Of a stretch of 64,000 bases of DNA, positions 1 through 64,000 are shown one piece after another. Below the pieces are notes generated by a model. The model saw only the letters and a program-made list of their open reading frames with translations. It had not been told where the DNA came from and did no database searches. Source of the DNA: Leucocoprinus leucothites. Taxonomy: Eukaryota; Basidiomycota; Agaricomycetes; Agaricales; Agaricaceae. Made by a program: the position numbers and the translations under genes. The stretch is from positions 744,001 through 808,000 of the forward strand of contig JAACJO010000003.1 in NCBI GenBank assembly GCA_013368445.1, given 5' to 3'. How positions within the stretch are numbered: position 1 is the first letter of the stretch; every line of letters begins with the position of its first letter.

Positions 1-179
1 CACTCATATATATATATTGGTAGGTATCTAAATTAGGAAACTGTTGTCCTGCTATGAAGGTACAGTGTAAGTTGGGGCTTACAATATGGGTGGCTGGGAA
101 TGAGAAAAGAGGCTAAACAATTCATTAAGGGATGTGACACCTGCTAATATAACAAGATCAACCAACAAGGTTGAAAAGT

Positions 180-1216
180 CCCACTACATCCCTTACCCAC
201 AGCAGAGGGGCCCTGGACAGACATCACAATTGACATGATCAGACCATTACCAAGCTCCCAAGGAAAAGGTGCCATTCTGGTGGTGGTAGACAGATTTTAC
301 AAGACAATCTGTCTAACCCCACCACAACAAACCTGACATCCCAAGACCTGGCAAAGATTTACCAAGATGGGATCTGGAAAATCCACAGAGTTCCCAAGAG
401 AGTAGTCAGCAACAAGGGCCCACAATTTGTATCACAGTTCATCAAACACCTATATGAAGCCATAGGAACACAACAACATATGTCCACAGTGTACCACCCA
501 CAGTCAGATGGTCAAACAGAAAGGGTCAACCAAGAAACTGAATCACCCCTGCACAACCACATCAATTACACATAAGACAACTGGAAGAGCTGGATTGCAG
601 CAGCTGAATTTCAATACAATGACAAAATTCACAGTGCCACAGGATACACACCATTCTTCCTCAATCAAGGCTGACACCTATGGAAAGGAGATCTAACAGT
701 TGAAACACCAACACCAGCAGTCTCCCAATTCCTACAGAGACTACAAACAATGGAAAGGGCCACAACAGCACTAGAAGACAACTGTCAAAAGATGAAACAA
801 TTACCCAAGAAGGGATGAGTACAAGACAATCAATTCAAAATAGGAGACATGGTCTAGCTAGAAGCATCAAACATCAAAACTAGCTGGCCATCATGGAAAT
901 TAGATCACCTCCAATATGGACCATTTCCAATCATAGAACCAGTAGGGGATGGGGCCTACTGACTAGAACTAGCAAACTGGGCCATTCATGACATATTCAA
1001 TGAAACCCTACTGCTTCCATTCCATGGACCAGAGTTTGACAGCCAAAAGAAGCTGGTCCCACCTCCACCTGACATTGTCAATTCAGAAGAAGAATTTGCA
1101 GTCAAAAAAGTCAGAGGTCAGTGAAAACAGTGTTGTGATACTCAATACCTCATCCACTGGAAAGGCTTTGGTGACAAAGAAGACTCATGGGAACCAGTAA
1201 CAAATTTGGGCAATTA
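180..1216 (+). pseudogene. Ty3/Gypsy integrase and chromodomain remnant
   Basis: Remains of the C-terminal half of a retrotransposon Pol polyprotein. Around 210-300 the integrase core reads GPWTDITIDMIRPLPSS, followed by VVVDRF. Around 400-525 it reads SNKGPQFVSQF and then YHPQSDGQTERVNQE. Around 1130-1200 a chromodomain-like segment reads YLIHWKGFGDKEDSWEP. The normal DRGPQF of the DDE core is SNKGPQF here, so the second catalytic Asp is replaced by Asn. Frame changes and stops break the reading, including a TAG at the usual Trp in the GDMVWL motif near 854. No LTR was found for it in the window, so its 5' part lies to the left. It is a dead copy of the chromovirus type. Confidence 0.85.
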
Positions 1217-1219
1217 AAA

Positions 1220-1235
1220 GGGGGGGGGGGGGGGG
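1220..1235. repeat. Poly-G run (16 G)
   Basis: An uninterrupted run of 16 G directly follows the chromodomain remnant and ends in TAAAA. G-rich purine tracts of this kind sit just after pol in many Gypsy elements. It could be an expanded polypurine tract or a simple homopolymer expansion. Confidence 0.7.
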
Positions 1236-1247
1236 TAAAAGACAACT

Positions 1248-1673
1248 TTGACCATCAAACACCACCACCAACAAAGTACAAGCACCATGACCCCTCAAAG
1301 AGCCCTTACTTGTTATCCAGCATTTGATGCCTTCAATGCCCTTGTTACCTCTCACAGCATCAACCTATCTGTTGATAGACTCCACACCACTATAAACATC
1401 CTAGCCCACATCAGAGAAATGTTCATCTCCATCCAAGCCACAACCAATCATATTAGAAACATTGTCAATGACATCAGCACTAGCCTACTTACCCAGGCAT
1501 CAGCCAGGAAGAATAGGCAAGAAACCCTTCAGCACCTCCAACAATTCCAAATCACCTTAGGCAATATTGCCTATTCTGACTTCAACAACTGGGTCATGCA
1601 CCTCCTGGTGAATACAGCAGAACAAGCCACAATGATCACAGACATTGATGGCAAGATAAGGAGAATGCTCTAG
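1248..1673 (+). CDS. Small ORF downstream of Gypsy pol, unknown function
   Basis: A 141-residue open frame begins 32 bases after the end of the chromodomain. It is rich in Thr, His, Ile and Asn and contains helical, weakly amphipathic stretches (for example residues 45-75 and 85-125). No recognised domain or motif was seen. The gypsy element at 36-43 kb also has an extra ORF straight after its chromodomain, so this is probably an accessory third ORF of the retroelement rather than a host gene. After the stop, 1680-1800 continues as a Ser-rich stretch with CATCNTC repeats. It may not be functional, since the upstream pol is dead. Confidence 0.4.
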   Translation: MTIKHHHQQSTSTMTPQRALTCYPAFDAFNALVTSHSINLSVDRLHTTINILAHIREMFISIQATTNHIRNIVNDISTSLLTQASARKNRQETLQHLQQFQITLGNIAYSDFNNWVMHLLVNTAEQATMITDIDGKIRRML

Positions 1674-1837
1674 CCTGCCTCATGTTAACTCTCATCAACA
1701 ACCAACAGTATATCACATTAATGACTCCTCATCATCATCAGCCTCTTCATCCTCCTCATCCACATCCTCTCCACCAACCAAGCAAGAAGAAATGGAAACA
1801 GATGTTCCACCTCTCCCAGAGATTGCTGGATTGAAGC

Positions 1838-4752
1838 TTACCCTAACCATATGGTTTGTCCTTGAGTCAGATTGTTCATCTTCTTTCCAGGCAGTTCACA
1901 CTGTTTGACCATTAGGAGATAAAGGTGAGCATGGCAGCTACAAAGGGCAGTGGAAATATCAAAATTACATCTCTTGAGGTAGTCATGGTATGTGAGCTTC
2001 TCAGCTGGTTGCTGGATCATAAATGGGTGTTGCTCATGTGGATGAAGAAGAAAATACCCATTAGCAAGAGGGTACACAGTATGTGGCAGAGGAGGGTTGG
2101 ATGGGTCAAGATGAGGATATTTACAGAACAGAGCATTGACAACACAACACTCTGTTCTGATCTCAGCTAAGTTGGCATATGGATTGGAATGGAGGCCAAG
2201 TCTCTGACCAAGGAGTCCAATTGGGTGTTCCATGGTCCACTGAGCATAGATTCCAGCTGGTCCAAGCTGGGCAGTTTCTAGTGCAAGATGCCAGAGGGTA
2301 TGTAAACACTGTCACACAAAATGCATACAACTGATCTTGTGCTGAACATAAAGGTCTTTGAAGGTGTTTTGGAAGTGAATGAAGCATTCATGAGCTTCAT
2401 GAAGGTCATCAAGGGTAGGTTGGCACTGGGATATTAGACATACACCCCTGGCAAGTTTGTAAAATTTCTCAAGGTATGGGTTGGGAAGTATTCCCTCAAG
2501 AAGAGTTGGAAGATAGCCATACAAATATACCATGAATTTGGATGCCTTGTAGCCACTATTGAGTTTCTCAGCAGGGTTGCAAGGTGGACAATCATAAGAG
2601 GATGGAAGGTGTTTTGATAGCTCTGCAACACACTTGCCATGGATAGTCCATACTTTGTTATCCTTGGTATCTTTCAAAACTGCCCAGTTCCACATGTTTG
2701 CATGATCCCCTGCCTTGGTGTCACATTGTAATGTACCATGCCAGAGATTTATGAGCAGATCAGGGATATTGAGGCTGAGAAAGTGCATGGTATCAAGTGG
2801 AAATAAGCCAGGAACACCCAAAGGCATATAGGTGCTACTGAAAAGACTAGCTTTAGATATTCCAGTCTCCTTTCAGATAGTCTTGAAATCATTTGTTGAC
2901 TCAAGAACATGTTTCAGACCCTCACTGTAGATATCTTGATCAAAATAAGGGCTAAAAAACTCGGTGTTGCACAGATCAATGCCAGGGAAACCTTCTGATT
3001 GATTTGACTGATAGTTATCAGGAAGATAGAGGACTGGGTAGTAGTGTGAGCCAGTTGGTTTGTGCCACCAAGGAACCTCACAATAATTTCTGCACCCACA
3101 TGTGCCACTATGTCCTACCAGCCCAGATAGGTACACCATGCCAGGTGCATCTGCAGTGGCAAGATAAACAAGTGGACATGCAAGAAACATTGTACTTGTT
3201 GGGGCATCCCAGATCTTCAGGCTCTCAGTCTGCAATGCAGCAATATGGTATAGTCCAGGAAATAAAAATGAATCGATATTTTTGGGTTTGTTTGGTCCCA
3301 GAATAAATCCACCAGGAAGAACATGGGTCTTCTTGTACTGGTGGTCTGGTGTGAGTTCTAGAACTACCCATATGTACATCCAACAATCAGATGGCCAATG
3401 TTCATATAATTGAGCACCATCAAGTGAGAGCATTAGGAGGATGTTGTTATCCTTGATTTTGCCATGATAGACTCAATGAAGATAGTTGGAACCATAAATA
3501 TAATCCTCAAAGTGATTGGGGGTAGGGAGGCTGTTGAGTTCATCATGGGAAGGGGGTGGTCTTGTCTGATATCATTGGTCTTTTCTTGCCAATAATGCAT
3601 GTTGCAAGCACTCTCTGATGTTGAATAAAGTACCTGAAGTTGTGTACCCAAGGTGATAGTGGTGAAAGTCTGGGCTGGAGCCTTTACTCCATGCAGAAGC
3701 TTCTTTGAATTCCATTGTGAAGTACCACAAGTCAGACAGTTTTTGAGGTCATTAAGTGGACCTGTATAGGCAACACAGCCTCTGGGACACATGTGATGTT
3801 CAATTGTCACTATTCCAGCTAACTCCTTTGCTCATTTCTTCACCTGGAAAAGTGAGAGAAATTCCAGATTAGTTCCCAGCTCTGCTTGAATTTCACAAGA
3901 AGTTGATATGACATCAGTGTAGGTTTTGTTGGATGAACCAAGGGTATCAAGGTAATATTTCAGGGAATATTTGAGTGTAAGGTCAGCAGATATATTAGTG
4001 TTTCAGATCAGTGGGTTATTCAGGCACAAAATATTGCCAAGTGCAAGTCCTGACTTGTCCAATGTGGCATTCTCTAGTGCTGCAATATACTGATCCATAG
4101 TTTTCCTGTTGGCATGGGTGATATTGATTCAAGTCCCTGGCTCAGAATCATTGACTAATTCATTTGTGGATTCAACACCAGTAGCAATATCTAAGACCTG
4201 CTGCAGGCTTGAAATGGGGGTCAGTTGAAGGGGAGAGTGTATTTAAGTCTCTGGGGTTGCTGGAGAGGCCTGAGAAGGAGAGGCAGCTATACTAGGTACC
4301 TGACTGACTAGGTTAGGTTCACTTTCCAAACAAGTGGCAGGTGATAAGTCCATGTCACAATTTCCCTTTTGAATGATCAAATCAATTGATTATTTAGTAA
4401 GAACAATCTACCATACTGTTTGTCCCCCACAGTCTGAGATATCATGACTACTATCTATGTGAATCAAGTCCACCTCATTTCCATCAAGATCATGGGAGAT
4501 ACCAAGTGGACTTTGGATTTCCTGCACACTACCACTCATGTCATCTCCAGACTACTGTAGTCAGATAGCAAGGCTAGCTTGGGTTGACCCTCCTACCTGG
4601 AGATGAGTAGGCTGTCCACTTTCCTCCATAATACAACACTGATCCCACCTCTAGGTACTGAGAGACACAGGAGTTGACTTGTAAATGCATTTCGGGCACT
4701 TGCACATCTGTGTTTGCTGCACATTAGACTTTTTCCCCCCATTTTCTTCCAT
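1838..4752 (-). pseudogene. CACTA/EnSpm-type Tnp2 transposase, decayed
   Basis: A minus-strand gene broken by frameshifts. It starts near 4752 with MEENGGKKSNVQQTQMCKCP, including the Cys-rich CKCPKC motif typical of the N terminus. Around 3790-3700 it reads CPRGCVAYTGPLNDLKNCLTC, a zinc-ribbon-like stretch. From 3433 to 2873 it reads MLSLDGAQLYEHWPSDCWMY, then LPGGFILGPNKPKNIDSFLF and GTCGCRNYC, the hallmark of Tnp2-family (PF02992-like) transposases of Agaricomycetes. From 2827 to 1838 comes the C-terminal part, with IYAQWTMEHPIGLLGQR and SNPYANLAEIR. At least five frame changes were seen. Terminal CACTA repeats were not identified. The assignment rests on recalled family motifs, not on a search. 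Confidence 0.85.
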
Positions 4753-4911
4753 GTCACAATGCATAGTATAGACAAGGGAAATAAAGGGGGATGGTTAGTG
4801 TAAAAGTGCAGAGTAGCAAAAGGCAGCAGCATAGCTTGGGCCTAGCACTGCCTAATTGATGATATTTTGATGATTGAGTTATGCTGAAGTTGCCTGATTT
4901 GTCCAAATCAT

Positions 4912-4920
4912 CCATCATCC
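4912..4920. repeat. Candidate 9-bp target site duplication, left
   Basis: CCATCATCC lies immediately outside the left terminal inverted repeat and recurs at 11029-11037 immediately outside the right one. A 9-bp duplication would fit a Mutator-like insertion mechanism. The word is simple and similar CATC-rich words occur elsewhere (around 1730), so chance is not fully excluded. Confidence 0.6.
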
Positions 4921-5192
4921 CAGACTCCTTCCCAGGTGCCGGGATGCTGATTATATAACTTTTTTCTGAAGTTTAACCAAAACTTCATAAGTTAATGCAT
5001 CCCAACGACTGGCATGAAATGTAGTATACATTTGTTTACCAATACCATCCATTACCTGGCCATCATATTTTGATCGATGCCATCAGCCCCCAGACAGCCA
5101 TCATATGGCCATCACTAAGCCATCAGCATGCCATCACCAATAACCTCAGATGCATGGGAACCATACTCACCACTGCCAAATTGAGAAGGGCA
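4921..5192 (+). repeat. Left terminal inverted repeat (272 bp)
   Basis: Starts CAGACTCCTTCCCAGGTGCC and ends at TTGAGAAGGGCA. It matches the reverse complement of 10757-11028 along its whole length, with scattered substitutions such as GGTGCC versus GGTGCT. The homology stops at the outer side exactly where the CCATCATCC repeat begins. Confidence 0.85.
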
Positions 5193-7126
5193 TGTGTCAT
5201 CACTTGCCAAAATGAGACCTGGTGCTACTGTTGCAATGATAAAATGATAAATCTTCCTGCATCTGTGATAGGAAATGATAAACTCTTATCAGAAAGATGT
5301 AAACCCATGTACTTGTGAATGATTTGAAGTCCTACTCAATGACCTCCACAAATCCCTTCCATGTTGTGCTTGCTTCAATGGAGCATAATGCAATCACCAT
5401 ACCCCAATTCATCTCTGAGGCCTTAAAGGAGGGCCACTGTAAAAAGACCGGAGCTTGTTTTCTCTCAAAAGAAGAGGTCAAAAATGTCCTAGGAAGCCTG
5501 AATAATCATCACACTGATGATGTTTTCTCATGGGCCTTCAATTTAGTTGTTAAGAAGCTTTGAAAGGAAATCTACAAGTTGTTGCAGCGAGGTCACAGTC
5601 TACATTTCCATGCAACAACTGCAGACATGTCAGATATGGAGGGTCATTCATGAAAGATGCTGCCCTAAAAATGCGATCACTTGCTCCCTCAACCTAGAAA
5701 TTAATCAATCATTGTTTGGATGCTTGGCCGGACTTTTGAAGGGTGTATATGAAAGAAGAACAGAGAGACTGAGAGGATGGGGCTATCCAGAGGTTGGGTT
5801 CAAAACAAGAAGCCATTCTTGATGAGCTTGGTGAGGTAGATGAGGAGGAGGTCAACCAACCTGAGATAGTTGAAGAGCAGGACCTCACTGATGTGGACTC
5901 AGACCTGGAGGCCACAACAAGTGAGCAGCAGGATGGAATTTCAAAGAGGAGACAATCAAAAAAGAGTGGAGCATGTGCAGCCCAGCTCAGTACTGTCCTT
6001 CCGGTGATTGTGAGAGTTTCAATCATTAATGAACTTCAAGTCATTGATCAATAATACTGCTTTTTAGAGATCTGTTGTCTGTCTCTCCATCTTTTTGCAA
6101 AGCTCAAATCAACATTGCAACCATCTTCAAAGCATTCTTGGGATCTTTTATCATTCAGCATCAGTCCCCAAGAAAATCATGGAGGAACTTCTACAGCAAG
6201 GGGGTATTGGCAAGGCTGGCAGTAAGAGCTTCAACATGAAACTAGGTGACATGGATATCACTACATGGGTAATATTGATCCATGGTGATCTTCCAACAAA
6301 GGTGCGACTTGAATCTGCAAAACAGACATGGCATGTGGAAGACACACCCAAGGGGCATTTCCAGTATGTTGTATTTGTGCCAGGCCTATTTCATTTTGAG
6401 ATGGCCTGTGCAGATGCACTATGGCAAACTTTGGTACAGCCTGGCGATTCTAGAAAGGATCTGAACAGCATGTTCAATCATGCTGGTATTCTTCGTCCAA
6501 ATGACTCTGGGAATTTCGCGTTGAAACCTGGTTACTGAAGAACACATCAGGTTATCCATCATGATATTTGGGCTGCCATGCTTAATAGTTGGACCGTTGA
6601 GGCAAAGCAGCAAAATAATACCTGGAATTCTCTTGAGGTATTTGCAGTGGCTGAGCCTTCCTGGGAATTGATCAAAGAGATGTCGTATTTGATTGTCAAG
6701 AAATATGTTGGTGATGTCACCCAATTGTGCAATCTGCAGAGTTGGGAGGTTGCACATAGAGATGGTATTTTCGAAAATCAAATACTGTGCAATCAAGATG
6801 AGCTGCTTTATCTCGAGCTTCATCATGGGATCAAAGCCAGTGACATTGGCCACTTCAAGGAACTATTGGCATATTGGATCTACATTTTCAAGGCTATGGG
6901 AAAGCACAAGTATGCTCATCATATGGCTGAATTTAAGATGAAGCTGGATAAAGTATATCCTTCTGAGTTGGCATGAGTGATATTCTTCAGTGTACTGGAA
7001 TTGATACTCACCTGAATATACTGTAGTGAGATCATTTGGATGAACTGGCTTTGTAATCCCACTGGTAAACCAGACGGCTTTCACAGGATTGATTGGTTAG
7101 TTGAAAGAAACAATTTATATACTAAG

Positions 7127-7175
7127 GTGAGTTTTCTACACCTACAGAAAGCCATGCAATTTGAGTTTTCTGTAG
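7127..7175 (+). other. Spliceosomal intron in the DUF6589-like gene
   Basis: GTGAGT to TGTAG, 49 nt. Removing it joins LYTK to VIYGSTGINR, which keeps the protein frame and the family motif. Confidence 0.7.
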
Positions 7176-7291
7176 GTCATTTATGGCAGCACAGGCATCA
7201 ATCGGAGTCTAGAGCAAGTACTTGAAGAGTCTATACTCATCGAGTTTTTCAGGGATTGTCATGTTACTGTTGAGAACAGCTTCTATCTGGT

Positions 7292-7849
7292 TGTCATGAG
7301 CCAATCCTCAATACCGGCTCATGGTTTGGACTTGGTATATTTTCATGAACTCCTATCCACTTTCACATTTCAGTTACATTGGTTTTTATTGGTCTTTCGC
7401 CTTCAGACTTATTCTGACATCTTCCATCTTATTAATTCATACTGCCTTATCGAAATTTTCTGACAACCGTTTAATAGTAAATTTTATATCTTCTAGCCTT
7501 GTAAAATTTGCGGGCTCCACTTTGATTATTTCTCCATTTACTACTTTGCTTGTTTTCCTTATCCAATCCTATATTCTGCATTGTATATAAGTAGCACAAC
7601 TTTGTATTTGGATTCCTCAGTCTGATAATCAACTTAGTGATACACTACTTTCCTCTGCTCTCTGTTCGTCCTCTGCTCTCTTATCTTGTCTGAAATCCGA
7701 GTCAAGCATCAGTAGTTGGCACAACACATAAGTTGAGGCCACGACCTGCTCCTGCATCTGACAACCGGCTCCTGCCTTACCTCTGTCCCACCTCTGTCCA
7801 TCCAGTCCTAGACATCAGCTCCCCACCCATAGCATTTGCATGCTTAACA
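7292..7849 (+). mobile_element. Solo LTR (558 bp) of the young Gypsy family
   Basis: Begins TGTCATGAGCC and ends GCTTAACA. It aligns over its length with the LTRs at 46549-47107 and 54184-54742. It is flanked by perfect 5-bp duplications, CTGGT at 7287-7291 and at 7850-7854. The TATATAAGTAGCAC promoter core (near 7587) and the AGTCTGATAATC word are conserved. Compared with the young copies it has lost many CpG sites to TpG/CpA, so it is older. No internal region remains, so it formed by LTR-LTR recombination. It sits in the coding sequence of the DUF6589-like gene. Confidence 0.95.
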
Positions 7850-8170
7850 CTGGTGCATCAGACACTCCAACACTCACCACCGGATATGACATGGACAATC
7901 CAGAAACTCCACAAAGAATTCACCAGAAATAAACCGCATATATTCACACTAGGAAGAAAAGCTCAGTATAAAGCACCAGACCAAATCCTACAAGGACTAC
8001 ATGAGGCACAGCCATCCAGTGTGGTACAACTCAGTCAAGAAGGGGTCAAGGATGGTGGGATGGATATAGATGTTGGGGGAACGGATCCAGATGACGAGAT
8101 GACCGGAGGTGGAAGTGACAGGACAGATGTCAATGAAGATATCTATGTAAATGAGGGGATCAATGAATTT

Positions 8171-10737
8171 TTAGTCAAGGTAGATGCAGGAGACCTGGAG
8201 ATAGAATAGATGACATACAGCATTGTTCAATGATGTAACAAGTGGATGAGAATGCTGTTTGTCTGCCAGGTTGGAATTCTTGCATTTGGTGCTCCCCAAC
8301 CTATGTCCAAGCTCTTTGCAGGAGCAGCATTGGCGTTGAGTGGGCACAGTGTTCTCCTTGTTTGCATCCTTCTCACACCAAACTTCCAGCCAGTCATTGT
8401 AGCGAGGACAGTGAGGATTACCAGCTACAACAACTGCATAAGTAATCATCAGCTATTTGTGTTACTAAAATATACCAATGTGAGATATTGATCTGCAAAA
8501 TCTGCAGCGGCACTGCAAGGCCCTTGTGAAGCCTGCAGATGACACATTGTCAGCAGATGCGGTTAAAGTACCAGGAGTTGTGGTAGTCAAGGGGGCAGAG
8601 ATGGTTTTGGTGGACTCTGAGGGGGGGGCATTCTTAGGAATGTGAAGGTGCACAAGTGCCAGGATAGCTGCACCATAAGTCACCATGTAATGCCAGCCAG
8701 TCCGCTTACCAAGAGCAGAGACATTAGGAAGTTTGGCAAAATGTGCCAAATTAACAATATGCTCAAGGAGGATATCGGTCATCAGGAGCTGGGCTCTGAT
8801 AAGACCACCTCAGTCCTTGAATGGTGAGGTCTTGAAAGCCTCACTCCTCCACTCACAGAGTACAGCTATTAGCTTCCTCTTGGCAGGGCCCATGTCAAAT
8901 GGTTTGGGTTTGAAGGTGTATTGGGCATGAGGGCATTTAGCAAGTGGTGGTGACAACAATTTGACAAAGTCTGGGAAGCATCTGTCACAACAGAGAAGCT
9001 GTGACAATCTGGTCCCATCAGCCATCTCAGCACTCTCCCTCTCACCACATCATGCACAAATGCACTCATTGTATGCATCTGCAGTGAATGGTGAGCCACA
9101 TTATTGAGTTTTAGAATGTAATTGCTGTTACTAACCCATGAGATCATTCCCAAAGTAGCAGTCACAGACGATACAGCAACAGAAGCCCCGACTGCAGGCA
9201 TTGATGAATAGAAGCATCACTGCCTCTTCATACTCCTCATTCAACATCTGGTATGGTGAGGGAAATTGTAGTTTGGCAGGGTTGTGACAGATTGCCTTTG
9301 GTGAGTGATCATCTTATATATGTTCTGCTCCATTTGCATCTGATGTATGAGCATTTCCTCCAGAACTGACTTGGGCATTACCGTCGACTTGTAACTGCTG
9401 CTGTTTCACCCTCTCTCTATCCTCAGCCTCCTGACATTTTTGTTTTCACTTGACAGCAGCATTTGATTGCAGTGTGTTATCGATGTACTGGGCTTTAACA
9501 AGGTAGATCATGATCACATGTTGATTCTGTTGATGCACACCTTGACCAAACCACTGCAACAGCATACATAACAATGATGTATAGCCCACCTGGATGATAA
9601 GCTCTACATCAGGCAAGTCAAGCCCCTTATTTGGACAACAAGTGAGTATTAATTTCAAGCCATAAAGTTCTGGACTCACCATTCCTGCAGCATCTGTACA
9701 GATGATGCCCCACAACTCACCGTGCCTCAACATTGCAATGCGGCTCTCTCAAAATTCGGAGCTCATGCCTGAATGGAAGTAAGTGATCCTGTCCTCAAGA
9801 TATCTTAGCATATCATCCCAAACTACCACTTCCTCTACCCCATGCTCCTTATTAACAATGACCGTATCATCCCAGATTCTCTCCACCACTTCCTCCACCT
9901 CATGTCGCTTGTTAACGAAGACCATGAATTTCGGTGGTTGCTTGTCATTGGTGAGTTGCAGGACACAAATTAAATCCTTGGCACTGCTGATTGGATATTG
10001 CATAGGCTCAACTATTAGATGAATGTTTGCATGATTATTTGATGTTCGAATGATAGTAGTATTGTCAGAATGCATGTTTAGCTTTTCCTGCACATCTTGC
10101 AATATCCTGTGGGGCATTGTGGCAGATACTATGTGAAACAGGACTGGTACAGGTAAGATCCATCACAGGTGAGCTAGTTGACTGTATTCAGGATGAAATG
10201 TCACTCCCCAGTGGCTGATGCAATGACCTTCATCACAGGAGATCCCAATCAGTTTCAACATGAACTTGATATCTTTCCACAATGCTTGAGTACATATGTC
10301 CTGGAGAACCTTCTCAGGACTAATTATGACTACATGGTACATGCCCAACTGGATTTCCTGCCATAGTATGTGAGGGTGTTGTTTAATTAGAGTTCATATA
10401 TAGGTACCTTGAACAATTCATCTGTGGAGTTCTCCACAGTCACATTAACTGCTTCAATACCCAGTACTTTGAGCTCTTCCACATTTTGATCTCCAAGGAT
10501 GTTAAGAGCTGTTATCAAAATCAAAATTCCTGGCAAAAAAAGCAAGGGGATCCAGAAAGTCAGTGTTTTCCCAGAACCTGTTACAGCAATGGTGATGCAA
10601 TCTTCGCCCTGGAATTGTGCCAATGCATCTTCTATTTGGAAGAGACAGAGCTTGTAACCAAAACAAGACTTGACTTTCTCACAGATTTCCTGGAGTGAAA
10701 GGAGGGCTTCTTCTGGGAAACATGGAATAGGGACCAA
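8171..10737 (-). pseudogene. RecQ-like DNA helicase gene, broken
   Basis: Minus-strand superfamily-2 helicase. Near 10640-10570 it shows LCLFQIEDALAQFQGED, then the Walker A motif VTGSGKT. Near 10300-10170 it shows IISPEKVLQD and DEGHCISHWGVTFHPEYSQL, the RecQ-type DExH box. Near 9990-9740 it shows PPKFMVFVNKRHEVEEVVER and ITYFHSGMSSEF followed by a stop. Near 9733-9500 it shows LRHGELWGIICTDAAGM, then after a 54-nt in-frame GT-AG intron GLDLPDVELIIQ. Motif VI is degraded to QWFGQGVHQ. The C-terminal part (9200-8171) carries CCSCKELGHRLGSTKC, a zinc-knuckle-like motif. A short internal duplication (EEVVERIWDD / EEVVVWDD) lies near 9880-9830. The gene points toward the DUF6589-like gene. Confidence 0.85.
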
Positions 10738-10756
10738 TCAACAAACAATGTGTGTG

Positions 10757-11028
10757 TGCCCTTCTCAATTTGGCAGTGGTGAGCACAGTTCCTGCGCATC
10801 TGAGGTCATTGGTGATAGCATGCTGATGGCTTAGTGATGGCCATATGATGGCTGTCTGGGGGCTGATAGTACCAATCAAAATACAATGGCCAGGCAACAG
10901 ATGGTATTGGTCAACAAATGTACACTACATTTTGTGCCAGTTGTCAGGATGCATTAACTTACAAAGTTTTGGTTAAACTTCAGAAAAAAGTTATATAATC
11001 AGCATCCCAGCACCTGGGAAGGAGTCTA
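10757..11028 (-). repeat. Right terminal inverted repeat (272 bp)
   Basis: Reverse complement of 4921-5192, ending GGGAAGGAGTCTA at the outer boundary. The RecQ-like gene starts within about 20 bases of its inner edge. Confidence 0.85.
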
Positions 11029-11037
11029 CCATCATCC
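11029..11037. repeat. Candidate 9-bp target site duplication, right
   Basis: CCATCATCC directly after the right inverted repeat, identical to 4912-4920. Confidence 0.6.
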
Positions 11038-11253
11038 TCAATGTACATCAACTAGCATTAATATCTATCAATATTCCTCATACTTCTGTTCATACCTCAG
11101 CTATACTCAACAGGTCTCAACAGACTTTCCACTGGGCTTGAGGTGCCTGAATTGTTGGTTGGATTATGATTTCTCACACTTTGCTCTGTCTTTGGGGACT
11201 GATATAGTTATTATGGGATGGAGCTTTAGATACATGGGCTTGGTGGTTTGTAC

Positions 11254-13070
11254 TCACTCCAAATCTTTGACAAGATCCTCCTTTTCCTCAATTTCCTTAT
11301 CTTCCATGCCTCTGACTTTAACCCTCTTGGTGTTACATTTGTTAGCCATGTGCTCAAAGTGTCCACAAGTGAAGCACTTGGGTTTCTTAGGATTATAGCA
11401 GTTCTTGGTGATGTGGCCTAATTTGTTACATGCATAGCATTTGAGGGTCCTTCTTCCTTCCATTCTTCCTATCTCCATGGGTTGACCACTCCCTTCATAG
11501 GTGATTCCTGATCCTGTGTGAGTGTCTTGGCAAATTTTAGCAGACTTATATCCTTGTCCAACAGAAAGGATGGCCTTTTTCCACTCTTCATAGAAGGTTG
11601 GGATGTTATCCAGAGGGTAGCCAAGTATTGCTTTGATGATATTATGGTGTGTGTTCCTTTTAAGAAAGAATTTGGCATGGACATCATTGACTTGGGCTTA
11701 GATTTTGAGGGTTTCAAATTCAATCAGGAAATTAGCAGTATGCATTTTTCCTTCCTTGAATGATTCAATAACCCATTCAGCATTTGACTGTAGCACATTG
11801 TCACTGAATAATTTCTTGAAATCATTTTCCCATCTTTTCCAATCTATGGTGTCATGTTATAGTGATGCCGGCCTAGTCCTAAGCTAGCACGATAAGTATC
11901 AGATTGATCTTATCAAAGGGGACTCCTTCTCAGTAAGCAACAAAGTTGTTTACTAAGTCAGAGTTATAATACAGTGATTATAAGAGTAACACTTTGGTAA
12001 TTGAGATCTTAAAGAACTTAAGTTTTAATTTGACTTTGTAGATAAAGGCTTGTATTGAGTCTCCACCTAACCAAGTAGAAACAATGTTTCTCCTAGGTAG
12101 ATGTTGATGACTTATATACAATACAAGTCTGTATCTATTATTAACTAGGGTCAAGGGCTTCTAATGAAAGAAGAGAAGCATACAGCTTCCTTAACACTAA
12201 TTAAACTATATAAGACATGATCTGTTGAAGAAGCTTTAGAAGTTCTTCTTTGATCATCTGACTAGATCACAAGGTAAGTCCAAATATAGTGCAGCTATAT
12301 TTAACAATCACATGTCATCAAACAGTAAACAAAACCAAACAAGGTATAATAAGTCATAATGAGCTAAGACAAATGAGACTAAATAAGATAAGAAAATACA
12401 AGGACAAATAAGATGAAAACATAATTGCAATATTACTTAAGTAAAGCTAATATTGACTTCATATTGTAAAGGAAACAAATGCTAGATATAATCAATATAC
12501 ATAACATGTCATCTTTTTGATTGAGCCTCTCTAGCTCCATTTCTGCAAAGGCACCAGCTGTGCCTCCCCTAAGATAAACAAGTATCATGATGACCTTCTT
12601 GTCTGCTGATTTGATCTTGTTGAACTTGAGGTAGAAGGACATTGCCCTCCACCAGTCTGCAAAAGTCTTCCTATTTCCATCGAAATATCCCAGTTCTGGG
12701 ACCTTTATCTTTGTGTCAATCACATTGTTGAGTTCTATCTGGTTGTTTCCTTTGGCCATTGTTTCTTACTGTGGTGACTGTGCTTGGCTGATACTGAGTG
12801 ACTAGAGTTGTGACTGGATTTGTTTGAGCTGTTCTTCTAGGGATGTTATGGCCAGCATGCTGTTGTTTTGTTCTGCCACTTCATTTACTGGGCTAGCACT
12901 TTCTTCTTTTGTGGCAGTCTCTTCTTCTGATTCTGACTGGTCTCTTTCTTGGATCAGGTCTGCTTCTATTTCTTCATCTTCTTGAAGTATACTGAGTACT
13001 GTGCATCTCTTTGGTAATCTGGTTCTGAGCTGGGGGTACTTCTGTAGTTGGCTAATCTTGGCTTGCCCCC
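11254..13070 (-). pseudogene. Retroelement gag with two zinc knuckles, interrupted
   Basis: A minus-strand gag-like gene. Its 5' end near 13070-12760 is acidic (EEIEADLIQERDQSESEEE) and carries TAG and TAA stops at probable Gln codons. The core starts near 12759 with VPELGYFDGNRKTFADWWRA and IMILVYLRGGTAGAFAE, a retrotrans_gag-like fold. A 652-bp solo LTR (11855-12506) cuts it. It resumes as DTIDWKRWENDFKKLFSDN. Near 11450-11330 are two CCHC boxes, CYACNKLGHITKNC and CFTCGHFEHMANKC. A frameshift lies near 11690. No pol follows, because the sequence to the left is the RecQ/DUF6589 element. A second copy of its 5' half lies at 46236-46548 plus 54743-55005. Confidence 0.75.
11855..12506 (-). mobile_element. 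Solo LTR, family B copy 1 (652 bp)
   Basis: On the plus strand it reads TGTTATAGTGATGCC to ATATACATAACA, the reverse complement of the family B copies at 34909 and 55427. Perfect 5-bp duplications TGTCA flank it (11850-11854 and 12507-12511). It sits inside the gag gene, whose frame continues across the deleted insertion. Confidence 0.92.
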
Positions 13071-13092
13071 TCTATACTTTGTTGCAGGGTGA

Positions 13093-13381
13093 GTTGATGA
13101 TGCATTACCAAATGTTACAACCTAAGCTGGAACTCAGGATGTGACAAGGGTGTAAAGGCTTGAGAGCAATGAGGGAGCAAAGGGCAGAAGAACAAGTTAG
13201 TAAAGCATAAGGTACTACAGCATAGCTACAAGGTTTATATACTAGAGGAAATGGAGTCATAGAGGTCTAAGGATAGAAACAGATGGGTAAGTGAGGAGTC
13301 ATAGTGACTAAGGGATAACTAAGAAAGTAGTGATGGCTGAGTAATGCTATATAAGGCTGTGTAACAAGGCTGTGCATAACA
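13093..13381 (-). repeat. LTR edge and primer-binding region of the interrupted gag element
   Basis: Read on the minus strand, an LTR ends GTTCCAGCTTAGGTTGTAACA at 13113, followed by TTTGGTAATGCATCATCAAC, a TGG-type primer-binding site, and then by the gag 5' region. A homologous edge lies at 55006 in the second copy. The outer part of this LTR is lost where another LTR (from 13382) abuts it. Confidence 0.55.
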
Positions 13382-13992
13382 TTGTTTCCTTTACAATATG
13401 AAGTCAATATTAGCTTTACCAAAGTAATATTGCAATTATGTTTTCTCTTTATTTTCTTTACCTTGTTTTATCTCATTTACTTTGTCTTGTTATAATTCAT
13501 TTTGTCTTATTTGTATTTGTTTACAATTTGATGACATGTGATTGTTAAATATAGCACAGCTATATTTGGACTTACTTTGTGATTGTATCAGATTATTAAA
13601 GAAGAACTTCCAAAGTCTCTTTGACAAATCACATCTTATATAGTTTAATTAGCATTGAAGAAGCTGTACACTTCTCTTCTTCATTAGAAGCCCTCAACCC
13701 TAGTTAATATTAGATACAGACTTATATCATATATAAGCAATCAATGTCTACCAAGGAGAAACCATTGTTTCTACTTGGTTAGGTGGAGACTCAATATGAG
13801 CCTTTATCTTAATAAAGCCAAATTGAAATTAAGCTACTGAATCCCTCAATATCTGAGGTCTAACTATTATAATTGCTGTATTATAACTCTGACTTGATAA
13901 ATAACTTTGTCGCTTACCAAGGAGCCCCCTTGGTTACAATTAATCCAATATGTAACATGCCAGCTTAGGACCAGGCTAGCATCACTATAACA
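13382..13992 (+). mobile_element. LTR, family B copy 2, 5'-truncated
   Basis: Matches family B from about its base 30 (TTACAATATGAAGTCAATATTAGC) to the end (CATCACTATAACA at 13992). The first ~25 bases present in other copies (TGTTATGTATATTGATTATA) are absent, and no target duplication is visible. Confidence 0.75.
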
Positions 13993-16991
13993 GCTTGAAC
14001 TTTGAGGGTGGTGGACAGGGTAAGGGTAAAGTAATAGCCCTCAGGCATGGAAAGCTCTTGAGGTTGGTCTCTTTGAAGTCACAGGGAAATGACAGCACAG
14101 GCTGGGGTATGGGCTCAGTTGGAATGACACACCTGTTGAGGGGAGAAACTTTGCTAGAACCTGGGTGCAGGCTTGGCTGTAACAATACATCTGTTAGAGG
14201 CATGAGCTGCACTAGAACCTGGGTACTCATAGGTGGTGGTGGCCAGTGGTGGGTGGTGGAATGAGAAGGGGCTGTGATCAATTTGTTCTTTTTGGCTCTC
14301 ATCCTGCCTTTTGCTTAGGGTGTAAAATCCTGGTCCCTGGAATACAAACCAGATGAGTGCCATGTCACATAGCCCAACAGCACTAACAATTACAGATCAT
14401 GAATATCTTCTTGGGCTCCTTGTCCTTGGATGGGCCACAAGGTATAAGATTTACAATGAGGGGAAAGGATAGCAAGAGAGAAGGAGGCAGGAGAAAGTCA
14501 GAAATGCAGCACTCTGAACATTGACTCTTGGGAATTCACAAGTCAGAAGTCTGTGACAGAGAAAGCCAAACAAAGACAAACCAATTGAAGACCTAGTCAA
14601 AGGCACATGCAAGCAAAATGTTCAAAGAGCAAAATTTCAAAACTCATAAGTACTCACTATTGTGTTCAATGATCCACTAGGGATCACTTACCAATCAGCA
14701 AAATAGCTGAACAGCATGCCTGCCAATCTGTGACCATCATCAACAGTCCATATGCCTCTATTTGCTTGCTGTCCAGCTCTAGATTCTGTTAGATATCAAT
14801 GGATCTCCAAACAGTTTTGACTAGGTATCAGTAGTGGTAAGACTACCCTGGATGTGTTTGTACTTCAGCATGGGGGCTGCGTGATGTTTAATCTGAACTT
14901 GAAAATTAAGAATAATTCCTAAATTGTCCACCCACCATGGACTTTGCCTGTGCCTCAGGTGTAGGGAGAGGGTTTCTATGTAAATCTTAATTTGTGAGAT
15001 GATTGGCCTTCCTGTGCCTAAGTCTATGTCAAGTGCCCATGTATGCAAGGCAGATAATGTTTATTTTGCACTTATCAGGTGCTTAAGTGCCAGTATACAA
15101 TCTGATCCCTTTTGAAATATATTGTGATTTTTAAGTGTGGGCAAGCACATTTTCCATGCTTATCACATGTCTAAGTGCCCATGCCCATGCAATATTAAGT
15201 CTGAATCTTGAACTTGAATAAATCTGAGGAAGAAGCTCCTCTCCCTATATGTCCAAATTTAATTGGTTTGTGAGATCACTGACCCCCTATACCCAAGTCC
15301 ATTTACATGCCCATGCCTGGTGTAGGGACTTTAATCTACTTTCTCATGCTCATCAAGCATTTAAGCACCCACATGTGCACATTGTACATTAGAGCATGGC
15401 TGTTCATATTCATCACATAAATTTAACTTCAACTCAAATAGTACTTGTGAAAAAAATTAATTACTACATGTGGATAAGACCCCCCTCTTTCCTGTGCATC
15501 CAACCCTACTGTGAGGGGATGTGATATCTAATATGTATGGTTTCCTATGCCTAAAAGCCTGTGTGCATGCACAATAGCCTAGAGCCTCCATCAGCCCCAG
15601 CCTGGCAAAGCTGGGTTTGAACCCTGCCCTTGATTGTGGACTATATGTTGACACCATGTGATTTCTACCACTTGGAAGGAGGAAAGCAAAATGGAGGCCA
15701 TTAAGCTGCAGCACCATGTGCAGCAATGCATTGTGTTAAGTGTGGGAAGGCAACCTGATAAGGGTGCTAACACCAACCACAGTCATAGGGGGGGGTCTGG
15801 GGCATGGAAGTAGGGTAATGTGATGAATGATGGGAGCCTTTGGCATTATCATTTTGGCACTGATATACCCAAATTTGCACTGACTACCTACTACAATCCA
15901 GAGAATGAGGTGGAACTCCTATGAAATCTGGTACCTGGCAAAAGGGCTGTCCACTGTGACCATCTCTGACCATCCACTCAGCAACTCACTATCCACATTG
16001 GTGCAGTGACTGTGATGATAACACAGTGACCAAAGATATGGGACTATCCTCCCTTCATTACCTTTGGAGCTAGGGTATATAGATAGATATTGGGCTATGC
16101 CTGGGGGTCTGTCTGTGTACATTACTCACTGTAATTAGTGCATGTTCACTTGTCCATGGTTAATAAATTGAATCTCTTACTCATCAGCCCTATTGATGAC
16201 TTTCTCACAGCTGATGCATAAATAAGTGCTTATTGATGTGTTCTGATCCAGCCATCAGTAAGCTTCTTGTGCTTGATGCATGTACATTTCACCCTTCAGA
16301 GCTCATTTTCTCATGCTCAAATGCAAATTTAGTGCTAGAAGGCATGCAAATTACCTACCACTGGCCAGTATGAAGCATCCATCAGTGTTTCAACATCAGT
16401 GGCAGCCATTTGGACTATGGGGGCCCCATCACTTACTTTCCCATGCCTGTATGTGGCACAACACTTACAGTGAGAAAGGGTCCAGGCTGCTGACATACAG
16501 TAATTGACTGCTATTATGTACACCCAATTTCTCCTTGGCTGTTTTGAGTCCAAATTTTACTTTTTGGTCACAAAAGCATGCAGATGTGTAGAGTATATCA
16601 TTACTAATGAATTTAGACAAGAATTCCCTTCATAAGTTCTTATGTTGAATGTCAGTGGGACAGAAATTGTTGAAATGTCTATTTGAACAAAACCAAGTCA
16701 CCTGTACACCATGACAACAGCTGCTGTCACAATGTCCCACCTGCCAAAAATGGATTAGGTGATGTCACATTCCCTCACATTTCTCCTGTACAGGTGACCT
16801 TGAAACAAGGATTTTGATCTTGACAATGAAGTAGATCCCTAATAGCCACCAAATTTTGACTGCTGTTATAGCCCAAATGGCATTAGCTGTGAAATTGTTA
16901 ATTTTGATGATATAGTCAATATATTGGACAACTGTATAGACATTGAGGAACCCTACTGTAAGACCCTAGTGTAACACACACATTCACAAAA
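13993..16991. other. 3-kb stretch without recognisable genes
   Basis: Only short open frames occur, with no motif I can assign. A Pro/Ser-rich minus-strand frame lies at 13985-14302. The text contains several loosely repeated phrases (for example forms of 'cttatcaagtgcttaagtgcc' near 15075, 15160 and 15345), suggesting very old repeat sequence. Poly-G occurs near 15788. Confidence 0.5.
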
Positions 16992-18220
16992 CAACCATTA
17001 ATGATCAAGAGTAACAAGAGGCTATGGGATGATGTCAAGACTTAGTAAATGCAGTCAGGATGTGTACCCTATGACCCTTTGTAATCTTAGCCTGTAACCT
17101 GGGTATTGATCTGCTCAAAGTCTTTCTTGAAGAACAATTACAGACTAACTAATCAGAGATCAAAGGCTTAGCCTTCTGATCTGGACAGGCACTTGTGCAC
17201 ATTTGCAGAAGTCCTATCATTCCAACATTGCTACAGCAGAAGTATACCCTTTCACAAAAGACAGAGAAATTCCATATGGTTGCTGAATGACCCACTTGAA
17301 TATAGAACCAGATTAGTGGAAACTAACAGGATGCATCAGCACTTGGCTATTGACTAGTAGACATTGTTACAATCAGGAATGAGCTATCACAGAATAAGAC
17401 AACAATCAGCAGTGATAAGGATCTCATGATATCAGATGAGCAGGGATAAGCACACCTTCACAAAAGGATGTGTCAGCACTTAAACTCTCAAGAAAACCCA
17501 GAGATACTCCTATTGGACAACCTTTCAATAATCTCCTTTTATTATCAACAATGTGTACATGTCATCCATGTAATTACTCCTTTAGTACTTTTGCAAAACC
17601 AATATAAACCTTTCTCAAGTGTATAGTCTAGCAAGGAATCTCACCTGCTAAGGCTACACTTAGAGACTGTCCCCCATGACATATCTGAGTGAGTAGTAAA
17701 AAGTGTCTTGAGTGTCCTTTGGTCATAGACCATTAAAGAATTGGAAAACACCTTTCAAGAAAGAAAATCACTGTGAGATTCATATAAGTTCAGAGTGTGA
17801 AGAAGTCTGGAAAAGACTCATAAGCTGTATATTGCATCTAGTATCCAGGAGCGGTGCTAGTCAGTGTCAGTTGTATTGTGATAGTGCCAAGTGTTAGCAA
17901 AAGTGACAATTCATGAATATTGGTCTATTACACTTCTGCATTCTAAGGGACTTGTAGTTGTGCAGTGTTGCATAACAAGGATTGTCAAGTACCTTTCATG
18001 AACTGGTCATTTCAGTACAAAACTGGTCTACAGACAACCTCCATTATCTACCATTATCAACCTTTGTGCTTTCATGAAACATCCTTCTTTATTGGTTAAC
18101 CTCCCACAAACTTGTATTGAGTTTAGGAGTGTTGATTGTTATTGTTATTATCATTACCTATCATTCACTATCTGACTACATTCCCTCTATTATCTTAACA
18201 ATCACACTTCTGCCTCTTCA
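16992..18220 (+). repeat. 5' LTR of the giant Gypsy element
   Basis: Starts (CA)ACCATTAATGATCAAGAG and ends CTGCCTCTTCA. It is homologous over its length to 30479-31709. The expected TG start is CA here and intact in the right copy. Confidence 0.85.
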
Positions 18221-18222
18221 TC

Positions 18223-18240
18223 TGGAGCCCACTGCGAGGG
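18223..18240 (+). promoter_or_regulatory. Primer-binding site
   Basis: TGGAGCCCACTGCGAGGG begins two bases after the LTR end. TGGxGCCC-type sites are usual tRNA primer-binding sites of Gypsy elements. The matching tRNA was not identified. Confidence 0.6.
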
Positions 18241-18477
18241 GAGTTTCAGTATTGAAGGTGTTTCAAAATTTCTGCACCTTTTGATTTCACTTTAAACTGT
18301 TTTATAAAACCTTCACATCAGCAAAAAAGGACTCTTGACAATATTATCACCAAGAATGCAGAATCATCAGAAATTGATAACCAGAGTCATCAGACACACA
18401 CTTCATGAAGAGCAGGTGTCACAGAACCAGTAGATAACCCAGAAAGGCTGCTTTCAAGAAGAGGAAAGAATAGATAA

Positions 18478-20193
18478 GTGACTATATCACCTGCAACTCC
18501 ACTTTCAAACACAGTTGAACATTCTATCTACCAAATGCCTACTCTAGGTTCACCAACAGATGTTGAACCAAATCCATTCATTGTGTCTTCAGACAAACTC
18601 AGAAGGACCCTGCCAGGTCTTTTTGCAAATCCAAGTCCACAAACTCAACCACAGCTAATTTGCAAAAGTCAGAATTCTACTTCCACAAACTTACAGACTC
18701 ATCAGTCACAAACTCAGAATCAAAGCATTACATAAAATTCGAACTCAGACAGTATGCCTTCTACTCCAAATATGCCTATGCCCTCTACTTCAGGTGCCCC
18801 TAAGTGGGAAGGTAGTTTGGGAACACTTAGGAATTTCCTAAGGACACTAGAACATCTATTTAAAGTGACCAGTACCACATCAGACATAGAAAAGCTGAAT
18901 TGGACAACTGGTTATGTTGATGCAGACATTAGTGAAGAGTGGTCCAGCTTTCAAGAATTCAAAGATAATGATTGGGCTGCCTTCATGAAAAGACTCAAGA
19001 AAGAGTATCCTGAAATGGTCAAAGAGGAGCAAGGTTCCATGAACCACCTTCATAAGCTATGCCAAAGCAATCAAGGCATTAGCTTAGTAGATGAAGACCA
19101 ACTACTTAATTTTAAGAGATGCTTTCTCTATATTGCACAGAAGTATTTAGAACCACCAGCTTTAACTGGGAATTGCGAACTTGTCAAAATGTTTGTATGA
19201 ACATTAGACACTACCTTCCAGGATTCCTTAAATGCACAACTAAGTATACAAGGAACTGTCAAGGTCAATGCAACAGGAAAAAGCAGACAGGAGGATCCTT
19301 ACACTTTAGAGGAAGTGATCAATAAAGCAGTAGAACTAGTTAGCAGAAAGACTATTGCACGAGCAATGAAGTATGCCCCAACTAGCATAATACAAAGAGA
19401 CAAGGCAGATGTAGAGTTGCAAGTGCCTATAGCTTTCACAAAAGAAGAAGCTATGCAAAAAGTGACTTTACCTTTGTTGCCAGACATAGATTCATTGCAA
19501 CAAGAAATCAATGTATTGAAAACTATGTACAAGAAACAAGAGAAAGGATGTGAAAAGCATGAACAGTCAGTGCAGAGTGCACTGGGTAGTTTGAAGACTA
19601 TGATGCAGAACAATACATCACAGTCATCTAACTCATCAGTCAGGTATCAGCAGAGTCGCAAAAATGTAGCACCTCTGTGAATGACCCAAAAGTGTTATTA
19701 CTGTTTCAATACTGGCCATTTGTTCATGATGTGTCCTGTGAAAGCGGAAGATGAGAAGAAAGGCTTAATTTTGGTTGAAGGATTCTCAGTTTGTTTTGTG
19801 AATGGAGAAGCCATACCAAGTGAAGCCAACATTTCAATTAGAGATTGTATCAAGAAATATTTACCAGCTACCATAGCTGCAGTGGCTCTGCAAGAATATG
19901 ACAAAGGCTTTCATGACTTCTTTGATAGAGTACCAGACACTGGTTATGTAGCAGCTGTAAACTCTCAGGTGACAATTCAGTCGAGACCACAAGCATTCAC
20001 AAGCAAGTCCTCTCATGAAGTAGATCAATTAAAGAATAAATTATCTAAACTAGAGGCACTGTTACAGAAAGTGGGTATTGAGGACTCATCATCTGAGTCA
20101 GAAGAAGAAATAGAAGTCTTGTTAGCAAAGCTAGCTAAGTCATTTACTCAGACAAGAAAAGGAGAAAGCTTGACTAAGAAGTCAGATTTCTAG
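18478..20193 (+). pseudogene. Gag of the giant Gypsy element
   Basis: One reading frame is maintained from about 18478 to 20193 with only three in-frame stops: TAA at 18733, TGA at 19198 and TGA at 19678. Near 18800-19190 the capsid-like part reads KWEGSLGTLRNFLRTLEHLF, then YVDADISEEWSSFQEF. A helical region with LQQEINVLKTMYKKQEKG follows near 19490. A CCHC knuckle CYYCFNTGHLFMMC lies at about 19690-19735. The C-terminal end has a coiled coil (VDQLKNKLSKLEALLQKVG) and an acidic tail. The absence of frameshifts and the presence of stops at positions compatible with CGA or CAA codons point to C-to-T decay. The start codon is uncertain. Confidence 0.8.
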
Positions 20194-20348
20194 AAGGTCT
20201 GAGGAAGAAGCCTGCCATTGAGAAAAAGGTTTGATTCCAAAGGCAAAAGGTTTCTGAGGACAATAAAACAAAGAACTCAGAAGAATCAGAAAATGAGTTA
20301 GAGAAAGAAAAAGGGACTCAGGGCAATAATCGAACTTCGACCACCAAA

Positions 20349-23300
20349 TTGCCTGAGCTCCCTTATAGAAAGGTACCATCTATGGTGCCAGTGGTTGAAG
20401 TTCCCCCTATGCCAGCACGTTATATGCAACAATATCCCACAAAAGCGCCAGGCTACAAGTACAAGGCACCAGTAGAGGACGGTGTAGATCCACAAGAAAT
20501 AGCAGAAAGAATTATGGAAAGTGAGATTGAGCTCACTTCACAAGAACTCATGGCAGTGTCACCTAAGATAAGGGCAGCTGCTAAGGAGAACATTTCCGCG
20601 AAACAAGTATTAGTGGAGGAATCAAGTGACAAGGAAAAAAGGGCATTTGGTAAAGTAGAAACCTCAAATGGAATAGTCCCCACAGTAGTAGAAGTTAATT
20701 CACTAGAAATACCTACTAAGGTACAAGGCAAGGTACTAGATGAAGATGGAAAATGAATAGAATGATAGTGGGTCACAAATTATCTCTATGGATAAAAAGA
20801 CTGCTGCAGCAGCTAAGATTACTTGGAATCCTGCACTAAGCATTAATATGCAAAGTGCCAATGGAGGGATTACACAAACATATGGACTTGCAAAAAATAT
20901 ACCTTTGTCATGATCTGTGATTACAACCTCTCTGATTTGATCTCCAACTATTCTTTCAACTTCTGATTCCCGTGATCTTCATTATCTACTATTTCTATAA
21001 ATATTTTGCAGCCTGTTTCTGCTCATTATTCTATCCTCTTTTCATTTGTGCTCATATTCATTTCTGCCATTCCATTTATGTTTGTCATTCTCTGTCGCAT
21101 TGCATCTGTCATTGTCTATTTACTTTTTGTTTATCTGTTTATTCATTTATCATTGCATTGTGAGCTTCATGATATTTACATGTTACTTGTCCAATTTCAT
21201 GTTATCTTAAATATGTCACTACTAGCTCATGTATTACCCATTCTGAATATCGACTAAGATTCCACTCTTACTCTCTGTCTGATTATTCCTTCAGTGTTGA
21301 ATTCCAATTCGCACTGCCTGTCATCTTTCTCATAGACCAAATCGGTCAATATGATATTGGAAGGGCGCAACACATATGCTGAAGCCAATGACCAACCTCT
21401 CAGTAATTTTTGCATGCTTAGTAAGCACCAGTAATTCACAAATCTTGACAACCTTTCACATTCAGAGAGGTAACAATGTTATTGCAAGTTCACATTATGG
21501 AACAAGCACTGTATAGAGTGCTGCTAGGATGACCTTTCAATGTCATTACAGAAAGCAAAATAGTAAACCAGAAGGATGGAAATCAGTATCTACATATAAC
21601 TTGCCCCAACTTAAAACTCAAAGGAGCACTACCAACCTATCAGAAGGGACAGTTGCCTCAGGCAGTTAGGGTAAATTTTCAGTGAGCCTCAATGACTTTG
21701 AGTCCATCCCCAGAAGAGAGGTTCCCTGTATAATAGACCTAGATGGAGATGGAAAACCTTATATTGCTGAAGTATTACCATTAGAAATAAACAACTTAGC
21801 AAAAGATGAGATCCAACTGTTATATTTAGCGAAAGGGCTAGAGCACTCAGGAGAATCCAAAAAGGCACTGTTTACTCAGTTCATACAAGAGCTAATGCCT
21901 AGTAGTGGGACCTCGAAGATGGTAGTTGCAGTAAATGAAGAGCTTGATTCAGAGGATCCAGCACTTTGTTTCATGAAAAAGTATAAGCCAGTAGTGTTGA
22001 AAGTGAAACCCATATTAGGGGAACTCCCAGAACACTTTAGGATCATTTGCGAAATAACAGGTGACCCTTTAGTGGAATTGCCTAAACTACCTTTGCACCC
22101 ACCAGACTTTCAACCCAAAGGTTGATACACTTTCAAAAGAAAAGATAAGATGGATTTAAAGTATAATGAGGACTTCTTATGGCCTGAGGAGCAAAAGCTA
22201 ATGCATTGGATGATAGTGGAACACAATGAAGCCTTTGCTTGGGATGATACTGAACATGGTAAATTTAAGGAGGAATATTTCCCTCCTATAGATATTCCAA
22301 CAGTTGCCCATACACCTTGGGTTGAGAGATCATTTAGAATACCCCCAGAGTCTGCAAGATGATTAAAAGAAAGATAGACACTGGTGTGTACAAACCCTCA
22401 AACTCGTCATATTGTTCGCAATGGTTCTGTGTCATTAAAAAGGATGGCAAAAGTCTAAGACTTATGCACTGCTTGGAACCTTTAAATAAGTTGACCATCG
22501 CTCACTCAGGTTTACCCCCAGCTACAGAGGAACTAGCTATACATTTCACAGGATGAGCATGCAATGGAATTTTGGATTTGTATGTGGGTTATGACAAGTG
22601 AGTCTTATCTGAGTCTTTGTGAGACCTCACTACATTCCAGATTCTGTTCGGAGTGCTCAGACTGGTAACATTACCAATGGGCTGGACTAACTCAGTGCCA
22701 ATCTTTCATGATGATGTGACTTACATACTTTGTGAAGAAATCCCAGAGTATACCATGCCTTATATTGATGATGTACCAATGAGAGGACCAGCCACTAGGT
22801 ACGAAAAACCTGACAGAACTTGTGAGGTCATTAGTGAAAATGCTGGCATTAGAAGATTTGTAATGGAACATTTCATGAATGTAAATAGAATACTACAGAG
22901 AATGAAGTATGCAGGTGGTACCTCCTCGGGACCAAAAACCACTATGTGTGCAGATCACATTACAATAGTGGGGTTTGACTGTTCATATAAAGGACAGAAA
23001 CCTACTGCAGATACTCTTGGAAAGATCATGAAGTGGAGTCCCTGTGAAGACACCACTGATGTGAGGGCCTTTCTCAGAACTGCAGTCCAATGCTGCAATC
23101 ATATACCGAACTTTGTGACAGTGGCGGCTCCATTATATGAAGTTGTCAAGAAAGATGTTGTATTTGAATGGGGACCAGTTCAACAGGAAGCGCAGGATTG
23201 TCTCAAGAACCTGATTAAAGAATGTGTACACACTAGGAATCCTAAGTTCCCTAGTACACAACCTATTGTATTGGCAGTAGATACTTTGTGGCACATGGTA

Positions 23301-25434
23301 GGCTACTATATCTATCAGTGCAATGAAGAAGACCCAAAGAAGATTCATTATGTTAAGTTCAATTTGCTACTGATGGATCTGCAACAACAGTGTTACTCTC
23401 AGCCAAAATGCGAATTGTGTGGTCTGTTAAGAGCATTGCAAGCAGAAACATATTTATTGACAGGGTGTAGAAACTTGATAGTGGAAACAGACACTAAGTA
23501 TCTAATGGGCATGTTAAATAACCCAGGGAAGATGCCTAATGCCATTATTAACAGATGGGTAGATTATATTAGAATGAACTTCTTTTTCAAGTTAGTACAT
23601 AAGAAAGGAAAAACCTTTGGACCAGATGGACTTTTGCAAAGGAAGTGGTACCCTGGCAACCCAGTGGAGGATGCTTTTGATGAGGGATCAGATGATGATA
23701 GGGGGGACATTACAGTAATCAAAGATGACCCTAACAATGAAGATCCACTCTCTCTCGAAAGCTTCTATGATGAGATTGATACCCATGAGGGTTACTACTT
23801 GTCAGTAATGAGTAATGAACCTATTTATGAGACCATTCGTGAAGCTGCCAAGCATGACTTAGCAAAAAGGACAGAATGGAGTAAGGACAATAAGTGTCTG
23901 GATCCAGTTAAGGTCTTTCTTGAAGCTACAACTAACTTGGAAAGAGAGGGCAACGAGGAAGAGATGTTCATGAATGAAGATGAAGACAATGAATTAGAAG
24001 ATGATGTAGTCACTTATGAGAATAGGCGCCCATAGCATGCACTCAGGCTTGATAATTGTCTCAACAAGATAAGGGACTACTTAGCAAATAAGCCAGAAAA
24101 AGGTGACCTGACTTCAATGACTAGCGAAGAAGCTAAGTTCATGAGGGCAGCATCACATTTCTGGTTAGATGAATCTGATGGTAAACTCTATAGAAAAACT
24201 GGTAGCCATCAGTATCCACAATTAGTGATACCAATAGAACACAGAATGAAGATGTTGAAGGTGTGTCATGATGACATGGGACACAGGGGAGCTTTCACTA
24301 CTGCTTGATTACTGCAACAAAGGTTTTGGTGGCCAGAGATAGAAGAGGACACTACTTGGTATGTCAAGTCTTGCCACCTTTGCCAAGTATGCCAAAAGAT
24401 GGCTCTCAAAATGCCACCTGTAGTGACACACACACCTTCAATATTTCAAGTATTACATGCAGACACAGTACACATGACTCCACTGTCAAATGGGTGTAGC
24501 TACATTGTGCATGGTAGATGTGCACTCTTGAGTTGGATGGAGGCATAGGCACTCAGACAAGAAAATGCTAAGACTATCAGTCAATGGCTTTTCGAGGATA
24601 TAATATGCAGGTGGGGAAGTCTAGTCAAAATTGTAACAGACAATGGCTCCCCTTTCAAGAAAGCAGTTGGATGGCTCGCAGAAAAGTATGGAATTAAAGG
24701 AGTCACAATTTCTCCTTACAATTCACAAGCCAATGGCACTATAGAAAGACCACATTGGGACCTTAGGCAGATGTTATCTAAAGCAACTGGTGGCAAAGTG
24801 AAGAAATGGTATTGGTCACTACACCATGTAATGTGGGCTGATAGGATCACTATTAGAAAAGGGACCAGGTGTTCACCTTACTTTATGGTAACAGGCACCC
24901 ATCCGACTTTGCCATTAGATGTTATTGAAGCAACATGGTTAGTCAAATATCCTGATAGGATGGTCTCTACTACAGACCTAATAGGACTTAGAGCCCAAGC
25001 ACTCGCAAAGCATGTTTCACATGTAGAAGAAATGTGTTTGCAAATGAACAAGGAAAAGATAAGGAGGGCTTTACAGCTCGAAAGTGACTTTAAGCATAAA
25101 ATTTAAGAATTCAACCTAGTACCTGGTAGTTTGGTACTAGTGAAGAACTCTGCAATAGAAAGCTCTGCCGATAGAAAAATGAAGCCTCGCTATCTAGGGC
25201 CCATGGTGGTTATTAAGAAACTGAAAAGGGGGTGCATTCATATTAGCAGAACTGGATGGGTCAGTATGGCAAAATAAGGTAGTGGCATTTAGAGTCATAC
25301 CTTGCCTCGTGAGGAGGCACATCAAGTTTAACAAAAAAGTCAAAGACTTACTTGACACCTCTCACTCAAGTCTGAAACTGTGGGAAGACACAGAGGTAGA
25401 AGCCGTCGAATTGGATAATGAAAGTGATACTTGA
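20349..25434 (+). pseudogene. Pol polyprotein of the giant Gypsy element
   Basis: Order of parts: a DUF4100-like segment (20349-20756, with LPYRKVPSMVPVVEVPPMPA and ELMAVSPKIRAAAKE); aspartic protease starting NDSGSQIISMDKKTAAAA at 20762, interrupted by a solo LTR (20906-21450), resuming as MLLQVHIMEQALYRVLLG with TGA at the usual Arg of GRPF; reverse transcriptase (22359-22900), with VIKKDGKSLRLMHCLEPLN and MPYIDDVPM in place of the catalytic YxDD; RNase H (23200-23500); integrase zinc finger and core (24117-25106, with VTDNGSPFKK and SPYNSQANGTIER); C-terminal part to about 25434. Several stops and at least three frameshifts (near 22360, 24040 and 25230). The type is the DUF4100 Gypsy group common in Agaricomycetes. 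Confidence 0.85.
20906..21450 (+). mobile_element. Solo LTR (545 bp) inside the protease domain
   Basis: TGTCATGATCTGTGATTACA to AATCTTGACA, flanked by perfect 5-bp duplications ACCTT (20901-20905 and 21451-21455). Removing it and one duplication joins AKNIP to FTFREVTMLLQVH in frame. Its length, TGTCA start and a segment near 21370 (GCGCAACACATATGCTGAAG) resemble the LTRs of the young Gypsy family, so it is a distant relative. Confidence 0.9.
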
Positions 25435-25577
25435 TCGACTTCACATTTGCGAAAGGTTGGGAGTCAGAGGTATTAGATTGCAAAACAACTACACAGAGCT
25501 AAGTGTAACAAAAACTGTGTCTAAAAGACCATTCATAACAAGAGCTGACTACCAAGTAAAGGGAAGACTACACTAGG

Positions 25578-26889
25578 TTAAGCACGGGTTGCAACATTGT
25601 AAATGTTAGTGAGACAATCATGCTCAGCCATAGCAACTTGATACTGCTGAGTAGCACTCTCGAGAGAAGCAATGGAATGCAACACTTGAGAGGTTGAGTT
25701 AGCTAAACCCATCTGAATGACTTCACAAGAGCAAGTCTGCAGAATAGAAGTTTGTAACTCGACAGCTTGAGTCGGAAAACCACTCATAGTGTTGAAAAGA
25801 GAGTTAGCTAAAGCAAGAATATTAGCTCACAAAAAAGAAAAACAGATTAGCAGAGGACATACCTTGGCCAACAAGGGCTTGGGTAGGATGGATCTCATTG
25901 GCAGGGCCAGGAGTAGTGAGCTGCATGGCACAAGCATAAGCCCTGCTATGAATATCTAGGCTAGGGACAAAATCATATGGAATACGCACAGTCTGGGCAC
26001 AATTGACTACTTGAGCTTCCTACAAAGAAGAGATCAGATAGGGAACAAGCTTTTGCGAAAAGGATAACTCACAGGTACAGCAGGCACATAATGAACAATT
26101 TCCTCGTCAACCTGCATAGGGCCCTTTAGGATAGTAAGAAGCCATTCACGAAATGAAATGAAAAGAAGAGACTTACCAGCTGAGTAGTGGGTTGAGGAGT
26201 GACACTATGAAGAATGTTACCAGCAGCACTGCAGTGGTTGATAATTTCCACTTTGTCGTCCTCTTCATCTGTGGAAGAGTTGACATATTCCAGGGAGATT
26301 GGCTTAGTGTGTCGACACTGCCAGTGAACCCATGATTCAGTTCAGTTTTCAAGAAAGCACATTAGTGAAAGACAAAACCCACCTTTTTGGGAGGTGCCTC
26401 AGTGGTGGCAGCACCAGACTCAGCAACTGCACTGGCTCCACCAGGGGGAGGGTCTTGACTAGAGTTGCTGGTAGAGCTGGCAGTATTGCTGGCTTTGGCA
26501 TTGACCTTATCAAGTTGATTAAGAAACTGCCTCAGCTAACCATAAATGGGAGGAAAACCATAAGTGGGATTGACATCTTGTTTGAACTTATCATAAGCAC
26601 ACTTAGCCTTTTTGACAAGACAAACAGATTTATTGTTTGCAAAGGCAGCAGCATCAGTTTTGAGGTAGTTCAAGAAAGATTCCTTTAAACAATAGACATC
26701 AGTGATAATGAATAAGTAATGTTCACAGAAACAAACAGTGGGTTCAGCAAGGCTGTCAATGGCTGTTTTGACTGATCCCTTAGTAGTCTGGTTGGGCACG
26801 AAGTGTGGACAATGATGAAAGACATTCGAAATCATGTTTGTCAGCTTGATGTAAGTGTTTTTGGTTTTGCCAGTAAACTCGGAAGACAT
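25578..26889 (-). pseudogene. Antisense cargo gene A in the giant Gypsy element (spliced)
   Basis: A multi-exon minus-strand gene lying between pol and the 3' LTR. It opens at 26889 with MSSEFTGKTKNTYIKLTNMI, followed by a Cys-containing helical region (CLVKKAKCAYDKFKQDVNP) and, after one stop, LRQFLNQLDKVNAKAS and a Ser/Ala-rich linker (26530-26390). GT-AG introns are visible near 26318-26382 (65 nt), near 26120-26175, and twice below 26070. The exons between read SLEYVNSSTDEEDDKVEIIN and VRIPYDFVPSLDIHSRAYAC. The last exon (to 25578) is helical: LHSIASLESATQQYQVAMAE. No known domain was recognised. Spliced introns on this strand show that the gene was expressed antisense to the retroelement. 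Confidence 0.55.
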
Positions 26890-27814
26890 GTTGGAGCAAG
26901 AGAGTTGAGCAGACTGTGTCTCAATGCTGAGGTTTTGAGAATGAGAGAAAGTGCAATGAAAAAGAAGGCTTTTATATCCAAGCCCACCTCTGCTGATAGG
27001 GAATGAAAATGTTCATGAAGGCATCCACTTGGACTCCGAGCAGATTCCACCAATAATGCTAAGGAGTGCAGAAGGACAAATGGGCAGGAAATCCAGCATG
27101 CATAAAAGATTGTGGCCAGGGAGGGTACAGTCAGAGTGGATGGTACCCACATTGCAGAAGAGCAGTGAAAGTTAGAACCATTTGCAAAGATATGGGAGCA
27201 CATTTCAAATAAACATTTTAAGGGGTGAGCAGATAGTGATTAAGGCAAAAACTGCCAGATTTAGTATTACTGAGAATTCATTTCACTACAGCAGTTTTGT
27301 GGGGACACAATCTGTTATAGTGAGGGGGAGAAGGCAGCAGGCCAGAAATAAGCCAGAAGCCATACAATCACAAATTAATTGCGAAGTTTTTGATTTGTGG
27401 CTAAGTTAGTTGGTTCGTGGAAAAAGTCACACAACAGATCAGAATCACACTAGAAGATCAATATGTGGAGATATCAGCAGATCAGAGGAGCTAGACACAA
27501 TGTGTCAAGCATTAGCCAGAGTTTGATAACCAAAGCTACTCAGGCAGATCAACCATTAAGTCATCAGGCAACTAAACAAGAATAGAAGTTCATGCTAAAA
27601 AGCAAGGAGCAGGATATTGAATTGTCACGAACACATAGTAACTAACAGGAGTCAACAGAAGAGGAGGTATCTAGGAGGGATAATGAGGATATACAGGAGG
27701 CAATGAAGATAAACCTTCACTAGATATGGAGTCCAAAATTAAAAAGCAGCAAAGTCCAAAGGTCAGAGATAGTGTCACACTGACTCAGCTCAAGAAAAGA
27801 CATAAAACCATTAC

Positions 27815-30199
27815 TACTCATCCCTAACCTTCCCTTTGCCTTTGGACTTGACATGAGATTTGGTACGAAGGACAGGGGATGGTGTATGAGGTTGTGCTGC
27901 AATGATGGGGTCATGGTGGTCAAACCAAGTTAATGGTTGAGGGAGATCAAGGGAATGACCTGACTCTCCAAGTCAGTCGCAGAGAGAGGAAATGAAAGTG
28001 TTGTGGGTATTAAGAAGGTTTTTGGCAGCAGCATGAGGAGCAAGCCCAGTAGAAGGGGAAACAGCTTGGTGAGCAGCAGCGAAAATGGCAGCATGGGTAG
28101 CTTCGTTGGGAACCAGCCTGCTATCAACCCAATAGTTAGGGTTAGTAGAAAAATACTTCTCTGCAGTAAGCAGTTTGTCTGTGAACTCAGATACCTGACT
28201 CTGATAGCTTGTGAGAGCCAGCTTGTAACTACAATGGCCAGCTTCCACAAGGTCCCATCCCACTGCCAGTCCACAGAGATGAGAAATCAGATCTAAAAAT
28301 AAATAAAAATAAAAATGAAAATCCAAATGATTAGAAAGATAAAAAAATGAGACTCATGGCAACTCATGTGAATTGCTGGTAAGAGTGGCAGGGCAAAGCT
28401 GCTCAGCCCAGAAATTCCACAACACTGCTGGCTTTTGGTGGGTGCAGTGAGAAGACTTTTTGTCTTTGCACTGGACACAAGGTAGTACACCATCCAAGAG
28501 CTGAAATGATTTGGCATGAGCAGCAGTTTTCGTGGTGCGAGGCTGCAGTTTGGACCCGATACATTGGTCGGGACACTTGGTGATAGAGTGAAAGCACTTG
28601 AGTTTACCTGCAGGGCCCTGAACAATGAAGGCAAAAGTTAGCCAGACAAAGTGAACAAGAGGACCAATGACATACTAAGTCAGATTGCAAAGAGGGAGCA
28701 AACAAGTGAGGACAGATCTTGAGAAAAGGGTGATCAGCCTCTAGACTGAATTCTTTAACTAAATTGCGACCTAGCAAAGGGTCACATCAATAAGAATAAA
28801 AACGATCACTAAGATGGAAAAAGACATATGGGAAGAAGAGGCATGAGAAGACATAGACCCTGGATGAAGAGAGGAGGTGGAAGTGGGCAGAGGGATCTCT
28901 GCCGGGTCTGCCATGGTATGATGTCAGGAGCTTGAGACATTGGTGCCAGCCACATCACAAGAGGCCTTGATAGTAGGGGTGTCAAGAGGCAGAGATTGGG
29001 CCCAGTATTTTGAAGTCTTGGCTGGAGGTAAGAGGGCCCAAGGATTATGCAAGCGATCCCCAATCTTGTTCTTGTCTGCAAATTCCATGTGCCAAGGATT
29101 GGATAAACCTTCACAAAAAAGACTAAATAAAGTAAGAAAACAAAAGAAGAAAAAGCAGAGAACGTACCAGAACCCAGCCTGGGCTTGGGATGGGCTTTGG
29201 ACTTAACATTCACCAACATGATAGCAGAGGAACTTGGATGAGGCGACAACAAGGCAGGGAGATACTTAGCTATCAAGTTGTCCACCCCAATAGCAGGGGT
29301 AGAAGGGGTACGATCTGGACATCAGAAGAGAGAAAATAAGAGTTAAGACAAGTAATTACTCATGAAGGTTGCCGGTATCGGACCACATAGACATTGAGGG
29401 AGCAACAGGAGATGAAGCCAGGGCAGAGGAAGCACGAGGTCCATCCGTTGGGATTGTCAAGTTCAATACATGAGCAGAACCTCTGCACAGAGGAGGCCAT
29501 GGACACTCACTGGAAGAGGGAGGGGCAATTTTCTTGGGAGGACAAGTGGGTCATGGGCCATAGAAAAATCGAAGTTGCTCATCCAACTCCATACACTGAG
29601 GCTTTTTGACCTACAGAAGCAGAGTAAGCAGTCAAAAAACAATGAGCAAGCAAAAGGAGATATCACCTTTCTCTTTCCAATGGCATGCACAGCAAGTGGG
29701 GGAGAAGGACGGAGGACCTCATCATTCGACAGACTCTCAATGTTGATAACAGAACCAGCAGGAGAGAAGGGAGGTGGCAGCAAAGGGTCATTAGGGGAGT
29801 CCTCCTCACTGGCAGAAATGAAACCAGCATGGGCATGGTCTGGCAGACCTTCAACAGCCAACAATTGAGTACCAAAATCCATAGTAGCAAGGGGTGCTTG
29901 TCAGGCCTGCATGAGGGCATCGGAGAATTGAGTCAGTAAGGCCACCTGCCAAACCTTGAGGACATGCAGCTCACCAGTGCAAATAGGGTGATAGGGTTGG
30001 CTGGAGAGGGCCATCCATCTTGTAGTGAGCTCTTCAAGAGAAAAGGCTAAGCATGTTAGTTCCAGGAAATGGGCAGCATACTCCTCATTACTGAGTCCAG
30101 CAAGAGGGTCGCTGGCAGTCCAGGTAGGAGCTAACAAATGCGGTGAGCTCAAGATGCTAGATGTTACTCATCCAGCATAGGACTCATGTTGGGAGGGAG
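27815..30199 (-). pseudogene. Antisense cargo gene B with Cys cluster (spliced)
   Basis: A minus-strand gene with several introns. It begins near 30199 (MSPMLDE) and after a short intron continues DPLAGLSNEEYAAHFLELTC, TRWMALSSQPYHPICTGEL. An in-frame TGA near 29906 precedes the continuation TMDFGTQLLAVEGLPDHAHA. Further exons cover a Pro/Ser-rich middle (29880-28930). Near 28605-28440 comes a cysteine cluster: CFHSITKCPDQC, about 30 residues, then CVQCKDKKSSHC. In the second copy the first box is CLHCITKCSDQC, giving C-x2-C-x3-C-x3-C and C-x2-C-x6-C. A long helical region follows (VGWDLVEAGHCSYKLALTSY, to 27973), then a basic tail ending near 27815. This resembles a diverged fungal zinc-cluster protein. 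The function is unknown. Confidence 0.55.
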
Positions 30200-30478
30200 C
30201 AGGAGCATCTGTGCTTGGCATTGGTAGAGGTAAGATGGAGGTTGGAGAGAACAAACAAGTCCCAAAAATAGGGACGTTAAAATCGATGAAGACAGGAATA
30301 GACTTAGAAAGAAGACTGCCAAAAAAATTATGGCGGCACACAATGTAAAATCAGAGCAAATAAAGATCAACAATGACTTGACTTACTGGATCTCAGAAAA
30401 CTAGATAATTTAATAAATCAGGTCAAGTGCATGTTGAAAGTATGGTGGATCTGGCATAGGAAGCACCAACCGCCAAAA

Positions 30479-31709
30479 TGACCATTAATGATCAAGAGTA
30501 ACAAGAGGCTATGGCATGATGTTGAGACTTAGCGAATGTGGTCGGGATGTGTACTCTATGACCCTTTGTGATCTTAGCCTGTAACCTGGGTATTGATCTG
30601 GTTGAAGTCTTTCTTGAAGAAATAATGACAGACTAACTAATCAGAGATCAAAGGCTTAGCCTTCTGATCTGGACAGGCACTTGTGCATATTCACAGAAGT
30701 CCTATCTTTTTAAACATTGCTACAGCAGAAGTAGACCCTTTTGCAAAAGACAGAGAAATTCTGCATGGGCACTGAATGACCCACTTGATTATAGAACCAG
30801 ATTAATGGAAACTAACAGGATGCGTCAGCACTTGACTACTGACTAGTAGACATTGTTACAGTCAGGAACAAGCTTTCGTGGAATAAGACAACCATCAGCA
30901 GTGATAGAGATCTCATGATATCAGAGGAGCAAGAGTAAGCATGCCTTTGCAAAAGGCTGTGTCAGCACTTAGACCCCAAAGAAAACCCAGAGATACTCCT
31001 ATTGGACAACCTTTCAATAAATCTTCTTTTATTATCAACAATGTGTATGCATCATCTATGTAATTACTCCTTTAGTACTTTTGCAAAACCAATATAAACC
31101 TTTCTTGAGCATATAGTCTAGCAAGGAATCTCACCTGCTAAGGCTATGCTTAGAGACTGTCCCACACGACATATCTGAGTGAGTAGTAAAAAGTGTATTG
31201 AGTGTCCTTTGGTCATAGACCATTAAAGAATTGGAAAACACCTTTCAAGAAAGAACATCACTGTGAGATTCATATAAGTTCAGAGTGTGAAGAAGTCTGG
31301 AAAAGACTCATAAGCTGTATATTGCATCTAGTATCCAGGAGTGGTGCTAGTCAGTGTCAGTTGTATTGTGATAGTGCCAAGTGTTAGCAAAAGTGATGAT
31401 TTGTAAATACCAGTCTATTACACTTCTGCATTCTAAGGGACTTGTAGTTGTGCAGTGTTGTATAACAAGGATTGTTGAGTATCTTTTGCAAACTGGCCTT
31501 TCCATTACAAACCGGTCTCCAGACAACTCCCATGATCTCTCATTATCAATCTTTGCGTTTTCATGAAACATCCTTCTTTATTGATTAACCTCCCACAAAC
31601 TTGTATTGAGTTTAGGAGTGTTGGTTGTTATTGTTATTAACGTTACCTATCATTCACTATCTGACTACATTCCCTTTATTACATTAACAATCACATTACT
31701 GCCTCTTCA
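30479..31709 (+). repeat. 3' LTR of the giant Gypsy element
   Basis: TGACCATTAATGATCAAGAG to CTGCCTCTTCA, homologous to 16992-18220. It keeps more CpG sites than the left copy (for example TAGCGAATGTGGTCGGG versus TAGTAAATGCAGTCAGG). Confidence 0.85.
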
Positions 31710-32335
31710 GTGCTGAGGTGAGTTGATCACTGCAGGCATTCCTAGGGGCACAGACAATGACTTTTTATACCTGAAGTCTAGCTAATCCTGCATGAGGGCT
31801 CACTACCTTTGTTTTCTGGCCTACCTCTCTACTACTGTCACAAGTACATAACCTCCACCCATTTCGCTTTGTGAAATAAAATTTAAAGCCTCATGTACAC
31901 TCATGTTCAACCTCAAATAAGCATCTTGGTTTTAAACATATTTTTGCAACATAACTTGAACAGATATGATATTATCATCAGAGATGATTGGACAGAGCCG
32001 GGATGGCTTTGTCTTGTTAAAATGTATTATTTCTACAGTCTGACTTGTAAACCATCTACTCTTATATCATTGCATGTGTCTGGTCTAGCTTATGGGTGGA
32101 TATGCATGCTCTGGGCACAGTAAGGGCACAGCCAGTTGCTGGTCAACATGCCTGCTCCTGTCAATGCCAAAAAAGGCATAAACCGTTTGGCTCAAGCAAG
32201 CTTTAGCCACCCATAAGTGGCTAATTTTCAAGCTGAGCATTAATAGAGCTGATAGCCAAAAATTATTGATAGTTCAGCTAAGATTGGCTTCACTCCACTA
32301 GCTAATGGCTTCAAGCTGAGCCCGTGACAATACTA
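31710..32335. other. Spacer without recognisable genes
   Basis: About 630 bases between the 3' LTR and the next repeat copy. No open frame with a recognisable product was seen. Confidence 0.5.
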
Positions 32336-33935
32336 GGGGTGAGCAGATAGTGATTAAGGCAAAAACTGCCAGATTTAGTATTGCTGAGAATTTATTTTAC
32401 TACAATACTTTTGTGAGGACACAATCTGTTATAGTGAGGGAGAGAAGGCAGCAGGCCAGAAATAGGCCAAAAGCCATACAATCATGAGTTAATTGCAAAT
32501 TTTTTGATTTACAGCTAAGTTAGTTGGCTTTGCGGAAAAAGTCACACAATGGATCAGAATCACACTAGAAGATCAATGCTCAGAGATATCAGCAGATCAA
32601 AGGAGATAGACACAATGTGTCAAGTATTAGCCAAAGTTTGATGACCAAAGCTATTCAGGCAGATCAACCATTAAGTCATTAGGCAACTAACCAAGAATAG
32701 AAAAAGACAAAAGTTTAGGAAAAGTTCACACTAAAAAGCAAGGAGCAGGATATTGAATTGTCACAATCACGTAGTAACTAACAGGTGTGACAAAAAGAAT
32801 CCAGGAGTCAACAGAAGAGGAAGTATCTAGGAGGGATAGTGAAGATATACAGGAGGCAAAGAAGATAGAAACCTTCACTAGATATGGAGTCCAAAATTAA
32901 AAAATGCAGTGAAGTCCAAAAATCAGAGATAGTGTCCCACTGACTCAGCTCAAGAAAGGATATACAACCATTACTACTCATCCCTATCCTTCCCTTTGCC
33001 TTTGGACTTGACCTGATATTTGGTACAAAGGACAGGGGATGGTGTATGAGGTTGCACTGCAATGACAGGGTCATGGTGGTCAAACCAAGTTAACAGTTGA
33101 GGAAGATCAAGAGAATGACCTGGTTCTCCAAGTCAATCACAGAGAGAGGAAACAAAAGTGTTGTGGGCATTAAGAAGGTTTTTGGCAGCAGTGCAAGGAG
33201 AGAGCCTGGTAGAAGGGGAAATGGCTTGGCAAGCAGTAGTGAAAATGGCAGCATGGGTAGCTTCATTAGGAACCAGCCTGCTATCAAGCCAATAGTTAGA
33301 GTTAGTAGAGAAATACATCTCTGCAGTAAGCAGCTTGTCTGCAAACTTGGATACCTGACTCTGATAACTCATGAGAGCCAGCTTGTAGCTACAACAGCCA
33401 GCTTCCACAAGGTCCCATCCCACTGCCAGTCCACAGAGATGAGAAATCAGATCTGAACAGGAATAAAAATCCAAATGATTATGAAGGTAAAAGAATGGGA
33501 CTCCTAGTGACTCACACAAATTGCTGGTAAGGGTGGCCAGACAGAGCTGCTCAGTCCAGAAATTCCACAATGCTGCCAGCTTTTGGTGGGTGCAGTGAGA
33601 GGACTTTTTGTCTTTGCACTGGATACAAGGTAGTACACCATCCACAAGCTGAAACAATTTGGCATGGGCAGTGGTTTTCATGGTGCAAGGCTGTGGTTTG
33701 GATGCAATACACTGGTCAGAACACTTGGTGATACAGTGCAGGCACTTAAGCTTGCCTGCAGGGCCCTGAACAATGGGGACAAAAGTTAGCTGGACAAAGA
33801 GAACAAGAGAGACAATGACATACTAAGCCTGATAGCAAAGATGGAGCAAACAGGTGAGGACAGATCTCGAGAAAAGGGTGACCAGCCTCTAGACTGAATT
33901 CCTTGACTAAATTGCAGCCTAGAAAATAGTCACAT
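32336..33935 (-). pseudogene. Second copy of the antisense cargo gene B region
   Basis: Direct repeat of 27219-28790 (start GGTGAGCAGATAGTGATTAA, end near GTCACAT). It holds the 3' half of cargo gene B: the CLHCITKCSDQC and CIQCKDKKSSHC boxes near 33740-33590, the helical part VGWDLVEAGCCSYKLALMSY (33420 onward), and the tail near 32950. Between the boxes the frame stays open over 33133-33681. It is the remnant of another member of the giant Gypsy family; no LTR of that family was found next to it. Confidence 0.7.
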
Positions 33936-34151
33936 TGTGACATGAAAACCGAAAATAAACAAGAAATACTAATATTTTCGCGATTTCACACTTAGTATTA
34001 TAAAAGAATAATGCTATACCTAAGAGCCCTATAGTGTGTTAGCAGTGTAGCTATGAAGCTACTGTACATTAGTGCACTACTGTATTACCTAGTACTACCT
34101 AACAATGGGGTAGCAGACCAAAGATTGCTGATGTATCCCATTGTTGTCACA
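33936..34151 (+). repeat. Candidate short LTR, family C
   Basis: Starts TGTGACATGAAAACC exactly where homology to the cargo region stops and could end at TTGTTGTCACA, giving matching inverted ends TGTGACA/TGTCACA. The first ~115 bases recur inverted at 56311-56425. No target duplication was seen, so the right boundary is tentative. Confidence 0.4.
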
Positions 34152-34209
34152 TTCTGAGAGTTGATCATGTAAGAATTCTGATGATGAGATCCACTACCCA
34201 CATTCTGAT

Positions 34210-34905
34210 ATCATATAATTCAGGAACCCTCCAACTACTCCTCCTGAACAGAGACATGAGCAACATCAGATGACTAGCCCAGATGTCAGGAGAGACCAAA
34301 TCAATAATAGGTCACTGCCTATCCCACAATATTTATGCCCTACATCACCTACTCCTACTCCTCAGCAACCACAGCCACTTACTTTAGGGCATGCTCAAGC
34401 TCTTCAAATTCCTCAAACATATAACCCTCCTCATCTCAATGTACCACCACTACATCCTGCTCCCCAGCTTCCTGCTGTAATTCCTCAGACTGTTTTACCT
34501 GAGGGATGGAATAGACCACTTTCAAATCCCCTCCCAGCAATACCTCCTACTCCTGTTGTACCCCATGGGAGAGGTAGAGGTAGAGGCAGGAGCAGAGGTA
34601 GAGGAGCACCAGAACTTGCTATCATCCACAATCTGGATGATGCTGGGGCTGACTTACATAGGAGGGAAGAAGACTAATCCAAGAGGAGTGACAGAGGAAA
34701 GCTGAAAATGAGAGATTGCTAGCACATAACCAACAGGAGATTGAGCAGCAGCAAGTATGAGAGCAGAGATTAAGAGAACAAGGGATGCAGAGGCAAGAGA
34801 GATATGAGCAACAATTAAGAGAGCTGGAGGAACTACAAGATAGAGGTACTGAAGCCATCCAACAGCACCCTGTTCAGGAGATATTAGAGGAATTTAGAAA
34901 TGAGC
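34210..34905 (+). pseudogene. Gag-like coiled-coil protein fragment
   Basis: The frame from 34270 is Pro/Gln-rich (LPAVIPQTVLPEGWNRPLSN), then has an RG-rich stretch (RGRGRGRSRGRG, near 34573-34608), a nucleic-acid-binding type of sequence. After a frameshift near 34675 a charged coiled coil follows (KAENERLLAHNQQEIEQQQV, later ERYEQQLRELEELQDRGTEA) until a family B LTR cuts it at 34909. The composition fits the N-terminal part of a retroelement Gag. No domain was identified with certainty. Confidence 0.4.
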
Positions 34906-34908
34906 AAC

Positions 34909-35572
34909 TGTTATGTATATTGATTATATCTAGCATTTGTTCCATCTACAATACAAAGTTGATATTAGCTTTACTTAAGTAATATTGCAATTATGTTTTC
35001 ATCTTATTTGTCTTTGTATTTTCTAGTTTGTTTTGACTCATTTATCTTGACTCATTATGACTCATTATGGTTTGTTTTGTTTTGTTTATGTTTTGATGAC
35101 ATGTGATTATTAAATATAGCTGCACTATATTTGGACTTACCTTGTGATTGATCAGATGATCAAAGAAGAACTTCTTTAGAAGAACTTCTAAAGCTTCTTT
35201 GACAGATTGCATCTTATATAGTTTAATTAGCGTTAAGGAAGCTGTATGCTTCTCTTCTTTCATTAGAAGCCCTTAGCCCTAGTTAATATTAGATACAGAC
35301 TTGTATTGTATATAAGTTGTTGACATCTACCAAGGAGAAACATCGTTTCTACTTGGTTAGGTGGAGACTCAATACGAGCCTTTATCTATACAAAGTTGAA
35401 TTGAACTTAAGCTCTAAGATCTCAATTACTGAAGTCTTTACTATTATAATTGCCATATTATAACTCTGACTTAGTAAACAACTTTGTCACTTACTGAGAA
35501 GGAGTCCCCTTTGATAAGATCAACCTGATACTTATCACACCAGCTTAGGACCAGGCCGGCATCACTATAACA
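34909..35572 (+). mobile_element. LTR, family B copy 3 (664 bp)
   Basis: TGTTATGTATATTGATTATA to CATCACTATAACA. Full-length relative of the copies at 11855 and 55427. The flanks differ (GCAAC on the left, TTAAG on the right), so it is not a simple solo LTR with a kept target duplication. A rearrangement at one edge is likely. Confidence 0.85.
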
Positions 35573-36154
35573 TTAAGTAGAAATGATCCTTCTCTGTTAG
35601 CACAGAGCCGTTACTTTGCCCAGTAACCCAACAATGTTTCAAACACTGTTGATTTGGGTTATCATGGTTATTGCACAAGCTGTCCCAAAACTATTGTGCA
35701 TAACAATGAAGAGAGGGTCGACACACATTGCCAACTAGTGGAATAGTTGAGGATCACTCTTATTGATCTGAGCGATTACCCACGCTCTTAAAACATTTGG
35801 AGGCTTGTGAGAGCTAAGGTCATTGTACCTGAATCTCAAATAAGATACCAGACCCAAGGGTAGATACTCAGAAGGGAGAAAATTGCCAGAAGATTAGGCA
35901 TATCTCTGAAGAATACCAGACCCAAGGGTAAATACTCGGAAGACAGGTTATCTGTTGAAAGTCTAAGAGACTATAAATACACAGTCCTAGTGACTATAAA
36001 GGTGAGTCCAAAGTGACTATAAACTAATTTTCCAATCACAGCAGAATCAAACTGCAAGTGTGATAATTGTCTTAAGGACAATCTACCATTTAAGACGATA
36101 CCAGGTATCTCTATAGGCACCCATAAACATAGTCCACAACGGACCCAGCAGAGT
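35573..36154 (+). other. Leader-like region before the third Gypsy gag, with a short repeat
   Basis: No gene. A 30-base unit ATACCAGACCCAAGGGTAGA... occurs at 35845-35874 and again at 35913-35942 with two differences. Further short phrases around GTGACTATAAA repeat at 35990-36025. This is probably the untranslated leader of the element that follows. No LTR of that element was recognised. Confidence 0.4.
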
Positions 36155-38258
36155 TTGCAAGACAGGTTGAAATCTTCACAAGAAGGGAATTTCCAGAAGA
36201 ATCCTATAGTACCTACTACAGTGAAACCTGAAGAACAAGATTCTACAGAAGTAAAGGATCAGGAAGATTCTATTATATCAAAGAACACAAAGGGAAAGTT
36301 GCCTACGTCCCAATCAAGAAGGAACAAGAAGGAATTCTTGAAGCCGAATACACAGCATTTGGTCACAAGCAACTTCACAGAACTGTCAAACAGCAAATTG
36401 AAAGAGGAGCTGGTCTTGAAGAACTTCGAGACATTACCCCAGAACAGTACACTGAAGAAGCCAGGAGACGACAAACTCCATTCCCAGAAACCCCTGCAGA
36501 ATCTAGCAGGACCATCAAACCAGAACCAGTCCTTGACATCACCCCAAGAACTGAAGACACTACACAAGACAATCATTTAGAGCCCAGAGTTAACAATCCA
36601 AGCTCAGAAGAATCTGAATCTGACAAAGAAGACAAAGAAGAAGACAAAGAAGGAACAGATAGTGGAGAAAGAAGCCAACAGGAATCTGAAGGAAATCAAA
36701 CAGAAGAGGAGGAAGAAGCACTCGCAAGGGCAATTGATAAGCTCAAACTTAAATCCCCAGAAAAGCCCAGACTCGATAGACCCCCTTCTTACACCTTGAG
36801 CCCAACCTTTGGACATAGCCCAAGGTTCCTCAGTCCCATTACGAACCCTATCCCCTTTAGCTTTACCGATTCCCCCACTGGTATTGCCAGTACCAGTACC
36901 CTACCAGCAACCAATCCCAACATTACTACAGCCAGTACCACCATCACCATACCCATTAACACCCAAACAAAAGGGAAAGCAAAGGCAGGTGTCACCAATA
37001 CAGGAGGTTCTTCAAATCGAAGAAGCCCCACACCACCACCACCAGGACCAGGAGGACCAGGAGGACCAGGACCACCAAATCCTAATCTGAACCTCCAAAA
37101 CATGGCACAACCTCAAGCAGGATTCCAGCTCAAATTCCCAAAGCCCAACAGGTTTGATGGCAACCCAAGCTATTACAGACTATGGATGGCCGAAGTTGAA
37201 CTCTACTTCGACTCATATGGTGTCACAGATGACCAATCAAGAATCAACTACACCCTTGGATTACTCAATGGAGCTGCCAAGTTATGGCAACAGGATTACA
37301 GACTTAGTCAAGCAACTGCAGCTACCCAAGCAGGATACACCCCACACACCTTTGATGAGTTCAAGAATGCGCTCGAACAGTCATTCACTCCAACACAACA
37401 GAGCTTTGAGGCTGAAAGAGAGCTCTGCTATTATAGACAATGAAACAAATACATCGAAGAATACATCACCAACTTTTCTGTCCTTGCCTCATGTGCAGGA
37501 CTTACTGACAGCACTTCTCTCTGATCCTACTTCACCAAAGGACTCGACAATGATGTCAGATTCGAAGCAATTTGAGCTGACCCCAAACCCTTGCAGAGTG
37601 GAAAACTGCCGCAAGACAAGCATACAAAGTTGTCCAAGAGCAAAGGAGATACCACATTGGAAATTCTAATCCAGGATCTTCAAACAGATCAAGAAAGACC
37701 AAAAAGAATAGTAGACAACACAGATCCCAACCATGATATAATGACATCTATAGTCAACCCCTACCTAGACTCAGATGATCCAAGTGGGATATGGATATCG
37801 ACAGAATATCAAGAGGCATATACTGATTATCAGTCAAAGATGATCAGGAAGCAGACGATGGAGGTATATACAAACTTGGCGCAGAGGATGATGATAATCC
37901 TGAAGAAGAGGAGAGTGAAGGAGGAGACATCAACCAAATGTACAATGAAGGACCAAGCAACACAGACAGAGATGTCTATGGTTCACTATACTCCCACATC
38001 ATCAATAATGTTCTCACTGACGAGCAGAGAATTGCACTCAAGAGAGGAGAATGCTTCTTCTGCCACAAGAAAGGACATTTTGCTAAATCTTGTCCAGCAA
38101 GGAAGGTTTGGTTTAAGTTGAGAGGAAAGACAAACATGGGATCGAAGCAGATGCAGAAGTCCCAGTCCAAACCAAAACAAGGGAATCATAGACCTTTCAA
38201 GCCTAAAAGGAAAGATCCAGATGCCATAGTTTACGAAATAGAACAAGCTAGCGATTAA
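36155..38258 (+). pseudogene. Gag of the third Gypsy element
   Basis: A Pro/Ser/Thr-rich N-terminal part (36155-37090, with a PGGPGGPGPP run) leads into the capsid: FQLKFPKPNRFDGNPSYYRL, AAKLWQQDYRL and TFDEFKNALEQSFTP (37120-37400). TGA replaces the expected Trp at 37441 (YRQ*NKYIEEYITNF), 37522 and 37573. A frameshift near 37590 moves to the frame reading KTAARQAYKVVQEQRRYHIG. An acidic linker follows, and then a CCHC knuckle CFFCHKKGHFAKSC at about 38050-38095, ending with a basic tail at 38258. Confidence 0.8.
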
Positions 38259-38293
38259 GACGATCTGTTTCAAGAATACTCAAATGAAAATTT

Positions 38294-41200
38294 TTGAGTA
38301 CTCATGAAGATCAGATAGACGTCATCGATCTTCAATCAAACAAAGGATTAACAGTACATGTACCCATCTTGCTCCATACAACTAGAGCAAAACACAATCT
38401 ACAAGCACTACTTGATTCAGGAGCTAGTGGAGAATTTATCAACCCACAACTAGTTGATAGCTACAATTTGCCAAAATTCAAAATGAAGAAGGCAATCAAA
38501 ATCTGTAACGCTGATGGAACACAAAACCTATCAGGAAGTTGTACTCACTATACAAAATTAAAAATAGAAGTGAACAACAAGATCATGACGATCTCTCCAA
38601 GAATAGTCAAACTTGGATCAAACCAACTATTCTTAGGAATCACATGGTTAAAGAGATTCAACCCTGACATTGATTGGCAGAAACTGTCATTATGTTGGCG
38701 AGATGAAAACTCTCACATGATCAAATTAACCAAAGCGAAAACTGATTCCATCAATCAGTTGTATTATAAAATCAATGTGAAATGCAACACATCACAACAA
38801 CTTCACAACTCGGCTACTAAACCTAAATGAGAATCAGACCCTGTGAAAGCCATACCAAAGAAATTTCATCAGTTTCTCAAAGTCTTCAACAAAGACAAAT
38901 CTGAGAAATTACCACCCAGACATCCTTGGGATCACAAAATCGAGACTATACCAGAATTTGAACCCAAATGCATGCCAGTTTATCACCTGACATCCCAGGA
39001 AAGAACTGAACTTGACAAGTTTATTTCCGAAAACCTACAAAAGGGATATATTCGGAAATCCAAATCACCAATGGCCTCTTTTTTCTTCTTTGTAGGAAAG
39101 AAAGGAGGAGACTTATGTCCATGTCAAGATTATTGATTCCTTAACAAGAATATGATAAAGAATGCTCACCCTATACTGAGCATATCACAAATCATGGATA
39201 AACTCAAAGGATCTAATTGGTTTACCAAGTTAGATGTCTGACTAGGATATAATAATGTCCGAATCCATGAAGGACATGAATGGAAAGCAGCATTCCGCAC
39301 TCCTAATGGATTATACAAACCCACAGTCATGTTCTTTGGAATGACGAATTCACCCGCTACCTTCCAATCCATGATGGATCATATCTTTAAAGACCTTACT
39401 GAGAAAGGTGGAGTTATTATCTACATGGATGACATCCTTATCCATGTGAAAACGAAAGAACAACTCGAAAGACTTACTAAACAAGTCCTGAAGATTCTAC
39501 AACAGAATGAGTTGTATTTAAAGACTGACAAACGCGAATTCAAGAAGCAACGTCTAGAGTATCTCGGAGTTATCATAACTCCTGACTTTATCGAGATGGA
39601 CCCAGTCAAACTTAAGGGAATACAAGATTGGCCTGTACCCAAGTCTGTCCAAAATATCCGACAATTCATTGGATTCTGTAACTTCTATCGCAAATTTATC
39701 CACAACTTCTCAGCTATTGCACAACCACTTAATGCATTACTTCATAAAACAACGAAATTCAAATGGAACCCAGAAGCACAGAAAAGCTTTGAGAAGCTCA
39801 AGGAACAATTCCTTAAACAACCCATACTTCAAATAGTTGACGAATCAAAGCCATTTGAAATTGAATGTAATGCTTCCGCATTTGCTACTGGTGCAGTACT
39901 ACTCCAAAGAGATTCAAATGGAGATAAGCACCCTGTGGCTTATTATTCACAAACCCTTAACCCTGCAGAATGAAACTATCATGTGTCCAACCAAGAATTC
40001 CTTGCTATTATTAGAGCACTAGAGGAATGGCAACACTACCTTGAAGGATCAGCACACCCTATCATCATATGGTCTGATCACGAGAATCTCACCAGATGGC
40101 GAGAACCACAACAATTAAATCGAAGACAAGCCAGATGGATGCTGTACATGACACATTTCCATTACTCCATAAAGCACTTGGCTGGCAACAAGAATACTCT
40201 TGCCGATGCATTGAGTAGAAGACCAGACCTAGTCCCAGATGGAAAAGATAACGAAGATCTAATTGCAATACCATCAGAAAAATTCATTAACTTCCTTTCT
40301 GAGGAAATTAAAGAAGAAATTAAAAATAAACAAGAGAAGATCGCCACATCTGAAAGATTTACAGAAGATGATGGCATTTATAAATATCAGGGAAGACATG
40401 TGATACCTGAAGATGCCGAACTAAAAAGAAGACTTCTACAATATGTACATGATCACGAGACATCAGGACACCCAGGAACAGCTGAAACATTCCGTAAACT
40501 ATCTAAATTAGTTTACTGGCCTGGAATGAACACATATGTTCAGAACTATGTGAAAGAATGCCCTATTTGTCAACAATACAAGATCAACCATCATCCAGTT
40601 AAACCACTGATGCAACTGATTAAAGGCCCTTCTTCTACAAGGCCCTTTTCCCAAATATCCATGGATCTTATCACAGATCTACCACCTGACGACAGATATG
40701 ATTGTATATTGTCCAGAGTGGACCATGGACTTATGAAAGGGATAATCCTAACTCCAACAAAGAAGACAGTAAATGCTGATGGCATTGCTGAAATTCTTAT
40801 TGACAAAGTATTCTCAAAATATGGAACACCCAACAAAATAATCTCAGATCGAGATCCATGATTTGCTGCTAAATCAATGCAAAAACTATATGAAAAACTC
40901 AATATTACACCAGTCCTGTCTACAGCATATCATCCACAGACAGATGGTACTACCAAAAGGTACAACCAAGAAATCAAGTTTTACTTAGCAGCTTACACAT
41001 CACAAAACCCAACCATATGGAAACGAGCACTTCCAATGATTGAATTTGTACACAATACGAAACCCCATTCTAGAAGAAAACACTCACCATACGAATTAAT
41101 CTTGGGATATAACCCACAAGCGTTTATCTCAGATATAGAGACAGACACACCTTCTATCAATGAGAAGTCTCTATTCTGGGAACAAGTTCAAGAAGCAGCC

Positions 41201-41704
41201 CTAGAGGCACATGAATGAACATGTCTCATGATGGCTCAAAGAAAGAACCAACCATGGACACCATTCAAAGTAGGAGACTGAGTTTGGTTAGATAACCGAA
41301 ATCTCCCTTTGCCCTATGCTTCTAAGAAGCTCAACCAAAGAAGAGAAGGTCCAGTTACTATTATTAGAAAAACCTCTCCAGTCAACTAAGAACTCAGACT
41401 ACCACCAAAGTGGAAGATTCACAACAAATTCCACGCTTCACTTCTCATGCCAGTAACTGAGAATGACATTTATGGGAAACACAACCCTAAACCACCACCT
41501 GTTCTTGTCTCAGGAGAAGAACAATACGAAGTTGAAGCAGTCCTAAATCATAGAACTTGCAGACTACGCTCAGGAACAAAAATAGAATACCTAATTCATT
41601 GGAAAGGATACAGACCTACTGAAGACTCATGGGAACCAGAGAAAAATCTTGAAAATTCAAAAGAAATCATTCAAGAGTATAAAACCCAGCACAATCTCTC
41701 CTAA
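38294..41704 (+). pseudogene. Pol of the third Gypsy element (open except for eight in-frame stops)
   Basis: The whole 1,137-codon polyprotein stays in one frame, with stops at 38828, 39134, 39239, 39971, 40859, 41216 and 41279 (TGA) and 41387 (TAA), and no frameshift. Parts: aspartic protease (ALLDSGASGEFINPQLVDSY); reverse transcriptase with MDDIL in the catalytic loop (IIYMDDILIHV near 39415-39445); RNase H (FEIECNASAFATGAVLL, where the usual first catalytic Asp is Asn); integrase H2C2 finger (HDHETSGHPGTAETF, CPICQQYK) and core (SMDLITDLPPD, ISDRDP*FAAK, TAYHPQTDGTTKRYNQE, with Glu of TER changed to Lys); chromodomain (IEYLIHWKGYRPTEDSWEPE near 41580-41640). Several TGA codons sit where relatives have Trp or Arg. 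Confidence 0.9.
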
Positions 41705-41719
41705 CATTTCCCAGCTTCA

Positions 41720-42860
41720 ATGACTACTTCAGAAGTCAGTGAACAACCAACAGTACCAGTCTTTAGAACTATTATTTGTGAATCGCTCTCACCTATTACC
41801 CCTCCTACTACACCAACCAACACCATTGATGATGCGAACAAGGTCAAGGAAAGTCCTAGTCTTGCCCCATCGCAAGAACAAGGCACCACTTCCCCTGCCA
41901 GAGATAGTGCAGGCAGAGACACTAGCGGTGAAAACTCTTCACCCTATAAAGAGAATGCCACCCTACGACACGCATTTCTTCGAGAACAGACAGCCATTGA
42001 CTTTCTGTCCACCTACAGCAGCAATCCTAGACTCACTTCATATGTCTACAACATCAGGAATCGCCTTGATGCTCTTGCTTCTGCAAGAAGTGAATACAAG
42101 TGTCTCCAGGAAGAAATGGACTACCATCTTAGTAACGTGGCATGCCATATCCCTAGGGGTCCCTATACTCAGAACATCATCCAACGAGTCAAACACACTG
42201 ACCCGGATGGAGATTACCTTGCTACACTCAAGCATCAACAAGCTACAGAGCAATGCGCACAGAATCCTGAGCATGCCTCAGCTGATGATGAGGGAAAAAC
42301 TTCCCCACCTAGTGTCAAACCTCAACAATGTGATGATGTGGCTACACACAATGCCATATTACTGAGTACACCCCCTCCAATGCCTACTAACGAGCCTCCT
42401 TGAAATACCAATCGAGGCACAACTCACCCTGGATGTACTAGTCAGACCTGTGACATATGTCACAGAATGGGTCATATCAAGATGCTTTGCCTGGGATATC
42501 ATTGCACCTGGTGTGACACTTTCACCCCTGGCCATTTCACCAAGTATTGTTCCCAAAATCCTTATAAAGGAATTGCTCAATGGGATCTACCCCCAGTTGC
42601 CCTGGCAGCACTTTCGATTACTGAAGGAGTCAATGCCACCAAGGCTCTTGCTCTGCAGTCCATCTCCAGATCTGCCAGAGTACAGCCCCGACAGTCTGGT
42701 GTACCAACCAGCAATCATGGTGCCCCCATCACCAATGCCATCAGACTTCAATCTGAATGACATAATCCAACATCCACAGCTGTTAACACCACCTTCCTCG
42801 GCCCAACCTACAACCCTACTTTTACGCTGCGACGAGGCCGTAAACCTGCACCATAAGGAA
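41720..42860 (+). pseudogene. Third ORF after pol with two zinc knuckles
   Basis: Starts 15 bases after the pol stop. Residues 1-228 run to a TGA at 42401: a Ser/Thr/Pro-rich N-terminal third, then a helical region (HAFLREQTAIDFLSTYSSNP, LDALASARSEYKCLQEEMDY), then a Pro-rich end. The same frame continues past the TGA into two CCHC boxes, CDICHRMGHIKMLC and CTWCDTFTPGHFTKYC (42450-42550), and on to about 42855. It is separate from the CCHC box in gag. This looks like an accessory nucleic-acid-binding protein of the retroelement. The stop may be a mutation of an Arg, Gln or Trp codon or a real end. Confidence 0.6.
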
Positions 42861-42869
42861 GACAGTATG

Positions 42870-45800
42870 GTCGTCTCCAGACCTCTCAGCTGATGAAATT
42901 GCAGTTATTGTGCCAGAGGTTGGTGCTCAGGAGGCTCTTCAGGAGAGGGATATCATACTGTGGGTACATGGTGGAGGGCTTCAGAGAATCAGCCAGCTCC
43001 ATTCATCATATGCTCCCCTTCACTATGTGCTTTTGTTTCCCAATGGAGACAATGGCTGGCATCCTAAAATTCCAATCCACATCACAGACAGATTAGCAAG
43101 GGCACAAGAGAGACAATGACAGCAAAGAATAGCAGCTGCAGGTCCAGAGAGTAATGATGGAGATGAAGGGAGAATGCAGGGAGTGAGATCCAAATTCGTG
43201 TCTAAGTGTTGCTACTATGCCTACCATCTTCACATGCATCTTGATCTACCACCCCCACCACTTTTTTATGGCTGAAAGCTCTTTCAGCAGTTTGTAGTTG
43301 ATTCATGGGCTATATGCGAGCAGAGCAAGCTCAGATTTATTGAACATAACCAAAAACAGCTGAGAGCTGAGGTCTATCAGGGTCTACAAGACATTGCTAT
43401 GGATGACAGGGAGAATGGAGCTGAACCCAGGGTTATTGGTCAGAAGAAAATCTTGCCATCTCCATATGTTGGGAGTTCACAATTCATGAATCAGCTATTT
43501 CAAGATTGCATGACTATTGTCAGGAAATATGGGAAGCCTGACATTTTTCTCACAATGACTACAAACCCACTCTGGCCAGAGATCACAGAAAACCTATTAC
43601 CTGGGCAAAAAGCTGTTGATCAGCCAGACATTGTGGCCTGTGTTTTTGAGCTGAAGAAAAATGAGCTCATCAAGATGATTGAAGATGGTTTTTTTGGACA
43701 ACTTGCAGCAAGAGTTCACACTATTGAATTCCAGAAATGAGGCCTTCCCCATGTCCATCTCTTGATCTGTCTCAGATGAGAAGATTGCATTAGAGATATC
43801 AACCACATTGAATCTATAATCTCTTCTCAGCTTCCTGATGCTGTCAGAGAGCCTGAACTCTTTGACAAAGTAACCAAATACATGCTTCATTGTCCATGTA
43901 GTCAAGCCTACCAAATAGCAAAGTGCATGGAAAATGGAAGATGTAGCAAGAGATTTCCAAAGGAGTTTAGGGTAGAACAGATTGGATTGAGGACAGATAT
44001 CCCCAATATGCCTGGCCTAACAATGGACACACTTACAGAAAAGGGGACAAGACCTGGCATAACCAATGGCTGGCCCCTTATTGTCCATGCCTTCTTCTCC
44101 ATTTTGATTGCCACATCAATGCTGAAATCAGTGCTGGCATAGGATCTGTCAAATATGTCACCAAGTACATTTACAGGGGGCCCTGATCACACTACATTGG
44201 AGGTTACAGGACAGAACTAAGCAGGAGATGAGATTAAGAAGTACTTGGATGCTCAATATGTCTCACCTCCTGAGGCTATTTGGCATATCATGGAATTAAA
44301 AATGCATTCTGAATTTCCACACATCTACTGCCTTCCTGTCCATCTCCTCAATCAGCAGTATATGACCTTTGCAGAGCATCAGGCTGTTGGTGAGATCCTG
44401 ACTAGACAGAATGTGGAGAAAACTAAGCTCACTGCTTGGTTTGACTATAACTGAGACCATCATGATGAGTGCTGTCAGCTTCTCTACCAGGAGTTTCCAG
44501 AGAAGTACACATGGGTAGATAAAACAAAGACTTAGAAGCCAAGAGAGAGGGATTTCTGTATTGGGAGAATGTACTTTGCTTTCACATCTCAAGGTGAGAG
44601 ATTCTACTCAGTTGCTCTTGATAGTTGTTCCAGGTGCTACTAGCTATGAGGACCTGTGGACTTGACCAAGAGAGGGACCACTCCAGACAGAACATCCAAC
44701 ATTCAAGGAAGCATGTCATGCACAGGGTTTATTGGATGATGATAGAGAGTAGATTCAGTGTTTAGAGGAGGCCATTGCTGTTCAGCCAGGAAGATTGTAC
44801 AGAAGGTTGTTTGCAGTAATCTTGGTTATAGGAAAGCCAACTGAGCTAGAGAGAATTTGGGTGGAATGTAGAGTAGGTTTATGCAATGATCTAGAGCACA
44901 AACTCTGCCAAAAACCTACATATCAGAATATTGAGCATATTCCTGAAGATGACATCTATGACTTTGGGCTCTACCTCATCAACAAGACTCTCATCCAGAA
45001 CCATGGAATGAGTCTCACAGATTTTCCACCAATACCTCTTCCAACCAAAGACTGGGGACACATGAGCAACAACTCTACATTGGATGCAGAAACAGTGGTC
45101 TATGATCCAATCATTATGCAGGACTTAGTTGATGCAAACAAAGGACAGTTCAATCCTGAGCAAGCTGCAGTATTCAATGCTGTAGTTAACTCTATTGACA
45201 ACAGCCTTGGTGAACTCATCTTCATCCACAGTGCAGGTGCTGTGGAAAGACCTTTGTCTGTAATACAATTGCAGCAGAGGTTAGGAGGAGAGGTGATGTT
45301 GCTTTGTGTGTAGCATCATCAGGGATTACTGCATTGCTATTGACTGGTGGAAGAACAGCACATTCCCAGTTTAAGATACCAATTCCAGCAGATGAAGGCT
45401 CAGTTGCAGGGGTACACAAGCCATGGACATATATGATGTTATCAAGAGAACAAAGGTCATCATCTGGGATGAAGTTCCTATGCAGCACAAATATGCAATA
45501 GAGTCAGTGGATAGGTGCTTAAAAGATTTGGTTCAGGTAAGAGCACTTTTTATAATAATTAATTTGATTTCTGATAGTTTAGTAGGGTGTGGAAGGTAGA
45601 GAGGCTGGAGAGAATAAACCCTTTGGTGGAATAACTGTGGTCTTTGGAGGAGATTTTCGTCAGACTCTGCCTGTAGTGCCAGGTGGTACTAGACAGGATA
45701 TAGTTCTGGCCTCCTTATGTAGGAGTGAGCTCTGGTAAAAGATCAAGTGACATTCTCTTTGACAAAACATGTGCTTGGTTAGATCTGCTGTAGATGATCA

Positions 45801-46235
45801 ACATCCTCAATGGTTACTGGATATTGGTAGAGGAGAGACTGTGGATAATAATGAGATAGTGGAAATCCCTAAGTCTATGATCCGCAACTCTGTTGATGAT
45901 CTCATTGCCAGAGTTTATCCTGGCATTGATGATGGTAAAGCCAAGGAGGGCCAGTGGTTCCTAAACTGCACTATTCTCTGTGCCTGAAATGATGAAATCA
46001 ACAACCTCAATCAAGCTATTCTAGAAAAATCCAAGTTCAATGCAGCAAATGAGACACATGTGCTTATGAGTGCTGACTCAGTCTTAGAAGAGAATGGAAT
46101 GCACCACATGTATCCTCAAGAGTTCCTTCAAAGCCTCACTGCTGCTGGACTTCCTCCTGCAAAGCTCCACCTCAAGGTTGACTGTCCAGTCATGCTTCTT
46201 AGGAACTTGGATCCAGCAAAGGTACTTTGCAATGC
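42870..46235 (+). pseudogene. Helitron Rep/helicase fragment
   Basis: Begins abruptly with EVGAQEALQERDIILWVHGG and LHYVLLFPNGDNGWHPK (Helitron_like_N). The Rep part follows: FLTMTTNPLWPEITENLLPG, HTIEFQK*GLPHVHLLICL (the HUH box region, Arg changed to TGA at 43738), and YVTKYIYRGP near 44155. The PIF1-like helicase starts near 45130 with NPEQAAVFNAVVNS, then LIFIHSAG. The Walker A GCGKT is split by a one-base loss near 45241. VIIWDEVPMQHKYAIESVD (45455) is followed by a donor-like GTAAGAG, then [20 protein letters not shown], and later PVMLLRNLDPAK. It stops at about 46235 at the junction with a minus-strand gag copy. Both ends are missing. Confidence 0.85.
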
Positions 46236-46548
46236 TCTGCAAATGCTCCAGCTATGCCTCCTCTAAGGCAAGCAAGTATCATAATGACCTTTTCATCTGC
46301 TGCTTCTATCTTGTTGAACTTGAGGGAGAAGGCCATTGTCCTCCACCAATCTGTAAATCATTTCCTGTTTCCATCAAAGTATCCTGGCTCTGGGACTTTT
46401 GATTTTGCATCAATTGCATTGCTGAGTTCTATTTAGTTGTTTTCTTCAGCCATTGCTTCTTGTTGTGGTAACTGTGCTCGACTGATGCTGAGTGACTGTA
46501 GTTGGGACTGGATTTGTTTGAGCTGTTCTTCTATAGGTGATATGACCA
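46236..46548 (-). pseudogene. Second gag copy, 5' part (interrupted by the young Gypsy element)
   Basis: Minus strand, homologous to 12530-12860: the start near 46453 (MAEENN, then a stop), PEPGYFDGNRK, WWRTMAFSLKFNKIEAADEK, IMILACLRGGIAGAFAE. Its upstream continuation is found at 54743-55005, on the far side of the 8.2-kb insertion, with the shared word GACCA at both edges. Confidence 0.75.
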
Positions 46549-47107
46549 TGTCACGAGCCGGGCCTCAAGTACAGCTGACGGTTTGAACTTGGTAATATTT
46601 TCATGAAATACTATCCGTTCTCGCATATCGGTTACTTCGGTTTTTATCGGTCTTTCACCTTCGGACTTATTCTGACATCTTCCATTTTATTAATTCATAC
46701 CGCCTTGTCGAAATTTTCTGACAACCGTTTAATAGTAAATTTTCTATCTTCTAGCCTTGTAAAATTTGCGGACTCCACTTTGATTATTTCTCCGTTTACT
46801 ACTTTGCTTGTTTTCCTTATCCGATCCTATATTCCGCATCGTATATAAGTAGCACGACTTTGTACTTGGATGGGGCAGTCTGATAATCAACTTAGCGATA
46901 CGCTACTTTCCTCTGCTCTCTGTTCGTCCTCAGCTCTCTTATATTGTCTGAAATCCGGGTCAAGCGTCAGTAGTCGGCACAACACATAAGTTGAGGCCAC
47001 GACCCGCTCCCGTGTCCGAGGACCGGCTCCTGCCTTACCTCTGTCACACCTCTGTCCAACCGGTCCTTGACGTCGGCTCCCTATCCGTAGCGTTTGCGCG
47101 CTTAACA
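46549..47107 (+). repeat. 5' LTR (559 bp)
   Basis: TGTCACGAGCC to GCGCTTAACA. It contains a TATA box (TATATAA at 46842-46848). About 35 bases downstream lies AGTCTGATAAT (46877-46887), the likely start of the R region. Confidence 0.97.
46842..46887 (+). promoter_or_regulatory. LTR promoter core and predicted 5' end of the transcript
   Basis: TATATAA at 46842-46848 is followed 29-35 bases later by AGTCTGATAAT at 46877-46887. The spacing suits a transcription start just before or at this 11-mer, and the 11-mer is the exact reverse complement of the primer-binding region at 47110-47120. The same arrangement is present in the other LTR copies. Confidence 0.6.
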
Positions 47108-47109
47108 GT

Positions 47110-47120
47110 ATTATCAGACT
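47110..47120 (+). promoter_or_regulatory. Primer-binding site, Tf1/sushi-type self-priming
   Basis: ATTATCAGACT starts two bases after the LTR end. It is a perfect 11-nt reverse complement of AGTCTGATAAT near the predicted RNA 5' end. In Tf1 of fission yeast the first 11 nt of the RNA fold back onto the primer-binding site. The sequence does not look like a standard tRNA-complementary TGG-type site. Confidence 0.7.
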
Positions 47121-47154
47121 CAGATTCTACTGTCGCACTCGCACTTCTGTTATC

Positions 47155-48747
47155 ATGGTCAACACCCATACTATCAAGGGCAAGACCTCCACCGTTGCGC
47201 AACCAGAGCGAAAACGCTCTCACACTCCTCCTCCTGTCCCAAGCTCTTCTCGTCTGACCGACGATAATTCTCGTATCAGTATCCGCGCTCGTCGTTCACG
47301 TCGTCTTAATCCCAATCTCCCAGAAACTCCTCGATCTGCTAGTTCTCCTCCACCGCCTCCTCGTCGTTTTCGAAATATCCGTTCTCCCAGAACTCCTGCC
47401 CCACCTGGCGGTCTGCCATCTGACAGAGATCCATCCGATCCCTCGGAACCAGGTGACTCTGATGGTCCAGACTACGCCGATAATCAATCTATGGGCCACG
47501 ACGGCGATGATGAAGACGATGAACCCATCTATAACGGCTCCCCCGGTGGTCCTGGTGACCCCGACGACAATGATCCTGAAGATCCTTCCCACTCCTCCGA
47601 CGATGAGCCTCTTCCTCCTCGACGGGTACCTCATCCCCGAGCTCCCCGACAGGATCCAAACAATGATCGTCTAGCCGATGCCTTGGGTAGGCTCGCTGAC
47701 AATCTCGATCACCAAGCGGCTGCACAAGCCAATCAGACTCGCGTCAATAAGGCTCGCCTCCCAGACACTTTCAGTGGCTCTGACCCTGAAAAACTCAACA
47801 CTTTCCTAATCCAATGCCGTCTATATTTCCGAGCCAACCCCACACAATTCCAGCACGACAATCAGAAAGTCGATTTTGCCATGACCTACCTCACCGGTGT
47901 TGCGCTTGACTGGTTCGAGGTCGGCCTCACTCAGGAAGAACAGGGTGTCTTCCATAACTGGTTCGACGATTGGAATGCATTTGTCCGCGAGCTCCGTACG
48001 CATTTTGGCATTGCCAACCCAAAGGGAGAAGCAGCCGAGATGCTTGATACCCTTCGCATGAAACCGGGTGATAAAATTGCCACTTTCAACGTCGAGTTCC
48101 TCAAACACACCTCTCAACTCGGTTGGAACGACGAGGTCCTCTGCCATCGTTACTACAAGGGACTTCCGAACCGCATCCAAGACCCTCTCAGTACCCGTGA
48201 GCAGGGTAAACCCACTACTTTCGAGGAAATGCATCGCTTGGCCATCGTTTACGACGGACGCTACTGGGAGCGTGACCGTGAACGTGTTCATGCCCGCGCT
48301 GCAGAGAAGGATGCTGCCGATTCTCTGAATCGGAAGCAGCCCAACAAGCCCTCGACCTCCAATCCTTCCAACCCGAATCCATCACGCGGCCAGTCTCAAC
48401 CTGGCAACAACAACAACAACAACAATCGAGGAGGCAACAACAGTAACAGCAACAACAACAATAACCGCAATCAGTCGCAGGCTCCATCAACCAAATCCAA
48501 CACCCCCGCTCCATCCACATCCAGTACCCAACGCCCTATGCCGAAATTCGACCTCTCGAGCAAACTCGGCCAAAATGGCAAACTGACATCCGAGGAGCGG
48601 AAACGACGCCTCGATGAAGATCTCTGTCTATTCTGTGGTGGCAAAGGCCACAAGGTCGAGAATTGCCACAAGAAACAAAATTGGGCCAAGATCCGCAGGG
48701 TCGAAGCGGCTCCGCCCAAGGACTCAGAAAAGAGTCCGGAAAAATAG
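47155..48747 (+). CDS. Gag polyprotein of the young Gypsy element
   Basis: 530 residues, intact; starts at the first ATG after the LTR. Residues 1-200 are Pro/Arg/Ser/Asp-rich and probably disordered (Pro runs, then an acidic DGDDEDDEP stretch). Residues about 205-375 form the retrotrans_gag capsid part (KARLPDTFSGSDPEKLNTFL, VALDWFEVGL, WNAFVRELRTHFG). Residues 400-470 are a low-complexity Asn/Ser/Pro linker encoded by CAACAA repeats. A CCHC zinc knuckle, CLFCGGKGHKVENC, starts at Cys491. The gene ends CCG GAA AAA TAG. Pol overlaps it in the -1 frame. Gag forms the virus-like particle and binds the RNA. Confidence 0.95.
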   Translation: MVNTHTIKGKTSTVAQPERKRSHTPPPVPSSSRLTDDNSRISIRARRSRRLNPNLPETPRSASSPPPPPRRFRNIRSPRTPAPPGGLPSDRDPSDPSEPGDSDGPDYADNQSMGHDGDDEDDEPIYNGSPGGPGDPDDNDPEDPSHSSDDEPLPPRRVPHPRAPRQDPNNDRLADALGRLADNLDHQAAAQANQTRVNKARLPDTFSGSDPEKLNTFLIQCRLYFRANPTQFQHDNQKVDFAMTYLTGVALDWFEVGLTQEEQGVFHNWFDDWNAFVRELRTHFGIANPKGEAAEMLDTLRMKPGDKIATFNVEFLKHTSQLGWNDEVLCHRYYKGLPNRIQDPLSTREQGKPTTFEEMHRLAIVYDGRYWERDRERVHARAAEKDAADSLNRKQPNKPSTSNPSNPNPSRGQSQPGNNNNNNNRGGNNSNSNNNNNRNQSQAPSTKSNTPAPSTSSTQRPMPKFDLSSKLGQNGKLTSEERKRRLDEDLCLFCGGKGHKVENCHKKQNWAKIRRVEAAPPKDSEKSPEK

Positions 48748-51700
48748 AGGGCGACCCTCAGGACTCTGCACAGACTGGGGGTCGCGTTGAGCTCATCTGT
48801 GCACCAGAGAGTCTCCTCCGCCTCAATGCGTCCGCTCTTTCCAATCCGAATTCTCTTATTGCTTCCCTCACTTCTTCTCTCATTTGCTCATCCGATAATA
48901 TCCAATGGATACCGTTTTGTGCTCTCGTTGATTCCGGCTCGACTCATTGCTTCATAGATTCTGATTTCGTCCGCACTCACTCTCTTCCGACTTCGCCTTT
49001 ACCTCCTATCGAGCTTCGCCTATTTGACGGATCGTCAAATAGTTACATTACTGAACTTGTGAACCTTCCTGCTACCTTCTCTACTGGTGAATCTATGACT
49101 ATTGACTTCTATGTCACTCGGCTTGATTCTTCCTGCTCTGTGGTACTTGGACACAACTGGCTCACCCGCTACAATCCGTTGATTGACTGGGTTTCGAGCA
49201 GCATATCTTTCCGATCGCATTTGCAGGATAATCTTGCCCCTTCTGCCCGCGTCGCATCCGCTCCCATAGCGGCTCCTACTTCGTCACCCGCTCCTAGCCC
49301 GACGGCTGACACTCCTCTGAATTCACCATCCTCTGGGACTTCTATGTCTACTCCTGGTATTGCAACAGCTCCTCGCGTTTCTATCATCAACGCTGCTGCA
49401 TACATTCGCGCTTCGCGCCTTCCTGGTTCAGTAAACTTCCGCCTCAATCTCAGCTCGCCTTCCGCTTCCGCCAATTCGGCTCGGTTTTCCAACGAGTCAA
49501 TTGACCTTTCTAAAGTGCCCGACGAATATCATGAATTCGCCGATGTGTTCAGCAAAGCTCGTGCTGACAGCCTTGCACTGCATCGCCCTTACGATCTCAA
49601 AATCAATATTGAAGAGGGTGCTCAACCTCCCGTTGGCACTATCTATTCATTATCTCCATCCGAGCTTGAGTCGCTTTGCGAATTTATCGACGAACACGTA
49701 TCTATTGGATTTATCCGCCCCACTTCTTCGCCTCACGGCGCACCCGTTCTCTTCGTTCGGAAGAAAGACGGTTCATTACGACTTTGTGTCGATTTCCGTG
49801 GCCTTAATCGCATCACCAAGAAGGATCGCTACCCGCTCCCGCTCATCTCTGACCTACTCGACTCTCCTCGCAAAGCCCGCATCTACACCAAGATAGACCT
49901 TCGACACGCTTACCACCTCGTTCGGATCGCTGAAGGAGACGAATGGAAAACGGCTTTCAGGACCCGCTATGGATCCTTTGAATGGCTGGTTATGCCTTTC
50001 GGACTCACCAACGCACCCGCAGCTTTCCAGCGGTTCATGAACGATATCTTTTCCGACCTCCTCGACGTCTGCGTCACAGTCTATCTCGACGACATCCTCA
50101 TCTACTCTGACGACCTCGACACACACAAGAAACATGTTCGAGACGTCCTCAAGCGGCTCTGCAAGCATGGCCTATATGCTAAAGCGGAAAAATGCGAGTT
50201 CCATTCCGATTCTGTCGAATACCTCGGGTATATCCTCTCACCAGACGGTCTCAAAATGTCGGAAGACAAGATCAAAATCATCCAGGATTGGCCTGAACCG
50301 AAGAAAGTCAAAGACATCCAGTCTTTTCTAGGTTTCGCCAATTTCTATCGACGCTTCATTTACAACTATTCCGATATCGTCGTCCCGCTTACGCGCCTCA
50401 CCCGAAAAGCATCTAAGTGGAACTTCGACGAACGGTGTCGCGAAGCCTTCAACTCCCTCAAAGAAGCGTTCACTACTGCTCCCATCCTCACTCACTGGAT
50501 ACCCGACGCCCAGATCATCATTGAGACTGATGCTTCCGATTATGCACTTGCTGCTATCTTGTCCATTGTCGCGGACGACAACGAAGTCCACCCGATTGCG
50601 TTCCACTCCCGCACCTTCAACACGGCCGAGTTAAACTATGACACTCACGACAAAGAGCTCCTTGCTATCTTCGAGGCTTTCCGCACCTGGCGGCATTACC
50701 TTGAAGGAGCCTCACTCCCTATCGATGTTGTTACCGATCACAAGAACCTGGAATACTTTTGCACTACGAAGATTCTAACTCGTCGACAGGCTCGTTGGTC
50801 TGAGTTCATATCACAGTTCAACCTCATCATCCGTTTCCGACCCGGCCGACTTGGAACCAAGCCTGACGCTCTCACTAGACGATGGGACGTCTACCCTAAA
50901 GGGGGGAATAATGGCTACGCTTCGGTCAATCCTCATAATTTCCATCCTGTATTTTCGCATGAACAGTTATCGGCTTCAGTTCGAGCTACTTATTTTTCAA
51001 CTCCTTCCCTTCGCGCTGCCACCATACTAGATCTCGAGAAACTTCATTCTGATATCCTTACTTCGCTCCCTCAAGACCCGATCGCATCCGCTCACATCAC
51101 TCATCCTGAAGGCCGCTGGTCAGTTGATTCCACTGGTTTCCTTCGGCTCGACGACAGGATCTATGTACCCAACGTCAACAATCTTAGACTCAGAGTTCTA
51201 CAATACAAACACGATCACGTCCTTTCTGGCCATTTCGGTCAGAACAAGACCCTCGAACTCATCCGACGCGAGTACACCTGGCCTGATATCCGATCTCAGG
51301 TCAAGGCTTTCTGTAAATCTTGCGTTACCTGTATGCGATCCAAATCTCAGCGCCATAAGCCGTACGGTAACCTCAAGCAACTTCCCATTCCTGAACGCCC
51401 ATGGAATTCGATTTCAATGGACTTCATCGAGAAACTCCCTTCATCCTCTGGCTTTGACACTATCCTCGTTATCGTCGACCGACTCTCAAAACAGGCTGTA
51501 TTCATTCCGACTCACGACACTATAACTTCCGCAGAACTAGCACGGTTATTCGTCATTCACGTATTCTCTAAGCATGGTGTTCCTTCTCATGTCACTTCCG
51601 ATCGCGGTTCAGAGTTCGTCTCACACTTCTTCCGTTCCCTCGGCACGGCTCTGGACATGCGCCTTCACTTCACATCTGGTTATCATCCTGAAGGTGACGG

Positions 51701-52496
51701 ACAAACGGAACGAACTAACCAAACGCTAGAGCAGTACCTCCGCGTTTACTGCAACTATCAGCAGGACAACTGGTCCGACCTCCTCCCACTTGCAGAATTC
51801 GCATACAACAACGCGCCCAGTGCTACCACCGGAATTTCACCCTTCTTCACCAACAAGGGTTATCACCCTAACATTACAGTCCATCCTGAACGCGATATCG
51901 CATCAGCTCGTGCACGCAACTTCGCAGTCGACCTCGATGAACTACACACTACTCTCAAGGCTGAGATAGCCACTGCTCAAGAACGCTACCAACGATCCGC
52001 TGATGCACGTCGGTTACCAGCCCCGGAGTTCAAAGTCGGCCAGAAAGTTTTCGTGAAAGCTAAATTCTTCCGCACTACCCGTCCATCCAAAAAGCTTTCC
52101 GAAAAATATCTCGGTCCATACGAAATTATCGCTCAACCTGGCTCTCACTCGTTTACCCTTCGCCTTCCAGATTCCATGCGCGCTGTTCATCCTGTCTTCC
52201 ACGTTTCCATGCTTGAACCGACCACACCCAATCCATTTTCCGATCGCACTGAACCGGCTCCCGCTGCCGTTGTCATTGACGACGAACCAGAGTATGAGAT
52301 CGCCCGCATCGTAGACTCGAAGATCGATCGACGTCGCGTATGCAAACTTCTTTACAAGGTCATCTGGTTGGGATATGAAGATACTGACGAAGAATCTTCG
52401 TGGTTACCTGCTACCGAACTTACACATGCGGCTGAACTTCTTTTTGATTTCCATTCTGCTTATCCTGACAAGCCTGGCCCACTTCCTTTATCCTAG
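48618..52496 (+). CDS. Pol polyprotein: protease-RT-RNase H-integrase-chromodomain
   Basis: Open in the -1 frame relative to gag from 48618 (after a TGA at 48615) to TAG at 52494. No ATG precedes the protease motif, so it must be made by frameshifting from gag in the 130-base overlap. Numbering from the TTG codon at 48663: protease DSGSTH at about 90-95; reverse transcriptase from about 364 (FVRKKDGSLRLCVDFR) with YLDD at 474-477; RNase H ETDAS with Asp at about 623; integrase H2C2 finger from His850 (HDHVLSGHF, CKSCVTC); integrase core with Asp920 (SMDFIEK) and Asp980 (SDRGSEF), then HPEGDGQTERTNQ; chromodomain from about 1210 (YEIARIVDSKIDRR, VIWLGYEDTDEESSWLP). Order and chromodomain define a Ty3/Gypsy chromovirus. 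All catalytic motifs are intact. Confidence 0.95.
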   Translation, partial: RSLSILWWQRPQGRELPQETKLGQDPQGRSGSAQGLRKESGKIEGDPQDSAQTGGRVELICAPESLLRLNASALSNPNSLIASLTSSLICSSDNIQWIPFCALVDSGSTHCFIDSDFVRTHSLPTSPLPPIELRLFDGSSNSYITELVNLPATFSTGESMTIDFYVTRLDSSCSVVLGHNWLTRYNPLIDWVSSSISFRSHLQDNLAPSARVASAPIAAPTSSPAPSPTADTPLNSPSSGTSMSTPGIATAPRVSIINAAAYIRASRLPGSVNFRLNLSSPSASANSARFSNESIDLSKVPDEYHEFADVFSKARADSLALHRPYDLKINIEEGAQPPVGTIYSLSPSELESLCEFIDEHVSIGFIRPTSSPHGAPVLFVRKKDGSLRLCVDFRGLNRITKKDRYPLPLISDLLDSPRKARIYTKIDLRHAYHLVRIAEGDEWKTAFRTRYGSFEWLVMPFGLTNAPAAFQRFMNDIFSDLLDVCVTVYLDDILIYSDDLDTHKKHVRDVLKRLCKHGLYAKAEKCEFHSDSVEYLGYILSPDGLKMSEDKIKIIQDWPEPKKVKDIQSFLGFANFYRRFIYNYSDIVVPLTRLTRKASKWNFDERCREAFNSLKEAFTTAPILTHWIPDAQIIIETDASDYALAAILSIVADDNEVHPIAFHSRTFNTAELNYDTHDKELLAIFEAFRTWRHYLEGASLPIDVVTDHKNLEYFCTTKILTRRQARWSEFISQFNLIIRFRPGRLGTKPDALTRRWDVYPKGGNNGYASVNPHNFHPVFSHEQLSASVRATYFSTPSLRAATILDLEKLHSDILTSLPQDPIASAHITHPEGRWSVDSTGFLRLDDRIYVPNVNNLRLRVLQYKHDHVLSGHFGQNKTLELIRREYTWPDIRSQVKAFCKSCVTCMRSKSQRHKPYGNLKQLPIPERPWNSISMDFIEKLPSSSGFDTILVIVDRLSKQAVFIPTHDTITSAELARLFVIHVFSKHGVPSHVTSDRGSEFVSHFFRSLGTALDMRLHFTSGYHPEGDGQTERTNQTLEQYLRVYCNYQQDNWSDLLPLAEFAYNNAPSATTGISPFFTNKGYHPNITVHPERDIASARARNFAVDLDELHTTLKAEIATAQERYQRSADARRLPAPEFKVGQKVFVKAKFFRTTRPSKKLSEKYLGPYEIIAQPGSHSFTLRLPDSMRAVHPVFHVSMLEPTTPNPFSDRTEPAPAAVVIDDEPEYEIARIVDSKIDRRRVCKLLYKVIWLGYEDTDEESSWLPATELTHAAELLFDFHSAYPDKPGPLPLS
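50898..50908 (+). promoter_or_regulatory. Candidate central polypurine tract
   Basis: AAAGGGGGGAA in the sequence CCCTAAAGGGGGGAATAATG, between RNase H and integrase. The 3' polypurine tract before the right LTR reads CCCTAAGGGGGGAATACTGT. The near identity of 17 bases suggests a second plus-strand priming site. It also encodes the YPKGGN residues, so protein constraint is an alternative. Confidence 0.45.
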
Positions 52497-52796
52497 ACTT
52501 TATCTCGGCTACGTATTTCCTTTACCGTTTCACGATATCGGCTCACTCGTTCTTTTGGACTTAGACAATTTTTCATACTTTCTTAATTACCGTTTTGTTT
52601 TCACTTACACCCAATAGCCTCATCTCCCTCTCATCCTTTTTCTTACTTCGGATTTCTCCTCACACCTTGTCCCAAGAAAAAATACCATGCAAATTTCAAA
52701 GACGTCCAAAAAAAAGTACGAGATATACATGATGCGATAAACAGACAGAAATCACGATGAACACATGAGCCGAGTGGAAGGACCGGAGGAAACGAC
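52497..52796. other. Non-coding gap between pol and the antisense gene
   Basis: 300 bases between the convergent stop codons of pol and the antisense gene. It should hold the 3' ends of both transcripts. No clear motif was seen apart from a CAAGAAAAAA stretch near 52674. Confidence 0.5.
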
Positions 52797-54054
52797 CTAC
52801 TTACTACCACTCTCATCCTCCTTCTCTCCCTCATTCTCCCCCTCTTCATCCTCTCCCTCATTCCCAGACCCAGCATCCGACGTCTCCGGCACGGTCTTCT
52901 TCTTAGCGGCCAACCTGGCATCCAACTCCGCCCGTGCCTTCTCATGCGCCTCATCGTCCATCACCTTGTCATCAAGGACAAGCCGGTTGTAGAACTCTTC
53001 AAAGTCCTTGGCCAACCCATCCACGACCTTTGTCTGGGACCGGATACTCGACACCATTGCCAAGTGCCGAGTTCCCAACTCGGCCCGGATCCCCTTCAGC
53101 TCCTTGAGAATGGCCGATTGAACGGCGCGGGTCTTCCTCTGCTCGACGATGAGCTCGTACGTTTGCTCATGAGGCTGTTTGTCAGCCTCTGTCGGAACCG
53201 CACACTTCTGCTTTGAAGTATGGCACGGTTCGCACATGTACTTGCCCCTGTGGATGTTGTCAGTTGCTCGGCCGAGTCCAGAAATCGGGAGTCACTCACG
53301 CGTCGCTTTGTTCGGTGCAATTCTTGCCCAAACGCAAGCACCGCCCGCACTCGTTATCTCCGCCCATCTTTATCTTTCCTCCCTTGGCGTCGTAGTTTCC
53401 GCGTTTTCGTAGGGCGGCGGTTTCGTCTCTTCCATCCCCGGCCAAACCGGAGCCAGGCGTCCACAGCGGGTCGTCGTCTTGATCATCCAACTCCGTGAGT
53501 TGATACTTGGAGGGGCCAGCGGCCACACTCCGTTGAATTAGCCTGGCCGTCTCAGCCGGCCCGCTCGTCGGTTTCGCACGAGGTTTTCGAACCCCGTTTC
53601 CTGCCTTCGCATTCTCCGTCGTTTTCTTCTTCTTCGCCAGACTCTCCACTATCTCCACTTCCACCTCCGTCGCTGTTCTCTTCCCTTTCCCCTTCTCTTT
53701 CTCCTGTCTTTCCTTTTCCTTCTTTTCGGCCTCTAACCGAATCCGCTCTGCGAGCTCGGCCTCCTCCTTCTCCCTTTGCAGCCGTGCAGCATCTTCGGCC
53801 TCTTTCCTCTTCCTCTCTGTCTCTTCCGCCTCTCGACGCTTTTTCTCAGCCATCTTCTTCCGTAATTCATCTTTTCTTTTTCGACGTTCCTCCTCCTCGC
53901 GCCTCTTTTTCTCTGCCTCCTCAGCCTCCCTTTTCATCCGTTCTGCCTCCTCGGCCGCTTTGCGATCGTCCTCCTCGTCCATTCGTCGTAGCTCGTCTTC
54001 CAGATCGATATCGGACATCGGGTCGGAGCCTTGAGTGGTGGAGTTGGGCGCCAT
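52797..54054 (-). CDS. Antisense gene: coiled-coil protein with Zn2Cys6-type cluster
   Basis: Two exons, 54054-53300 and 53247-52797, separated by a 52-nt intron (53248-53299; GTGAGT to CCACAG, with an ACTGAC branch-like site). The exons add to 1,206 nt, so 401 residues. Residues about 15-145 are a very charged Glu/Lys/Arg coiled coil (DELRKKMAEKKRREAEETER and similar). Basic stretches follow (KGKGKRT, KKKKTT). The cluster is Cys236-x2-Cys239-x6-Cys246-x10-Cys257-x2-Cys260-x6-Cys267, exactly the spacing of fungal Zn2Cys6 DNA-binding domains, with the intron falling inside it. A helical region (KELKGIRAELGTRHLAMVSS) and an acidic tail end the protein. It lies entirely inside the retrotransposon, opposite to pol. 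Its role is unknown; nucleic-acid binding or control of the element is inference. Confidence 0.85.
53248..53299 (-). other. Intron in the antisense gene (52 nt)
   Basis: Minus strand GTGAGTGACTCC to ACATCCACAG. Splicing joins SDA to GKYMCEPC, completing the six-cysteine cluster. Without splicing the frame ends at TGA right at the donor. Confidence 0.85.
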
Positions 54055-54170
54055 GGTAGATAAAGGGGATTAAGTTGTGAGAAAGCTTAATTTTTCCCTC
54101 AGAGCGGAATTTATACGGAGTTCGAATTGGTTCCCACGATCAAGTCACGTGGCTTCGAGGGCTCAGCCCT

Positions 54171-54180
54171 AAGGGGGGAA
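54171..54180 (+). promoter_or_regulatory. 3' polypurine tract
   Basis: AAGGGGGGAA, three bases before the 3' LTR: the usual place for plus-strand priming. Confidence 0.85.
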
Positions 54181-54183
54181 TAC

Positions 54184-54742
54184 TGTCACGAGCCGGGCCT
54201 CAAGTACGGCTGACGGTTTGAACTTGGTAATATTTTCATGAAATACTATCCGTTCTCGCATATCGGTTACTTCGGTTTTTATCGGTCTTTCACCTTCGGA
54301 CTTATTCTGACATCTTCCATTTTATTAATTCATACCGCCTTGTCGAAATTTTCTGACAACCGTTTAATAGTAAATTTTCTATCTTCTAGCCTTGTAAAAT
54401 TTGCGGACTCCACTTTGATTATTTCTCCGTTTACTACTTTGCTTGTTTTCCTTATCCGATCCTATATTCCGCATCGTATATAAGTAGCACGACTTTGTAC
54501 TTGGATGGGGCAGTCTGATAATCAACTTAGCGATACGCTACTTTCCTCTGCTCTCTGTTCGTCCTCAGCTCTCTTATATTGTCTGAAATCCGGGTCAAGC
54601 GTCAGTAGTCGGCACAACACATAAGTTGAGGCCACGACCCGCTCCCGTGTCCGAGGACCGGCTCCTGCCTTACCTCTGTCACACCTCTGTCCAACCGGTC
54701 CTTGACGTCGGCTCCCTATCCGTAGCGTTTGCGCGCTTAACA
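54184..54742 (+). repeat. 3' LTR (559 bp)
   Basis: TGTCACGAGCC to GCTTAACA, identical to the 5' LTR except for one seen A/G difference near base 30. It is followed by the target duplication GACCA. Confidence 0.97.
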
Positions 54743-55005
54743 GACCAGTACACTGTTGCCTTGTTCTGCTGATTCACTTACTGGGCTGGTGCTTTCTTCT
54801 ACTGAGGCAATTTCTTCTTCTGATTCTGACTGGAACCTTTCTTGATCCAGGTCAGCTTTGATTTGTTCATCTTCTTAGAGTATGCTGGTTACTGTGTGCC
54901 TCTTTGGTACTCTAGTTCTGAGCTGGGGGTACTTCTGTAGTTGACTAATCTTGGCTTGCCCCCTCTATACTTTGTTGCAGGGTGAGTTGATGATGCTTTA
55001 CCAAA
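54743..55005 (-). pseudogene. 5' region of the second gag copy
   Basis: Homologous to 12880-13112 and continuous with 46236-46548 if the young Gypsy element is removed. It encodes the acidic N-terminal stretch of the gag on minus and ends at the TTTGGTAA primer-binding word beside the LTR edge at 55006. Confidence 0.65.
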
Positions 55006-55426
55006 TGTTACAACCTAAGCTGGAACTCAGGCTGTGACAAGTGTGTAAAGACTTGAGAGCAATGAGAGAGCAAAGGGAAGAAGAACAAGTTGGTAAAGCA
55101 TAAGATATTACAGTGTAGCTACAAGGTTTATATACTAGGGGAATGAGTCATAAGGATCTAAGAATAGAAATGGATGTGTAAGCAAGGAGTCATACTGACT
55201 AAGGAAGTGACTAAGAAAACGATGATGGCTGAGTAATGCTATGTGAGGCTGTGTATCTAGGCTGTGCATAATATGAGGAACACTACTATATCAATGTGAC
55301 TATCAGTTTGCTTGGCCAATACAGTCAGATGACTGAACAGTGTGGAAGTAATGTAGCTAAGTAGTAGAATAGCTATGTTGTGGTCTTTGGCATGTGGAAA
55401 TTATGGATAATTTGTCTGGTAACTAG
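55006..55426 (-). repeat. LTR part of the second minus-strand gag element
   Basis: TGTTACAACCTAAGCTGGAA on plus, homologous to 13113-13381 and continuing about 150 bases further until a family B LTR begins at 55427. Confidence 0.6.
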
Positions 55427-56068
55427 TGTTATATATATTGATTATATCTAGCATTTGTTCCATTTACAACATAAAGTCAATATTAGCTTCACTTAAGTAA
55501 TATTGCAATTATATTTTCTCTTGTATTTGTGCTTGTTTTCTTTAGTTTGTTTTGACTTGTTTACTTTGTCTTAATACATTATGACTCATTTTGATAACAT
55601 GTGATTATTAAATATAGTATAGCTATATTTGGACTTATCTTATAACCACATCATATGATCAAAGAAGAACTTCTTTAGAAGAACTAAAGCTTCTTTGACA
55701 GATCATGTCTTATATAGTTTAATTAGAGTTAAGGAAGCTATACACTTCTCTTCTTTCATTAGAAGCCCTTGGTCCTAGTTAATATTAGATATAGACTTGT
55801 ATTGTATATAAGCTGTCAACATCTACCAAGGAGAAATATTTTTTCTACTTGGTTAGGTGGAGACTCAATATGAGCCTTTATCTATACAAAGTTGAATTGA
55901 ACTTAAGCTCTTAAGATCTCAATTACTAAAGTCTTTAACTCTATAATCACTGTATTATACTCTGACTTTGTAAATGACTTTGTCACTTACTAAGAAGGAG
56001 TTCCCTTTGATAAGATCAACTTGATACTTATCATGCCAGCTTAAAACTGGGCTGGTGTCACAATAACA
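55427..56068 (+). mobile_element. Solo LTR, family B copy 4 (642 bp)
   Basis: TGTTATATATATTGATTATA to GTGTCACAATAACA. The flanks are ACTAG (55422-55426) and ACTGG (56069-56073), a 5-bp duplication with one change. It inserted into the LTR of the minus-strand gag element. Confidence 0.88.
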
Positions 56069-56310
56069 ACTGGTCTGCTGATCATCCTGATCCAGTTCTA
56101 GACTCTGGGCTTTATTCTTGGATTGTTCAAATCACTCTTAGTGCAGACATTTCCCTCAAGTCCCAAAGAAGTAAGTCTTTGATGGTGGTGTCCTGAAGTT
56201 GAGGGTTTAATTCCCTGGGATGGTTCACAATAGTAGACAGCTGTACTAGATCACAAGTCTTACCTACCATATCAGTTGACCATACTATTTCATGGTGAGT
56301 AGCTTTGTAG

Positions 56311-56425
56311 CAATACTGCTAGTATGCTATAGGGCTCTTAGGTATAATATTATTCTTTTATAATACTAAGTGTGAAACCACGAAAATATTAGTATTTCTC
56401 ATTTATTTTCAGTTTTTGCATCATA
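56311..56425 (-). repeat. Family C LTR-like fragment, inverted
   Basis: Reverse complement matches 33936-34056 (AATACTAATATTTTCG, CTTAGTATTATAAAAGAATA, CCTAAGAGCCCTATAG). Similarity fades beyond about 120 bases. Confidence 0.6.
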
Positions 56426-56701
56426 CTATCCCAGTCATGCAGTCTCAAACATCAGCTCCCATCATAATGCATTTCCTGTAATCTAGTTGTTCATAGTTGG
56501 ACAAGTGGAGTTCAGAAAAGGAAAGGTGTACCCCAGGGGTTGAGAAGGAAAGCTATTGTGCTTAATTGGGTCCAAAAATAGGTGTCCTCTTACAGGAACC
56601 AACTGAGGACACAAGTAGACAAAAGAAATAATATATATATTATTAACAAAGTAAAAATAGAAACCTATACAATAACTGGAGTACAAATTTCAGAAACTTA
56701 T
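56426..56701. other. Spacer downstream of the ankyrin gene
   Basis: No gene. AT-rich with TATATATAT near 56630. It should contain the 3' end of the ankyrin gene transcript. Confidence 0.4.
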
Positions 56702-59700
56702 TCAAATAACTCCAAGCTTAGCTAAAAAACTGACAATTGCAGTGTGTCCCTGTCCATGTGCTAAGTGAAGAGCAGTCCTCCCATGTTTATCTAAATGGAT
56801 ACTGTCAATACTGAGAGCAGTAGACAATATATCTGACTTACCTTGGAAGTTGGGATCTGCCTTGAGATCAGCCAGGACTTTGACAATCTCAAAATGCCCT
56901 TTCTCAGCTGCATAGTGAAGAGCAGTCCTCTTCCAATATAAATCTAAATAGATACTGTGAATACTGAGAGCAGTAGACAACACATCTGACTTACCTTGGA
57001 GGTTGAGGTCTATCTTGAGATCAGCCAGGACTTTGACAATCTCGGTATGCCCATTCTTAGCTGCATAATGAAAAGCAGTCACCCCAGATGAATCTAAATG
57101 GATACTGTGAATACTGAGAGCAGTAGACAATGCATCTAACTTACCTTGGAGGTTGAAATCTGCCTTGAGATCAGCCAGGACTTTGACAATCTCAGTATGC
57201 CCTTTCTCAGCTGCATAGTGAAGAGCAGTCCTCTTCCAATATGAATCTAAACAGATACTATAAATACTGAGAGTAGTAGACAACACATCTGACTTACCTT
57301 GGAGGTTGGGATCTGCCTTGAGATCAGCCAGGGCTTTGACAATCTCAGTATGCCCATTCTCAGCTGCCAAGTAAAGAGCAGTCCCCCCAGATGAATCTAA
57401 ATACATATGGTGAATACTGAGAGCAGTAGACAACACATCTGACTTACCTTGGAGGTTGGGATCTGCCTTGAGGTCAGCCAGGACTTTGACAATCTCAGTA
57501 TGCCCATTCTCAGCTGCATAGTGAAGAGCAGTCCCCCCAGATGAATCTAAATACATATGGTAAATACTGAGAGCAGTAGACAACACATCTGACTTACCTT
57601 GGAGGTTGAGATCTGCCTTGAGATCAGCCAGGACTTTGACAATCTCAGTATGCCCTTTCTCAGCTGCATAGTGAAGAGCAGTCCTCTTCCAATATGAATC
57701 TAAACAGATACTGTGAATACTGAGAGCAGTAGACAACACATCTGACTTACCTTGGAGGTTGGGATCTGCCTTGAGATCAGCCAGGGCTTTGATAATCTCA
57801 GTATGCCCTTTCTCAGCTGCATAGTGAAGAGCAGTCCCCCCAGATAAATCTAAACACATATGGTGAATACTGAGAGCAGTAGACAACACATCTGACTTAC
57901 TCTGGAGATTGAGATCTGCCTTGAGGTCAGCCAGGACTTTGATAATCTCAGTATGCTCTTTCACAACTGCCAAGTAAAGAGCAGTCCACCCATCTGAATC
58001 TAAACAGATGCTGTGAATACTGAAAGTAGTAGATAACACATCTGACTTACCTTGGAGGTTGAGATCTGCCTTGAGATCAGCCAGGACTTTGACAATCTCA
58101 GTATGCCCTTTCTCAGCTGCATAGTGCAGAGCAGTCCTCCTTCCATATGAAACTAAACAGATGCTATGAATACTGAGAGCAGTAGACAATACATCTGACT
58201 TACTCTGGAGATTGAGATCTGCCTTGAGGTCAGCCAGGACTTTGACAATCTCAGTATGTCCTTTCACAACTGCCAAGTAAAGAGCAGTCCTCCCATATTT
58301 ATCTAAACAGATACTGTTAATACTGAGAGCAGTAGACAATGCATCTGACTTACCTTGGAGGTTGAGATCTGCCTTGAGATCTGCCAGGACTTTGACAATC
58401 TCAGTATGCCCATTCTCAGCTGCATACTGAAGAGCAGTCCCCTCAGATGAATCTAAACAGATACTGTGAATACTGAGAGCAGTAGACAACACATCTGACT
58501 TACCTTGCAGGTTAAGATCTGCCTTAAGGTCAGCCAGGACTTTGACAATCTCAGTATGCCCTTTCTCAGCTGCATAGTGCAGAGCAGTCTGATTATCTGA
58601 ACCTAAGCTAGCTGTTCAATATGTGTGGAGGTTGACCCAGCTAGCCAACTTACCTATTGCATTTATCCCTCCCCCAAGCTTTACTAGGAGTCTTACCACT
58701 TGGACCTGCTGGTTCCTTGCTCCAGAGCAGAGTGTTGAGTCGAGTTCACCTTGGGAATAACCAGCCAATGTCAGCTGTAATGAGGGATCTAAATTTCAAA
58801 ACATAAATGTTCTGCTGTATAAGAATAAGACAAAACCCTTGCATACATATAGCCTCCACATCCCTTGCACTCTCAATCAATACCTCTACCACATCCAAGT
58901 GACCCTTCTTAAATGCTATTGTAATTGAAGGTGCTAAGTCAATTAATCAGTATCTTCTCTCTTAATAATAAGTATTGTTTTTACCCATCACACTTTTTTG
59001 TGCACCAGACTTTATGGCATCACGAACTGCCCCCAGCTCCCCCACCTCTGATGCGGCCTTGAGCCTCTCCCCAACCTTCTTTGCACGTCGTTCTAAGAGT
59101 GCTTCTCCAATATCACGCATTGGAATCAAGAGTAGGAGTAGGGCTAATGTCTGTCCGAATGTCCAGTCACCATCGCCTTTTGCCGTCAGACCTTGATTCT
59201 TGCTGATCGCAACTTCGGTATCAGCCAGAAGGACAACATTGATGATAGCCAACATGGCCAACCCAGCTCTCGCGAACCTGAGTCTGGATTCTTGTTTGAG
59301 AGAAAAAGGAAACAAATGACTATAAACCCAAATTGGCGCAGCGAAGAAGCCGATTGGGACGATTAGGTTCAGGCCGGGAATAAGGAGCAGGCTGTATATG
59401 AGAAGAGACCACTCGCGTAGCCCTTGCGAGCCAATCAAGGCTCGTTGGCCCACGACGAAAAGCGAAGCTCCCAGTGAACAAGGTGGGGAGTTGCCAAAAG
59501 CGATGGGTTGCACCCAGAGCCATATTCCGACTGCCGACATGAGGGATAGGTGTGCGGAGCCAATGACCAATACCGGATTCCTCATAGTCTTCTTCATCCG
59601 AGAAACCCAAAACGCTCGTAGGGTCCGTGGGTCTCCACCTTGCTTCATCTCTTCATCTCTTAGCTCGAATGTGTGGTAGGCGTGAAGGATAAAGTATATG

Positions 59701-59993
59701 AAGAGGTTCGTGTTGTTCATCCAGCTAAGATTGAGAATGATGGCGGCGTGGTAATTGGTCAAGCCATGTTGGAGGGCTTGGACGATGACCGACAAGAGAA
59801 TGGCGAAAGCGGTAATGAGAATGGTCGTCGACTGAGTCTCCAATGCCTCGAGCTCCAACGGGGTGACCTTCCCGTCCTGGAGCGCAAAGAGGGCTGGTAT
59901 AAAGCTGAGCAGATTCTGAGCGTAGATAGCAGTTCGTACGCCGATGCCAGAGGTGTCTGGGTTCGAAGGGAGACAGGTGTCTGACGCCGACAT
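56702..59993 (-). CDS. Multi-pass membrane protein with C-terminal ankyrin-repeat array
   Basis: Exon 1 (59993-58985; a second ATG lies in frame upstream at 60044) encodes about 336 residues: SDTCLPSNPDTSGIGVRTAI, then about six to eight hydrophobic segments (for example TTILITAFAILLSVIVQALQ, LLIYSLLLIPGLNLIVPIGF, LALLLLLIPM). It ends with a helical cap, RLKAASEVGELGAVRDAIKS. A 51-nt intron (58934-58984) leads to exon 2 (58933-58847, ITIAFKKGHLDVVEVLIESA) and then exon 3 (58788-58654). After a further 51-nt intron (58603-58653) come 13 near-identical ankyrin units (TALHYAAEKGHTEIVKVLAD type). Each unit of about 33 residues is followed by a 51-nt GTAAGT...TTTAG intron, and the array ends with a capping unit at 56702. 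Short in-frame introns explain the extra GKSDVLSTALSIHSICL segments of unspliced DNA. It is probably a real host gene of unknown function; ankyrins bind partner proteins at a membrane. Confidence 0.75.
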
Positions 59994-60044
59994 GATAGTG
60001 AGAGGGTGAGTGTGGATGGGGCACTGGGGACGCCCAGCTGTCAA

Positions 60045-60326
60045 TTTGCGATGTGAGAATCCTGTACAGCCGCGTGTGCGGCTAGGCCTCGAGGCGAGTC
60101 GCCCGCTAAGGCCAAAATGGCTCTAATTCGCTTCGACTTTGATATGAAACAGGCTATGCAATGTCATGCCCCCATGACGAGCAAAGAGTGGCCAAACCAC
60201 GCGTCAGAACTTGTACATATCTCACAGGCAAAATACGACCCCATAGATAAAATGTCAAGCTAAGGCCACAGCGTTAGGGGATCAAGGAAAACCGCTACTT
60301 AAATAACACGCGCAAATGTTAAATAA
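60045..60326. other. Upstream region of the ankyrin membrane gene
   Basis: CpG-richer non-coding DNA that should include the promoter of the minus-strand gene. No TATA box was clear. Confidence 0.35.
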
Positions 60327-60749
60327 TTGATTCGATCGACGGTCACGTTGGGGAGTCGTCACGCGTCCGGCTCTCCCTTAGCACCTTCGTCGTTGGTATT
60401 TTTATCTCCTCTGCTAACGCTTTCTTCACGGGCCACTACCAACTGGGACAGGAGCCATCTCAACATCAACATCTCCTTGTCTGGCAATCCCACTGGTATC
60501 CCCATTATAGCTGACCCCTGCTCTGGCAGCTCTTCTAGAGGAGCTGGCCGTGTCTGTGCTCGAAGTCGGCCCTTCTACTACTTTCGAAGACCCACCGACC
60601 TGGGGCGCTACGACGTCCGCCTTGGCCTTCCCTTCCCGTTATGGGATGAACGAATCCATGATACCCTCGAGATCCAACGATTGCCATCACAGCGATCACG
60701 ACCACGACCACAACCAAGTCTGAACCCAGCATACGAGTGTGGTCATTAA
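60327..60749 (+). CDS. Uncertain ORF, unknown function
   Basis: 140-residue open frame, rich in Ser, Pro and Arg, ending PSLNPAYECGH. No domain recognised. The start codon is uncertain and it may be part of a spliced gene or chance in CpG-rich DNA. The reverse strand here is also open for 65 codons. Confidence 0.2.
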   Translation: MIRSTVTLGSRHASGSPLAPSSLVFLSPLLTLSSRATTNWDRSHLNINISLSGNPTGIPIIADPCSGSSSRGAGRVCARSRPFYYFRRPTDLGRYDVRLGLPFPLWDERIHDTLEIQRLPSQRSRPRPQPSLNPAYECGH

Positions 60750-60835
60750 ACCTACAGTACCACCGGAGAAGGGACTATAGCGACCAGCCGTTTCGACACG
60801 ATAACGATGGATGAACGCGCTCATCACTTGAGCAG

Positions 60836-61307
60836 TCAGTTCGTGAAGGGGGTTGAAGTAGTGCCCTTGTGAGTACCCTCCGTGATCGCTATATTGATCA
60901 CTTGGCTGACGAGCTGAGCAGTCAACATAGTATTGAGCTGCTGCCGGAGGACGAGGAGCCTGTTGATGTGCAGCAAAGCTCTGAGGAGCGTACGAGACGG
61001 AGGAATACCCGTTGGAAATGGTAGGGGCATGAACTCCAGGGGAACAGGCAAGTGATATTCCGGGCTCTCATCGTGTCGGTGAACAACTAAGAATCCCATG
61101 TAGCTATTCGGGATAGGATAGCTGTTGGCGCCATATTCCCCTCGATGAATCAAGTACGCGGAGCCTAAGTAGCGTTCGGGGAGAATGAGCGTCACCGTCC
61201 TTAAACCGCACATTTTTATGCTGGAGAATCGTTACGGTCCTAGCGTCATTGTCCGAGGACTGGGAGTGTGCAACATCCCCATCGACAGTCGGATGTGATT
61301 CTCCCAT
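60836..61307 (-). pseudogene. Uncertain minus-strand gene fragment
   Basis: A first frame from 61307 (MGESHPTVDGDVAHSQSSDN) runs toward a second one (TVTLILPERYLGSAYLIHRG, NSYMGFLVVHRHDESPEYHL, to 60836), with a shift near 61205 that may be a frameshift or a missed intron. The second part has a balanced composition and looks coding. No family recognised. Confidence 0.3.
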
Positions 61308-61353
61308 AGGTAAGCTGGATAAATTCTTTACTCCCTGTGGCTCAAAGGACTGA

Positions 61354-61698
61354 GTGGGTGCTTCCGGCCCAGATATTTCGTCAAATGGTAGTCACCCGGT
61401 GACTGATAGCCGTCAAAGCACCTGTCCAGTACGAAATCATCTCGCTCGTATCTCTGCTGTCGCTCACATTCTTCTTTGCTTTCAAAGGCATGGAGAAATA
61501 GGTCCGTTTATGTCGGAACTACCATTCTATCTCGTCTCTAACCCGACAGGTTTAGGCTGGCATCCCGTAGACGCTCTCGCATACAAACCCTTCAAAGCCT
61601 TCTCCGGTGACGAATGCGAGAACGCGCGAAAGTCCTACTGGAGAATCCTGACGACCCTCCTCCGAGAGGCTAGTAAGGCAACTACAGCTTCTCCTTGA
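61354..61698 (+). CDS. Uncertain ORF, unknown function
   Basis: 114 codons with plausible coding composition (FYLVSNPTGLGWHPVDALAY, KAFSGDECENARKSYWRILT). No family recognised. It lies just upstream of the SMC3-like remains and may be another gene fragment. The start codon is uncertain. Confidence 0.3.
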   Translation: MGASGPDISSNGSHPVTDSRQSTCPVRNHLARISAVAHILLCFQRHGEIGPFMSELPFYLVSNPTGLGWHPVDALAYKPFKAFSGDECENARKSYWRILTTLLREASKATTASP

Positions 61699-61920
61699 AC
61701 GAAACCCACTCCGAGCGCAAGAGGACGGGTGATGAACAGGATGACGATACAGAAGCCGAGGAGAATCCTACTTTTAAGAAAGCGACTGGTAGGCATCGAG
61801 GCGCACGAAGACTGAGCTGCCTGTCGAAGGCGCTGGGATAACGCCTGTCGTCGAAGAGGAAACAGTAAGTCGTGGCGAGGGATGAGCTGGCTGAGATTAA
61901 CGGGGTATGACCGTTAACTA

Positions 61921-63296
<1,376 letters not shown>

Positions 63297-63493
63297 TGAC
63301 TTGTGTAGGAAGCGCAGGCTCAGTGATGCCGAATATTCGCATTGGAATACCTTGTCTCGAGTGTTTTTTTACTGTCAGTTGTGTGTATTAAGTTTCATAG
63401 TATATGTCGTATATCCAAGGAATGCTCGGAGCAGGGATGAAGGATAAAAGTACAAGCCCATCCAGGGTAGTTTTACAACTGCATGGTGAGTGA

Positions 63494-63931
63494 TCACTTT
63501 GTAGGACGAATGCTGTCCATTGATATCGACTCGGGCGTCTTTGCAAACTGAATACTCAGTGGACAGTCCCTGGGTCGGCTGAGACTACGATATCTCCCCG
63601 GTACCGGACCTTCCCCTCGGTCGATCCTCGTCTCACTCTCAACCGTGACATTAATACCATCAGCCAAACCAGTATTAGTGTTCTGAATTTGAGAATCGTC
63701 GTTAAAGTAGGAGAATTGGAAAAAGGAAGTTCGGTCCCAGAGTTGGTGGATGGCATGACGGCGAGAACTGGGGAAGAGCCGGAGGAGCCAAAAGTCGCGT
63801 TTTGGTCGAGAACGAGCGGAGTCGGAGTCGGGGTCGGGGTCGGCTGCTGAACGGGAGGGAAGGCGACCGAGGGAGTGGTGGCCTTTGCGATGACCGGCTT
63901 TGCGGAGGTTGAGAGTTATACGGGACATCAT
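63494..63931 (-). CDS. Uncertain ORF, unknown function
   Basis: 145 residues, opening MMSRITLNLRKAGHRKGHHS, basic and Ser-rich, with no recognised domain. CpG-rich context and a stable frame support coding. The opening resembles short SRxxLNLR segments near the ends of some basidiomycete membrane proteins, so it may be the last exon of a gene starting beyond the window. The start is not certain. Confidence 0.3.
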   Translation of the reverse strand: MMSRITLNLRKAGHRKGHHSLGRLPSRSAADPDPDSDSARSRPKRDFWLLRLFPSSRRHAIHQLWDRTSFFQFSYFNDDSQIQNTNTGLADGINVTVESETRIDRGEGPVPGRYRSLSRPRDCPLSIQFAKTPESISMDSIRPTK

Positions 63932-64000
63932 TGCTACAGTTATTCTAGGTGGGATGTGAGGTGAGTGGGGAGGGGGTTGGATGTGGAGAGGACTGACAGC

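Follow-up and report, generated by a model that had tools for sequence, protein, structure and literature searches.

The window, i.e. the whole stretch of 64,000 nucleotides that was analysed, contains a Ty3/gypsy chromovirus at positions 46549-54742, recognised by RVT_1, RT_RNaseH, rve and Chromo domains that score above the Pfam cut-offs. On its plus strand lie a 5' LTR (46549-47107), a primer-binding site (47110-47120), gag (47155-48747; Ty3_capsid and Retrotrans_gag in Pfam), pol (48663-52496; protease, RT, RNase H, integrase and chromodomain), a polypurine tract AAGGGGGGAATAC (54171-54183) and a 3' LTR (54184-54742). The gag and pol frames are open, and the two LTRs, which differ at 1 of 559 bases, are flanked by GACCA duplicates of the target site at 46544-46548 and 54743-54747, in agreement with the original prediction of an intact young element.

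Past the pol stop at 52496 and before the polypurine tract, which starts at 54171, the minus strand bears a gene of two exons (52797-54054), whose spliced product has 401 aa. This gene had been predicted to lie opposite pol, between pol and the polypurine tract. The interval and the strand were right, but the gene ends 300 bases past the pol stop and has no overlap with pol. Exon 1 (53300-54054, minus strand) encodes a charged N-terminal helix, a linker and the first half of a Cys6 cluster, while exon 2 (52797-53247, minus strand) encodes the second half, a C-terminal helix and an acidic tail. The 52-base intron between them (53248-53299, minus strand) reads GTGAGT...CCACAG and is positioned within the x10 loop of the cluster, which covers residues 236-267 (53202-53349, minus strand, as reckoned from the exon map).

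Structure and family of the carrier element

Target duplicates of five bases were found in 12 of the 14 copies with both LTRs that were examined, the window element included; L021, a stretch without a 5' LTR in the right orientation, was omitted from this count. The 12 duplicates are all different, hence the insertions are independent. Summed over the 14 copies, 147 of the 150 differences between paired LTRs are transitions, and the CG dinucleotides of the window element are found in other copies as TG (1186) and CA (1078), together exceeding the retained CG (1328). The transition bias and the change of CG to TG or CA are as expected for decay through methylation.

The primer-binding site at 47110-47120 is an exact complement, over 11 bases, of AGTCTGATAAT, which occurs in both LTRs (46877-46887 and 54512-54522). 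This sequence lies 35 bases after the start of a TATATAAG TATA box and is the likely 5' end of the transcript. With the RNA 5' end predicted in this way, self-priming of the Tf1 type may operate in this mushroom chromovirus. The gag and pol frames are different and overlap at 48663-48747, and the production of Pol may need a frameshift. Within pol, AAAGGGGGGAATAA at 50898-50911 resembles a polypurine tract and almost equals the terminal tract at 54171; of the 18 fetched copies in which the pol match extends that far, 16 have it exactly, and we regard it as a possible central polypurine tract.

Other parts of the window hold another LTR of the same family at 7292-7849 (88.6% identical, no partner listed within the window) and a stretch at about 55380-56060 which by eye is like the sequence beyond the sense ORF of an abundant gypsy clade (copy L065, see below) and is probably a solo LTR of that clade. 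A minus-strand open frame of 596 aa at 56702-58492 is made of near-identical repeats that look ankyrin-like.

Predicted protein

The protein has six cysteines only (residues 236, 239, 246, 257, 260 and 267), and their arrangement C-x2-C-x6-C-x10-C-x2-C-x6-C is exactly the one predicted for the spliced antisense gene. We take the spacing rule of the Zn2Cys6 class to be C-x2-C-x6-C-x5-12-C-x2-C-x6-8-C; when six cysteines were placed at random over 401 residues 200,000 times, the Zn2Cys6 spacing never arose. The window protein fits this rule yet misses the gathering score of Pfam Zn_clus (PF00172), with 13.1 bits against a cut-off of 21, so that the proposed Zn2Cys6 label holds for the spacing of the cysteines and not by the Pfam score. 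Of the two half-clusters, the second agrees better with the basic stretch usual in Zn2Cys6 domains. Neither bZIP families nor the Transposase 28 domain (PF04195) were among the Pfam matches of the window protein up to E = 1.

Protein relatives of the antisense product are P0001-P0003, hypothetical proteins D9756_* of Leucocoprinus leucothites found in a search that scored only the best 7996 candidates (those with most shared words), and the jgi protein P0004. The viral contigs scanned held no relative. UniRef lists P0003 under a name that starts with 'Zn(2)-C6 fungal-type domai'; the Pfam scan of P0003 did not reproduce this and gave no Pfam family up to E = 1. An AlphaFold2 model of P0001 (89% identical to the window protein, three sequences) has helices at 15-121 and 272-343, mostly with pLDDT above 75. 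The mean pLDDT of this model is 63.6 and its pTM 0.24, and confidence is low over the cysteine cluster (pLDDT about 44). Among solved structures, searched by sequence, there were eight weak matches up to E = 10, the best at 0.0051, mostly to the charged helices.

Copies of the gene and selection

A DNA search of the fungus's own genome with the antisense gene gave at least 42 matches (40 of 66 candidates scored), and 40 copies were read, window included. An LTR match is present within the fetched stretch in 38 of them, all except L037 and L043, and the gene start is usually 129 bases from the LTR. The gene is intact in start, splice sites and frame in 11 copies and broken in 29, as expected for decayed copies.

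Across the 40 copies, the non-CpG sites with a minor count of at least 4 make up 36 of 309 first, 36 of 326 second and 137 of 298 third codon positions, and 13 of 43 sites in the intron are variable by the same measure. Exon 2, read in the spliced frame with a minor count of at least 2, gives 42 of 149, 37 of 149 and 82 of 150, i.e. an excess at the third position. The reading frame shifts across the 52-base intron, and the codon signature is kept on both sides. Maximum-likelihood fits gave an omega of 0.204 for the antisense gene (7 copies), 0.201 for pol (5 copies) and 0.312 for gag (6 copies); these fits were made without recombination within the antisense gene. Fixing omega at 1 lowered the log-likelihood from -3887.3 to -4020.4 (best kappa tried, 9), a cost of 133 units.

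Pairwise Nei-Gojobori estimates were made for seven of the 11 intact copies, the other four being near-copies of L017, and omega was 0.070-0.286 in 20 of the 21 pairs. The remaining pair, the near-identical L017 and L022, has few changes and an omega of 0.604 [0.18-2.63]. Compared by part over five pairs, the acidic tail is the loosest (0.18-0.55), and the Cys6 part ranges from 0 to 0.30. The six youngest copies (3 LTR differences or fewer) all retain an open antisense gene, and gag and pol are each open in four of them. The substitution pattern indicates that purifying selection acts on both exons in the spliced frame, and by the omega values selection keeps the antisense gene intact about as strongly as the replication enzymes. 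Two of the three expectations on which the original prediction turned, recurrence of the gene in other copies of the family and a dN/dS far below 1, are borne out by these data.

Intron and upstream region

The intron has a length of 52 bases in all 40 copies, and its donor GT has become AT in 11, a change that belongs to the decay described above. The same place was inspected at ten other loci of types A-E (see below). The half-clusters were not found as a pair in three of these, and an intron of 52-54 bases fits in six of the seven readable loci; two of these six also permit another intron length. L051 permits an intron of 47 or 50 bases, and its donor is changed. As the intron is antisense it stays unspliced in the sense genomic RNA, and retrotransposition would therefore be expected to preserve it.

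The antisense gene has a TATA box, GTATAAAT, some 55 bases upstream of its ATG (54109-54116, minus strand). TATAAAT is present in 37 of the 40 copies, and ACCATG around the start is kept in 32. Upstream of the gene is also a palindrome, AGGGCTCAGCCCT (54158-54170, unstranded), the sole match to AGGGCTNAGCCCT within the window. Read in the direction of the gene as AGGGCTGAGCCCT, it adjoins the polypurine tract, and it is exact in 34 of the 40 copies and has at most one mismatch in 39. Four other A-E loci all have TATAAAT, and the palindrome is exact in three of them (L048, L049 and L051) and altered in L052. As both the conserved TATA box and the palindrome lie outside the LTR, the antisense promoter is probably located outside the LTR as well, unlike that of hbz. 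Neither the gene's own TATA box and palindrome nor the cassette exchange reported below was part of the original prediction.

Distribution among chromodomain elements

The genome searches scored the best candidates only, and the locus counts given here are thus lower bounds. A protein search with P0003 gave 109 matches, 48 of which were crossed with the chromodomain matches, the rest being the same places or A copies. The crossing set consisted of these 48 and the 40 A places against 109 of the 112 chromodomain matches, three second fragments having been dropped. Types A-E make up at least 71 merged loci. At 63 of them the opposite strand bears a chromodomain no more than 1.5 kb away, mostly at 300-350 bases; at none was one found on the same strand.

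One chromodomain locus without an A-E match, L050, carries a second antisense type, which we call Z. Its cluster is C-x2-C-x6-C-x8-C-x2-C-x6-C, its C-terminal stretch is coil-like, and the protein matches no Pfam family above the cut-off. Type Z is found at a minimum of 48 merged loci. At 34 a chromodomain lies nearby, with the gene antisense to it at a distance of 284-359 bases, and 14 have no chromodomain close by. The Z gene has an intron of 60 bases, with the donor GTAAGT in five of six other copies and both donor and acceptor in all three examined for both. A second intron of 41 bases in the L050 copy was rejected as an artefact, the copy being broken. Two Z pairs have an omega of 0.31-0.32, and a close pair with few changes has 0.94 [0.33-4.42]. 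When A and Z were compared by hhalign only the Cys clusters aligned (probability 27.6, E 0.00065 for a single comparison), a weak indication of homology between the two gene types. The jgi protein P0004 is of the Z type; it comes from a 3.9-kb contig, has 92% identity over 73% of the query, was called without its intron, and perhaps represents an element outside this assembly.

When A-E and Z are combined, an antisense gene lies within 1.5 kb at 97 of the 109 chromodomain places, which leaves 12 without one at that distance. In five of these 12 a matching gene lies 1.7-4 kb off, a spacing that insertions would cause.

An RT search (best 150 of 457 candidates) separated the clade, with at least 69% identity, from another abundant clade at 45-48%. 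The one copy read from the latter, L065, has instead a sense ORF after pol (L065:435-1796) with cysteine motifs, which is a different accessory gene in the same genome. On the basis of this one L065 copy, the antisense gene is not general to the LTR elements of this genome.

Exchange of the gene between elements

Between the window element and L017, dS is 0.69 for the antisense gene against 0.093 for pol and 0.071 for gag. L011 and L017 are mostly 98-100% identical over gag-pol (lowest 300-base bin 96.3%), against 76.0-90.6% in four gene bins and 95.1-96.3% in the bins of the 3' LTR. By three-way site counts, the foreign stretch covers about 52531-53812 in the window element, 52908-54292 in L012 and 52953-54510 in L011, where the gene-like signal extends to about 54049. 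The breakpoints in the window element would thus lie beyond the 3' end of the gene and inside exon 1. For a set of 11 elements the gene data reject the pol tree (difference 847, AU p 1.06e-55), and the pol data likewise reject the gene tree (difference 161, AU p 1.71e-5). By these comparisons the antisense gene behaves as an exchangeable cassette, the alleles of which have been swapped between element backbones. Template switching in reverse transcription is the ordinary mechanism for such mosaics. It is unlikely that the mosaics come from an assembly artefact, because one and the same mosaic occurs in L011 and L012, two insertions that differ in location and in target duplicate.

Possible functions of the antisense gene

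We consider it almost certain that the antisense gene encodes a protein, belongs to the element and is under selection. The reading of it as non-coding sequence, or as a back-strand frame that is open by chance, has a negligible probability: such frames can stay open by chance opposite biased sequence, and 29 of the 40 copies are broken, but the codon signal with its third-position excess, the omega of 0.20, the frame change across an intron of 52 bases in 40 of 40 copies and the conserved TATA box refute it. A host Zn2Cys6 gene beside or around the insertion, or a recently captured host gene, would account for the spacing of the fungal transcription-factor class and for the UniRef name of P0003, and is nevertheless very improbable. 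In the 14 copies whose two LTRs were both examined the gene lies between them, and it occurs at 97 of the 109 chromodomain places, by which simple adjacency to a host gene is refuted. Eight A-E loci are without a chromodomain within 1.5 kb; five of these were read, and all have an LTR match or upstream sequence of the element. The suggestion of the original prediction that it might be a former host gene has no support so far, as no free-standing host copy is found among the A-E loci read.

As to the role of the protein, we give about an even chance to the reading that it is a nuclear, dimeric, cysteine-cluster regulator which acts on the element's own DNA. The gene itself is best explained as an accessory that belongs to a clade of mushroom chromoviruses, is passed on with the element and is maintained by selection. 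On the regulator reading it would be transcribed from its TATA promoter and the RNA would then be spliced, only the antisense RNA being able to lose the intron. The protein would enter the nucleus and dimerise via its helices, and its Cys6 cluster would bind element DNA, either in the LTR or at the palindrome of its own promoter. Once bound it might tune sense transcription and thereby the activity of the element, as HBZ of HTLV-1 does. We infer the DNA-binding step from the cysteine spacing and the order of the helices only. The alleles may be exchanged by template switching between co-packaged RNAs.

With regard to binding sites, the LTR contains 27 CGG/CCG triplets where 16.3 (sd 3.1) are expected, and gag and pol are without such an excess. 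Only 1 of these 27 is conserved in all 10 LTRs; among the other triplets with CG the share is 3 of 47, and among all triplets it is 293 of 557. This poor conservation gives no evidence of binding sites, and we therefore rejected the CGG triplets of the LTR as such and regard their raw excess as a weak lead.

The protein might instead be an accessory of the element RNA, the capsid or the integration complex, for instance a nuclear import or export factor or a coiled-coil partner of Gag. In the available text of PMC7264820 such roles, including transport of the pre-integration complex, are proposed for the antisense ORFs of plants. The mushroom protein is largely charged helix (15-121 and 272-343 in the P0001 model), a cysteine cluster can bind RNA or protein too, and the Pfam model for DNA binding was missed. 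A separate antisense promoter, beyond the control of the sense transcript, would however be odd for a virion component, and the cysteine spacing is that of a DNA-binding class; we find this role doubtful, though a serious contender. That the protein or the antisense RNA acts as a decoy, immunity or copy-number factor restraining related elements, with alleles diversifying because each backbone profits from a type unrecognised by its rivals, seems to us unlikely. The alleles are indeed far more divergent than some of the carrier backbones, at least two exchanges (the window; L011/L012) have breakpoints around or within the gene, and related backbones carry one or the other of two gene types that differ greatly. 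Template switching and drift would also yield such mosaics, however, and omega is low within type A, with no positive selection seen there.

Comparison with known antisense genes

Antisense genes at this position are known from plants and from Botrytis. The original prediction that LTR elements seldom carry such genes is not supported as worded, given these published cases, and does not hold within the present clade, with its 97 of 109 chromodomain places. For basidiomycetes we found no report of such a gene among the best-matching titles and abstracts of the open-licence literature. The nearest fungal case is brtn (Zhao et al. 2011), described as an additional antisense gene in the Boty-like (BcGypsy1) retrotransposons of Botrytis cinerea (PMC7264820, PMC8365987, PMC4227169, PMC5987419). 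According to the available text, the Gag-Pol of the Boty-like element also has a chromodomain (PMC4227169). By published description brtn is thus likewise an antisense gene of a fungal gypsy element with a chromodomain, in an ascomycete host whereas the host of the mushroom gene is a basidiomycete.

The antisense ORFs of plants lie between pol and the 3' LTR, and DNA binding is suspected for TRP28; gene23 of Grande is described as transcribed from a promoter upstream of the gene and its protein as nuclear (available text of PMC7264820 and PMC11963269). The word 'intron' is absent from the main text of these two papers, which leave the function of the plant ORFs open as far as their text is available. 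As described there, the plant ORFs share with the mushroom gene the position, the strand and the presence in all or most copies of some families, and they belong to other protein families. The TRP28 of the Retand type has Transposase 28 (PF04195), which was not matched in the mushroom protein. Most plant elements with antisense ORFs other than Retand are non-chromoviruses. Retand itself is classed as a non-chromovirus in the text available (PMC7264820, PMC11963269). Fungal Zn2Cys6 factors of the Gal4 type (PF00172) have the same cysteine spacing and a helix soon after the cluster; the mushroom protein, being below the Pfam cut-off, is not classed as a member.

In the deltaretroviruses, hbz of HTLV-1 and the APH genes of HTLV-2/3/4 are described as spliced antisense genes expressed near the 3' LTR, and HBZ as a nuclear regulator with a dimerising bZIP whose gene is driven from within the 3' LTR (PMC10186651, available text). 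The mushroom gene is likewise antisense and near the 3' LTR, and its splicing is predicted from the frames and the conserved intron. In contrast to hbz, with its promoter within the 3' LTR and its bZIP, the mushroom gene has a TATA box outside the LTR and a Cys6 cluster, and the Pfam scan gave no relation between the two proteins.

Within one genome there are 97 chromodomain places that bear such a gene, intact and broken. Its omega equals the value for pol, a palindrome accompanies its candidate promoter, and alleles have been swapped naturally between backbones. The 97 places and the swaps on near-identical backbones make self-regulation by genes of this kind testable. We speculate, with considerable reserve, that the clade encodes its own antisense DNA-binding switch, HBZ-like and independently arisen, which is traded as an allele cassette between backbones, in which case the specificity of self-regulation, and not the replication machinery, would distinguish competing lineages in one genome. 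The clade is a candidate case of convergence between fungal retrotransposons and deltaretroviruses on an antisense regulator, and the maintenance of the gene by selection suggests that the mushroom element supplies a regulator of its own, in the manner of HTLV-1 and its antisense gene.
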